The position numbers and the translations under genes were made by a program. Of a DNA stretch of 64,000 nt, positions 1-64,000 are shown piece after piece. The notes under the pieces are model-generated. The model searched no databases and was not told the origin of the DNA. It saw nothing but the letters and a program-made list of their open reading frames with translations. Where the stretch lies: the NCBI GenBank assembly GCA_015501585.1, contig JADNRY010000022.1, forward strand, positions 186,001 to 250,000, read 5' to 3'. Each line of letters starts with the position of its first letter. Position 1 is the stretch's first letter. Source of the DNA: Rhodocollybia butyracea (lineage: Eukaryota; Basidiomycota; Agaricomycetes; Agaricales; Omphalotaceae).

Positions 1-423
1 TGGAAGATAGTAGCATTAAATACCAGGTTCTAGCGCAGGCTGAGGCTTCAGAATCGAAATTGAAAATGAGCCTCAACTTGATGATCTTACACCTCTGAAG
101 CGAAAGGTGTATCGCGGAATCCTGGGGATGGCTCTGAAAGTAAAAACTGCTTTAAGGAGATTTGTAGTCATCGTATTTCATGGCAGTTATTTTTGATACA
201 TGGTCATAAGCGTACTACTACGAAAGGCCATGAATAAAGGCAAGTACTAAGTAGGGGTTGAGTCATTAAGGCGGAAAAGAAGAGAAATAGCGAAACAACA
301 ATGAGGCCGAAACACAAAAAGAGTGACGTGGTGAAAAGATATATGAATAAAAATACAGTGCAAAACAAGTGATATCGAATACAACATACATCTACCAGAG
401 ACTGAACGAAGATCGGGAGGTGA
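1..423. other. Flank without a recognised gene
   Basis: No coding exon with recognisable similarity was found here. The stretch lies downstream of the OPT transporter stop codon on the minus strand, so it should hold that gene's 3' untranslated region and terminator. Confidence 0.5.
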
Positions 424-3151
424 TCATGCCCACGACGAAGGACCGAAAGTACCATTCGGTCCATCAGGAAGTTTGAAAGGAATACCCATGGCATCTGCAG
501 TTCGCTGCCACACGGTGTTGCCCCACCAGTTGACAGTGAATCCACCGCGAGGCAACTGCACAGTGAAGAAAATCACGACGAGGGAGACGGCAACACCACC
601 GTCTAGGGCAGCGGAAAGGATATAGTTGTAGCGCATCCACCACCTGAAGTGGAAGCGCCGTATGCAGTAGTTGAAGACAAATCCGACAGCAGCCCACGAG
701 GTATAGTTGATACCGGATGCGGGTGGGAGAGCACCGACACCGCCGAAGAAAACGGGGATATTGATATATCTCCAGAACGATAGAGGGAAACGGCGCGCTA
801 GGAAGTAGAAGGGGATGGGGAGGATGGCGCCGATAAGGTAGAAGAAGAGGAGAGGGTTATAAGGACGACCAGAGCTGAACATGCGAGCGGGCCCAACACC
901 ACCCCAGATGAGTGAGGAGGTAGCGAAAGTGTTCGTTGATGGGCAAGAGAAACCATCTTTTTGGTCGGGAGAGCAGTAGTCCTCGATGTTCGCAAACATC
1001 CAGTTCTGAACTAATGTAACAGTGAAGCATGCAATGACGACCGCGACGGTTTGGACAGTAAACATGAGACGAGGGGGAATCTTCATGTAGTGACCGAGTT
1101 TCATGTCACCAGAGAACGCGATAGCTTGGCTGGTAGTAACGTAGGTAAGGCCTTTGAAGATGATAACGGCGACGGGACGTTCGGGAAGGATATATCCACC
1201 GATAAGCTCGTAGAAAACCTGGATGTTTCCAACCTGCTGATTGGTGATGGCCTGTAGCATAGACATAGGTAGCGCGAGGGTGCTGGCGATGATAAATGAT
1301 AAGACAGCCGCCCATACAGGGAAGCCAGTGGGAACCAGGTGAACGGAAATGAGGAAGAAGACCATGGCGATGACACCGAGAGCAGTGTACCAGAACCAAG
1401 GGACCTCGCGGTAAGCCTGCATGAGACGAGAGTGAACATCACGTTCATCCTTCAGAGTTGAACGGAAGCGACGAGCAATATCGCGACGGAACCACACTGT
1501 CAGAACACAGATGAGCAAATTTACGAGGATGAGGGAAAAGAACAAACGCACAGAAAGTGTGAACAAACACTGCGGAAAAGGCAGCAAAAGAGCTGGCATA
1601 AGCAATGCAAAGAGTCGCAGGGATGAAGACAGGAGAGTAGGCAAGGTACTTGGCATTATCGAATTGGCCGTTAGTGACGACCTGTGATACATCATACTCA
1701 GCACCAGTACGGTCGAAAGAAATCGGAGCCGATATGGGAAGATAAGCGGTATTAAAGGCGTTGGTAACTAAAGGACGATGTCAGATATGCTGAATATCGG
1801 GGATAGCACGGGAAACATACAGTACAAGATGGGAACCAGAATAAAGAACTGGATGACGAGGGAAACAATCGTGTTCAGCTCAGACCACCACTAAAAGGCA
1901 GAATGAGTTTCGGTAGGAAGGGAAAAAGAATAGAGCATACAGGTGTAACCAGTGGGCTGCCAATGAAAGCAATCATAGACCAGTCAAAAGTGAAGATACC
2001 CATACCCAGGCCGGTATTGGTTCCAAAAAGCACGTTAACGGGAACATTGTTGGGAGCGATCCAACACACCCAGTTGAACACACTTAGGGCAGTGAACAAG
2101 TACCCGGGAAGCCAGTAGTAAGCAAAGCTCGCAAGGAACGCGAAAAGGAAGAAGCGTTCACGAGTCATATGACCACGGTCGCGCTTCCCGTAGTTCTTGT
2201 GCAAGGTGTTGAAAAGCGCTGAGTTCACCAACGCACCTGGCCAGATCATACTCGAAGGCCAGACAACAAACTGACGAAGGAGACCACCCAATGAGAAGCC
2301 GAGGACTTGTGAGCCGATGCACAGAAGAATCTGGTACCCGTAAGGGATCGCCTGGTTGTAGAAGATTTTCTGCGTGGCGATAACATCGGTAACGTAGGCA
2401 CCGCCAACCACAACGTTAGCCATGATAGTAATACAAACGTGCTCCTTGAGAGTGAAAGGTCCAGGATTCAAAGACCAGCGGAAACCAAATGTATTGAACT
2501 GATAGTTGGGGAGGATCCTCTCGAGCAGTTTACCACAAGGTAAAACAACCAATTGGACGACAATGCCGCTGATGTAGACAGAGGGGACTAGAGATAGATG
2601 AGCATGGATGGACGTCAAACATTAGCTAGGAAAAACATACACCGAGCGCTGAAGAACTGGTTGATACCGGAGACCAGGATAGAAAAGATGACACCCAAAA
2701 ACCACATGCGGAAAGTGTTAACAAGCATTTCTGGGTCATCGGTGCTGGACACGGCAGCACGAACTTCGGGATAGGGCGATTCACTTAACAACAGATTCAG
2801 AAACAGAAGAATCAGCGAAAGAAACATGGCATACTCATCAAAGTCGAGTGCAGTCGAGTTCCGGGACTCTGCGCGAGAGGTAGAATACCGGTCAGAGGTG
2901 TCGATGTTGGATTCGGTATCCAACTCGGAAGAGGCGTAGTGTAACTGTTGAGCCTTCTTGTCCGAGAGCTCCATGGATTCGGTAACCTTATAGGGCTTCG
3001 AAAGGTCCAGATATGGATCGTTCAAGTGTTCCTCGACAAATCCGGCATCGATATCCAAAGGGACATCGGGGACTCGTCGCGCTCGTAAAGTAGCATTTGG
3101 GAAGGAATAAACTTCCTCAGTTGAGGAGTTGTAAGCTTTGCTATCTTCCAT
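424..3151 (-). CDS. OPT-family oligopeptide transporter
   Basis: Multi-exon gene for a proton-coupled small-peptide transporter of the OPT superfamily, expected in the plasma membrane or vacuole. The start is the ATG at 3151 (MEDSKAYN...), which opens a hydrophilic N-terminus before the first membrane helix. OPT signatures are clear: a first helix region ending NQFFSAR; after an intron, the block NTFGFRWSLNPGPFTLKEH; later ITNQQVGNIQVFYELIGGY, SGDMKLGHYMKIPPR and VFFGGVGALPPASGINY. The last exon ends in GPSSWA. Between the large exons a further exon carries YDVSQVVTNGQFDNAKYLAYSP, so the frame can be followed throughout with normal introns and no lesion was seen. Its position near a putative peptide-natural-product locus is suggestive only, because OPT genes are common in fungi and a role in export or uptake of that peptide is not shown. 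Confidence 0.93.
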
Positions 3152-5728
3152 GGCGAAATATAGCTCGAGCAAAAAACGCAAGGAAAAGGGCAGCTAGGCC
3201 CACGGGATGGAAACAAATGTAAGGAGCATCCATGGGGCTGAAGCCTTTTTAAACAAATCGCTTAGCGGATCCACGACTGGCGGGAAAGTTCAGCTATGGT
3301 CTCTCATCCCAAAAAGACAATTGAGACAATAGAATCCCAAAATATGAATTTTGATCGCATTCAATACAAACAACAATAAGAGTACTCGGCGCAAAAATGT
3401 CGATAAGGGAGGTAAGGCGTAACCTTTACATTTGATGCCCACTCTTCGTCGTGTTCAGTCTACATCGATAAGTTGTTAACTTGAGTCTTGCGGTACTTAG
3501 AAAGCCAGCCCAAATTATGGAAAGAAAGTTCCGAATGGGCACAGGAATTAAATCTCATGAACAGGATCATTCCGACAGCCAGTGTGGTACAGGTACATCT
3601 CAAAAGTACAAAAAGAACAAAAAAGACTGATTCAATTTTAAAATTAGAACTCTTTAGAACTTCGATGGACCCGAATGACACACGGTCATGTGAGTATATT
3701 TACGTAATCTTTCTCGGGCCTAACGGCCCCCTCCAAAACGCCACCGGGGCTCAGGCTCAGCTGCAGCCTTGCTCTAACCACAAACATACAGTCCTGTGTT
3801 ACAGAGTCCTAGTAGATTTTGATATTAGTATCATCCTCAGACCGCCGATTGCGTTAGTACTATAAGTAGTTACACGTTACTACATTATTGAAATTCCACA
3901 GTGCATTCTGGCTATTGTCGATTTCACTCTGAGATGGATTTATGCAACAATCCGCGAACAATGCAAGCACGTATCTTGATATGGAAGTCAACCAACATAC
4001 TTATAATTCTCTACGATAAGTTGATTATCTTGATGAGCGTGACTGTACAATGTATGATGAACCAGACGAAATAGCAATCATCTATCCATGCCATGCGGGT
4101 ATTGAGCTGTGAGTTGCCTCTGCACCATTGGAAGAATAAATTGGGCTTCAAGTTTAGTTGAAACTCCGACAGACCATATCGCCACATTGTTCCCTTTCCA
4201 TCTTTAGTAGAGGCAGCTCAGAGGGCTGATCATATAGTATTACCAGGATAAGGAATATGATTACAGGATGTATATGGCTAAATCCCCAACTGAACATAAT
4301 ATGTTTCCTGAAGAACGCTGAAAATAGCTGTGAGAGTTCCATAGCCCTCGCAAGAAGCATTCATGAGGAAGGAGATGGGTCGTCTCGGGAGGTTAAGGCA
4401 CTGTTTCTTTCGATGGTACGCTCTCGTACTTCCCGTCGTAGCCATGTTTCCATTACGAGGATGCTATGAAATCTCCAAGCCTGTATGGGTGCGATGAACT
4501 CAATGTCTCGCAGTAGCTATCTATGAGTAATCCAGTATACAGTGCTGTTAAGCCTTATGGAAACCACGTTTAGATTTAATCTGAGAACTTTCGAAGTACG
4601 AGGGGCTATCAAGGCTAGTTCTTGAGTTTTCGATCACCGATAGGTACTTACTCTATAAATAGTTCTTGCCGTCCCACAAACTTACACTCATGGGAGATAG
4701 AGAGACAGGGGGGACCTAAGGCAAATTGGATGGTCCAGCGCAGTGACCAGACATAAACTAAGTTCAAGAAACGTACGCACAAGTTTTTTTGGTACTACCA
4801 CTTAAGGGCAGCAATTCTATGTTTGCAGCTCCGTTTTGACCACTGAAAAGGTTGTTGATATCTCGAGGTGCTCTATTATATAAAGGGGGTGGTGCCAGTC
4901 CTGAGAGTGCTTGGGGACAATGGCTGTTCGTAACGAAGATGAGAAAAGGTACTGGCGTAGCTCTTAATGACACGAGCAAGATTCCCAGTGGGGACCCACT
5001 GTGGAGACACGATGATTAGCATTAAGTAGCTCCATAGTCGCCAAGATCGGATGGGTCCTCCGTGTTGGATACTCTCAAAGGGGCCATCTGTATTGGTCTT
5101 TCCACCGGGGAGTATGGAAGTCCAAGTTCACAAGTTTCTTAGCCAGATAAGAAGGACTGATCCTCAAGAAGTGTCGGACGGTTCAAGTGAAGGATTCGCA
5201 GTTGGGAGATTTCTGTGTTAGGAGAGGGGCTGAGACTGTCGGTATGTGTTCGGGTGTTATTGAATCAAGAAGATAGCAGAGAAAATTAGTTCCGACGGTT
5301 AGCAAACCTCGATCTGCAGCAAAGTTCTAGAAGTTTACAGTATTACTTGCATGCTGGAGATGTACGTGTACCATCGAGAGCGTTATATACATCCAAACTC
5401 GCATGACCTGAGACTTAATGCATTCGCTGACATGGCCAGCGACGTTACTGACATCGGAAATACGATCCTCAAAGTCAAGTGAAGGAATTAACCAAACACG
5501 GTCATGTGAATGTATTTATGTAATCTAATCTTGATGGCGTACCTCGCTCGCCATTTAACTCCTAAATTGTGCAACTACTTGAATTACAGGTTTGGGAGTA
5601 AATAAGCCATTTTGAACCACATAATTGCGATATCATGACGAGTATTCTAATGGTCAACGGCAGAGCATTTCCGCCGTGCCAACAAGGCTTATAAACAGAC
5701 CTACTTCGCAGATTTCCCTCCCCAAAAA
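3152..5728. other. 2.6-kb intergenic region
   Basis: No convincing gene. Short open frames occur on both strands, but none shows a recognisable domain or a chain of exons. A roughly 30-base direct repeat containing CACGGTCATGTGA is present near 3680 and again near 5499. The two flanking genes are transcribed away from each other, so promoters for the OPT transporter (near 3152) and the dioxygenase (near 5728) must lie here. Confidence 0.5.
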
Positions 5729-7156
5729 ATGTCTTCCACACAGACGCAGACAGTGACTGCTGCTCCAGCACTTATAACGCTCCGCTCCTCTGATGGCTCG
5801 CAGGCTGCGGCTGAGAAATCATCGGAAGAGTACCGTTACTCTCATCTTCTGCCTGTATTCTCCCAAGATCAGTATCCTCCATTAACACCGTTCGAACATA
5901 GTGACCCAGGTCAACGTGCTCTTACGCATGCTAACCCCTGGTCTTTCCTCGATAATGCCACCAGCGTAATCGAGTTGACTCCGTAAGTTTTCCTTTGTGA
6001 CATGGCTAAAGGTTTCAACACTCATTTTATTTCCAAGGCGTTTGGGAACTGAAGTTCACGGTGTCAATCTACGTACTCTTGACTCTGACTCACGAGATCA
6101 ACTAGCATTGGAGGTTTGTAGAACTGTACCTGATCAAAGCTATGCTAACACTTACTTTCGAAAGGTGGCACGCCGAGGACTTATGGTCTTCAAGGACCAA
6201 CAGGAGTTCCTTGATGCAGGCCCAGATTTTTATCGTGAATGGGGATCGCACTTCGGCCGGTAAAGTTTCAACTCCCTCGTCGATTTCTTCAGTATTCTTA
6301 AGCTACTACAGCCTCCATATACACCCGACGTCGGGTCATCCGGCAAACTATCCTGAAATCCATCTTGTATACAGAGATGCCAAGTCTAGCTTCAATTTTG
6401 AGATTGAAGATAGTGTTACTTCCACCTTCTGGCATTCTGATGTGTCGTACGAACTTCAAGTACTTCAAAGTGTCTTCATAAAAAGGCTCATCTGACTTAT
6501 ATATTATGCAGCCCCCTGGCTTGACGACTTTTTTCTTACTTTCGCAGCCTACCACTGGGGGAGATACCTTGTTCACCAGTCAAGTTTCGGCCTTGAAGAA
6601 GCTCTCTCCTCAATTTGTCGCTTTCCTCAAAACGTTGAAAGCCGTTCACTCTGGAGTTACGCAGGCAGACTTCTCACGTTCCGGCAAGCGAGGAGGCGTC
6701 GTTCGTCGTCAACCTGTTGAAAATGTCCATCCTGTGGTGCGGAAGCATCCAGTTACGGGTGAAGAAGCATTGTATGTCAACAGACAATTCACGCGTCGGA
6801 TTCTGGGTCTCAAGCGAGAGGAATCAGGTATAGCGCCTCAGAATTCGGAGTTCTTTTCGCTCATTCAAATACCACATAGCATCACTTCTCGGATTCTTGT
6901 ACGATCACATTGATAAAGGTGGCGACGTCCAAGCAAGAGTACATTGGGAGAAAAACACGGTAGTGTTGTGGGATAACCGTGTTACTGCTCATGTATGCCT
7001 TTTCTTACCGTATGCTCTACCTTTGACTAATACACTCACTCACAGTCTGCAATTGTGGATTACGGTGAATCGAAAGAGCGCCGGCACGGTGCTCGCATTA
7101 CCCCACAAGCCGAACGACCAATCCCAGCTTTCGAGGGACTTGATCTCAACGCATAA
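5729..7156 (+). CDS. TauD/TfdA-family Fe(II)/2-oxoglutarate dioxygenase
   Basis: Multi-exon gene for a non-haem iron, 2-oxoglutarate-dependent dioxygenase of the taurine/sulfonate dioxygenase type. Expected features are visible. After an N-terminal part ending NATSVIELTP there is LGTEVHGVNLRTL. The iron ligands are the HxD of STFWHSDVSYE and the distal histidine of RRHGARITPQ, whose arginine would bind 2-oxoglutarate. Between them lie GLTTFFLLSQPTTGGDTLF, KHPVTGEEALYVNRQFTRR and WEKNTVVLWDNRVTAHSA. It ends in GLDLNA and a TAA at 7154-7156. In fungi such enzymes often release sulfite from sulfonates, but the family also hydroxylates many other substrates, so the substrate is unknown. It lies about 2 kb from the UstYa-like gene and might tailor a product, which is speculation. 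Confidence 0.88.
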
Positions 7157-7268
7157 TTGAATTCAAACGAAGACGAGTTGGCATAGGCTATTAAATATGT
7201 ACAGACTGTAACTTTGATGTAAGAATATGTAATATAAGAAGTGAACGCCAGGTGTTATAAACAGGTGC

Positions 7269-8406
7269 TCATACAATAGACGAGAGATTTTTGTCGTCTG
7301 CGTCAAAGTCGTGGATAAAGGTTATGCTAGGAGAAGTAAGTTTCCCAACAGTATCTTTTGTCCAGCCTTGACCCATGGCAACCCGGAGAATGATTAGCTG
7401 AGGTGATATTGCCTATATGAAAATCGTCGTCAATCAACGGAAGTCTGAGGACGATATGCAATACTCACACAGAAATCCCCCCACACTTGAACCAACGCGA
7501 TTGAGCTTTGGCTTTTTCGTGCATACACGATTACATATACAATCCCGAGGGCCGTGAACAAAGCCGCAGACTCGATCAATATAGCTACGAGACTGGTGTA
7601 CATTTTAGCGTAAGACTGGCCCAGGACGTTGCCTACTTGTCTACGAAGATAAAGTAGACGACCACATATCAGTGCTGTGACAATAATGTTGAGACTGATT
7701 GTGAGAGAGATGTAGGGTATGCCAAAGTCGACAGCGTGTCCAACGAAGAAGTTTGCCCCGGGTTGAGCGCTTTCGTAAATTAAAAGGATGGACATGGCTG
7801 ATGATCAGTTCAGTGAGCATCCAAACGTACGCAGCAATGAAACACATACATAGACCACCCAGCCAGAGAAGGACGGGGAAGAGAATGACTTTCCAACATG
7901 AGCCCCATATCATATAACATCGATAAATCTGTGCATAAATATATGAACACCATCGTGAGAGAGGTGGAAAAGACACTTTACCAGGAGTGCGTCGCTCAGA
8001 AAGTTCATCATTACTCCAGCAGTAGTTCCAGTGGTATTATAGGGATCCGAGATGTGGGAGGAAATATAAGCCGTAGGTCCTCCTTCTATATCCCGGTGAT
8101 CTATCCACGCATTTTGGCCGAAGATAGCATTGCAGGCTAATGCGATAGTCCATAGCACGACAAGGACGCCGCCAAAAACAATATAGAGACTCGTGTCTTG
8201 TTTCTGAGCCCTTGGAGATCTGAGAATCAAATGACAAGATAAAACATAGATGGCCAGTTGGAGTCCTACAGATGCGCGGTAAGTATCGCCCTCAGGTTCG
8301 TTGAAAAATGCGCACCATATAGTATACCAGTGATCTGTATTCCGACATATAGTGACCTTTCGAAAGTAAGTTCGCTGGGGGTATCAATGCCAGCAGACGT
8401 TGACAT
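7269..8406 (-). CDS. Basidiomycete seven-helix integral membrane protein
   Basis: Multi-exon membrane protein. The start ATG at 8406 gives MSTSAGIDTPSELTFERSL, followed by about seven hydrophobic segments spread over the exons: VGIQITGILYGAHF; LYIVFGGVLVVLWTIALAC; a segment with CFIAAYVWMLTEL; ISLTISLNIIVTALICGRLL; VAILIESAALFTALGIVYVI. The C-terminal tail has the pattern PQLIILRVAMGQGWTKDTV and ends SSIV with a TGA at 7269-7271. The same architecture and the conserved QLIILRVAMG-GW tail occur in a large, functionally uncharacterised family of mushroom membrane proteins. No ligand or enzymatic activity can be assigned. It faces the dioxygenase tail to tail, with about 110 bp between them. Confidence 0.75.
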
Positions 8407-9176
8407 GGTCAGAATATGGGCTGAGTTTAGCAGACAAGATTGTTGGAGCTTCTTTTTACATGTCACCAGTCAGTCAAGCTCTCTATGATCCAGATTATCC
8501 GTTCGGTGACAGCGGGGATGAGCGTTGTGAGATTGTCCCTGTCAGACTCTCGAGGGGAAGATATTTGAATGTGGATGAGCTCAAAATCTCTATATATAGT
8601 CATGATCAATGTGCAATGTGAATGACCAGCGATTACCACGAACGATTACCAATACTTACTCCCGCCTCAAACTCCTCTTCTAAGTCCCCAGACCAGCAGA
8701 TGGCTTGGCTGAAGGTCTGCTGAGTGCCTTATTATCATGCGCTTTTTCTAAGCTTGAGTGCGATTACACTCTATTACACTTCAGAACGAACTCAAGCAGC
8801 TTGGCTTGGAAATTAATCGGTGATTATTGATTCAGATCTGTGGATGAAGCCGTCGGCAAGAGTATATACTAGGCTGCGAAAGGAACTTGCAGCGTGCATG
8901 AGCGAGCATACGATGTCGACTCGGAAGCCTGTCGACCAGTTTACCCGTGAAAAACCGGTACTGCGTAACCTACACAATACACGAGACGAAGGACAAAACT
9001 TGTCGCCATTCATTTCTTCGGGAATTAATCAGATATTAATACTAGATTCCGACTAGTTAGGCTCGCCTAGGGCTCAAGTCAGTGACTTCCTAGGGCCGCA
9101 TATTGGCCGCGGATGATATATAGTACTTGCACAAATAAATAAATAAAAGGAAACCTTGCAGTTATACAGATACTAA
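8407..9176. other. Intergenic region without a recognised gene
   Basis: 770 bp between the seven-helix protein's start and the 3' end of the UstYa-like gene. No exon-like reading frame with recognisable content was found. It should hold the promoter of the membrane protein. Confidence 0.4.
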
Positions 9177-10155
9177 TCACCGAAAGGTAGGAATTTCTAG
9201 ATCGTCTTCGATATATACGGACATGTTTTGTTGAAGAGGAACAAAGTGGTTTTCTGCCCACGATTTCAACTTCTGGAAGTCCCTACAGGAGTGGACAACA
9301 TCCGACCTGCAAGAGGGAATGAGCGCCAGTTCATCTTAGCTACAGGATCCGTACCTTTCCTTCGCAGCCTGAGACCTCTCCGACCATTGCCAAACGATTG
9401 GAGTGATATCGGCAGAGCAGGCGATGGACTGTCTCAAGCTTGAGATACAGTGTCGCATATGTGGAGTGTGGATGCCTTCGTCTGTCACGGGATAGTATTC
9501 TGGATACATAGCCTTGCGCATTTCGTTCTAAGGGACTCAGGTTAATAATCTGAAAACCCGGGGAACATGGACTTACCAAGCAGTGAAGTTCGTGGAAAAC
9601 ATCCAAAGCGATCATGTAGTGGTCTTCTTCTCCAAGGATAGGATACGTCTTATTTGCCATCAGTGCGGCTTCATTCCGCGGTACTTTGTTCAGAGCGACT
9701 ACCCGTAGCTAGGCTTCAGCAATTTGAAGATATTTCCCAAACAGTGAGCTTACATTCGTAAAGACTCTCCCACGCAGCGTCGACTTCGGGAGATGGGGGT
9801 TGATCGTATATGGGCAGATCAGATCCAAATCCGCTGTGAAATTTGATCGTTTCGTATCGAATTGCATCCTGAGCAGGCGCTAAAACATACATGTATCGAG
9901 GACGAAACGCTGAAGAAAGAGAATTCGCTCACAGTAAAGAAATTTTGAGGGCATGACCCTAGGACCGTTAGCGTCGTGAGCAAGGCTTGTAAAGCTTATG
10001 AGAACGACGTTTAGGATTAAAGATCCGATAAAGAGAAAGGAAAAGAGTAGCGAGCGGAGCTGGCCGCATAAACTTTTGGTTTTGGATGTGGCGACGCCCC
10101 CTTCGGAATCATGGTCAATGAGCGGAGTATAGACAATGGAGCTGTTAGAGTGCAT
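9177..10155 (-). CDS. UstYa-like (DUF3328) peptide-tailoring oxidase
   Basis: Five exons (10155-9933, 9879-9754, 9698-9577, 9527-9355, 9306-9177) splice in frame to 257 codons plus stop, a usual length for the family. Residues 1-35 are cytosolic and about 36-58 form one membrane helix (FLFIGSLILNVVLISF); the rest should be lumenal. The two hallmark HxxHC motifs are present: HELHC at about 152-156 and HMRHC at about 180-184. The family's PRNEAALMANKT segment, the MYPEYYP segment and the C-terminal VVHSCRDFQKLKSWA block are also present. UstYa proteins oxidatively cyclise or crosslink ribosomal peptides such as ustiloxins, phomopsins and asperipin. The gene is divergent from the Kex2-repeat precursor 1.05 kb away, which makes that precursor its likely substrate (inference). 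Other UstYa members act on non-RiPP products, so the assignment is family-level. Confidence 0.92.
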
Positions 10156-11207
10156 TGCGGGGGTCGACAAGATAGGCTCTTGGAGTGGTGCAATTCTGAA
10201 CTGACCACGGCTTGGACATGTTTTTTTTAAAGTAACGCTAAGATTATCAAAGTCGGCAGTCTTGTTATCGCCGAGTTGACAAAATCAGTATAGTCAAAGT
10301 TACGGGCTATGAAGTCACTCCGAGTCTGAATCGCAAGTGGGTAATGCTGTCAGGGGAAGCTGCGCGACTGTAACAGGAACTTGAGTCATGATCGTAAGGG
10401 AGAAACACGGAATTTGGATGCATGGATCCGCTAAAGTTACGGAGCAGCGCTTTGCGTTATTCATAATTGATTCACAACCCAAGTGATAGGTGGCACAGTT
10501 AGCGGATGTTGAGTTCCTTGGACCGGAGAGAACCGCATAGCGCTAGCGCCGTACTGTAGTTGTCACTTGTCAATTAAGAGGCAAGAAGTGGACTGATACA
10601 GTTGGACCGTGATTGTAAAGTACACAAGCGTGGGTAAATGCGTCAAGACTCCAGCAGTGGCAGCATGCCGCGCGTCTATGTACTCTTTCCGATTCCATTG
10701 ATGATCCTCGCTCATTCTAAGCTTGCGAGACTAGTCTTCACCGCTATGTGCCTCTAGTGCGCACTAGTACCTTCAAAAAGGAACCCGCTGCAGCTCATCG
10801 TCCTGAGTGAAACACGCATCTATCTTGCTTAATTGAACCTCCACAGACGTCGCTCTGATGATGGACAGAAATAACGACTTGACCTCACAAACTTGACCTT
10901 GTCCGCACTGGATTAACTTCTAATGTGTCATTACCCGCTCGCATCATTTCAAAACATCTCATCTTCAAGCGACTCTCTCTACTGTAGTCCAATATTTTCA
11001 TAGATTTGCGTTAAGTTTTCATTCATCAACTGTTCCCCTGTTATACCCGTGGACCGCTCCCGAGGTACGAGCTCGAATTTCAACTATTTTTGAAGTGCAC
11101 TGCTCGAGCAAGAAACAATCATCCAAATATTTTTGAACTATGGTAAGGTATAAAAGGTCTAAAACACCACAGGTATGACCATCGCCTCTCTTTGTCTCTT
11201 CGACGAT
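10156..11207. promoter_or_regulatory. Divergent intergenic region between UstYa-like gene and repeat precursor
   Basis: About 1.05 kb separates the two start codons and must contain both promoters. A TATA-like element (GGTATAAAAGG) lies at about 11146-11156, some 55 bp upstream of the precursor ATG. An alternative in-frame ATG for the precursor lies at 11175. No reading frame with recognisable content was found, and no regulator binding site can be named with confidence. Confidence 0.5.
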
Positions 11208-12215
11208 ATGCAGACCGCAGCTCTCATCTTTATTGCCGTAATGGCTGCATCTAACGTCCTGGCCCTGCCATTCAATAATCCCAAAGGTGATCAATTTCTT
11301 CACTACCATGGCACCGTCATGATTTACTAAGCGATCCCTGCTGTAACCTAGGAGTTGCATCCGCGCTCGTAGCTGTTGAACCATCGGTTGCTATTGCGTC
11401 GCCCCCGGCCCCATTGATTTTCGCCAAGGTTCAGTGGGATGCCGAGTAAGTTGAAGCTATCTACGAAATTTTGCCATCCTGTTCATTATTCTGATAGTGT
11501 TGAACCCGGCACCACAACTTCAGCAGCCCCCTGGGGAGCCGAGCGAGTGCCACTTTTCTCCTTAGTTCTACTGTATACTGAAGAATAATTTCTAGAAAGA
11601 GAGACGATTTGTCTTCCAGTATTGCCTCTTCTGCACCCGCAGCCTCGACAGCATTGAGTCCACAAATATTCGCAAAAGTCGCTTGGGAGGCCGAGTGGGT
11701 CCTACAACTTCAATCTAATATTATGCTGATTTTATTGTTCTAGGAAGCGAGATGATAGTTCTATCTCGCCAATGCCTGCGATTGTCAGCCCAGATATCTT
11801 CGCAAAGAAAGCTTGGGAGGCCGAGTGGGACCTACAACTTCAATCTGATATTATGCTAATCATATAGTTTTAGGAAGCGAGATGATAGCTCTACGCCAAT
11901 GCCTGCGATTGTCAGCCCAGATATCTTCGCAAAGAAAGCTTGGGAAGCCGAGTGGGTCCTATCAGCTCAATCTAATTTTATGCTCATCTCATTATTTCAG
12001 GAAACGAGATAATAGCCCTATCTCCTCAATTCCTGCGCTTGTCAGCCCAGATATCTTCGCAAAGAAAGCTTGGGGGGCCGAGTGGGTCCTATCAGCTCAA
12101 TCTAATTTTATGCTCATCTCATTATTTCAGGAAACGAGATAATAGCCCTATCTCCTCAATTCCTGCGCTTGTCAGCCCAGATATCTTCGCAAAGAAAGCT
12201 TGGGAGGCTGAATAA
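11208..12215 (+). CDS. Secreted Kex2-repeat precursor peptide (dikaritin/UstA-like RiPP candidate)
   Basis: Exons at 11208-11286, 11352-11445, 11498-11542, 11596-11694, 11744-11824, 11874-11951, 12001-12081 and 12131-12215 splice to 240 codons plus stop (225 if exon 3 is skipped). Residues 1-19 form a signal peptide (MQTAALIFIAVMAASNVLA). Then come six repeat units. Each ends in a block of the form FAK(K/V)xW(E/G/D)AE followed by KR, a Kex2 site; the last four share the core-like block SPDIFAKKAWEAE (one has WGAE). All internal introns after the first interrupt the same glutamate codon (phase 2), so one exon equals one unit. The layout of signal peptide, spacers and KR-bounded near-identical cores is that of UstA-type precursors, and a UstYa-like gene is next door. 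The repeats contain Phe and Trp but no Tyr, unlike ustiloxin or phomopsin cores. The start at 11208 is preferred because it begins the signal peptide; the in-frame ATG at 11175 would add 11 residues. Confidence 0.85.
11596..12215 (+). repeat. Tandem exon-intron repeats inside the precursor gene
   Basis: Five successive exons (99, 81, 78, 81 and 85 nt) alternate with introns of exactly 49 nt. Introns 4 and 5 resemble each other, and introns 6 and 7 are identical. The block 11952-12081 (intron 6 plus exon 7) is repeated at 12082-12211 with only two substitutions in the last dozen bases, so the most recent duplication copied an intron-plus-exon module of 130 bp. Confidence 0.9.
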
Positions 12216-13484
12216 GCTCTCAATCTGCTTGCTTTGGAGTTACTTCGCCGCTTCCGAGTATTTATTTAGATCGATTCAGTAGAGTATAATAGTCATCAGG
12301 TTCCATCATCGCTGTATTTGGTGTTCGTCCAAGGCTCTTGCCCAGTGAAAACTCTCTTCCACCATCCCAGCCATGGGATTCTTTGCTGAATTGGAGGTGG
12401 CTCAGTGTGCGATAGCACGCCAAGTCTGTTACTAAATCAGTTATCTTCAGTGTTGAGATACGTAATGTTGAAGGAAGCTGAAGGATTTCGAGATAGGGAT
12501 ATAGCTCGAGCTGCTTGCTCAGTGTCCCAGCGATGTCGGACTCGCTTAGAAACTAGTTCAAGTTGTATTTTGCGTTGCTGGCATACCGAAGAACAGCCGA
12601 AAACTTCCGAAGATACAGACTGTGTAAGTACGGCCGATGTTTTTCCCCAGCAACTTACGGAAAGCCAGGTGTGCTTGTTATCCAGTTCGGCACTTTTTCA
12701 CAATAAATTGAGGAAATGATAAGAAATCTTTTTAAACGCTGTTGGTACCTCTTGAGGTACCTGTTTTTTCTGGGCAATGTGAAGAATGTAGTTTGTGAGG
12801 GGGACATTAACGATGAATTTTTTGGGCCTATCATAAAAGGAGTAAGTTACAGTACTCGAAACTCCGAGGCTAAGGTCATTCCGCCTGCCAGCTTCTGATA
12901 AATGATTGGTATCAGTTGGGATGTTTACACAAATTGATGAGAACACGCTGTTGGGACTATAACCACCAGGGCATTTGAGATTGCGCACTTAGAGACTAGC
13001 AGAAGAGACACGAGTCACATCCTGCCAGGTTTCCGAGGGAAGGCAGGAGCCAAAAGCTATCTCAAAGGCATCGAAGAAGTCATCAAATGCTCATATTGCC
13101 GTTGATTAAACAAGTGAAGCAGTCGTTGCAGCTCTACAAGTATGACGCTCGAATATGGTGCATCTAGAGAAGAAGAAAGAGCAGCGGCCAATGAACATTT
13201 GAGCTATCGCCGACATACCATCACATTCAGGTTAGAGATGTCTTCTGGGCGCAAGATGTGGGGTGAGAAATCAATAATATCGTGTCCTTTGAGCTATTGA
13301 ACGGATCAAGCAGTAGCCAAGGTTTTGGGTTCATGGTTTTGGCTGGTTTTGGGCCAAGTTCCAACTGCTCGATCAGTGGCTGTGCTCGGTCAGGAGTGGG
13401 CGCTTATTCATTCTTTTGATCATTGCAACAAGTTCCTCACTGTGTTGATTTTTCCTTTCTTCCTCGTTCTGAATACGCGTCGAT
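12216..13484. other. Intergenic region without a recognised gene
   Basis: About 1.27 kb. The longest plus-strand frame (12405-12719, 104 codons) has no recognisable domain. The stretch should contain the precursor's 3' untranslated region and the ALG10 promoter. Confidence 0.4.
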
Positions 13485-15287
13485 ATGTCGGTCTCGTATA
13501 TAGCCTACTGTGGCATTTGCGTGTCTGTGTTGAAAGAGCTTAACAACATTGTTGATGAGCCTTACATGGTAACGTGGCTCCCTCTTAATTCGTTGTCGAG
13601 CTTCATATTCTGGTGTTTTAGGATGAACCTTTTCATATTCCACAAGCGCAAGCATACTGTCAGGGAGACTTCGCATTCTGGGACCCCAAAATTACAACTC
13701 CTCCTGGACTGTACGTTTTAGCACTTATACTTTGATAACAACGGTACCTTAACGATTATTTCAATGTCAGCTATATCATGAGCCTGGTGTTCAAACGTAT
13801 CTTTATGTTTAAATGCTCTCTGCCTATGCTACGTCTCACTACTGCACTGACCCTTCTCGCACTTCCAATTGCACTCACGCGTCTTTCATGTTTCTATCAA
13901 CGGATACGTCCTCCTCCGCTTTTAAATCCAGTCCCAGTATCCATCGTTCTGAGCACGTTCCCGATCGCTTGGTTCTTCGGGTTCTTGTACTACACGGAAG
14001 TACCGAGTTTGATCTTTGTTATCGCAACCGTTGTCGCAGCAGGTGATGACCGGCATTGGCTGGCAGCTTTGGTACGTCGTTCAACGTGACTGGAATCATG
14101 CACGCTCAAATGACATGGAGAGGTTAATAGTTAGGCCTTCTCAGTTGTACTTTCCGTCAAACAAATGTTATCTGGACACTTTACGCCTATGCGACAAGTC
14201 AATTAATATATCTGAAATACCGTCGACCTAGGGCAGGCTCACAGGAAGTTCATAAACTTCATGATCCCCCTGCCGATCAAGCTGGTCTTGGTGTGCCGCT
14301 TTGTTGATCCATCTTTTGTCGAACTAAAATTTGGTATCAGTTGACCTATACAAATCTGTGCTCTCTCTGCCTGGTGTTCTACCGGACATTGTGTCAGCTT
14401 TTGTACCTTATGCCCTGGTATTGGCGGTGTTTTCTTCCTTTGTGGTTTGGAACGGAGGCATTGTACTCGGTTTGCTGTCTTTTTTCCCGCAGACCTGCTT
14501 TGTGTTGACCCACATTTTTCAGGGGACAAGTCTAACCACATTCCTGTTCTGCATGTGCCTCAGTTTTACTACTTTTTTGCCTTTTCAACTGCGTTCGGCT
14601 GGCCTGTCCTTATAAGTGGAGACGGTGGCATCATGGCTCTGCTGCGAAACACATACGAACGCACATTTGGCTCTAAATTGTATGCTTTCGTTCTCCGTTG
14701 ACAGGGCATTTCTCACTTTCTCGCACACACAAGTCGTTCGATGATCACTGCGGTGATTTTGGCTGCAATGCTCCTCACTGTCAAGCTCTACACGTTCGTT
14801 GCACTATTTTTCTGGAATACCGCACTGGACTAAAATCCACTCTCAGAATCCATCATCCCTTCTTGCTCTCCGACAACCGCCATTATACCTTCTACGTTTG
14901 GCATAGAATATACATGCTTCACTGGATAGCGCCGTACCTTCTAGTGCCGGCGTACCTTGCCTGTGCATGTGCATGGTTCTTGCGTGTCGGTGCGTTATTC
15001 CAGGCATTACGTTTGTGTTGATTCTGATCTCGCAGCGAGAAGGTAATGAGCAGAGCATGCTTCAAACTATGGCAATTCCCTTATTTACTCTGGTGACACT
15101 CTTGCCAACCCCCCTGCTTGAACCAAGGTATTTTTTGATTCCATACTTGCTCATGAGGATACAGATCGTAAATGTGCCCTCATGGGCCCTGGTTTTGGAG
15201 GGCATGTGGTACGCCGCGATCAACTTCGTGACAATGGGTGTATTTCTATATCTTCCCAGAGAGGGAGTAGGTAGATTTATGTGGTAG
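13485..15287 (+). CDS. ALG10: Dol-P-Glc alpha-1,2-glucosyltransferase ALG10 (DIE2/ALG10 family)
   Basis: ER membrane enzyme that adds the third, terminal glucose to the dolichol-linked N-glycan precursor. The first exon ([19 protein letters not shown]) leads into the family's lumenal catalytic loop, seen as DEPYM joined to [15 protein letters not shown] and [12 protein letters not shown]. Later exons give [55 protein letters not shown] joined across an intron, [31 protein letters not shown] and [16 protein letters not shown], all typical of ALG10. It ends GRFMW with a stop at 15285-15287. Introns are short GT-AG with compatible phases, except for one junction (about 14605-14703, after AFGW) that I could not settle. 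Many hydrophobic segments fit the expected multi-pass topology. It is a housekeeping gene, probably unrelated to the peptide locus. Confidence 0.9.
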
Positions 15288-15469
15288 GACTACCCAATGT
15301 GAACATGTGACACCATTTAAATAAGCGCTCAACTTCAACTTGAACCATAAATATCCCTTTTGATTCCTCTAATTACCTACGACAGTCGCGACATTCATTG
15401 GTCAGTGAACTCACAAACGGAACAAGCTCGAAACCCTATCTCCTCACCTGTATCTCTGTTCGCCAGATT

Positions 15470-17581
15470 ATGTCCGACAACAGTGGCTCGCGAGCAAAAC
15501 CCTCTACTCGAAGCTCGATTCGACAAAGCTTAAACTTTGCCTCAGTTGGCAAGGCATTTGCAGATGTCATGAATAAAGGCAGCGAGCATGACAGAGTGGC
15601 TAAAAAGACTGGAAAAGATTCGCATAGATCAAGTGGAATTGGTACGAAGCCACGAGCCTCGCTGGATTCCAGGCTTTCTCCTCCTCCTACCAAACGTTCA
15701 CGTACACCCGACTCGAAAACTATAACCGCACGTAGAAGGAGCTCGCTTGCCCCTGGGTCAATTTCTAGCCGAAACTCGACAGATGATTCTTCGACTGTCC
15801 CACCGAGAGTTACACCACAATCTACACTTCCAGCGCGGTCTTCAGCGCTTAGACCACGTCCTGGTAGCTCGTCCAATCTTCCAAAATACAGACCGAAATC
15901 CATAGTAGCCGAGAACGAGAAGAAACCAAGTTCTCCTGGATTGGCTGGTTCCAGAAAACGAACTTCGACCTCCTCCGACGAGGACAAAGCGTCGTCTGGT
16001 GACACCGCAGTTGAGAATACTCCGCAGGAAAAGGTATCACGACCTATCAGCCCATTACCCCATCGCGCAAATGCAACCAAGGTTGTACCAGCCAAAGCTA
16101 AGCCCGATACTTCTAAACCCAACACCCCTTCTTCGGTCAGGAAAGCTTCTCCAACCCGACTGCTAAAACCTGTGGCCACTAACCCCCGACCCCCCTCCTC
16201 CTCGTCTTCCTCATCATCCTTTTCACCTCGGACACCCAAAGCATCGCCAGAGAAGGGTGCGAAGGTTCCCCGCTCTGCTAAAACGCAAGATAGTCGCGTT
16301 TCTGATTCTTCAGAAGGCTCATCTCACTCTGCACTTGCTGAATCGCCCCTTGTTCGACATGTACGGCAGAGGTCGAAAACAGAAACTCCTCCTGCACATG
16401 CGGGAAATATGTCCCACATATCTGAAGCTAACAGTGATGACGAAGAAGAGGATGTAGGCATGCTGTTGGCACCAATAGCGACACCCGGCGCGCCTACGCC
16501 TGCGATGCCCAGGTTGCAAACCCTGCGTAATCGTGCGAGACTTGCGCCAACCACTCCTTCTAAACCACCTCTCCCAATTCATTTCGATCCACCTCAGGCC
16601 TCTTCAACGCCGCCCAGAAACCAAGAAAGCCCTTCTTTTCTACGACCTAGCCCTTCGCCAGGTAGCGATCGCAGTCTCCGTGGCGGCTCGATTTTGTCTT
16701 GGGAGCAGCTTGCATCAGAGGCTTCGAGGACGATTCCTGTTGATGAATTAGGGACATTGCTCTCTGATATGGCAGCCCCGTTCCAACCAGACCCTTTATC
16801 ACCGATGCATACTGGAAACGGGGGGTCGATGCATTTGGGCGTACACATGCCTTCGAGTCCAACTCTAAGTGCATTTAATTCGCCCAGTGGATATGGCTCG
16901 ATCTCGCAGGTACTGTTGCCGAATGTAACTCCATCACCGGCTCCTCCTTCTCGGTTCTCGCAGAGACAAAGTAAGGATACCGAGGGACCGGGCGTTGATA
17001 CTGCTATTGCCACTCTGCTCCGTTTGCAGCTGTCGTCAGCGGAGAATACGGCTAAGGAACGGCTGATCAGATTACAGGAGTTAGAAGAAGAGCTGCATAA
17101 CCTAAAACAGATGCGCGCGCACGAAACCGAAGTGTTATCTCAGCAAGTATCAATTCTCGAGTCACAGCTCAAGACCAGTCTTGAATCTCGAGAACGATCA
17201 GAAGGGGAGCAATCTGCGTATACGGCGTCACTGGAAGAAAAGCTACGACACGCGCAATTGCAACATGATCAGGCCGTCCACGAGGCAGCTGAAAATGCAT
17301 ACAAACATTCAAATGCGTCATGGCAGTCGACTTTGGAGTCGCGGAGTCGCAAGATGAATGCGATGTGTGTTGCTTCGCTGGCTGCGCGAGAGTGGAGAGG
17401 TGTTCAGGAACAATGCATGAATGAGCTAGATGTTTTGGCGGCTGATCGGGAAACGTTGAATCTGCTCCTTGGAGAACTGGATCTAGCTAGACGGAATATG
17501 ACGATGGTATGAATCAGTAAGGCAAGGTGTTTCTCTTTCCTTCGCAATGTTATCTGACTCAATAGCTGCAGACTATTTGAG
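15470..17581 (+). CDS. Ser/Pro-rich disordered protein with C-terminal coiled coil
   Basis: A long open exon. The likely start is the ATG at 15470 (MSDNSGSRAKPSTRSS); the frame is also open from an ATG at 15398. About 520 residues of low-complexity Ser/Pro/Thr/Arg-rich sequence follow, with acidic NSDDEEEDVG and many SP/TP sites that suit proline-directed kinases. From about residue 535 on there is a heptad-rich helix (RLQLSSAENTAKERLIRLQE...), continuing about 150 residues and predicted as a coiled coil. The long exon reaches a stop at 17512, but a donor at about 17507 and an acceptor near 17566 would replace the last residues with LQTI and end at 17581. I do not recognise a family; it looks like a basidiomycete-specific cytoskeletal or scaffold protein, which is inference from composition only. 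Confidence 0.75.
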
Positions 17582-17704
17582 CTCGTGTTGTTTGTATATA
17601 CCTGGCATTGTTGTTATACCTGTAATCCCGTCTTGACCTGCAATATTTGGATGTATATAATATAATATTCTAGTACGAAATAAGCGCTCGTTCTCTCCGA
17701 CTTC

Positions 17705-19080
17705 ATGCTTCAAGATGTACCTTCACCATCGTCACCCTCTCTGAATTTCCGGAGCAAACTAGCCACCCTCATCTCTCCTCTCAAACGTGTCCGACCCAGA
17801 GTTCCATTTTTTCGTCTGGCAGCTCACCGAATACCGACGTTATGGGGATTGTATAAAGGGCTTTTGCGCACTGCGCCCACAGAAAATGTGCGTTTCTTAT
17901 GCCAAAAGCTCATCTTCTAGCTGAGGATGGATAAGCGTAGATACATCAACACATAAGGATCTGGTTCAGGAAAAACCATCACATTACTGGAACAGATAGG
18001 ACGATCCGGGAACTACAAAAAGGTTACAAGGTTTGCTTCACTTGACTCTTTGATATTCAGCGAAAATTTAAGCCCTTTTAATAGTGGCTTGAAACATTCG
18101 AGCGAGCTCAGTCCGGGGACACTAAAACTCAAGCTCTTCTCCAGCGTTATGACCGATTTCTTCAACTGAAGGCTGAAAAGGCTGAATGGAAAATGCTTGC
18201 TCGAAAAGAAATGGTACGTCGATACCTACGATTTTATTACAATCGCTGATAATAACACTCAGGAATGGATCCAACGAATGAAAAATCGACCCATTGTCAC
18301 TGGAGGCCTGATACATCCTACGCTGTACAATCCCCCGTTACCACGTTTGAGACCTCAACCTATGGCCATCAGTCGGATTATTGCAAAACGCATAAAGCAG
18401 AGAACAAGACGGTTCATGAGAATGGAAGACCTGGCACAAATGAAGGATATGGTACGTAGAGAACAGGATATGGAACGAGAGCTCCTGGAAGCTGGAGTCC
18501 CGTTTGAACCTATGTACTTTGGAAGTGATAAACAAGATAGTTGGCGTGGGTACATCCTTTTCACTAACGAAAACGGTACTAAACACCTCACTTTTACCTA
18601 GTTCAACCGATCAACGAGGCCTCCCGTGATATCTATGAAAGCGTCAAGCGCAGCGCTGAACGCAACCTCCGTCCCTTTCCGGAGTCTCTTCTCAACCTAG
18701 TCCGTGAGGCTCGCCGGAACAAAATCGCGAACAAGACAAAGGAACGGGAACGAGAACGTCGTGGGGAGATTTTGAATCGAACGAGAAAACGTTGGAGGAA
18801 AAACTTGACTCCACATTTACTGAGTACTTTATCGAAAGAAAAGATAAGAGAAGAGTTGATTGTACAACGGAGTGTTGCTGAGGTGGGATATGTTGGTCTG
18901 TTGAAGAAAAGAAAAGGTTGGAAGTTGAGGGAGCCAAAAGAAAAGGTTGAAGGGAAGGAGTGGAGTGTTGAAGATGCAGAGTGGATTGGGAAAGAGGATA
19001 GGGAAGCTGCTAAAAAGGTTCTACTTGTGATCCAAGAGGAAAATGCGAGGCGAAGAGCGAATAAAGAACCTGAAGAGTAA
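17705..19080 (+). CDS. LYR-motif (complex 1 LYR family) protein
   Basis: Multi-exon gene. Exon 1 (MLQDVPSPSSPSLNF...) is basic and ends IPTLWGLYKGLLRTAPTEN, the L-Y-K/R helix of LYR proteins. The next exon reads IHQHIRIWFRKNHHITGT and RTIRELQKGYK, the next WLETFERAQSGDTKTQ and the next WIQRMKNRPIVTGGL, leading into a long charged helical region. After another intron comes LQPINEASRDIYESVKRS, and the gene ends NKEPEE with a TAA at 19078-19080. All junctions are phase-compatible, so the gene looks intact. LYR proteins work in mitochondria as subunits or assembly factors of respiratory complexes, Fe-S delivery or the mitoribosome. The long, Lys/Arg-rich C-terminal half exceeds the minimal LYR domain and is not diagnostic. 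A decayed copy of its 3' end lies at 21.7-22.2 kb. Confidence 0.8.
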
Positions 19081-19142
19081 TCGTAGTTACTTCTAAGTTC
19101 AAAGGGCGGTTATACATATCAGGGTTTGACACAAGATGTTGT

Positions 19143-19229
19143 GCATTAATGTGGTAGTGGATATGGATATGATTAGAGATAGAGCTTAGATGTCTTGATC
19201 CGCCGGGGGTTTGATTCCCTCTCAATGCA
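19143..19229 (+). pseudogene. Decayed tRNA-Gly(GCC) copy
   Basis: Both acceptor halves (GCATTAA ... CAATGCA) and the T-arm (CCGGGGGTTTGATTCCC) of the repeated tRNA-Gly are recognisable, but the D-arm and anticodon arm are scrambled, no GCC anticodon can be placed, and the B box has C changed to T. It sits just after the LYR gene, as the intact plus-strand copy at 22259 sits after the LYR fragment. Confidence 0.75.
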
Positions 19230-19493
19230 GTTCTTTGTCTCCAGTAGTATGTTGGCTATATTTTTCTTGGGCCTGGTTCCATGATTGACCCCTGAAGGGA
19301 TGATGGAGGGGGGCGACAGAAAAGCCGTCAGGAACTATGGCACAATGCCTGGTAAACAGTCCAAGCTCCCAAACCGATGAGGCCCTGACTCAAGCCAAAA
19401 AAAATTGGATAGAAACTTAATCAGAGTAGGAGGTTGCTTCATTGAACCGTGAACGGCCTGTATGCTTTCTCACGAGTCTTTGTTCGCTCCTCC

Positions 19494-21588
19494 ATGTCAG
19501 AAACTGAGCTACTTCAAACTGATGTCCTTCCCTCCGTGTCAGAAACTGAACCACTTCAAACTGATGACGGTAAACTATTCGATGATTGTCTCAAGGATTG
19601 ATTTTAATGAAGCAAGCACTTTGAATACCTTAATTCCCTCATCCGTGCTGGAGGCACAATCACAATTAAAGTAAAGATAACTCAAACCCTTGTTGGAGTG
19701 ATCTCGGATGGACTGGATTTTTTTCTGCGAACGGGTCGACGTCCCCACTACCTAGCTTTGTGCAAGCATTTCGCAACAAGATGGCAAGAATCTTACATCA
19801 GAAGGTAACACCGATTTGTTCAGCTCTAAAAAATATGATCTGACGCGTCCGATTCTGGATGTAGAACCAACTTTTGCTTGAGAGCTTTCCTGAGTACTCC
19901 TCCGTCTGCAAATATTTCACATTTCGTGATACCGTCGGGGACGACCCATGCGACCGTAACTTGGAGTCGTACAAGAAAGAAGCTTTTCATTATGCCAAAT
20001 TAATGAATTCGGGGACTGACAGAACTGTTTTTGACTGCTCCTAAGCTCATATCTGGAGGACTTTTTTTGCCGGTATTATGGAAACCATCTTGGTAAACAA
20101 AAATGCAAGATACATATCGTTGTATGTTCCCATTTTTCTCTAGAACGATTATTGATTCTGGTTTATCGTAGTTTGTGGTCTCAGAAGTGGCCTTTTAATT
20201 TCTGTTATGTCACTAAGCAGGCAACTAGCATCAAAATTTCGACGCCAAACTCTGATTTCAGCTTTTGGCGAGAAGGCGCTCCCCTAGTAATCAGTGAAAT
20301 CTACTCTGACCCTGGTGATGATTCTGCGGGGATGTTATTACAAGCAGTTTATCTAGTCAAACTCCAACATGCATTAAACCCAAACATGGATGTTGTTTTC
20401 CCAGCTCTCTACATCGGGGGGCCTGACGCATTCGAAGCAATAATCTTTTATGTATACATAGATAAGAGGGCGACAGCTTCGGACCAAGCTGTGTGGTTAA
20501 TTCTCATCTTTATACACTATCAATCAGCTTTTTTGACAAACCTCTAGATCCACTACTACGAAGAGAGATACGACCTCACCGCCATGGAAGAGCGCTTCGA
20601 TCTACTTGTTCACCTCTATAACATCGTAGATAGGGACCCAGATTGGAAGAAGGAATACCAGCTCCTCTCAAGCCGCATGTTTCTGCTTAAAACCAGCCAG
20701 GATGGCTCAACGTCTCCAAGTGCTTCTCAAATCACGTTAAAGCGTAAAAGATCGCAAAACGATGACTTCGGAAGGTCGACATCTTCAAAGGGATCGCAAG
20801 ACGATGACTGGGGAACCTTCACCGAACTCACGAAAGCTCTAGCCAGAGAGAAAGAAATGCTCGCTTTGAAGTCTCGGGGGTTCGTGAACCTTGGAGTGTA
20901 AAGGTAGGTGTTCATTCTGCTGAAACTTTCGCCTGCTGACAGTGTTTTAGAACGATTCTTATGTATTCCGGGCTTCGACGTCACATCCTTCGAAGCTAGT
21001 GTTGTCAAAAGAGTTGCTCGCGATGCACAGGAACATAAAATTCTTTTACAATGTCACCAACTTCATGTGCCAAATATCGTTCCCCTGGTTGACACCATAC
21101 CAGTCGAAGACACAGATGGTCTCTTCATCGTCATGCCATGCTTATCCGTACTTGAACATGCCTTTTTAGGCGATGACAAGCTTCCAAAACAGCTGTACAG
21201 AATGAGTCAAGAACTTGCTCAAGGTGTCGCCCACCTGCATTCACTGGGAGTAGCTCATTTAGATCTCAGGCCCTTCAATATTGGGTTTGATCAGGACTAC
21301 TCGCTCCGGATCTTTGACTTTGGGCTTTCTGAGACGGTCAGTAGTGAAGATGACCTGATCACTGGTGCGCGGGGCCACCCTAACTATATGGCACCAGAAC
21401 AGAGCTTGGATGGTCCATATAGGCCACTTCTAGCAGATCACTGGGCTTGCGGGATGATATTCCAGGATATGTCTGTCTGTGTGTTTGATGAAGCTCAAAA
21501 ATCAGCCTTGCGTTCATTTTCGCGTAAGCTAATGGCAGTGCAGCCGGTCCAGAGGCCATCGCTGGATGAATGGCTGAAGAAGGATTGA
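19494..21588 (+). CDS. Protein kinase-like protein with possible nuclease-like N-terminal region
   Basis: The likely start at 19494 gives MSETELLQTD followed by a second copy of the same repeat, SETEPLQTD. Several small exons follow (RTGRRPHYLALCKHFATRWQE is one), then NSDFSFWREGAPLVISEIYSD and MLLQAVYLVKLQHAL. The string E-I-Y-S after a hydrophobic run resembles the E-x-x-S/K core of PD-(D/E)XK-type nucleases that occur fused to kinases in fungal Crinkler-like proteins; this is a weak inference. A splice joins DQA to IHYYEERYDLTAMEE, and one more joins NLGV to VLERFLCIPGFD. The kinase part has the catalytic loop HLDLRPFN (HLD for HRD) and IFDFG, then NYMAPEQ and WACGMIF, ending EWLKKD. A clear glycine-rich loop is not visible, so activity is uncertain. 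The gene lies between the LYR gene and its decayed copy. Confidence 0.72.
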
Positions 21589-21735
21589 TAGAGCTTTTGG
21601 TTGACACCTGCTTGTTATCGTGTTTTTTGGACTCGGATCTTCTGTAGGCATTTACTAGTTTACTCAAGCAAAGATTGGGAGTATTGCATTTTTTTTGACA
21701 GTCTCGCATGCTAGAATTCTTGAGAGCGAAGAAAC

Positions 21736-22250
21736 AGGATATATAACGAGAGCTCCTGGGAGCTGGAGTCCCGTTTATGTACTGAGATAAACGAGATAGT
21801 TGATAGTTGCAGTACTGAAGACCTCTCTCTTTTGCCTAGTTCAACCGATCAACGAGGCTGAAAGCGTCAAGCGTACTAGCGTCGCGGAACGCAACCTAGT
21901 CCATGAGGCTCGCCAGAACGAAATCGCGAACAAGACAAAGGAACGGGGACGAGAACATCGCGGGGAGATTTTGAATCGAACGAGAGAACGCTGGAGGAGA
22001 AACTTGACTCCATACTCTCGAAGGAACGGATATATAAGAGAAGAGCTGATTGCACAACGGAGTGTTGGGATATGTTGGTCTGTTGAACTTGAAAAGGTCG
22101 GAATTTGAGGGAGCCCAAAGACAATGTCGAAGGGAAGGTGTGGAGTGCTGAAGATGCAGGATGAGAAAGAGGGAGGTTAAAAAGGCTCTACTTGCGATCC
22201 AAGAAGAAAATGGGAGGCGGAGAGCACATCGAAAAGTTCAAAGGGCTCGG
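21736..22250 (+). pseudogene. Decayed partial copy of the LYR-motif gene
   Basis: The sequence matches the 3' third of the gene at 17705-19080: the stretch around GAGAGCTCCTGG and GCTGGAGTCCCGTTT, then VQPINEAESVKR, EIANKTKERGREHRGE and NRTRERWRRNLTP. Compared with the parent it has internal deletions (the RPFPESLLNL segment is missing) and frameshifts that end the frame early after VELEKVGI. There is no upstream exon set, so it cannot make an LYR protein. Confidence 0.85.
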
Positions 22251-22258
22251 GATCGTGT

Positions 22259-22351
22259 GCATTAATGGGGTAGTGGTAACCTGGGTCGTTGCCACGTGGA
22301 CGTGTGAACACATTGCTCGACCCGCCGGGGGTTCGATTCCCTCTTAATGCA
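22259..22351 (+). tRNA. tRNA-Gly(GCC) with 22-nt intron
   Basis: Cloverleaf read directly: acceptor GCATTAA paired with TTAATGC plus discriminator A; D-arm GGGT/ACCT; anticodon stem GGTCG/CGACC with loop TTGCCA-T, anticodon GCC; T-arm GGGGG/CCCTC around TTCGATT. The intron (22295-22316) lies after position 37, the canonical site. The mature length is 71 nt. It is the only intact plus-strand copy of the family seen here. Confidence 0.93.
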
Positions 22352-22690
22352 TCGGTGGTTATCCCTTCATTTTTTCTTGGGTTGGGGCTATGTGATTTGT
22401 CTATCGATAGCATACACTCTCCATCTTTGCCACAATTTCCCCATATTCCCTAAAGGGAGCGAGCCAGAAGAGAGGAGTGCCAAGGAGGGGGAGGTGAAAT
22501 TTAATGTACGAGAGGAATAAATAAATGATTCTGTGAAGGGCATTGGATGAGTCTGGGTTCCGGGGAGTTAACGTTTATTCTCCTCAAAGTTGGCCAATTG
22601 CGCGTCGATGGGAGATGAGATAAATATCGATATTATTATGTAGTACTTGAGTAACTTGCGGAAAATAGCGCCGGCCTAATATTTTTCTCT
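22352..22690. other. Intergenic region
   Basis: 339 bp between the tRNA and ATP11. No gene seen; the ATP11 promoter should be in its right half. Confidence 0.4.
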
Positions 22691-23862
22691 ATGCACCATA
22701 TTCGGAGGGCGTGTCGGGCAACTCTTCCTCGAACGGTTTTGACCCGTAGGGCCCTTCATGTTAATACAAACAACTTGGAATCCAAATATGCTGAAAAACT
22801 GCGCCAACGAGCAGAGGAGTGAGGTGTTCAATTGTATGTGCCAAAGTTCCTGTTTGCTAATGCGCACATGAAATTTTCCTTCTCTTGCTCTGCGTAGGCA
22901 AGGAGTCAGTGTATCTCAGCTAGTGGAAAATGTAAAGGAAGCAGAGAGGAAACGATTGCGTGAACTCAACGCCGAGGCTGTTCGTGCAAAACAGGCCGCC
23001 GAGGCAAAGATAAATGCCAGTCCTAAATCTACAGGCCCAGAAATAAATAAAGGTCCAGAAATACCTCGCAAGGACAGCTCGCCAATAAAGGTGAGCTTTG
23101 GGACTACTTCGGCCAACTCTACTTGCTTATAACGGACTTTAGCCACTCGGTTCTATCCTTAATCTTCCTCGGGTCGTCTCAGTCAATGCAGATGCGGTTT
23201 CAGCTCTTTGGACTGCTTACCATGCTTCGAGGTCAGAAGGCACCGGACGAGGCTATCTATGCGCCTCAATTCCTTTAGAGGCATACGAGAAGATGACCGC
23301 TGTAGCCGCCAAGTACTCCTCCTTTGTCCTTCCTGTACCGCGACCCAATCCAGCTGCCGACCCAGGGACACCGGAAGCAGCGGAAACTCCATACGAGTTC
23401 CACTTTATGCAGTGGGGATTCCACGAAGTTCCACCTATTCCTTCTGCTGCCGACCCAGACCCGTTTGTTCCTTCTACGCATACCCCCTCAGTCTCCGATG
23501 GCTCAACCAACCCACCCACTTCCACCATCTTGTTCACACCTCTACAAGAGTACAAAATGCGCAACTCTTACGCTACTCCATATCTCGTCTTAACCCACTA
23601 CACTGATCTCGCTCGTACGCATGGCATTGTATTGCTACGAGGAGAAATCACTCCCGGGCCAGGCAACGATGGGCGGTATCTGCTATCGCAAGAAGACGCA
23701 CAGATTCTAACATTGGGTGTGCAGAAATTCTACCTGTGGTCAGACAGCAAAGACCCAGCACGGGATAATGAATCGACGGGAGAATCTTTTCTGAAGACTT
23801 TCCACGAGAACCCCCAAAACTTTGACTGGCAGGAGATGTTAAAATACAGCACGCAGTTGTAA
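22691..23862 (+). CDS. ATP11: Mitochondrial F1-ATPase assembly chaperone ATP11
   Basis: Three exons (22691-22818, 22898-23090, 23143-23862) with compatible phases. The N-terminus MHHIRRACRATLPRTVLTRR is a typical positively charged mitochondrial targeting sequence. Then come KYAEKLRQRAEEQGVSVSQL, a charged helix (KEAERKRLRELNAEAVRAKQ) and a Pro-rich linker (GPEIPRKDSSPIKPLGSIL). The globular ATP11 domain follows from about residue 110, with TPLQEYKMRNSYATPYLVLT, THGIVLLRGEI and QKFYL near the end. ATP11 holds free F1 beta subunits in the matrix and so guides assembly of the alpha3beta3 hexamer. The stop at 23860-23862 faces the kinesin's stop only 66 bp away. The start is chosen because it opens the targeting sequence. 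Confidence 0.92.
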
Positions 23863-23928
23863 TAATATCTACAAATACAGATTAGGTCGAGAGATCTAAA
23901 CGATACATAACGTGTCCGATGGCTCTAC

Positions 23929-26900
23929 TCATGTTAACAGACGGCGGACGACTTTTCCACTCTTCTGCTTGTCCATCTCGCGAGACATCAGCTCAATCTG
24001 CTCCTCCCGGACAACGGGGGTTGAACTAACCAGTCTAGAAATCCTTTCAGCGTTCATTCACTCTTGGAACAAAATAGAATACTCACTTTTTGACCTTTCG
24101 AGGCCCACTTCCAGTGGCTCTTCTGGGAGGAATGATCATTGAATCATCATCGGCTAAATCATCGTCGATGTCTATATTCTTGATCCCTTGCTCGAGGGCA
24201 GAGACCCGGTATATATCCTTGTTAGTCAACTTTGGTTTGGAAACCTTTGGGCGCGAGGGTGAAGGACTAGATAAGCGCGGAGTCGATTTCGGTTTCGCTC
24301 GAGGTGTAGGTGCGGCAGGAAGCCAAGGCTCATCGTCTGACTCCGACTCGCTTGCTGGAGCGCTAGCCTGGTCTTTGTACTCACCCTCCTCCGTCTCATC
24401 TCCAGTCTCCGTACCCGTCATTTCCGCATCTTCCGAGTCGGAAGGCAACAGAACTCCATCAGGTATGAACGGCCGCGATTCACGTATTTCGTTCGGTCTT
24501 TTTGCCGGAGACGATTTCGTAAGTTTTTGATTCTTTTCCTCGCCAAAGTCGAATTCTTCCCCGGAGGAACTTTGTTCTGATTCGTCTTCCTCCTCATCTT
24601 GTATCTACGCAAGTGCAAGAAATAATAGATTTAGCCACATTTATATTCACCAGCCCGAACCGCTTTCTTCACGTACAAGACTCAGTTCCACGTCGTCTTC
24701 TTCTTCCTCTTCGCTCGACTCCTTGCCAGAGCGTTGAAGCTGACGTTTCTTGATAGGACTACCATAGTGTCCCACGCGCTGAAGCATATCTAATTTGGCG
24801 TCGGTCTTGGCTTCGTGCTGTTCGATCTAGGCAACAAGAATGAGAAGACACTCTGTAAACATGGAACCTGAACCAACCTCTCTCGCCAAACGGCGGGTGT
24901 ACATATCCTCCATGTCCGCCATCCGAGACTCCATCTCTCTCATCACTTCGTCGCGTACTTCGGCCTCCACGAACGCACATCTCATTTCCGACTCATAAAG
25001 CTACATTCGCTATAAGCCTTCGTTGCGATAAAGATAACAGTGATAGTTACCTGTAGACGAAGGTATTCAATCTCATCGAACAAGGCATCCACAAGAGGGT
25101 TAATGGGCACATCGTCGTCTTCCTCTTCCTCGCCGATATCTTCTTCCTCTTCGGGCACTGCAAGATTTACTCGGCTAATGAATAAGTTGGAAGATCACGC
25201 AGAACTCACCTTCAAGAACCTCCAGTGTCGCTTCGCTAGCTTTCCTTCCGTTCTTGTTACCATCGATCGAAATGGTGACCTTGCGGCTAAACGGCTTTGG
25301 TGCTATATCCGGATCGCTAAGAGTCATAGGTCCAAGCTGTTTGATTATCTTGCCAGTGGTCTTACCAGGTCCAGGCATGGGGGCCCGTTGAATAGGCGCA
25401 GGAGTCGGATTAACATATACCTCTCGAGCAAGGGCAGCGAATTTCATGACATGCGAGTTTTCATCGTAGCCTGTATCGTAAGGGTTAACATTGACGATCA
25501 TGACCTATGAAACGCATGAGCTCAGGTTCAGCTCGAGTGACAACACTCACGACTCGGCCGTCTCCAGCAAAGTAATCCATCAGTATTTCTGTAAGTCTGC
25601 TGTGCCGGAAGGGAACAATGGTCAAGGTTTGTTTGACGTCTCGTGTATCCATTCGACCAGCCTTGCCTTCTCCCTCCTGTGAGAGACTAACGGCGATTTT
25701 GCGCTGGTTGGAGCGCAGAATTTGAAGGCACTGGCCTAGAACCATGAGTGAGTTGTTGATGTTCCCTGCCTCCTTGAGTCGATCGCCAGTGGTATGGGTG
25801 TGCTTGGTACGCTCTGAGCCTGCAAGATCCACCAGCGTTAGACGCGATATCTGAATAGCAGTAGGATCCTGGAAAATTTATATAAGTGAGGCAGAACGGC
25901 ACAGAGTAAAAAGAAACTTGCATTCTTTTCGCCTCGGTGGCATCTCATGATTTTCAGAATCACCATGCCATGACTTCGACTGCTTTCCTTGTTTGCAAGC
26001 GTACCAAAGACGCGGCGGTGAAGCTGGCCGAGCCTGACCAGTTCTTTTGCTTGAGCAGCGGTCTCGACACGAAACTGACGCAGACCAGAAATGTACTTGC
26101 TGCCTACCTCGGACTCTGAGTTGTCAGAAGACGGGGAAGATTTTACCGGCAGAGCGGTACGGGTGAATACCATGTTGGTTGCAGTTCCCGATCTGGGTAT
26201 AACAGAAGGCTTTACACGGGGCGATTCGTTGCGTACAGAGTCGAGTAGATCGTACACCTTTTCGTTATACACTTCAGCGTAAGAAAGCCATATGGTATAT
26301 TCGTAGTTGCGATCGAGCTTCAAGGTAGTCGTATCGACGTCCAGGTCTATGGAAGAGGCCGGGTTATTCATCTGAGACCCCAGAACTTGGGCCACAGCTG
26401 GTTCTGGAACAGTGGAGGGAGGTTTGAGATCGGATGCATCAGCCAGCTCGACACCGTACAGCCTGACGGGACGATACTGCAGGCGAAAATCAGAGATTCG
26501 ACCTTATCAAGCGCGATTAGATTACATACCTTTCCATTACCATGTAGTCCTTCGATGCTGTTGAAGATGACGTCCAGAGACCTGGGCAGTATACCTGCAC
26601 TTCCTGCACTTGAACCACCTTGGACAGTGTAAGTCTTGCCACTATTGGTGACCCCATAAGTGAAAAGTAGTGCATTTTGTCCCTCGAGAGCATCGCGAAC
26701 AAGAGGAAGAGTGGTCTTTAAGAAGAAATCGCCTTGCTTTGTGTTTGGAGGGAAAACATGGGAGAAGGTGTAGGTGGAAGACGGAGATACTGTAGATGAA
26801 CGAAATCTGGATGAAGGATTTTGGTGATCCTGAGGATCTGACATTCTGACTGCGGTGTCCGTGAGTTGTGTGAGATAGGGTGAGGCTTCGTCATCTTCAT

Positions 26901-27281
26901 TGGCATTGGGCCTAATGCGAAGATATGCCTAGACATATATGTGTTAAAGTCGGGCTTGAAAATGGATGTGAAATGCACCATTATCGGCTCCCGCTCAGCA
27001 TCTGTTGCATTCCCTTTGCCATTTCGGCGAGCAGGTGTAGATTTAGACGGCTGTTTACTGGGAAGAGCAGTATCGTCTGTATTTTCGCAGTTAATCAGTG
27101 GTTTCCTGCCTGCAGCTTTTTTCGGCGGCGGTGGCACAGGCAAAGAAGGCGGAGTTGGGACTTTTGTTGCTGTCGTTGTAGCTTTTGCCCTGGTAGCGCG
27201 CGTAGTTGGTGCTGGAGGAGTATTTGCAGTGGTTTTGGTTCGTGCGGAGCTTCTTGTAGCCATCTTGGGCTTTTCAGACAT
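23929..27281 (-). CDS. Kinesin-6-like motor protein
   Basis: Multi-exon gene from the ATG at 27281 (MSEKPKMATRSSARTKTT). A basic, Pro/Thr-rich N-terminal extension of about 110 residues precedes the motor. Motor motifs in order: FSHVFPPNTKQGDFF; P-loop YGVTNSGKTYTVQGG; AGILPRSLDVIFNSIEG; a long insertion with RLYGVELADASDL; WLSYAEVYNEKVYDLLDS; switch I NKESSRSHGMVI; switch II LTLVDLAGSERTKHT; NNSLMVLGQCL; PFRHSRLTEIL. The GVTNSGKT loop, the AGILPRSLDVIFNSI segment and the long insertion point to kinesin-6 (KIF20/KIF23, fission yeast Klp9), plus-end motors of the anaphase spindle midzone. A coiled-coil, acidic and SP-rich tail follows. The last exon is reached through a GTGAGT donor at about 24086 and ends REMDKQKSGKVVRRLLT with TGA at 23929-23931. 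Confidence 0.9.
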
Positions 27282-27551
27282 GTCACTGTTACGATGAGAG
27301 GCGACAAAGTAAAAGGCGCCTCACACTGCACAGTGCACATGTTTCACGCGTTGAACACACGGGACCGTGGGCCGTTTCTTCCGGCTCCGGCGGCGTTTTA
27401 CGGCGCAGCAGTAACACCGAAGTACTTTACAATCTATAGGCTCAGCCGCCTCAGTATACTTAATACATTGTCCGCATGCTACCTGACAGACCGAGATATA
27501 AAAGGGCTTGGGAGAGTGTAAGAAATTCCCATTCTCCCTTTGGCTGTAGCC

Positions 27552-30500
27552 ATGAATCTGAACAGGTACCGCGCTCAATTTAGCTGAGAAACTCGACGGG
27601 ATTCTGACCTCCACAGTCCTTGGCTGAACAGTTTGACCATTCCAGCTTATGCGTGCTGTGTTTCAGCCGCTGTCATCCTTCTGCAGTCTCTTATCCATGC
27701 GGTCACCCATAAACGCTCAGCTTCTTTGCCCGCAAACCTGGAGCATACACGCGTCATTTTCGCGTTCAACGTCCTCAAAGTTATCGGATGTATTTTTCTA
27801 GGTGTTCTTTCGCTTTTGACAGACTGGCCTCCGAAATCGTGGAATATCCAAACGAGTGTTTCGTTAGCATTCGTGAGTAAATGATCCTACTCTCCGTTTG
27901 TGCCATTTATTAACCGATGTTCCAGCTGTATACAATCATCCTTGGTCTCTTCTGCTGCTATACGAGTAGTATAATATATCACCTGAACGTGACTCTGTTG
28001 ATAATCTTCGGTGTTTACGCCTATCGCGATGTGTACCCTTTGTGTACCTACTCCAGCGTTGTACAGGATGGTTCCGAAGGATGGATTTTGTGGACGAAGA
28101 TCGGTGTATTGTTTGCAGTGGCAGCTCTTATTCCGTTACTCATTCCTCGAGTATACGTTCCCTTGAATGCAGCAGTGAGTGGGGTTCATTTTTACGTAGA
28201 TACATGAGAATGATTGTCTACAGGATGAGGAGAAACCTTTGAATCCAGAGCAAACCGCGTCCTGGGCCTCTCTCTTATCTTACTCCTTCCTCGACCGCTT
28301 CGTTGTTTTCGCGTACCGCTCTTCTCGAATCAGCGAAGATCAATTGCCCCCTCTTGCGGAATACGACGATGCCCGAAATCTCAAGGCCAGAGGTTTTACT
28401 GTATGCTCATTTCGTTTATTGTATAAGGATATCACTGTCCCTCATTTTAATCTGCTATCTAGCGCCTGGACCCTTCTTTCGGGGCCCCCAAGCGCCATAT
28501 ATTCTTTGGCCTCATGCGCATCTTCAGCTTTGAATACATTATCCTCATCTTGATGAGTCTTCTGAACATCACTGCTGAATTCGCATCACCAGTAGGTATC
28601 AACAGGTTGCTCAAGTCAGTGCAAAAGTATCATAGTCTAATGCTCATTCTCATCATGCTTCAACCTTTACAGCTACATCGAAACTGGTGGCCAGGATGCC
28701 GTGGTTCCGCTATGGTTTTGGATTTCGTGGCTATTCTTTTCACCTGTCATCCAATCGCTTGCAAAAGAGTACTATCAGTTCATAGCTGTGAGCCCATTCA
28801 TGTTTCGAATCGGATTCATCGTAAACTAGTTCAACACATCTCACTAGAACCGGATGCAAGTGCAAGCAGAAGCACTCCTGACTGAGCTCATATTCGAACA
28901 CTCACTCCGCATTCGACCAGTAAATGATACGCATCGCGCTGCAGAAGACGAGGGCAAAGAGGACCCAGATAGAAATATAGTTGGAAGACTTAACAACTTG
29001 GTTACCACAGATCTCGCCAACGTCATGGCAGCGAAGGACTTTTTCGAGTTGTTCGTTCAAACTCCTGTTCAAATTGTTCTTTGCGTGTTTTTCTTGTATA
29101 TCGTGCTAGGCTGGAGGTGAGACAGTATTATATGACCTTTCCTTGATTGACTCGTTTTAGTGCATTCGTGGGTCTCGCGATCATTCTGGTATCCATCCCA
29201 ATACCTGGTTTTGTTGGAAAGCGGATGCATGGAGTACAAACGGATCTCCTTCAACGAACCGACTCCCGTGTTTCGCAGGTTGTAGAATGTAAGCACTCTT
29301 CAATTCGTACCAGATGCTGACTTTGATCCATTACATGCTGTGAACTTGATTCGGATGATAAAGCTGTTTGGTTGGCAAAAGCAAATAGGCGAGAAGATTC
29401 ATCAAAAGAGAGAAGAAGAGTTAAAGTGGATATGGAAGCGTGAATTCCTTGGTCTTTCGAACAAAATCGTCAAGTGCGCCTGGAATTGTTCTCCATCTTG
29501 AGTCAAACTGATAAGGAGCTTAAGCTTTCTCTTGCCGATTCTAACCTTGCTTGGCACATACTGCACCTAGTAAGTACAGAGCACTGTGGACATATCTGGC
29601 TAAAACTTACTTGCCTTATAGTGTAAATGCTGGTCATAATTTCCATTATCAAAACTCATTTGTCCCTTTAGACAATAATAATGAAGGGAGAGCTCAGTGC
29701 TTCGAAAGTCTTTTCGACTATGACGGTGATCACCATGTTCAGGTAGGCTCCCTTTGGATCGGTTCCATCATGCTTCTTACGAGTTGCATATTAGGACACA
29801 GCTGTACATCATCTCTGCGACTATCACTTCGACGATCACAGGTAAAGTGTCGCTGGATCGTATCGATGATTTCCTTCAAAACGTAGGACATCCGACACCT
29901 ATGGAATTCTTGAATTGAATTTACGTATCACAGACGGAACTTCTCGACAAATACTCAGAAAATGTCCCAGCCTCTTTACTTGCTACTGCTCACTCTGGCG
30001 TGATTGGATTCAACAATGCGACCTTTTCCTGGTCTGGAAAAGCAACGCCTTCCGACAGAAACTTTGTGCTCCAGATCGGCCCTGAACTGACTTTCAAACA
30101 TGGCAGTTTCAACATTATTGTGGGACCTACAGGTGCTGGTAAAACGAGTTTATTGATGGCCTTGCTCGGTAAGTTTACCACGTTGAATTTAAGAGCGACT
30201 GGGTTCATCAGTCACTGCTCCAGGTGAAATGCACTTTATTCCTCGAGGCTCTGATTCATGGTTCAATCTCCCACGGAAAGAAGGAGTAGCGTACGCGGCA
30301 CAAGAGTCATGGTTGCAGAACGACACAATCAAGGTATTTTTCCTTCAGCCCATTTGAGAAATGGTGATATAAACCCAATCACAGGCCAACGTCTTGTTTG
30401 GCAGTCCGTTCAACGCCGAGCGGTACCACAAGGTACTCTACCAGTGTGGCCTTGAACATGACATCAGTTTGTTCGAAGACGGGGATCTCACCTTAATCGG

Positions 30501-33500
30501 TGAAAAGGGTTCCACTATGTCAGGAGGGCAGAAGGCTCGGTTGACACTGGCGAGAGCGGTTTATGCTTCTTCAGAGATCTTGCTCCTGGACGACGTCCTT
30601 GCTGCGCTAGAGTGAGTTTCCGAATTCCAATATCTTACATTGTTCAACTATGATTTCTAGTGTTCATACAGCGAAATGGATAGTAAACAAATGCTTTACT
30701 GGAGATCTTGTCAAGGGTAGGACGGTGCTCTTAGTGGTAGGTAGCAATATCTTTATGGTCTCTGTTGATCTTAACGAGCTCATGTTGATAGACTCATAAC
30801 GTTGCTTTAGTCAGTCCTGTTGCCGACTTTGTGGTATCAGTAGGATTAGACGGGCGGGCTATCGGAGAAAGCTCCATCAAGAAAGCCATTGCGAACGACT
30901 CCTTTTTATTGGCCGAGTTTGAAAAGGACGAAGGAGCCATTCGGAAATACGCTGAAGAAGTTGACACTGTTACTGCCCCGGGAGAGAATGTACCTGCAGG
31001 GAGACTGGTTGTCGAGGAAGAAAAGGAAGAGGGGCATGTAAATTGGAGTTCTAGTGCGTAATCGTGCTCTTTTAAACCCACTAATTCTAACACCAGTGTC
31101 GACCTAGTTAAAATATACTTTGACGGGTTAGCCGGCAACCATCGATTCTTCTTCTATTCATGTTTCTTCTTGACCATGATGTTTTCCAACGTGTCTATCG
31201 TTGGTCAAACGGGCTATCTCGGCTACTGGGCTTCTAAGTACGACGACCACCCAGCCTCTGAAGTTCCGGTGTACTAGTAGGTCTCGAGCTGATTCCAAGC
31301 TGTACCCTCCTCATTCGCGCCCATAGCTATGTCAGCGTTTTTGGTATATGCTACGTTCTTTCTTGTCCTTCTCTTTCCCTCACTGCATCTGTTCTTAGCC
31401 ATGATTGTATTCTCTTCGATTTTCTGGCACCTTATCTGTCAAATCGTCTTCATCAAAGGCGCACTGCGTGCCTCAAAAACCATTCATCGTCAACTGATGG
31501 ATGCTATACTTGGGACGACCTTGAGGTTCGGATGATTGACTTTAGCTATATGGCCCCTCAAACGCTCTGCGCAGATGGATAGATATTACACCCACTTCTC
31601 GCGTCATTACAAGGGCTACACAAGACATGGGAGTTGGTGGGTCAAACTATTTTACCTTTGACTATGCTCTAAAAATTCTTTCCAGTCGATGGTCCTCTTC
31701 GAGAAGAGCTATTCCTACTATGGAACGTAATTTCCTTTCTGCTAATTCAATTCGCTGTCGTGGTTGTTATCAGCCCAATATTCTTCATTCCGGGACTATT
31801 ACTTGTCGTGGCCGGGTCATGCCTGAGTCAAGTCTACATGGGAGCTCAGTTATCGGTCAAGAGAGAAATGTCTAACGCTCGTGCACCCGTTCTCGCTCAG
31901 TTGGTTGATTCTCCTATTCGCCTAGTGATAACTTGTTAACGTATGACCATTAGCTTCAGTGCATCTGTAGCAGGTTTAGGTGAGTATTGCATACCCGCCA
32001 TCATTGTCCTATCTCTCACAACTTTCAAGCTTCTATTCGCGCATACGGAGCTCAAAATGCATTCGTAAACGGTTCACTTACTCGTATCAACTCTTATTCG
32101 AGAGCATCTCGCGCTTTCTACAACCTTAGTCGATGGATCTCATTGCGATTGGATGTACTCAGTGCTTGTTTTGCTACAGCATTGGCAGTGTATCTAGTCT
32201 ATGTTCAAAGTCTGAACGCGGCTACTTCGGGCTTTTCTCTGAGCACTGGTGTCGGTTTCAGCGCATTAACCTTATATCTGGTGCAAGTTCTTAATGCATT
32301 CGAGGTTCAAAGTAAGACAAATTCTATCACGTCGGAGCTCGCTGATCAACTGTAACTCCCTAGGCAACAGGTAGGCTTCATGTAGGCATTGAATATTGTC
32401 ATTCACTTGCATCCGATAGTATCGAGCGTATTCGCCAGTATATCACAATCGAGCAGGAATCCAAACCCAATAAGCCTCGCAAGCCCCCTGCGTATTGGCC
32501 CACAAGCGGAGCCCTTCAAGTTGAACATCTCTCGGCAAGATACTCTTCAGATGGCCCATATGTCCTCCACGATATATCTTTCACTGTGAAATCTGGAGAG
32601 CGGATCGGTATTGTAGGCCGAACTGGATCGGGCAAAGTGAGTAAGTGCTTTCTGGGCATTTCGATATCGCTGACGACTTTAACTTTGGCAGAGTTCCCTG
32701 ACTTTAGCGCTGCTTCGCGGCATCCAAACTAACGGTGAGGTCTTCTACGATGGCATTCCTACTTCAGACCTGGAGGTAGAGACACTGAGGTCAAATATAA
32801 CTTTCATTCCACAAATCGTGCGTGATTTAATCCATTGTTTATTTGTTAATGACTGGGTTTGTGCACTGTTCAGCCTGAGCTCCTCAGCGGTTCCTTGAGA
32901 TACAATCTGGATCCTTTCGGTCAATTCGAAGATGCAAGACTCAATGATGCTATACGGGCTTCTGGGCTGTACTCCCTTCAACCAGAGGCTGATGAGAATC
33001 GGTTAACGCTGGACACCACAATTGCTAGTGGAGGTAGCAACGTTTCAGTGGGACAGAGGCAAATGTTGGCAATCGCGAGAGCAATTATTCGTGGTAGCAA
33101 GTTGCTTATCTTGGACGAAGGTACATTTCCCTTTCTGGATACCAACTGAAACTAAATACTGACTTATGTATAGCTACATCTGCTATCGGTCAGTCTATCT
33201 CTATCATGCAAACCGTTAGCTTACTAGAAATAGATCACCAAACCGACAAAGTGATTCAAACTTCACTTCGTAGTGGGTTAGCTGAAGATGTGACCTTGAT
33301 TGCTGTGGCGCACCGTCTACAAACGATTCTAGATGCGGATAGGATTGTGAGTGCTTGTAGTCTATCTCCGGCAATCGCTTACTGTTGTATTCGCTGTCCA
33401 CTAGATGGTTCTCGATGATGGATGTATCGTAAGTCCCAGTAAACACTTACTTCACAGTATGCGTCTAAATATCTGTTTGCAGGCTGAATTCGATGCTCCA

Positions 33501-33596
33501 AAAGCGTTGCTGGAGAAAGAAGGTGGATTATTTCGTCAATTGGTGGATCAATCCGAGGATAAGGAAGCGCTTTATAAGATCGCTTTCTCACAATAA
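27552..33596 (+). CDS. ABCC-type (MRP-like) full ABC transporter
   Basis: About 6 kb of many short exons encode a full transporter. The start ATG at 27552 gives MNLN joined to [15 protein letters not shown], with an N-terminal group of helices before the first ABC membrane domain. NBD1 has Walker [12 protein letters not shown], signature [16 protein letters not shown] and Walker [13 protein letters not shown], where the usual catalytic Glu is Asp. NBD2 has Walker [17 protein letters not shown]-loop [20 protein letters not shown], signature [15 protein letters not shown], and Walker B LLILDE joined by a splice to ATSAI. The H-loop is VAHRLQTI. The Asp/Glu asymmetry between the two sites is typical of the ABCC (MRP/YCF1) subfamily, which exports glutathione conjugates, drugs or secondary metabolites at the plasma membrane or vacuole. 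The frame ends IAFSQ with TAA at 33594-33596. No lesion was seen, though not every junction was resolved. Confidence 0.9.
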
Positions 33597-33858
33597 AGCG
33601 CTCAGTGGCCGACGCACCAAGTTCAACAGAAATTTACACATATTAGTATTTCTCAGTCAGTCGAATGATAAGCTACTCCAAGGGTTTTTGATAATTCTGG
33701 AGAAAAGGGCGCAAGCAGAATCGATATTATCGTAGGCAAGATGTCGATAGTAGAGATAGCAAAGCAAAGCAAAGCCTCCGATGATTGAAGTTTCCTTCAT
33801 GTTACCGTGCATATAATTTCGAAGTGGAATAATAGTCAAGGTAAAATACTTGTTAGGT

Positions 33859-34713
33859 TTAGCAACACAGCCCTTGACTATGACATTTCTCTAGTTCCCT
33901 TTTGGTTGTCCCATTCAGATTGCAATCTTGGATATCCAAGCACTCCAGATTATCCAATCCAGATGATTGAGACTGCGAGGTAGGCCACCAGCGCGACTGT
34001 ATAAAGTCAACAAAATGACTACACCCCGCATCCCTGGAATCCCTGAGAGATGTCCCAACAAAGACTTTTAAATGTGGCAAGATCGGTAGATGTCCATCAT
34101 AACAAAGGGATTTCATTAGGCCAGCTGTGTTTGTATCACCCTCTGGCAGGGCATGGATGTATAGCTCTTCAATTGTGATGACAGAAGACAGAAATTGCAC
34201 GAAGTCATCAAGCCTAATTGCTTTGTTATGATGTTCTTCCAACATCCAAGTCAAACTGAAGGACACAAGTGGAAAGCGCGACTTCTTCTGAAGCTCAAGC
34301 AGAGCCGGACCAACTTTCGCCCCCTGTTCGCTGTTTTCTTTGACCACGAAGGTTCCCAAGGAAAGTTTCTGAAGCAAAGGAAGATGGATCGATCCGAGAA
34401 GATCACCGATGGCATTGATCGATCCTTTTAGCGAGAAGTCTACCAACCTTGGGAAAGAAACTGAAGGTAGAGCACAGGGCTCAAACCAGCCAATTCTGGT
34501 TAACTGCAAGCAAGTAAGATGCCGGAGTTTATCAAGCATTAGAAAGTCCTGTATAAAATAGGCCGCAAAGCCGAGAAAAAAAAAGAAAAAAAAAAAAAAA
34601 AAAAAAAAAAAAGAATAGCCGATATTTTATTTAATATTTTTTTTTTTATTTTTTTTGTTTTTTTTTTTTTTTTTTTTTTTTTTTTGCAGCTAGCGAGTAG
34701 TTAGGTCAGGAGC

Positions 34714-34792
<79 letters not shown>

Positions 34793-35504
34793 GAACGGCG
34801 AGGTCGGATAAACCTGAGTTAAGCAGGTCAGTGATCGAAAGTAGGGATAAACCTCTCTAAGCAAGCCATCGATGGCTGCCGAGAAAGAAAGAAAGTTTGT
34901 TTTCGCAAACAAGGAGCAGTGGGAAATATTTCATGACATCCAGGTTTTTCGCAACACACTGCATCGATCTCGAGCTCTGCGAGAGCGGCCAGCTGTTTCA
35001 TGTTTCCAAAGAAGTCGTGAGCCTCCCAGAATAATGAAACATCTAGGTATCTCCATTTTCCCGAGAACTTTGTCATAATGTTTTTGCAAAGCTTCTCATA
35101 CAGGTCCATCTGAACCTTTGATAGAGTAAAGCTGTGTCGAAAGGTGCATATATAGAGGTTGATACTTAGATCCAAGCTTCGCAATATCTGATCTGTGATT
35201 GCAAGCTCGAACCTTGAGGCATCGGCATCCGTTTCAACCTTGGGTGAAAGCTCCATCGTGAGTGTTGTCCAGAGTGATGGTGATGAATGGGCAACAGCGC
35301 GCCAGTGTGAGGATGTTTGTGTATAATTGGGTGGGAGTGTGACTGTACCCGATGGACAGTACCAAAAGATACGAGCTAGCAGCTCAGGAAGAAATGTCCC
35401 CAAGACTTTGTTTGCACTGGACCAGGATGAGCAGGCGTAAAGAGGTAGTCAATGAAGATAGTCACAAACCTATCCGAGTCAGATTTATTTCCTTCAATTT
35501 CCAT
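33859..35504 (-). CDS. F-box/LRR-like protein gene, interrupted by homopolymer tracts
   Basis: The start ATG at 35504 (MEIEGNKSDSD) is joined by a GT-AG intron to SANKVLGTFLPELLARIFWYC, an F-box-like helix, with HWRAVAHSSPSLWTTL behind it, as usual in mushroom F-box proteins that recruit substrates to SCF ubiquitin ligases. The frame continues as a leucine-rich, LRR-like region to about 34830. It then runs into a tract of 76 G (34716-34791) and long A and T runs, and resumes at about 34551 with MLDKLRHLTCLQLTRIGW, continuing to HSQGLCC. I could not find an intron that removes the tract and keeps the frame, so the gene is either broken by the insertion or the tract is a sequencing or assembly artefact. 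The interval 33597-33858 behind the stop shows no gene. Confidence 0.7.
34576..34791. repeat. Cluster of A, T and G homopolymer tracts
   Basis: In order: A runs of 9 and 27 (34576-34612, broken by a G), an AT-rich stretch, T-rich runs to about 34685, 30 bases of mixed sequence, and 76 consecutive G at 34716-34791. Such a pure G run is extraordinary for a fungal genome. Confidence 0.95.
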
Positions 35505-36603
35505 TTTCAGATATTGAAGTAGGTGGGTAGGTAGTTTAGCCAGCTGAGGCTGAAGTGAACAGACGGGTTGATGGGCGCTAAATAATTTACCGATTCACAC
35601 AAGCTCACATGCATATGAACGCTTGAGTCGTAACGCACTTGTATAAGTACGGATTCGTCATCCCCAGCGTTCGCTATCTCTCAGTGACAACCGCATCCAG
35701 TATGTAGAGTAGAAAATTGAACATTGGTACTTGGGCTGCCGATCGCTGCAAAGAAACACAGAAGATGTTGATGTTGACTGGACATCGTGTCAGCCCTGCT
35801 ACAATTATTTACCTGAAGCGAGAATATAAAAACGTTCTGCCGCATCCATATACCGTGATAACCAAAACGGTCTCCATTTCGGCCCTCGCAATATCCTGAT
35901 ACTTTTACCTCTGATTCCAGGAGGGTTATCTAATCCTGTCCAATAACCAGAACAGTTAACACCGTCATCCTCAGCCTCCTCCCCAGGACAATAGATATTG
36001 GTAACGTACTTGCGAGTTTTTCTCTTCAAAAATAAATAAAGACGGCAATAATCGAACGAGAATCCTAGCATTCACTCTTGATAGATATGTTGAGGGGAAA
36101 ACATATTTTTGATGAGCCCGTATGTAACGCCGATTTTACGGCAAAATTCGTCGCTTAATTTTCCTCTTTTACCACCGTCTTCTACTGTTCCCTGTACTGT
36201 TCTCTTCTGTCCTCCAGATATTTGTCTGAATTTTGTTGCCTGAATTCCAAGTCCGACGAAGTTCAACAAACAGCTCAACGATTCTTCGTGCTGATCGGCT
36301 CTAGAAAAGGGAAAACTGTCGGAGAATTCAAAGGGATATTCTTAGTGAGTTGGACTATTTCCTTTGCAGCGACGTCTCACTGACTTTGAATCTAGAATCA
36401 CCTTAACGTTTTCTCGTGTTCAAGTTGGGAGCCGAAAGCGTTTGTTGTGCACTAGCAGCATGTTGCCTGGTTCATTTGTATAAGTCTGCGATGGCAGACA
36501 CGATGCAAAAATGAGGTAATGTGATGAGCAGACACTTGAGCCTCCCGTGATCGATACAATTATCGCAAGTGTAACTTGCTCTCTTCTACCATCTCCTTCA
36601 AGG
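35505..36603. other. Intergenic region without a recognised gene
   Basis: About 1.1 kb between two divergently transcribed genes. Small frames on both strands show no domain. It must contain promoters for the F-box gene and for the disordered-protein gene. Confidence 0.4.
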
Positions 36604-38616
36604 ATGGCAGAGCCCAGCTTCCGGAGCTCAAGGCAACTGTCTCAGCCCAGTGTTATGACAAACCTGAGCATACGGAGTGCAAGTACTCAGCGTAGTCATC
36701 CTATACGTTCCCCGCAACTTTACGGACCAAGGCCGGTACCAACTCACAATCCTAGTTCTAGGCAACCTGTCCGAAGCTATTACGCGACCAATCCTGATCC
36801 ACCCAATGCAGAGGATGAAGTGGAAGATTACATGAATATCAATGCAGCGGACGCTGACGGGTATACGATGAACTTCAATAACAGCCCGCAGGGAATAAAG
36901 GAGCGGCTACCGAAAAGGAAGGATGACAAGAAAAAGTTTATCGGTGGTTTTGTGAACAGTCTGAGGAAGGTACCTCGGTCAATGTTTAAACCTGGACGTA
37001 ACAGCCCTGTAGCGACAAAGCAGCCTGTGCAACGTGCACCATTTCCGAGTTACATGCTTACTCCACCCACACCTGTCGTTCCGGGACAACAAACTTCGTA
37101 TGTAGAGGAACATATTCCGTTTCCTCAGCCAGAGATCGAGCCCCCAGATATCCTTTCTCATTCTACTTCGCCTCATCCTACTAGGATCGAAGTAGAAGAA
37201 CAGTCACCTGAGCAAAATCCAGATCGTGACCCAGATGCGGCTCCTTCTCGCCATACATCCCAGCATAATCCCAACAACACTAGCACCAATCACAACTCGT
37301 ATGGTTATCCAAGCTCCTACCGGAATCCTCCTTCGATCGCCGCTCATCCCCAGCCCTCTCCAGATTATCGGAGAATGTCGAGACATACTGGTGAAGAGTC
37401 GATCCCTGCCAACTCCTATACCGGTACTCCGTCGTTCTCTACAGAACTTGAACGGACTCCCTTCCGGATCATACGGGCTTTGCTTAACATGCCATGGATA
37501 TCGCATGACCGTGTCACAGTTGATTACTCACCTGGAATGGAAAGCAATGGGGGTATAATGCGTGTGATCCCAGAAGGCGCGAGAACTAGTGGCAGTAGAG
37601 GGAGCAAACGAGCGACAGCAAGGTGGAGTATAGTTGACCAGGGATGGAGACCTTGGAAGCGTACCTCCGTCTTCCTTACTCTAGATGGCCGCGTTGTCTC
37701 TCCACAAGCGGACGGCCCGAGTGCGCTTGCTCGCGGAGATGCTCGAAAGGGACAGATGTATGTTCCAGTGGATAAGCCACTCACGTCGTGGTATTCCGGT
37801 GGCCACATTGCTCGAAACCTGAAAAATAGACGTTCCACCATTGCAAGGAATAGCAGGAATAGCAGGGAGGTGGACCTCTTGAGTCTAGGGAGTTCACCGC
37901 GATCTTCTGTCGGGACAGCTCGTGCGGCTGCCAGGCGGAGAACATCTAGGTCGACGTTCACTTCACCTTCTCCCACTTCGCCGTCCCCAGCGCGTCGTCC
38001 GAGAAACAGAGAATCCGCCCAACATACACCGCAGAGACACAGTCGGAGGTTATACTACTCTAATGACGAATATGTATTCCTCGATCCTGGCTCTACGCCA
38101 GGCTCTTCTCCGATCATAGCACGACGCGCGAATCCTAGGTCCCCCAGGTCCCCCTCTCGTGAAGCTCCCTCTCGACCTAACGTACGACGGCGCAATCGCG
38201 ACCCGTCTCAATCTCCCCAAGTTTTTATGCCTCCTCCTGCAAGTTCTTACCCTCTCAGTCCGTTAGTATTCCTACCACCCAGCCACTTGGATAGTGCAGC
38301 GGGTGGTTCCGAACCTCATCCTCATTCTCAAAGTAGTCCTGTCCCTGCTGTTTTTGGCGTCACTCCGGTATATATGTCTATGCTTCCTCCACCTCCACCT
38401 CCGGGGTCTGCGAGCGGAATTGGAGAGTCCAGTCCCCCAGGACTTGCAGGACGTGGTGCGGGTGGTGGGTACGGATCAGGTTATGGTGTACAAGGATATG
38501 GGAACGCTGGTGGGACGTATGCTTATGGTTATGCATACCCTTATCGCTACCAGTCACCTCCTCCGCAGGTTCATCATTATGATGAGGCTAAACGGCCCAC
38601 TCAGCCTACCGGATAG
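36604..38616 (+). CDS. Large disordered Pro/Ser/Arg-rich protein, unknown function
   Basis: One long exon of about 670 codons. The start is taken at 36604 (MAEPSFRSSRQLSQPS); the frame is also open from 36547. The N-terminal third is Ser/Pro/Asn-rich. A more ordered block at about residues 285-420 contains TPFRIIRALLNMPWIS, RPWKRTSVFLTLDGRVVSP and KGQMYVPVDKPLTSWYSGGH, with conserved-looking aromatic residues. An Arg/Ser/Pro-rich segment with repeated SPS/RSP motifs follows, then a polyproline run (LPPPPPPPG) and a Gly/Tyr-rich C-terminus (GYGSGYGVQGYGNAGG). I do not recognise the family. The composition suggests a scaffold or RNA-associated protein, but that is only an impression. Confidence 0.75.
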   Translation: MAEPSFRSSRQLSQPSVMTNLSIRSASTQRSHPIRSPQLYGPRPVPTHNPSSRQPVRSYYATNPDPPNAEDEVEDYMNINAADADGYTMNFNNSPQGIKERLPKRKDDKKKFIGGFVNSLRKVPRSMFKPGRNSPVATKQPVQRAPFPSYMLTPPTPVVPGQQTSYVEEHIPFPQPEIEPPDILSHSTSPHPTRIEVEEQSPEQNPDRDPDAAPSRHTSQHNPNNTSTNHNSYGYPSSYRNPPSIAAHPQPSPDYRRMSRHTGEESIPANSYTGTPSFSTELERTPFRIIRALLNMPWISHDRVTVDYSPGMESNGGIMRVIPEGARTSGSRGSKRATARWSIVDQGWRPWKRTSVFLTLDGRVVSPQADGPSALARGDARKGQMYVPVDKPLTSWYSGGHIARNLKNRRSTIARNSRNSREVDLLSLGSSPRSSVGTARAAARRRTSRSTFTSPSPTSPSPARRPRNRESAQHTPQRHSRRLYYSNDEYVFLDPGSTPGSSPIIARRANPRSPRSPSREAPSRPNVRRRNRDPSQSPQVFMPPPASSYPLSPLVFLPPSHLDSAAGGSEPHPHSQSSPVPAVFGVTPVYMSMLPPPPPPGSASGIGESSPPGLAGRGAGGGYGSGYGVQGYGNAGGTYAYGYAYPYRYQSPPPQVHHYDEAKRPTQPTG

Positions 38617-38889
38617 TTTATTTGGACTTTATCTCATCATCAGGGTTTTTACTTTATTATATCATTGGCATTCCAATCTTCTTAACGACGGACTTAACTA
38701 CATGGACTAAATATTTCACGAGTTTACAGTGCAAGGCATAATACCAAAATTTAAATCTTCTTTGATCTTCCTCTCTTCCTTAACTGGGAGGTAATTTGGC
38801 GTACATCTACCAAGTGTACATTGTACAGTTTTTAGTTGCGCTCAAGGTTTTATCGATGTCTCTGATTAATATTACACTCATTGATAACC
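38617..38889. other. Short intergenic region
   Basis: No gene seen; 3' flank of the disordered-protein gene. Confidence 0.3.
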
Positions 38890-39150
38890 TTGAAGAAGCT
38901 GATCATTGAACTCCACTTCCATTTTGACAATGCCATACCCTCCCCCGGCCAATATTGGTGCTTTCATTTCCATCCACAGATGGCACAGTATTGGCGCCGA
39001 TACGACATCGATGTTCCACTCATTCTCATCCTTGGACATCTTAAGTGTCCTGGTTCTGTGGTGCACTTTGTTAACTGCATCATCTTGCATCACCGGCTGG
39101 GAAGGGGCAAGCTGAGATTCCTGTCTGATCGTTCTCTCGCTAGCCTCCAA
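38890..39150 (-). pseudogene. Fragment of a SAM methyltransferase gene (3' end)
   Basis: The frame ending LWMEMKAPILAGGGYGIVKME matches, also at DNA level, the C-terminal part of the methyltransferase relic at 39845-40710 (DLWMGMKAPILAGGGYGIVKTE). The preceding segment is scrambled and no SAM-binding part is attached. It is a decayed partial duplicate. Confidence 0.75.
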
Positions 39151-39195
39151 GATATTGGAACCACCGTGCGCTATATTTCGCGGGTCCTTTCATGA

Positions 39196-39844
39196 ACTTC
39201 TCACTGTACGACTGAAGACTGCGAGAATAATGCTGATTATAACTGTTGACTTTTGCGTACCGCACTCGCACAAGAGAAGAAAAACGGGAAAGTCACCCAA
39301 AAGCTAGTAGACTTAGGCTGGGGAACAGCTTGAGTTCGAAATTTGCAGTGGACCGACGATCTAGAAGTGATTATTCCAACTCGCAGAACAAATTCTCTCC
39401 CTGGTGTGGACATCGAAACTAGTATGGGTACCATCATAGCTATTCTAGAACTCGAGCCTGAAATCTATCTACGGAAATCCTGTCCGATACTCAAAATCGA
39501 GTTCAATTTTCACATTTCTTGAATATTATTTGGCTCGTGTTCCCACTTTTTCCCCTTTTATACCCTCTTCGAGAAGAGCTGAAGAGGCCTACTGAGAGAG
39601 GAGCACTGATAGTAGGCGGTGAAGACCGTGTATCTCAGGCTATCCTTACCATTCCTGAATGAAGAAAAATCGGAATGATCGAGTATATCAAAGACGGCGG
39701 TGCTTTCGATTGAGTATACATATCTTCAAGCCTATGTAGTTGACTATTCTTACGCGACAATTCTGGTAGTGTTGGATTGTCAAAGGTCAGGGAGTGTTCG
39801 TCAAGTCGAAATCAAATTGGGTTCCTAGTAGTCAGAAATTTCTA
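39196..39844. other. Region with unassigned coding-like scraps
   Basis: Short frames such as KRPTERGALIVGGEDRVS and PEIYLRKSCPILKIEF occur without any gene context. I recognise nothing in them; they may be remnants. Confidence 0.3.
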
Positions 39845-40710
39845 CTACGCTGGTTTTATGGCTACAATGATATAATAAGTGCTGCTGGCTTCATCCGACT
39901 CGTCCCATTCATTCAAGCAGCCTTGAAGAAGCTGATCAAACTCTACCTCCGTTTTAACAATGCCATAGCCTCCCCCGGCCAGTATTGGTGCTTTCATTCC
40001 CATCCACAGATCGTACAAGTGCTTACTACGATCGAGCCCATCGTTGTTCAAGGATCTGCGGATGGGAACACGTCGGGTTTCGCAGTGGATGTCTATAAAT
40101 CCTACTTGTTCCAAGAGGTTAGGGAGATACACCCCAAGTTGCCTACAATTCCTCTTTCCTCGAAAAGCGAATTGAGCAATGACATAAGCCGTTTCGAGCA
40201 ATGCCCCGACCCGTATGAAAGTAGTCTGACTTCAGTTTCGGCTAGTTCAATCCATCCTCCAGGAACAAGTGCATCGAAGAGCTCTTTGATGGCTATGTTC
40301 CAAAGTGAGTCATTCACTGCGAGAATCAGGTAGCGTTGGTGAACATAGGAAAAGCTATTATGCCATTCCTTAGGCAAGTTCGTGACAGATTGAACAGAGA
40401 AATGGATGTTCGATGGATGTCTCCGGGGAAATTGCTTGTCGGATATGTCAATGCACTCAATGTCAAGCGGTAAATTGTTTTGGGCGTTGGATGCAGAGAA
40501 CTCCAGAGCCCAAATTCCTTCAAAATTTGAGTGTCACCGGGGAGCTATTTTCTTTTTACCAGTAACAACACACCTGAGCCTGCTGCACTTTCAAGGACCC
40601 GATCATTGGATCCAAGGCTTACCGGAGCCAAGATAAGGCGGCCTTCATAAGCTTTTGTAATGATACGATGATGAACGCTCAGCCTTCAATGTGACACTAG
40701 TTAAGTACTA
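39845..40710 (-). pseudogene. SAM-dependent methyltransferase relic with frameshift
   Basis: The minus strand reads HHRIITKAYEGRLILAPV, then motif I VLESAAGSG joined by an intron to GIWALEFSASNAQ, DIECIDISDKQFP, FSYVHQRYLILAVNDSLW, IKELFDALVPGGWIELAE, and (after a shift) VYLPNLLEQVGFIDIHCET, GMKAPILAGGGYGIV and a terminal TYYIIVAIKPA. This order is that of LaeA-like class I methyltransferases common in mushrooms, whose substrates are mostly unknown. At about 40130-40135 a run of G is one base too short: the upstream frame gives GNLGCISL while the downstream frame gives LGVYLP, so a single-base loss breaks the gene. The N-terminus before LSVHH was not found. It could be functional only if the missing base is a sequencing error. 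Confidence 0.78.
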
Positions 40711-41899
40711 TTGGCTAATTGCTAAGATATCTTGACATTACCTTGCTGTTTCGAGTTTGTCGTCAGGAAGAAGGTATGTTTTCATTGAGGCATAGTGTCG
40801 AGGAGAGGTGTACTTCATCTTTAGGTGGTCACTGGCTCGAATCGGAGATATTTATACTCCACTGGCAGAAGTTCCACAACTTAACTTTAGTAGCAATATT
40901 CCAACGAGTCTCGTCAACTAATAATCCACTTGAACTGAAACAACCCCAGGGAGTCAGCTGTTCATTTTTGAGTCATATCCTCACCCACGGTTTTGAATCA
41001 TCTTATGCCATCCTCCTGATATTCGAGTCCAGCTTATGCATTAGCATCGAGCTTCTCAAAACAGTGCTTACTCCTATCAACCACTCCAATTACCGATTTG
41101 TGACATCATTGAAGGAACTTCGTAGGAACATGATCTTTTTCAGCCTCTAAGAACACAGGAGCCACATGTAGTATGTTTCGATCGTCGTTTTACGAGTCCC
41201 ACAGTGTGCGATTATCTTTCCTGATTCAATGTCGAAGTCTCCGACAATACTGCTGAGTAACGACCAGCCTATGCGGGACCAAGACGAGAGAAGCCCAGAG
41301 AGGAAAGGGAGAACTTAAAGGCTATTAAGCTATTAGACTGGAACAGCTCGATTTGGTGAAATTCGACCAAGCTCCGACAGTGGAACGGATGACCGCCATC
41401 CCTCACGATCGAACCAAGGGGGAGCATTCAATGCTCATCTTCACTTGAAGTACTTTTCTAGAAACCATATACATCGACGGTGATAGGTTACTGAAAAATT
41501 ATTATGCCTTATTCCATTGACATGCTAAGTTTGCGCTGCGTTGTGGATACCAAAGCTAACTGGACCTTCTGTAGTAAGGCATTTTTTCTCACTGCTACTC
41601 TACCTAGTATTACCTTACCTGTAAACGCTAGCGCGTATGCGCGACGACTACCTGTGTAGTTAGTATTACGCATGTAAGTATTGTGGTAGGGCCGTCATGT
41701 GGGTAGACTCGAGCCAGTAGTTTCTTGTTGACACTTTGATGACTGACGATCAGCCGTGTCGGTGAAACGGTGTGATTTCACATCACAACTCTACAGCAGG
41801 GACTGGTTCGAGTCTATACCCTCTGACGAGCTCCTTCGCAAGAGCGAAACCCGCACAAAGTCCCTACCTGTTGGTTCGAACCCCAAAGCTGTCCACATA
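40711..41899. other. Region without a recognised gene
   Basis: About 1.2 kb. One plus-strand frame (40719-41150) has no recognisable domain. Around 41780-41880 the sequence contains GGTTCGA twice, but no cloverleaf could be drawn. Confidence 0.35.
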
Positions 41900-42327
41900 A
41901 CGAGATTGACTAGGACCCTCACCTGTTTAAATGGCAAGTTCTTGACTCTCCATTATGCATAGTCTTTTGAATATCTGTGAACGCCTAGTAGGTACTCTAC
42001 ATGATAGGTATCAAGCTCTGTTCTCGTTTCGATATGCTGTTAAAACTCGGGATATGGTAGCTGACTCCTCTGTCCACCCTCGATGTAGCTGAAAGCTCGA
42101 TTTTCAAGTGCGTGATGGCCTTTGTAGAAAACAAGGCTCCTGGATTATGGGAATGGGGAAAGAATTTTGGTACATACAAGAAGACTACTGCCTGGGTTCG
42201 TAAGTTTGATTAAGACTAGTAGCCTATTGAAACAAAGGATCCGGACTGGCGTACTGAATAACACAACTTGAACCGTACGAGAACACGATTTCCCAATTTA
42301 AAAAAGAGGGACACGAACGGCAATTCA

Positions 42328-42420
42328 TGCATTAAGAGGGAATCGAACCCCCGGCGGGTCGAAACGTCACTTGGTATTACATAATGGCAACGACCCAGGT
42401 TACCACTACCCCATTAATGC
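42328..42420 (-). tRNA. tRNA-Gly(GCC) with 22-nt intron
   Basis: Same cloverleaf as the copy at 22259, with all stems and both internal promoter boxes intact; the intron of 22 nt after the A following GCC differs in sequence from that copy. It lies in the leftover unit of the array. Confidence 0.92.
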
Positions 42421-43810
42421 ACGGTTATGAACCCCTCTTACTCCAATTATATTTCAATCAGCGAATTAAGGAGAATGACCATCCAACGCCGAACTGGTCG
42501 ATACTAATTTTGCGGTACGTCGTTTTGTTTTTTCTGACTGACTGACGATCAACGCGCACGATTTTTGACTTTCACGCATCCTGGGTTCTCTCAACATCGA
42601 CTTTCCACCACTCGCTTTTGGACGGTCCAACGAAAAAGCCTGTTCTACCCAGCATGACCAGGGAGCCAGTTGGGGACCTGGATTGACATCAGACACCTTG
42701 GCAAGGGAGATATCATTCGGTGTGATTCATGGCAGAATTCCTCGCTTTTTTCTCCGGATCCCTTGCTATTCTTGCGCTCGCGGCACCCACTGCTCCTCAT
42801 AATGATCCCGCCAGTAGCTGAGATGTCAGTGGTCTACACATTCGAAAGGGACACGCACCCCATCTACAGCAAAAACAATGTTCATTAGCTACAATAAAGT
42901 CATACTGCAGATATATCACCTCGGGGCATACGTAGAGAAGGCACATACGATGCAGACGTGTTGAATCAAGGTCCCTCCATTGTTACGCAGCGGGTCGGAG
43001 AATTCAAAGGCCGGTCCTTCTCTGAGTGTCTTGACGGTGCGCATGGCGGCTTAGGCTACTCGTTTCTCGTCTGTTATAGTTTGGGAGAGTTTTGTTGATG
43101 GTCACCTCAAGAAGCCAAGTAGCGGTAAACGACTCAACCATCTCTTTGAGAATTGTAGTGCATGTAGATTGGTTTCAAGCTGGACGGGAGCAAGAGTGGT
43201 GCCGCCGCACAATAGACTGTTAACTGGCCTCGAATGACAACGGGTTGGGGTTTGTGGGCCCAGGCGAATGAACATGGTGAATAAGAGTATTTAAGTGTGC
43301 CCGAATCCTTTTCAGGGCACCCGTCATAGGATGGCCAAGCCTAAGGCCGAAATGCTTGTGGCGTATCGGTGTACCGGAGAATCTGCGAGTACTTGGGCTA
43401 GCGAAATAGGACAAGTCCTTCACTAGGGCTTGGTGCATTCGAGGTAATCTGTGGTTCAAGATTTCTTGAAGCTGAGTATGGGAAGATCAAATCAACCTGG
43501 AGACGACGGATATCCTTCAAGTACGAACACTTTCCATTTCTGGCCAGAAGGTTCCCAATCGATCGATGATCCCACGGTTTGATCGATGAATCTCAGTTCG
43601 AACAAAAACCTATGGCGCCTTGCAGAACTTTTCTCATCTCTCATCAACAGCTAGCGTCGAAAATCCAGGCAAGTAAAATTTTTTGATCACAGAAGGAGAT
43701 CCAACTCTGATACAGATACAGATACAAAATGCAGAAACAACATAACGATAAAAAAATCAATGAAACCTTGAACTACTTCAATTAGAGGCGGCACCTTTGG
43801 CCGATTCGTA

Positions 43811-44554
43811 TCACAACCTCGCGGCCACCTGCTCCATCCTTCGTATATCCATCTCAATAAATTCCTGTAACCATGTTGCTCTAGGAATGTGGACTGTTCG
43901 CCAGTTCTGCCAGGCTAGATCCTGGCCGCTTTTCGGGGCCGTGATTGCCTTGTCGAAGAACTCGCATTTGCTGGTGGCGCGGTGTTCAACGATGGGATCG
44001 CGGTCGCTACACAAGGTCCAACGGTTCTCCCAGAAAGCGGTCTCGTCACCCGCAAATGGGTCGAAAGTGAAGGGAGATGAGGAAGTGGAGCTGGAAATCG
44101 ATCCCGTCTGCGGCGTGTGGTATTCTTGGTTTATGTTTTTGTCCTGAAAATATAAATCATGAATATTAGGTGCTGCAGATGGGATAATCATAGAGACTTA
44201 CCGATAGGAAAAAACCACATTGGAGACCAGCGTCGCAAATCTCCGTAGGGCCAAAGACCGGCGATGCAAGGCTCGACGAGTAAGTTGACCCAGAGCATTC
44301 AGAGAGTGGCGGCGTCGACGACGCCACCCGAAGACTGCCAGGCGATGGCGCACGCGAGGGTGGCGCATTGTAACCCGCCAACAATGGCGAGGTCCAACCA
44401 CGCCAAATGGCCAAACGGGAACCCTGGAACTATAAATCGAGCAGTGGTCAGCATAGCTCATACAACAGTGAGTCGCCACACTTACGTTCTGAGAACTGTA
44501 ATTCATGGCGGCAGATGAGTTGATAGCATTAGAGATCGAGTTGTCGGTGAACAT
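43811..44554 (-). CDS. Array paralogue A, unknown three-exon protein
   Basis: Three exons (44554-44486, 44429-44202, 44143-43811) with phase-0 GT-AG introns encode 209 residues. Exon 1 gives MFTDNSISNAINSSAAMNYS. Exon 2 gives FQGSRLAIWRGWTSPLLAGY followed by a Pro/Ser-rich stretch and SLASPVFGPTE. Exon 3 gives a Ser-rich start, FTFDPFAGDETAFWENRWT, LCSDRDPIVEH, FFDKAITAPKSGQDLAWQNW and ends MEQVAARL. No signal peptide or membrane helix is evident. I do not recognise the family. The conserved Trp-rich, charged third exon suggests a folded domain. The start is the first ATG of the exon shared by all copies; a frame extending upstream is poorly conserved. Copies A and B form one subgroup. Confidence 0.75.
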
Positions 44555-45143
44555 CGTTGTAATGTTGGAAGTTTGAGGATATGTTACTGGTGAGTAGCAA
44601 GTGGGTGGAAGTGCGAAGAATGGAGTGCTGGGACCCAGACGCCACAGGTAAGGTCCTTTTATACGCTCACACAAAGACCATTTTAGAACTGTGACTAGGA
44701 CCCTCGACTGATTGTTCAAATGATGAGTTCATGACTTTTCATAGCTTTTCGATTTTCTGGGAATATCTACTAGATGGGACTCTACACGATAAGTATTACG
44801 CTCTGTTCCCATTTCGGTATGCTGTAAAATTCCAGATATGATAACTGACTTGTAGCTGACTCCTTTGCCTCCTTTGTCCTTTGATTTACAAATTACCTTG
44901 AAGTGCATGATGATGGCCTTTGTAGAAAACAAGGCGCCTGGATTATAGTCTTATAGAAATGTGGTTACATACAAGAAGAGTAGGGTAGTACTTATGACCT
45001 GCGTTTGATCAAGGCTAGCGGTCTACTGAAGCGTCAAGCAACAAGTGCATATGAGTAAACACTATAAAGTAAGTCACGATTTCCAGAACTTGTACGAGAA
45101 CATGTTTCCCAAAAATAGAAGCAGTATGCTAGCGACGAGTCAT

Positions 45144-46461
45144 GCATTAAGAGGGAATCGAACCCCCGGCGGGTCGAAAGGCCTCTGGAATACGAACATG
45201 GAATTGGAATTGGAATTGATTACACGGCCCATTCAGCCTCAGCTGAAAGCGGTCCCCCGAAGGGAACTAGCCGGTCCCTACACCAGCACAGGCAGCGAGC
45301 TCGACTCTCATGGAGAAGGTAGACTGCGAGGCCGATGCAGGGATGTTAGCAAGGCCAGGTACATAAGTACAAGGCTAGCTGTTACGATTACCTATCTACA
45401 GCTCAATGGAGCACATTCTGCCCTAATGAAAAAGAGGGAGGGAGCTAGGGCAAAACCAGGTCCCCAAGCAGGCGTAACCGCACTGTGGCCTTAATGGCTC
45501 TTGCGAGATCCTGGGCGGCTTCCTGTGCTATCCCTATTTGCACAAGTTACCAAATCCCACGCAACCAGTGGCGAAACCGGCGCACCAGCACCCTAGGGTT
45601 TTATGTGAACGTAAGGAGCATTCATACGCTATCAGAATCCCCCCCAACCTCTTTGTAAACAAACCGTACCCTTGTCACTCCAGTCGAAGGACAAATCGGT
45701 TATGAGCAAGCGAGGAGTGTCCCCATTAATGAGCTAAACAGGGGGTGAAGGTCTGTTATAGGGAATGCCTATAAAATATGGCAGTCCGTGCAAAGAGTTG
45801 TAAATTCTGCCAACTCAAAATAATTCCAAGAGAGTGAGTGGCTCAAGAGAGGAGAGCTTTGGGAGGGAGGAGCAGGCCACCAGGAGCCACAGCAGATGAT
45901 TGAAGGGTGGGAGATCAAAATGACCCAAGGACAAGCCAGCCTCTGTTCAGTTTTAACACTCACTTTCAATCTGATAATTTCAGATGGTAGGGCTGATGTA
46001 TCAGAGAACTGGGAGTGCCAACAGTAATGGGAGGGATACAGAGGCTGTAGCCAGGTAGAAGGGCGTAAATCTCAAACCTGGAGTATCACAGGTCCATGGG
46101 ATGAAGAATCCGTAATATCGGAGGCGGCAAAGGCAGCGAAAGCAACAAATACTATATACAAGTTCATCAGCATACATAGATCTATATAGCATACCTTGGA
46201 CACTTCCTAAGTCATCTGCGAGACGATGTAGCAGCAGTAGCGACTCTAGCGACTATGTCTCAGGATGCCTTGGGACATATTTCTTGTGAGACGACCCAGT
46301 TGTTGTTCTGAGACCCGGAAACTGGTAAGAAGATAAGGAATTATAGTGTAGAGTAGAGCTGCAGAGTTGGCTGGGTTAAAAGTTCGATCCGAAAATATAG
46401 ATGGTGGTGGTCGATCGTAGTGGCATGGCAACGACCCAGGTTACCACTACCCCATTAATGC
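45144..46461 (-). pseudogene. tRNA-Gly(GCC) copy split by a 1.2-kb insertion in its intron
   Basis: The 3' half of the tRNA (35 nt, 45144-45178) and the 5' half (36 nt, 46426-46461) are both perfect, but 1,247 bp separate them instead of 13-33. Removing 45203-46423 and one copy of the flanking CATGG restores a 92-nt gene with a 21-nt intron. A 1.2-kb intron is not likely to be removed by the tRNA splicing endonuclease, so the copy is probably dead. Confidence 0.85.
45203..46423 (-). mobile_element. Non-autonomous retroelement-like insertion (1,221 bp)
   Basis: Flanked by CATGG direct repeats at 45198-45202 and 46424-46428, which look like a 5-bp target duplication. Read on the minus strand, the element ends in ...GGCCGTGTAATC followed by a tail of AATTCC repeats, the kind of short-repeat 3' tail left by target-primed reverse transcription. 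The last 60 bases recur in the insertion at 50306-50376. No reverse transcriptase frame was found, so it is a SINE-like or 5'-truncated LINE-derived element. Confidence 0.72.
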
Positions 46462-48514
46462 ACCCTTGCCAACTCTTCTTACTCCGATTATGATGAATGA
46501 CTTGCAAATCCTTGAATCAGTTTTCTTTTTCTGTGGCCAGGCATTCACTACGGGCAAAGAGCAAGACCCCAAAAAAGAGCAAGGCCGTGTGTTCCAATGG
46601 CAAGCTGGCCGATACTACTATTGCGGTACGTCCTGGTACGTCGTTATTCTTCCTCGACTGACGATTTACGCTGTATCACTATCAACTGCACAATCTCAAC
46701 TTCCACAAATCCGGTATGTATCATCTCAACATCGAACTTCCACCACTCGCTTTTTGATGGGCCGAAGGAAAAAAGCAATGTTATGTTCTACCGAGTATGG
46801 CGCCGGAGAAAGTCAGTTGGGAAACACTGGGATTCAGACATGGCAAGAGAGGCATCTTTCGGTGTGATTCGTGGCGAAGAAAACTTGTAGTATAAACGTT
46901 AGTCCAAAGTTGAATTCCTCAAGGCCTCACTCGTCAATGAAGTACGTACTTACTCTTCATTGCTCATCGTGCGGCTCAAACTCGCTTGTGTCTCCCAAGC
47001 TCTTGTTACCCTTGCACTCGTCGCACCCACTCCTCACAATGAACCCGTCCGCAGCTGAGATGCAAGTGGTGTTAAGTGGTGAGGGAGGGATGCAATGAGC
47101 GGTTGGGGGGATGAGCAACACTTTCGAAGGATATACTTACGCTGTTATGTATGAATTAGCATGAACTTAGCTGGAGAGAGGTACGGAAAAACGCACAATG
47201 CCTCAGACCTATTACTCCATTTTGCACACATCGTCCCCCCATTTTTATCCAGCGCATCGGAGAATTCACAGGTCGGTCCTTCTCTAAGTTATTTGAAGGT
47301 GGGCGTGCCAGCGGCCTAGGTTACTCGTTCTTCGTCTATCATAGCTTTGAAGGGTTTTGATGATGAGAAAGCCAACTGACGGTAAACGACCCAACCATCA
47401 TTAGCTTCAGTTTAAGGATAATAGTGAAGATTTGGATCGATGTCAAGCTGGATGGGAGCAAGAAGCTTGAGCGATGAGCTCTGGGACATTGAATAATGGG
47501 TTGAAGTCTGTGGGAGGGGTCCAACTGCGAAGAAATGTGAATAGAAGAGCGTTCACGTGTACCCAAATCTTTTCCAATTCCAAAACACTCGTCGTGGGGG
47601 GCTGACTTCAACGTTGTTTGTGGCGTACTGGTGCAAATCGCGTCGGAGAATTCAAAGGACCTTCTCTGAGTGTTTTGAAGGTGCACTGGGCGGCCTGGGC
47701 TACTCGTTTCTCGTCTGATATAGTTTTGAAGGGTTTTACTTAAGGGTTTCGACGATGAACGGAAAAACTATCCAACCATCTTTAGCTCCAGCTCCAATTT
47801 GAGGATTTTCACAAGGATATGGATTAATTTTGAGTTGGATGGGAAATTTGAGGTGTTCAACGGACTGTTAACAAGCATCGAATGACATTGTTGTAAGAAG
47901 ATATGATGAAGAGTATTCAATATTCAAGCGTCGTGGGTGTGGCGTGAAAAGTAACTAGTAACTTCTTGAGGCTGTAAGTGTCCGTGTGTGACGTATTGGT
48001 GCATCGAATGGCACCGGGGAATCTGGGAGTACGTGGGCCAGCGAGATATCCAAGTAGGGACAGGTCTAGGTTAAATCCTCACAGTACTGTGGCAGCAGTA
48101 GGGCATCCGTGCATTCGAGCTGAAGAAGGTAAACTGCGGTACAAGATTCTTGAAGTCAAGGTGAAGCTATGAGAACAGAACAACTTACCTGAAGAACGAT
48201 AAAGTACAAACACTATACGCTGGCGTTCTGAAGGGGAGCGTCTAAATTATGTATCCCACGGTTTTATCGATTCATCTCAGGGAAAAAAACTTGGGCGTCT
48301 CTGAAAAATCTTCTTTCATCCGATTCCCTCATCAACTAGCGTCGAAGCGTCGAAAAGAAAATCCAGGCAAGTAAATCTTTCGATCACAGAGGTATACTAT
48401 CTAACACTGATACAGTTACAAATACAGATACAAATGCGCAAACAACATCACGATGAAAAATCAATGAAACTCTGAAATACTTCATTTAGAGGTGGTAACT
48501 CTGGCCTATTCGTA

Positions 48515-49262
48515 TCACAACCTCGCGGCCACCTGCTCTATCTTTCGTATATCCATCTCAATGAATTCCTGGAACCATGTTGCTCTAGGAATGTGGACTG
48601 TTCGCCAGTTCTGCCAGGCTAGATCCTGGCCGCTTTTCGGGGCCGTGATCGTCTTGTCGAAGGACTCGTGTGCGCTGGTGATGCGTTGTTCAACGATGGG
48701 GTCGCGATCGCTACACAAGGTCCAACGGTTCTCCCAGCAAGCGGTCTCGTCACCCGCAAATGGGTCGAAAGTGAAGGGAGATGAGGAAGTGGAGCTGGAA
48801 ATCGATCCCGTCTCCGACGCGTAGTATCCGTGGTTTATGTTTTTTTCCTGAAAATATAAACCATGAATATTAGGTGCTGCAGATGGGACAATCGTAGAGA
48901 CTTACCGATAGGAAAAAACCACCTTTGAGACCAGCGTCGCACACTTCCGTAGGGCCGAAAACAGGAGATGCAAGGCTCGACGAGCAAGTTGACTCGGAGC
49001 ATTCAGAGAGTGGCGGCGTCGACGACGCCACTCGAGGGCTGGCAGGCGACGGTGTGCGTGAGGGTGGCGCATTGTAACCCGCCAACAATGGTGAGGTCCA
49101 GCCACGCCAAATAGCGAGTCTGGAACCCTGGAACTATAAATTTAACAGTGGTCAGTGCTACTCGCTCATGAAGTAGTGAGTAGCCACACGTACGTTCTGA
49201 GAACTATAATTCATGGCGGCAGATGAGCCGATAGCATTAGAGATCGAGTTATCGGTGAACAT
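48515..49262 (-). CDS. Array paralogue B, unknown three-exon protein
   Basis: Same three-exon structure as copy A, start ATG at 49262 (MFTDNSISNAIGSSAAMNYS). Exon 2 reads FQGSRLAIWRGWTSPLLAGY with SRTPSPASPRVASSTPPLS. Exon 3 ends with DKTITAPKSGQDLAWQNW and KIEQVAARL. All junctions are conserved and the frame is intact. Compared with A, differences are mostly substitutions (SAHESFDKTIT for SKCEFFDKAIT), so the copy has diverged but stayed open, which suggests selection. No function can be assigned. Confidence 0.75.
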
Positions 49263-49838
49263 CGTTGTAATGTTGGAAGTTCGAGGATACGGGGCTGGTG
49301 GTAGCAAGTGGGTGAAAGTGCGAAGAATGGGGTGCTTGGACCCAGACGCCACAGGTAAAGTCCTTTTATACTCTCACACAATAACCATTTTAAGACTGTG
49401 ACTAGGACCCTCGACTGATTGTTCAAATGATGAGTTCGTGACTCTCCATAGGACTCTCCATAGCTTTTTGATTTTCTAGATGGGACTCCACACGTCGCTC
49501 TGTTCCCGTTTCGATATGCTGTAAAACTCCAGATATGGTAGCTGACTCCTTTGTCCACCCTCAATTTAGCTGAAAGCTCAATTTTCCCAAGTGCGTGATG
49601 GCCTTTGTAGAAAACAAGGCGTCTGGACTATAGACTTATAGAAATGTGAAATACTTTATTCGGTACATACAAGAAGACTTCCTGCCACTTGCAGTTGTAA
49701 AGTCTGATCAAGACTAGCGGCCTATGATGCTGAAGCATCAAGGAACAAGTACTGAGCGAACACTTGAGTCGTTTTCCAGAAATCACAACTCGAACCGTAT
49801 GCCAAAAAACATAGTGGAATTATAGTCCAATTACTCAA

Positions 49839-49939
49839 TGCATCAAGAGGGAATCAAACCCCCGGCGGGTCAAAGGATTAGCTTCACGAAGAATTTGGAC
49901 TTATGGCAACGACCCAGGTTACCGCTACCCCATTAATGC
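49839..49939 (-). tRNA. tRNA-Gly(GCC) copy with 30-nt intron, probably weakened
   Basis: The GCC anticodon and all arms are recognisable, but the B box reads GGTTTGA instead of GGTTCGA, the acceptor has a changed base near its 3' end (CATCAAG for CATTAAG), the anticodon-stem side reads TTTGACC for TTCGACC, and the D-loop has one substitution. It is likely a decaying copy. Confidence 0.7.
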
Positions 49940-50216
49940 ACAGTTATTACAAGAAACTCTTACACTGAATCAGCGAATTTGACGTCTTTGACTGGTCAGT
50001 CACTACTACACGCTAATAGCAAGACCTTACCTCATGAATGAGTGAGGGCGTGTACGTTTCCAACGGCAGCCTGGCCGATACTACTAGTTCTGCACTCGTT
50101 TCTCCACTGACGATCTACGCTGCAGCTGTATGACTATCAACTCCATAATCCCATAATCTCAACTTCCAGAAATTACAACTCGAGCTAAAAAGACAGGCTA
50201 CCAATGAGCCATAGCA

Positions 50217-50390
50217 TGCATTAAGAGGGAATCGAACCCCCAGCGGGTCGAAAGATTAGCTTCACAAAGAATATATGGACGTATGGCAACGACCCAGGTT
50301 ACCACCGGCTAGTTCCCTTTGGGGACCGCTTTCAGCTGAGGCTGAATGGGCCGTGTAATCAATATCCAATATCCACTACCCCATTAATGC
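50217..50390 (-). pseudogene. tRNA-Gly(GCC) copy with 71-bp insertion in the D-loop
   Basis: The 3' half, intron and anticodon arm are present, but the D-loop is split at 50305/50377 by a 71-bp insertion that also destroys the A box. One T-arm-side base is changed (CCCCCAGCG). It cannot fold as a tRNA. Confidence 0.9.
50306..50376 (+). mobile_element. 5'-truncated 71-bp copy of the tRNA-targeting element
   Basis: It begins CGGCTAGTTCCCTTTGG, continues through GCTGAATGGGCCGTGTAATC and ends in AATATCC repeats. This equals the 3' end of the 1.2-kb insertion at 45203-46423 in the opposite orientation, with a slightly different tail. CCAC flanks both sides (50302-50305 and 50373-50376) as a possible target duplication. 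Confidence 0.75.
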
Positions 50391-52212
50391 ACAGTGACAA
50401 GGAGCTCCTTACACCACAATCAGCGAATTTGACTTCTTTGGCTGGTCACTGTTGCGCGCAAATAGCAAGACCTTGCCTCATGAATGGGCGGATGAGCGAG
50501 GACGTGTATGGAGTATGGTTCCAGCAGCAGCCTGGCCGATACTACTAGTTTTTTTCGTTTCTCCAACTGACGATCTACGCTCGTGCGATAAGCGGCTGCT
50601 GTATGACTATCAGCCATCGAACTTTTCACTACTCGCTTTTGGATGGTCTGAAGAAAAAAGTCTGTTCTGCCTAGTATAACGAGGGAGAGAGCCAGTTGGG
50701 AACAAGGATTGGCCAAGGTATACCTCAGACACCGATTCGGTGAGAGAGTCGTCTTTCAGTGTGACCTGTGGCAAAGAAAAGGTAATACAAAAGTCAGTCC
50801 CAAGTTGGGTTGGAAGAATTCCTCAAGGTCTTCCTCGTCATCCGAAAGTACTCATCGTGCACCTCAAACTCGGGTGTGCCTCCGAAGCTCTTGCTCTCGC
50901 TCGCCGCACCCACCCCCCGCAATGAGCTCGCCAGCAGTTGAGATGTCGTGGCTCTGATCGATTGGCGGAATGAGGTATGCTTTCGAAAGGGATGTTACCC
51001 CGTCTACACGTCTCCACGAGGATTCCGTCTTTCCCATTGGCAAAGGCACAGTTCTGTAGCTGTCCGCGTATATTGGCTATAAGATATACGAGGGTTGTAT
51101 CACTTCAAAGTGTACGTGGAGGTACCGAAAAACACATCCGCTCCCGACGTATTACTCCATTTTTGCATACCCATCGTCCCCTCACTTTTACCCGGCGGAT
51201 CGAAGAATCGAAAGGTCTGTCCTTCTCTGAGTAATTTGAAGGTGCGCGTGCCAGCGGCCTAAACTATTCGTTTCTCGTCTGTTATGGCGTTTAGCGGTCT
51301 TGATGATAGTCAGAAGGCCAGTCAGCGGTAAACTACCCAACCATCGTAGCTCTAGCTCTATTTTGAGGATAGCGAGGATGTGTATTTGATTTATTGAAGT
51401 TTGACAGGAGCAAGAAACTTGATGTTAGTTGTGCGAATGTGCGTGGACTGTCAACGAGTATCGAATGATATATGTATATGACGGGCTGAAGTTTGTGGGA
51501 GGGAGGAATCCAACTGCGGAGGAACATGATGAATTGTAGCCAATCCTTTCCAAAACGCTCGTCGTGTGTGCTATCAACGTTCAACGTTAAATTGAGGCTA
51601 CAGCTGTCTGTGTGCAGTATTGGCGCACGAATGACACCGGAGAATCCGGGAGTACCTGGCCAGCGAGATATCCAATGGCAAGTAGGGACAGATAGGTTGA
51701 ATTGTCACAGTACCGGGGCCTCGTGCATTCTCTATGAAGGAGGGAGCCTGTGGTACAAAAATTTTGAAGCTATGAGTCTTGAGAAGAACAAATCAACCTA
51801 TCTTGAAGAACGACAAAGTACAAACACATTGTACACATTGTATTCGCCGGCGCTCTGGCGAGTTGCGACAATTGAACTTGGGAACGTGTGTGCAAGTTGC
51901 GTCAATCGATGATCCCACGGTTTCATCGATTCATCCGATTCATCTCAGGTTTATCGAACGAAAAAAAAACTTTAGGGCGTCTGGTTGAAAAAATCTTCTT
52001 TCATCTCTCCTCAACAACTAACGCGAACGGTGAAGATAAAATTCAAAGCAAGGTAAATCTTTTCGATCACAGATGGTATACTATCTAACACTGATACAGT
52101 TACAATTACAAGATACAAACGCAGGGACAACATCACGATGAAAAAACAATAAAATTTGGAGCCTTCAACAACGTCAGTTACAATAGGCACCTTTGGCGAT
52201 AGCGTATCACTA

Positions 52213-52962
52213 TCACAACCTCTCTGCGTCCTGCTCCATCCTCATGATATCCATCGCAATAGACTGCTGAGCCCTCTTCGGTCTGGGAGCGCGGACAGTT
52301 CGCCAGTTCGCCCAAGCGAGATCCTGGCGACTCTTCGGGGCCTTGATGGCTCTGTCGAAGAACTCTGGGCCGCTGGTGGTCCCGTGATCAACGATGGGGT
52401 CGCGCTCGGTAGACAGGGTCCAACGGTTCTTCCAGCAATCGGTGGTCACGTCCTCGGCGAAGGCATCGAAGACAAAGGCAGGTGAGGGAGGAGGAGAGGA
52501 GGGAGTGGAGCTGGGAATCAATCCCATCTCCTGCGCGTAGTATTCGTGTTTTATGTTTTTGACCTGAAAATATGAAGCATGAATATTAGGTGTTGCAGAT
52601 GGGACAATCGTAAAGACTCACCGGTAGGGACATGCCATATCTGGGATAATCAAAGTTGAAGGATTCCGTTGGCCCAAAGACCGGTGAAGCAAGGCTCGAC
52701 GAGTACGACGACTCGGAGCGAGTAGAAAGTGGTGGCGTCGCCGACGGCGCACGAGTGGGTGGTGGCGCGTTGTAGCCGGCCAACAATGGTGAAGTCCAAC
52801 CGCGCCAAAGGGCAAGTCTAGGACCCTGGAACTATAAAGTGAGCAATGGTCAGCGTAGCTCATAAAACAGCGAGTCGCCACACTTACGTTCTGAGAACTG
52901 CCAGTGTAATTCGTGGCGGCAGAAGAGCCGATAGCATTGTTGATCGAAGTGTTAGCAAACAT
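52213..52962 (-). CDS. Array paralogue C, unknown three-exon protein
   Basis: Start ATG at 52962 (MFANTSINNAIGSSAATNYT, then GSSQN). Exon 2 reads FQGPRLALWRGWTSPLLAGY, with a shorter Pro-rich stretch (PPPTRAPSATPPLS), and SLASPVFGPTESFNF. Exon 3 reads HEYYAQEMGLIPSSTPSSPP, FVFDAFAEDVTTDCWKNRWT, LSTERDPIVDHGTTSG, FFDRAIKAPKSRQDLAWANW and ends MEQDAERL. The frame is intact with the same intron positions as A and B. Copies C, D and E form a second subgroup (RTVRAPRPKRAQQ where A and B have RTVHIPRATW). Unknown function. Confidence 0.75.
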
Positions 52963-53716
52963 CGTTGTAGTGTCTCGAAGTTGTGGAAGTGAAGTCGATG
53001 AGTAGCAAGTGGGTGAAAGTGCGAATAATGGAGTGTTGGGACCAAGCGACTTGCTTTTATACACACACAATGACCATTTTAAGAATGTGACTAGGACCCT
53101 CGACTGATTGTTGAAATGATAAGTTTATCATTTTTCCATAGCTTTTTCATTCTCCGCGTTCTGAAAAAGGTGCAAAGGTCATTCATTTGAATTAGGACAA
53201 TAAGCGTTACTTCCAAATATGGTAACCGAGTCCTTTGTCCACTCGTTTTTTCTACTTCGGCTGTCTGCGTGGAAACGAGGCAGGATATCACATCACGTGT
53301 CGGAGAAATTCCTGTACGATACAGCTATTGGTTGGGCTCAAAATATGTAGAATAAGGCAAATAGGCAAGCAAAAAGTCATCGGCATTCCGCGTTCTTCTA
53401 ATAACAGGCCCTTGAAACCGCCAGGGCCAGTAATGGGATACATAATACCATTTCGTACCAACAGAGTGATACAACACACTGAACAGGATTTTCAGATCGT
53501 TCTTTAAATTTTTTTGATTACAACTTGATACAACGCTAGTTTGCAAGACACATTCCCTGAAGTTAACAAAGGAAGAGTGTACTCCAGTCGCTAAATAGTC
53601 CGGGGGAAAGGGTGTTACTCCCACAATATTATAATCTTTTGCCAAGCAGTAACCTAATTTATACGTCACGGATGGACTTGAAAGCAAAAAATAGAGAGTA
53701 CCTGGAAACACATTAG

Positions 53717-53824
53717 TGCATTAAGAGGGAATCGTTGGACCCCCGGCGGGTCGAGAAACTGTACGATCAATTCCGATTCTATGGTCTATGGCAACGACCC
53801 AGGTTTCCACTACCCCATTAATGC
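53717..53824 (-). pseudogene. tRNA-Gly(GCC) copy with altered T-arm
   Basis: The acceptor and anticodon arm are intact with anticodon GCC, but the T-loop side reads AATCGTTGGACCCCC where the others have AATCGAACCCCC, which adds three bases and destroys the B box. One D-loop base is also changed (GGTTTCC). Probably not transcribed. Confidence 0.75.
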
Positions 53825-54762
53825 TCGAGTATAGTTAAACATGAACGCGAACATCCCTCTGAATCTGAGGATACTCAGAAATTCAATTAGCGTTAAACGA
53901 CGCAGCCATCGTTAGCTCCAGCTCCCGTAGCTCCAGCTCCAGTGTTTGAGGACTACAGTAAAGATTTGGATTGATTTCAAGCTGGACGGAGCAAGAAACT
54001 TGAGCGATGCGCTCTGGGATATTGAATAACGGGTTGAAGTCTGTGAGAGGGGCATAACTGCGAAGAACCATGGTGAATAAGAATGGGGGATTTCGACGGT
54101 GAGCAGTAAGACCAAGTACCAAGTAGCGGTGAGCGACCCAACCATCGTTAGCTCCAGCTCCATTTTGAGGATTACAGCAAGGAGGTGAATTCGGTTGCTT
54201 GAAGTTTGAGGGGAGCAAGGGAACTTGGGTAACCCATAGTGGAATGACAACGAGTTCAGCGAAAGTTTGTGGGAGGGATTTAACTGCGAAGAAACATGGT
54301 GGATAAGAAGAAGAGTATCCAGGTGTACCCAATTAATCCTTTTCAAAATACTCGTTGTGAGTCTGGCGTGAGCGGTAACTTGAGGCTGCAAATGTCCATG
54401 TGGCGTATTGGTCCATTTGCACTGGAGAATCTGGGAGTTCCGAGTAACTGGGCTAGCGATTGAAAAGATCCAACAAGTAGGGATAGGTCTGTTGAATCTT
54501 CACAAGGCTGCACCAAACCTGCACATGAAGCTTTGAAGCCTGGTACTAGCATAACAAAATTGCTTGAAGCAATGAGAAGAACAAATCAACCTATACATAT
54601 CCAAAGCATGACAAAGTACAAACACTTTGCATCTGCTCAGTGTTCCAGTAACAATCAAACAAGTGAAAACTTGGTCTAATCTGGTGCAATCAAGTATGAA
54701 TAAACACCAAGTCGCGTTTTCCAGAAATAGCTAAAAAGACAGGCTGCCGATCAGGCATAGCA

Positions 54763-54866
54763 TGCATTAAGAGGGAATCGAACCCCCGGCGGGTCGAGAG
54801 ATCAGCTTAAAGAGAACTGGGTGGTACCTATGGCAACGACCCAGATTACCACTACCCCATTAATGC
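54763..54866 (-). tRNA. tRNA-Gly(GCC) with 33-nt intron, D-stem variant
   Basis: All arms and both promoter boxes can be drawn. A single change (CCCAGATTACC for CCCAGGTTACC) weakens one D-stem pair. The intron is 33 nt and nearly identical to that of the copy at 59149. Confidence 0.82.
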
Positions 54867-56654
54867 GCAGTTACCAGTTTTTTCTTGACGCGCAAATAGC
54901 AAGACCTTGCCTCATGAATGAGCGAGGGCGTGTATGGAATATGGGTCCAACAGCAGCCCTGAGCCTGGTCGATACTAGTATTGTGGTACCCCGTTTCTCC
55001 ACTGACGATCTACGCTGCAATAAGCGGCGGCAGTATGACTATCAACTCAACTTCCACACAACTGATCAACATTGATCTTCCACGACTCGGTTTTGGATGG
55101 TCCGAAGAAAAAAGTTTGTTTTACTGAGGATGACGAGAGAGCCAGCTGGGAACAAGGCTGGCAAAGGTATACCCCAGACACCGAGTCGAGTCGGTAAGAG
55201 AGTCATCTTTCGGTGTGGCCTGTGGCAAAGAAAAGCTGAAAGAGTTCCTCAAGGTCTTGTCATTCGAAGTACTCATTGCGCAAGTTTGAACTCAAACTCG
55301 CTTGTGCCTCCAAAGCTCTTGCTCTTGCGCTCGCCGCACCCACCCTCCCAATGAGCGCGCCAGCAGTTAAGATGTAATGATTCTGATCGCTTGACAGAAT
55401 GAGGTATACGTTCGAAGGGGACATACCCCGTCTACACGTCGCTATGAAGGTTTGGTCTTCCCCCATTGGCAAAAGTACGCTTCTGCGGCAAAAGCGATGT
55501 CCGCGTGTATTCTATAGCCAATATCCAATATACGAGGGGTGTATGTGAAGGTGCCGAAAGACACATACGCTTCAGACGTATTACTCCATTTTGCACCCAT
55601 CGTCCCCTCACTTTTGCCTGGCGGATCGCGATCGGATAATCCAAAGGTCGGTCCTTCTCTGGGTGATTTAAGGTGCGCGTGCCAGCGGCCTACGCTACTC
55701 GTTTCTCGTCCGTTATGGCATTTAGCGGTCTTGATGATAGTCAGAAAGCCAAGCAGCGGTAAAAGACCCAACCATCGCTAGCTCCAGCTCTATTTTGAGG
55801 ATAGCAAGGATGTGGATTTATTTCTTGAAGCTTGACGGGAGCAAGAAACCTTGATGTTGTTAGTTGTGCGAATGTGGGTGGACTGCCAACGAGTATCGAA
55901 TGGTATATGTATATGACGGGTTGACGTTTGTGGGAGGGAGGAGTTCCAACTGCGGAGGTGAATTGTAGCTAATCCTTTCCAAAGCGCTCGTCGTGTGATA
56001 TATCAACGTTAATTTGAGGCTGCAGCTGTCTGTGTGGAGTATTGGCGCATCAAATAGCACCGGAGAATCCGGGAGTACCTGGCCAGCGAGATATCCAACA
56101 AGTAAAGACGGATCAGTTGAATTGTCACAGTACCGGGGCGTCGTGCATTCTCTATGAAGGAGGTAGCCTGTGGTATAAAATTTCCATCAAACCTATTAGT
56201 ACTTTAGTACCTGAAGAACGACAAAGTACAAACACATTGTATACGCCGGCGCTCTGGCGACAATTGAACTTGGGAGCGTGTGCTGACAACCTCTAGGAGG
56301 AAAAACCAGGGTCCTAGCATGTGTGCAAGTTGCGTCAATCGATGATCCCACGGTTTGATCGATTCATCCGATTCATCCGAGTTTCTCGAACGAAAAAAAA
56401 AAAACCTTTAGGGCGTCTGGTTGAAAAAATCTTCTTTCATCTCTCTTCAACAACTAACGCGCACGACGAAAATAAAATCCAAGCAAGGTAAATCTTTTCG
56501 ATCACAGATGGTATACTATCTAACACTGATACAGTTACAATTACAAGATACAAACGCAGGGACAACATCACGATGAAAAAACAATAAAAATTTGGAGCCT
56601 TCAACTTGGGCAACGTCAGTTACAAGAGGCACCTTTGGCGATAGCGTATCACTA

Positions 56655-57419
56655 TCACAGCCTCTCTGCATCCTGCTCCATCCTCATGATATCCATCGCA
56701 ACAGACTGCTGAGCCCTCTTCGGTCTGGGAGCGCGGACCGTTCGCCAATTCGCCCAAGCGAGATCCTGGCGACTCTTCGGGGCCTTGATGGCTCTGTCGA
56801 AGAACTCTGGGCCGCTGGTAGTCCCGTGATCAACGATGGGGTCTCGCTCGGTAGACAGGGTCCAACGGTTCTTCCAGCAATCGGTGGTCACATCCTCGGC
56901 GAAGGCGTCGAAAACGAAGGCAGGTGAGGGAGGAGGAGAGGAGGGAGTGGAGCTGGAAATCAATCCCATCTCCTGCGCGTAGTATTCGTGGTTTATATTT
57001 TTACCCTGAAAATATAAACCGTGAATATTAGGTGTTGCAGATGGGACAATCGTAAAGACTTACCGGTAGAGACACATCATATCTAGGATGAAACTCGAAG
57101 TAATCCGTTGGGCCAAAGACCGGTGAAGCAAAGCTCGACGAGTACGACGACTCGGAGGAGCGAGAAGAAAGTGGTGGCGTCGCCGACGCCACCCATGGGC
57201 TGGGAGGCGACGCCGCACGAGTGGGTGGTGGCGCGTTGTAGCCAGCTAACAACGGTGAAGTCCAACCGCGCCAAAGCGCGAGTCTGGGACCCTGGAACTA
57301 CAAATTGAGCAATGGTCAGCGTAGCTCATAAAACAGTGAGTCGCCACACTTACGTTCTGAGAACTGTAATTCGTGGCGACAGAGTCGATAGCATTTGTGT
57401 TCGAGTTGTTAGCAAACAT
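56655..57419 (-). CDS. Array paralogue D, unknown three-exon protein
   Basis: Start ATG at 57419 (MFANNSNTNAIDSVATNYS, then SQN), with the same exon-intron structure. Exon 2 carries FQGPRLALWRGWTSPLLAGY, SPPSPWVASATPPLSSRSSE, SFASPVFGPTDYFEF and HPRYDVSLPV. Exon 3 is almost identical to those of C and E. The frame is intact. The much higher identity of exon 3 than of exon 1 among C, D and E suggests recent duplication or gene conversion, with faster change at the N-terminus. Unknown function. Confidence 0.75.
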
Positions 57420-57810
57420 CGTTGTAATATTTCGAGATTGTGGATGTGAAGTCGATGAGTAGCAAGTGGGTGAAAGTGCGAATAATGGAGTGCTGGGACC
57501 AAGCGACTTGCTTTTATACAGACACAATGACCATTTTAAGAATGTGACTAGGACCCTCGACTGATTGTCGAAATGATAAGTTTATCCTTTTTCCATAGCT
57601 TTTTCATTCTAAGCGCCTACATTCTGAAAAAGGTGCAAAGGTCATTCATTTCCATTAGGACAATAAGGGTTACTTCCAAATATGGTAACCGAGTCCTTTG
57701 TCCACTCGTTTTTGCTACTTCGGCTGTCTGCGTGGCATATCACATCACGTGTTGCAGAAATTCTACGATAGTAACGATACAGCTATTAGCTAGGCTCAAA
57801 ATATGTAGAA

Positions 57811-57836
57811 TAGATAGATAGATAGATAGATAGATT
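57811..57836. repeat. (TAGA)n microsatellite
   Basis: About six tetranucleotide repeats of TAGA, present in this array unit and not at the equivalent site of the neighbouring unit near 53350. Confidence 0.9.
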
Positions 57837-58203
57837 TAAGGCAAATAGGCAAGCAAAAAGTCATCGGCATTCTGCGTTCTTCTAATAACAGGCCCTTGAC
57901 ACCGCCAGGGCCAAACCTAGTGGGGTACATAATACCATTTCGTACCAACAGAGTGATACAACACACTGAACAGGATTTTCAAATCGTTCCTTGAATTTTT
58001 TTGATTACAACTTGATACAACGCAAGTTTGCAAGATACATTCCCTGGAGTTAACAAAGGAAGAGTGTACTCCAGCCCTAAATAGTCCGGGGGAAAGGGTA
58101 TTACTCCCACAATGTTATAATCTTTTGCCAAGCAGTAACCTAATTTATACGTCACGGATGGACTTGAAAGCAAAAAAATAGAGAGTACCTGGAAACACAG
58201 TAG

Positions 58204-58300
58204 TGCATTAAGAGGGAATTGTTGAACCCCCGGCGGGTCGAGAAACTGTACGATCAATTCCGATTCTATATAACCCAGGTTTCCACTACCCCATTAATGC
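58204..58300 (-). pseudogene. tRNA-Gly copy lacking its anticodon
   Basis: It has the same broken T-arm class as the copy at 53717 (AATTGTTGAACCCCC), and the segment GGCAACG that encodes the anticodon loop is deleted (TATATAACCCAGG). It cannot be a functional tRNA. Confidence 0.9.
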
Positions 58301-59148
58301 TCGAGTATAGTTAAACATGAACGCAAACATCCCTCTGAATCAGAGGATACTCAGAAATTCAATTAGCGGTAAACGACGCAGCCATCGTTAGCTCCAGCTC
58401 CAGTGTTTGAGGACTACAGTAAAGATTTGGATTGATTTCAAGCTGGACGAGAGCAAGAAACTTGAGCGATGTGCTCTGGGACATTGAATAACGGGTTGGG
58501 GTCTGTGGGGGATAACTGCGAAGAACCATGAAGCCAAGTATCGTTAGCTCCAGCTCCATTTTGAGGATTACAGCAAGGAGGTGAATTCGATTTCTTAACG
58601 TTTGACGGGAGCAAGTGAACTTGGGTGACGCGCAGTGGAATGTGACAACGGGTTCGGCGAAGTTTGTAAGAGGGATTTAACTGCGATGAAACATGGTGGA
58701 TAAGAAGAATCCAAGTGTACCCAATTTAGTCATCCTTTCCAAAATACTCGCCGTGAGTCTGGCGTGAACAGTAACTTGAGGCTGCAAATGTCCATGCAGC
58801 GTATTGGTCCATTTGCACAGTGGAGAATCTTCAATCTGGGAGTACCTGGGCTAGTGATGGAAAAGATCTAACAAGTAGCTATAGGGCATCATGCATTCTA
58901 ATGCACATGAAGCTTTGAAGCCTGGTAGTGTAACAAAATTGCTTGAAAGTCAGGCTTGAAGCTATGAGAAGAACGAATCAACCTATCCGAAGCATGACAA
59001 AGTACAAACACTTTGCATCTGCTAAGTGTTCCAGTAACAATCAAACAAGTGAAAACTTGGTCTAATCTGGTGCAATCAAGTATGAATAAACACCAAGTCG
59101 CGTTTTCCAGAAATAGCTAAAAAGACAGGCTGCCGATCAGGCATAGCA

Positions 59149-59252
59149 TGCATTAAGAGGGAATCGAACCCCCGGCGGGTCGAAAGATCAGCTTAAAGAG
59201 AACTGGGTGGTACCTATGGCAACGACCCAGGTTACCACTACCCCATTAATGC
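59149..59252 (-). tRNA. tRNA-Gly(GCC) with 33-nt intron
   Basis: Complete cloverleaf identical in the mature part to the copies at 22259 and 42328; the 33-nt intron follows position 37. Neither promoter box is altered. Confidence 0.92.
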
Positions 59253-61040
59253 GCAGTTACCAGTTTTTCTTGACGCGCAAATAGCAAGACCTTGCCTCAT
59301 GAATGAGCGAGGGCGTGTATGGAATATGGGTCCAACAGCAGCCCTGAGCCTGGTCGATACTAGTATTGTGGTACCCCGTTTCTCCACTGACGATCTACGC
59401 TGCAATAAGCGGCGGCCGTATGACTATCAACTGCACAATCTCAACTTCCACACAACCGAGGTGGGTTACCTCAACATCGAACTTTCCACCACTTGCTTTT
59501 GGATGCTCTAAAGACAAAAGTCTGTTCTGCCTAGTATAACGACTCGGGAGAGAGTTAGCTGGGAACAAGGATGGGCAAACGTATACCTCGGACACCGAGT
59601 TGGTAAGAGAATCATCTTTCGATGTGACCTGTGGCAAAGAAAAGGTGTAAAAGTCAGTCCCAAGTTGGGTTGAAAGAGTTTCTTAGGGCCTTACTTATCA
59701 TTCGAAAGTACTCATGCGCAACTCAAACTCGCTTGAGCCTCTCTAAAGCTCTTGCTCTTGCACTCGCCGCACTCACCCCTCCCAATGAGCTCTCAATGAG
59801 CTTGCCAGCACTTGAGATGTAATGACTCTGATCGATTGGCGGAATGAGCTATCCTTTCGAAAGGGATGTTACCCCGTCTACACGTCTCCACGAGGATTCC
59901 GTCTTCCCCATCCGCAAAGGCACGGTTCTGTAGCAAAATTGATGTCCGCGTATATTGGCTATAAGATATACGAGGTTGTATCACTTCAAAGTGTACGTGG
60001 AGGTACCGAAAAACACATCCGCTCCCGACGTATTACTCCATTTTTGCATACCCATCGTCCCCTCACTTTTACCCGGCGGATCGAAGAATTCAAAGGTCGA
60101 TCCTTTTCCGAGTGATTTCGAGGTGAGCGTGTCAGCGGCCTAGGGTACTCGTTTCTCGTCTGTTATGGTATTTAGCGGCCTTGATGATAGTCAGAAAGCC
60201 AAGTAACGGTAAACGACCCAACCATCACTAGCTCCAGCTCTATTTTGATGATTCTAGCAAGGAGTTGGCTTGACGGGAGCAAGAAACTTGATGTTAGTTG
60301 TGTGGATTGTCAAGCATCGAATGATATAAGTATATGACAAGTTGAAGTTTGTGAGAGGGAGGAAATCCAACTGCGGAGATTGTAGCCAATCCTTTCCAAA
60401 ACGCTCGTCGTGTGTGGTATCAACGTTCAACAATAACTTGAGACTGCAGCTGTCTGTGTGGAGTATTGGCGCATCGAATGGTACCGGAGATTCTGTGAGT
60501 ACCCGACCAGCGAGATATGCAACAAATAGGGACAGATCTGTTGAATCTTCACAGTACTGCCAGTTAACGTGTATTCCGAAATCTGTGATACAAGATTTCC
60601 TGGAGTCAAGCTTGAAGCTATGAGAAGAACAGATCAACATATACATGAAGAATGACAAAGTACAAATACTTTGTATCTGCCCGGCGCGCTCTGGCGACAA
60701 TGGGAGCGTGTTGGGAGCGTATGTCTAAGTTGCGACAATCGATGATCCCACGGTTTGATCGATTCATCCGATTCATCCGAACGAAAAAAAAAACTTTAGG
60801 GCGTCTGGGGCTGAAAAAAATCTTCTTTCATCTCTCTTCAACAGCTTGCGTCGGAGCGACGAAACTAAAATCCAGGCAAGGTAAATCTTTTCGATCACAG
60901 ATGGTATACTATCTAACACTGATACAGTTACAATTACAAGATACAAACGCAGGGACAACATCACGATGAAAAAACAATAAAATTTGGAGCCTTCAACAAC
61001 GTCAGTTACAATAGGCACCTTTGGCGATAGCGTATCACTA

Positions 61041-61814
61041 TCACAACCTCTCTGCGTCCTGCTCCATCCTCATGATATCCATCGCAACAGACTGCTGGGC
61101 CCTCTTCGGTCTGGGAGCGCGGACCGTTCGCCAGTTCGCCCAAGCGAGATCCTGGCGACTCTTCGGGGCCTTGATGGCTCTGTCGAAGAACTCTGGGCCG
61201 CTGGTAGTCCCGTGATCAACGATGGGGTCGCGCTCGGTAGACAGGGTCCAACGGTTCTTCCAGCAATCGGTGGTCACATCCTCGGCGAAGGCGTACAAAA
61301 CGAAGGCAGGTGAGGGAGGAGGAGAGGAGGGAGTGGAGCTGGGAATCGATCCCATCTCCTGCGCGTAGTATTCACGGTTTATATTTTTACCCTGAAAATA
61401 TAAACCGTGAATATTAGGTGTTGCAGACGGGACAATCGTAAAGACTTACCGGTAGAGACATATCATATCTGGGATAAAACTCGAAGTAATCCGTTGGGCC
61501 AAAGACCGGTGAAGCAAAGCTCGACGAGTACGACGACTCGGAGGAGCGAGAAGAAAGTGGTGGCGTCGCCGACGCCACCCATGGGCTGGGAGGCGACGGC
61601 GCACGAGTGGGTGGTGGCGCGTTGTAGCCGGCCAACAACGGTGAAGTCCAACCGCGCCAAAGCGCGAGTCTAGGACCCTGGAACTATAAATTAAGCAATG
61701 GTCAGCGTAGCTCATAAAACAGTGAGTCGCCACACTTACGTTCTGAGAACTGCCAGTGTAATTCGTGGCGGCATAAGAGCCGATAGCATTGTTGATCGAA
61801 GTGTTGGCAAACAT
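61041..61814 (-). CDS. Array paralogue E, unknown three-exon protein
   Basis: Start ATG at 61814 (MFANTSINNAIGSYAATNYT, then GSSQN), like copy C in exon 1 but like copy D in exon 2 (SPPSPWVASATPPLSSRSSE, DYFEF), so it appears to be a mosaic of the two. Exon 3 reads REYYAQEMGSIPSSTPSSPP and FVLYAFAEDVTTDCWKNRWT, then the common C-terminus MEQDAERL. The frame is intact. It is the last gene copy in the window. No function can be assigned. Confidence 0.75.
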
Positions 61815-62280
61815 CGTTGTAGTGTCTCGAAGTTGTGGATGTGAAGTCGATGAGTAGCAAGTGGGTGAAAGTGCGAATAATGGAGTGTTGGGACCAAGCG
61901 ACTTGCTTTTATACACACACAATGACCATTTTAAGAATGTGACTAGGACCCTCGACTGATTGTCGAAATGATAAGTTTATGATTTTTCCATAGCTTTTTC
62001 ATTCTCCGCGAAGCGCCTACATTCTGAAAAAGGTCCAAAGGTCATTCATTTGAATTAGGACAATAAGCGTTACTTCCAAATATGGTAACCGAGTCCTTTG
62101 TCCACTGCCTCGTTTTTGCTCCTTCGGCTGTCTGCGTGGAAACGAGGCAGGATATCACATCACGTGTTGCAGAAATTCCTGTACGATACAGCTATTGGTT
62201 AGGCTCATAATATGTAGAATAAGGCAAGTATACGGAAAGCAAAAAATCGTCGACATTCATTGAATCTTTCACCTTGAACA

Positions 62281-62376
62281 TGCATTAGAGGGAACCGAAC
62301 CCCCGGCGGGTCGAAAGAAGTTCTTTGCTTCTCGCCCATGGCAACGACCTAGGTTACCACTACCCCATTGTAATGC
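62281..62376 (-). pseudogene. Decaying tRNA-Gly(GCC) copy
   Basis: The anticodon GCC and anticodon stem are present, but the acceptor stem has lost one base on the 3' side (TGCATTAGAGG) and gained one on the 5' side (CCATTGTAATGC), the T-loop reads AACCGAA, and the D-stem side is changed (GACCTAGG). Likely non-functional. Confidence 0.7.
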
Positions 62377-62990
62377 TTGTTTTGGATTCATGTAACTCTC
62401 TGAACTTGAGAGTGAGCGGACTCCAATGACTCGGAGAGAATTTCAGCCTTCCCGTTTCTCTCACATCCACTCCGTGTTTCCCTCTTCACCGGCACCTTCG
62501 ACCTTTTCTTCTAGCTTTCAACATATCCCGCTTCAAAGATGCAGATGCTTCGTTGGATGGCATCCAACCACTTATCTGGCCTTCCAACGACGCATCTGAG
62601 TCAAGTTCCTTCAGCAGACATCCAAAGCCGACAGAAAGTTTAATATCATAGGCTGTATCTGAAGACCATAAGACTTAATTAAATACCGACAAAGTGATAC
62701 GACGAATCAAACCGGCTGCCCCTTTTGCTGACCGTGGACAATTATGTAACCTGCCGTAGAGTTAAAGTATACGCATACGCATACACGCACGCCTTAACTA
62801 TGCGAAGAGCTGTTATAGTCCAAGCGAGGCAATCATGTATTTGAGAAATGCCAAACGTCCTGTACACGACGAGTGATACAGCTACTTATTACTACGTTGG
62901 GCTCATAACACGAATCACCAAGTAACTGTCTGTATACGTCCAGTTGTACTTTGAAGCAAAAACAATCGTATTAGAACAGGCGGCCACCTA
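62377..62990. other. Spacer between tRNA copies
   Basis: No gene recognised. It contains a short run of CATACG-like repeats near 62770. Confidence 0.35.
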
Positions 62991-63074
62991 TGCATTAAGA
63001 GGGAATCGAACCCCCGGCGGGTCGAAGATGCACGTCCATGGCAACGACCCAGGTTACCACTACCCCATTAATGC
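62991..63074 (-). tRNA. tRNA-Gly(GCC) with 13-nt intron
   Basis: Complete cloverleaf with all stems paired and the shortest intron of the set (13 nt after position 37). Total 84 nt, mature part 71 nt. Confidence 0.9.
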
Positions 63075-63661
63075 TTGGTTATAACTTGCTACGCATGTCC
63101 TTCCAGCTTGAGAGCAATCACACTCGAATTATATTCTATCCACTGCCCTCCGCTCCTCACCTTACCTTTTCTTCGGGCCTTCAGCAACTTCCAACTGGAC
63201 CCTTTCTTTTTTTCCACAGTATATTCTATCCCTCTTCTGAGACGCTTCACTGCATATCCAGCTGCTCTCTTATGATCTAGTATTAATTCTTTTAAGTTCT
63301 ACAATGCGCTCAGCAGATGCAGAGTCCGATGTTTCCAAGTTCTAACAAACCTTTTGAAACCACCAGTGCCATACTTACATTGTGGGTTACATACTAACAA
63401 AGTGATATAACACACTAAGCAGGATTTTCAAGTCGTTCTTTAAATTTCTTGGTTACAACTTGATGTGGAGTGTGGTACCTCAAGTTCACAAGACACATTC
63501 CCTAAAGCTAACACAAAGGAAGAGCGTACTCCGGTCGCTAAACAGTCCAAGAGAAAGGGTGCTACTCCCATAATCTTTTGCCAAGCAGAGTAACCTAATT
63601 TATACGTCGCGGATGGACTTGGAAAGCAAAAATATTGGGAGAGCTTGTCACGAGCCTGTAG
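63075..63661. other. Spacer between tRNA copies
   Basis: No gene recognised. The part from about 63360 on matches the sequences before the tRNA copies at 53717 and 58204. Confidence 0.4.
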
Positions 63662-63765
63662 TGCATTAAGAAGGAATCGAACCCCCGGCGGGTCGAGAAA
63701 CTGCACCATCAATTCAGATTTTATAGTTTATGGCAACGACCGGGTTACCACTACCCCATTAATGC
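63662..63765 (-). tRNA. tRNA-Gly(GCC) copy, D-stem defect
   Basis: The anticodon and T-loop are normal, but the acceptor-side T-stem reads AAGGAATCG (GAGGG to GAAGG), and the segment after the anticodon stem is one base short and changed (GACCGGGTT for GACCCAGGTT). The flanks match the copies at 53717 and 58204, which have broken T-arms. Possibly a pseudogene. Confidence 0.6.
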
Positions 63766-63829
63766 TCGATTACAGTTAAACATGAACACGAACATCCCTC
63801 TGAATCTGAGAGCAAGGACACTCGAACAG

Positions 63830-63900
63830 AGAGTCCCTCTCCCCTCCTCCCTCTCCCCTCCTCCCTATCCACCCTTCATCCCCCTTCATCCCCTTCTTCC
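63830..63900. repeat. Pyrimidine-rich low-complexity tract
   Basis: Repeated CCCTCTCCCCTCCT-like units on the plus strand, just after the last tRNA copy. Confidence 0.8.
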
Positions 63901-64000
63901 TGACACACTCCACTCCTCACTTCGACCTTTTCTTCCGGCCTTCAATAGCTTCCAACTGAATACAATCTTTCACCCCACAGCATATTATATCTAGTAGAGT

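Follow-up and report, generated by a model that had tools for sequence, protein, structure and literature searches.

The window, a 64,000-nucleotide stretch of Rhodocollybia butyracea DNA, contains two divergent genes that lie 1.05 kb apart: a UstYa-like (DUF3328, PF11807) oxidase gene on the reverse strand (9177..10155) and a gene for a putatively secreted Kex2-type repeat precursor on the forward strand (11208..12215). The region between them (10156..11207, 1052 bp, no strand assigned) is presumed to be a shared promoter. The oxidase gene comprises five exons (10155-9933, 9879-9754, 9698-9577, 9527-9355 and 9306-9177, reverse strand), which are separated by GT..AG introns of 48-55 nt and encode 257 residues. 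A single hydrophobic stretch is observed by hydropathy inside residues 29-60, with its peak at 35-54, and one N-terminal membrane helix is predicted. The motifs HELHC (residues 152-156) and HMRHC (residues 180-184) form the pattern HxxHC(x)nHxxHC. The original prediction had described a protein of this length with one such helix and both motifs, and the same coordinates and content are recovered here. Its proposed HMM search for DUF3328 reveals a clear similarity: the Pfam UstYa profile (PF11807) matches at 1.9e-49 with 168.9 bits (cut-off 25) over profile positions 14-220 of 220. In a 28-sequence alignment, H152, H155, C156 and C184 are invariant, and H180 and H183 are present in at least 90% of the sequences. 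In the AF2 model of P0002 (mean pLDDT 84.3), the motifs (residues 82-86 and 110-114) sit on helices 79-93 and 109-125. A search for solved relatives gave 0 matches at E <= 1 by sequence and, by fold (Foldseek against the PDB), 155 matches at E <= 10 and 0 at E <= 0.001. Judged from its sequence, the window oxidase is a genuine full-length DUF3328/UstYa protein with both putative copper-binding motifs.

The precursor gene has seven exons, all on the forward strand, and encodes 198 residues from the second ATG at 11208 or 209 from the ATG at 11175; the second is the more likely start because of a by-eye comparison with the Lentinula precursors (MQFAAFIFLAVAYSALALPFKN). Exon 1 (11208..11286, or from 11175) encodes a putative signal peptide, MQTAALIFIAVMAASNVLALPF, which was recognized by eye and from hydropathy. 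Each of the six following exons contributes one IFAKxxW unit: unit 0, PLIFAKVQWDAE, is encoded by exon 2 (11352..11445), and exons 3 to 7 each encode KR and a unit, namely unit 1, DDLSSSIASSAPAASTALSPQIFAKVAWEAE (11596..11694), unit 2, DDSSISPMPAIVSPDIFAKKAWEAE (11744..11824), unit 3, DDSSTPMPAIVSPDIFAKKAWEAE (11874..11951), unit 4, DNSPISSIPALVSPDIFAKKAWGAE (12001..12081), and unit 5, DNSPISSIPALVSPDIFAKKAWEAE, with the stop codon (12131..12215). The predicted architecture of a signal peptide and six KR-separated units is thus recovered, with six IFAK units and KR at all five junctions, and SPDIFAKKAW(E/G)AE is indeed found in four units. As also foreseen, the repeats contain Phe and Trp and no Tyr: past the leader Tyr is absent, all F and W residues (six each) lie in the heptads, and the variable halves of the units carry no aromatic residues. 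The residues after the five KR sites are DD, DD, DD, DN and DN; an ascomycete-type alpha-pheromone was rejected since XA/XP follows none of these sites. Four window units contain KK within the heptad (AKKAW), where Kex2 might cleave and so break the core.

Tandem Repeats Finder reports a 130-nt unit in 4.1 copies with 90% matches. Exons 3-6 measure 99, 81, 78 and 81 nt, all multiples of 3, and each module contains a 49-nt intron; since 130 is not divisible by 3, an open frame requires the removal of each of these introns. The seven exons form one continuous reading frame, and the introns between them have GT..AG ends. Intron 2 (11446-11595) contains a 45-nt, in-frame, unit-like stretch, VEPGTTTSAAPWGAE (11498..11542, forward strand), which is followed by GCGAGT, a GC donor, and may be a relic or an alternative exon. 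The array may have been expanded within R. butyracea by duplication of the 130-nt exon-plus-intron module, which would explain why units 2-5 are all IFAKKAW; the relatives hold several different heptads. No second copy of the precursor locus, duplicate or haplotig, was found in the 95.6-Mb assembly.

No further DUF3328 gene is present in the 64-kb window and no tyrosinase match on this contig, where the nearest scored P450 matches are about 81 kb away (92 of 624 candidates scored). A scan of 16 ORFs identified an OPT transporter, a TauD-like dioxygenase, ALG10, a kinase, ATP11 and a kinesin as neighbors, none of which is taken as part of the locus. Some of the scanned ORFs have no assigned family, including membrane-protein-like ORFs at 7430-8383.

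Homologues of the precursor are found in Collybiopsis confluens (2.3e-8) and in four Lentinula species (1.9e-23 to 2.7e-10, values that come from a profile already containing P0001); the sequences are P0001 and P0075-P0078, and those of L. detonsa and L. guzmanii are near copies. These relatives were retrieved by 5-letter word matches and a profile of two rows, a search that favors motif-keeping sequences. Across the six precursors, counting from each Trp reveals IFA at -6 to -4 in 30/30 cases and K at -3 in 28/30, and the commonest residue at any position from -16 to -7 reaches at most 14/30. Orthologues that had lost the repeats and kept the flanks would have argued against the original prediction; the opposite is observed, with the heptad kept and the flanks variable. 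The relatives do not conserve the DDSSISPMPAIVSP half, from which the original prediction had thought a product might derive, and the evidence favors IFAKxxW instead. The five relatives have 3, 2, 2, 2 and 0 dibasic sites as annotated, and one of the three in P0001 falls in a degenerate heptad, IFANKRD. Kex2 release of every unit appears not to be conserved in the relatives, unless the splice sites of their gene models are wrong.

In C. confluens, the precursor (D9757_002198) and a UstYa gene (D9757_002199, 65% identical) carry consecutive locus tags on contigs equal in size, and in L. aciculospora the precursor and a UstYa gene each lie on a contig of 4,268,692 bases. UstYa relatives at about 60% identity or above are spread across many genera (Moniliophthora, Marasmius, Mycena and others; 73 matches), whereas the precursors are found in three genera only. 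L. edodes gave no precursor match, though its UstYa orthologue is present (P0004).

Two further KEP-UstYa neighbor pairs are present in the R. butyracea genome, each with the precursor less than 2 kb from the UstYa gene. One of these precursors is also Tyr-free, and it too repeats a short F/W core. Together, the three clear KEP arrays of the genome lie 1.0-1.8 kb from UstYa matches. In a distance simulation, the three loci give P values of 0.014 (all this close) and 0.041 (mean distance), or 0.006 and 0.031 when the C921 array is added; the test is a weaker one, since placement was confined to 20-kb regions selected for their UstYa genes and the arrays had been chosen by eye. A KEP-like array is missing from 5 of the 9 unique UstYa regions within the stretch fetched. 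An RR-spaced array of period 51 (SDAEDGETLTSLGDF) close to UstYa on C921/C1161 was rejected as a KEP, with no signal peptide seen and several frames equally open. Arrays of three or more copies at C1161:141601-141703 (31 nt) and at C427:3892-3980 and 13193-13246 (18 nt) were dropped as not KEP-like, as was that at C223:426138-426204 (18 nt), whose translation has no dibasic sites between repeats.

In moulds, oxidases of the DUF3328 family crosslink repeat peptides of this kind, and related mushrooms preserve the repeat motif; the gene pair therefore probably makes a modified peptide. The locus is most likely a basidiomycete relative of the dikaritin loci of ascomycetes, its substrate being IFAKxxW, and there is a good chance that the two divergent genes constitute a minimal peptide-modifying locus that works as follows. 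The precursor would enter the secretory pathway, in whose membrane the oxidase would be anchored, the dicopper domain facing the lumen, and the oxidase would use O2 to oxidise each unit at its I-F-A-K-x-(A/Q)-W heptad. Kex2 and Kex1 would cut and trim at KR, and the secreted peptides would have 24-31 residues, or fewer if more trimming left a shorter core. The likeliest single modification would be a crosslink, with the loss of 2 H, that joins Trp7, which is invariant, through its indole N or C to a carbon in the side chain of Phe2, Ile1 or Lys4; hydroxylation would be the second choice. To our knowledge, this Trp bond is not described for the DUF3328 family, and if true it would be a new bond for dicopper DUF3328 enzymes.

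A different, rather unlikely reading is that the precursor yields linear or minimally processed signaling or defence peptides and the adjoining UstYa acts on something else. It agrees with the KEP peptides that mass spectrometry has revealed in Coprinopsis, Lentinula and Pleurotus, which are linear or minimally modified and, in L. edodes and Pleurotus, end in AADW, according to the available text of PMC9769878, and with the roughly 94% of Basidiomycota KEPs (1577/1680) that lack a DUF3328 gene within 15 genes (PMC7329392). The UstYa gene of Collybiopsis, however, follows the precursor by one locus tag, the three clear KEP arrays lie 1.0-1.8 kb from UstYa matches (P 0.014; 0.041 by mean distance), and the KR sites lack trailing STE13-type XA/XP dipeptides.

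The division of each unit into a conserved heptad and a variable preceding half could also mean that IFAKxxW serves the oxidase as a recognition (follower) sequence and that the Ser/Pro/Ala-rich half is the modified core, a split of conserved recognition sequence and variable core being named as a key feature of RiPP precursors in the available part of PMC12048977. We consider this improbable, given that F and W are confined to the heptads, the variable half lacks aromatics and the second Tyr-free precursor also repeats a short F/W core. Slightly less probable still is a decaying or non-expressed array, with the gene a pseudogene or an annotation artefact: the degraded unit in intron 2 and the lack of a matching public R. 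butyracea protein among candidates of 0.55-1.75 times the query length would fit, but the seven exons are in frame with GT..AG introns, the heptad is kept in three genera, and the I, A and K codon changes among units 0, 1 and 2 are synonymous.

The reading as a modifying locus places the pair beside the dikaritin loci (ustiloxin, phomopsin, asperipin-2a and victorin), in which a secreted multi-unit precursor with dibasic Kex2 sites adjoins a DUF3328/UstYa gene; a single DUF3328 gene is likewise present at the asperipin-2a locus (PMC7329392). Unlike the ascomycete loci, the window locus is basidiomycete, has the Tyr-free heptad IFAKxxW and encodes one unit per exon, and the Tyr of the ether crosslink in the ustiloxin, phomopsin and asperipin cores has no counterpart in its precursor. 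Victorin, grouped with the dikaritins, is Phe-Leu linked and Tyr-free as described in the available part of PMC9233826, and a core Tyr therefore does not define the whole group. The leader, repeats, KR sites and Trp near the end of the unit resemble the Agaricomycete KEPs in the available text of PMC9769878, whose characterised members give linear or minimally modified peptides; unlike these, the window precursor has no XA/XP STE13 signature. The main text of that paper contains no word starting with DUF. As far as the available text of PMC12435403 describes it, the cyclochlorotine hydroxylase CctR, also a DUF3328 protein, shares the single N-terminal membrane helix and the HxxHC(x)nHxxHC motif, which binds two coppers for a Cu- and O2-dependent oxidation; CctR hydroxylates a nonribosomal cyclic peptide, in contrast to the putative ribosomal substrate of the window.

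The original prediction described UstYa pathways for repeat peptides as known mostly from ascomycetes. The available text of a review and a lichen survey places dikaritins among ascomycete RiPPs (PMC9233826, PMC12048977); KEP-DUF3328 pairs in Basidiomycota had already been counted, with a DUF3328 gene near 103 of 1680 KEPs, and across fungi DUF3328 genes peak at the position adjoining KEP genes (PMC7329392). In KEP type P-3 of Umemura 2020 (Fonsecaea, Cladophialophora, Galerina, Psilocybe and Coprinellus), W with P takes the place of Y and DUF3328 genes are nearby in 4/7 members (PMC7329392). Compared by description only, the window precursor shares W instead of Y with P-3 and differs in that the W of P-3 goes with P, and P-3 is closer to the AFPGWN precursor on C431. 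The homologue searches gave no precursor match in the P-3 genera. Since Basidiomycota KEP-DUF3328 neighbors, the W-for-Y type P-3 and the Tyr-free victorin are on record, the window pair is new as a locus and not as a kind. Taken as a whole, the original prediction is supported in part.

Umemura 2020 also suggested that KEP peptides might hardly ever be cyclised in Basidiomycota (PMC7329392), which is now directly testable with a heptad strongly kept in three mushroom genera, an oxidase paired with it in at least two and sister loci in one genome. Tentatively, the Omphalotaceae may hold an unrecognised family of Tyr-free, Trp-centred DUF3328 RiPPs, in which one dicopper oxidase crosslinks Trp in IFAKxxW and, at a parallel locus, in AFPGW, and which would have been overlooked as each repeat is a tiny exon that defeats gene callers. 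That the precursor retrieved no protein of its own species in the size range searched suggests that such genes, in which every unit has its own exon and the introns measure about 50 nt, may be undercounted. Material for mass spectrometry should be obtainable, since the precursor occurs in four Lentinula species related to shiitake.

The UstYa oxidase gene (10155-9177, minus strand) is split into five exons by GT..AG introns of 48-55 nt and encodes 257 residues, and the divergent precursor gene lies at 11208-12215 on the plus strand; both exon chains were rebuilt at the positions of the original prediction, whose coordinates are correct for the two genes. A comparison with the Pfam UstYa profile (PF11807, DUF3328) yields 1.9e-49 and 168.9 bits (cut-off 25) and spans positions 14-220 of the 220 in the profile, which confirms the DUF3328 similarity for which an HMM search had been proposed. 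The protein contains only one hydrophobic stretch, inside residues 29-60, and the motifs HELHC at 152 and HMRHC at 180, in agreement with the 257-residue, single-helix protein originally described. In an alignment of the window protein with 27 of 73 UstYa matches (n = 28), six residues never vary (H152, H155, C156, C184, C194 and C222), and H180 and H183 are at 90%. The public R. butyracea oxidase model (P0002, BDP27DRAFT_1217107) begins within intron 1 and is without the membrane-helix exon; from APAQD onward, it is identical to the window oxidase. The predicted structure of this helix-less entry (39 sequences, mean pLDDT 84.3) puts the two HxxHC motifs on a pair of helices. Chiang et al. (2025), as cited in PMC12186524, reportedly described macrocyclisation by a DUF3328 enzyme. 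According to PMC12435403, CctR is copper-dependent, with two coppers per monomer and O2 as the oxidant, and its helical domain is proposed to be oriented towards the organelle lumen; the motif layout of the window oxidase and the predicted P0002 structure agree with this account.

The precursor gene comprises seven exons and encodes 198 residues with a hydrophobic leader; an upstream ATG at 11175 provides an alternative start that yields 209 residues, and the Lentinula relatives start at the residue that corresponds to the second Met. The leader exon is followed by six exons with one unit each, which ends in IFAKxxWxAE, and the KR site is encoded at the start of each following unit exon; the six KR-separated units of the original prediction are recovered in this model. 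The tandem module of 130 nt is composed of an 81-nt exon (99 and 78 nt in two cases) and a 49-nt intron. Because 130 is not divisible by three, the reading frame is open only once the introns are removed, and this frame logic, together with exons 3-6 being multiples of three, is good evidence for the predicted exon chain. Within intron 2 (11446-11595, 150 nt) lie 45 nt that resemble a unit and are in frame (VEPGTTTSAAPWGAE); they have an AG acceptor and a GC donor and may be either a relic or an alternative exon.

Of 1334 candidates in the first precursor search, a single protein reached an E value of 1 or lower: P0001 of Collybiopsis confluens (D9757_002198, 2.3e-8). When 7561 candidates were searched with a profile built from the window precursor and P0001, five proteins had E values of 10 or lower: P0001, itself part of the profile, and P0075 of L. 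aciculospora (1.9e-23), P0076 of L. detonsa (7.3e-20), P0077 of L. raphanica (3.9e-14) and P0078 of L. guzmanii (2.7e-10). Neither search returned a precursor match from R. butyracea. Rhodocollybia, Collybiopsis and Lentinula all belong to the Omphalotaceae. The UstYa orthologue of C. confluens (P0008), which is 65% identical to the window oxidase, and the precursor of that species carry the consecutive locus tags D9757_002199 and D9757_002198, with a longest contig of 726,963 bases for both, and in L. aciculospora the precursor and the UstYa protein (P0006) are each encoded on a contig of 4,268,692 bases.

Conservation in the six precursors (window and five relatives) was counted from Trp, and the motif was thus not presupposed. 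The relatives behind these counts were picked up through shared words, P0076 is nearly a copy of P0078, and units of one protein are not independent observations. Within these limits, all 30 Trp residues are preceded by I, F and A at positions -6, -5 and -4 and by A or Q at -1, and 28 of the 30 have K at -3; the residue at -2 varies (D, V, E, K or others), and no residue exceeds 14 of 30 at any position from -16 to -7. When units are counted from IFA instead, there are 32, of which two lack Trp at position 7, and P0077 has a further, degenerate ILA unit. Among window units 0, 1 and 2, the codons for I, A and K differ synonymously. The Lentinula heptads are unlike one another (IFAKVAW, IFAKDQW, IFAE(D/N)AW, IFAKEAW, IFAKDQW, IFAKDAW), and their order seems to be kept across the Lentinula proteins. 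Units 2-5 of R. butyracea are all IFAKKAW, the 130-nt modules are 90% alike and the final two introns are identical, which points to local duplication in R. butyracea.

For the precursor and oxidase pair, the genes, motifs and conservation described above are demonstrated, and from them we infer expression, localisation, modification and a bond as follows. The precursor would enter the ER, its IFAKxxW heptads would be oxidised by a membrane-held dicopper oxidase of the secretory pathway, and the units would be released by Kex2/Kex1. The crosslink partner is most likely the invariant Trp, which would be bonded to Phe2, Ile1 or Lys4 through a carbon of the side chain; the analogous known bonds are those of asperipin-2a (Tyr-O to Phe C-beta, PMC12186524) and victorin (Phe-Leu, PMC9233826). 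If a Trp crosslink is confirmed, the Tyr-free heptad would make the locus a new variant. A simple processing picture is opposed by the sparse dibasic sites in the annotated relatives (three in P0001, two each in P0075, P0076 and P0077, and none in P0078) and by the KK within the heptad in four window units; the few sites in the relatives suggest either that some units there are not split apart by Kex2 or that splice sites are mis-set.

PMC7329392 gives DUF3328 neighbours for 1647 of 5372 KEP genes of Ascomycota and for 103 of the 1680 of Basidiomycota, describes one DUF3328-accompanied KEP type that has W with P, and remarks that KEP cyclisation might hardly occur in Basidiomycota. Pleurotus has 16 UstYa-like genes, and six of these show developmental expression (PMC8893723); the Agaricomycete KEP peptides detected are characterised as linear or minimally modified in PMC9769878. 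No description of this locus, or of a characterised basidiomycete DUF3328 RiPP, was found in the titles and abstract starts of the open-licence papers listed, although the locus may appear unnamed in a survey table; as KEP-DUF3328 pairing is on record, the locus appears to be new as a locus, with a pairing of known type.

A profile search of the 95.6-Mb assembly gives 18 PF11807 matches, exon by exon, which on our reading correspond to 14 genes spread over 11 contigs, that of the window among them. Up to 20 kb (13.5 kb for contig C305) was taken around the other UstYa genes, giving 12 regions with the window, and C427/C509, C921/C1161 and C1160/C305 were taken as near-duplicate pairs based on matching hits and arrays, which leaves nine unique regions. 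Clear KEP genes are present in three of the nine: the window, C431 and C427/C509. The C431 precursor (C431:20122-20812; 113 aa) has a leader and five Tyr-free units ending in AFPGWN, with one unit per exon and introns of 48-63 nt, and lies 1.0 kb from the top-scoring UstYa match of the genome (C431:19042-19296). The arrays at C427:6894-8132 and C509:6749-7872 (minus strand), which lie 1.8-1.9 kb from UstYa matches, contain 13 Tyr-type units, DRKGYDITV, with QR replacing KR or RR in 3 of 13 units on C427 and 4 of 13 on C509; stop codons between the units suggest one intron per unit. An ambiguous array near UstYa genes (C921:12979-13419 and C1161:151672-152106) has an RR-spaced 17-residue repeat, SDAEDGETLTSLGDF, with several frames equally open and no signal peptide seen. 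A KEP-like array is absent from the five other unique regions (C1160/C305, two on C827, C223 and C14). In a placement simulation in 20-kb regions, the P value for three clear arrays this near UstYa is 0.014, and 0.041 by mean distance.

Regarding possible partners, the proprotein-convertase (Kex2-type) P domain occurs once in the genome search. No tyrosinase match lies on the contig of the window (C517), the two in the genome being on C805 and C179. No P450 lies in the window among the scored matches (115 matches, 92 of 624 candidates scored); those on C517 are at 40 kb and 279 kb, and the locus is at 195-198 kb. An OPT oligopeptide transporter (424-3193, minus strand; approximately 6 kb from the oxidase) and a TauD-family dioxygenase (6482-7160, plus strand; approximately 2 kb) may contribute to the pathway. 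The interval separating the TauD gene from the oxidase contains hydrophobic ORFs with no Pfam match (7430-8383, minus strand), read by eye as a multi-pass membrane protein. Additionally, at 34574-34791, runs of poly-A and poly-T precede a poly-G tract of 76 bases, possibly an assembly or repeat oddity.
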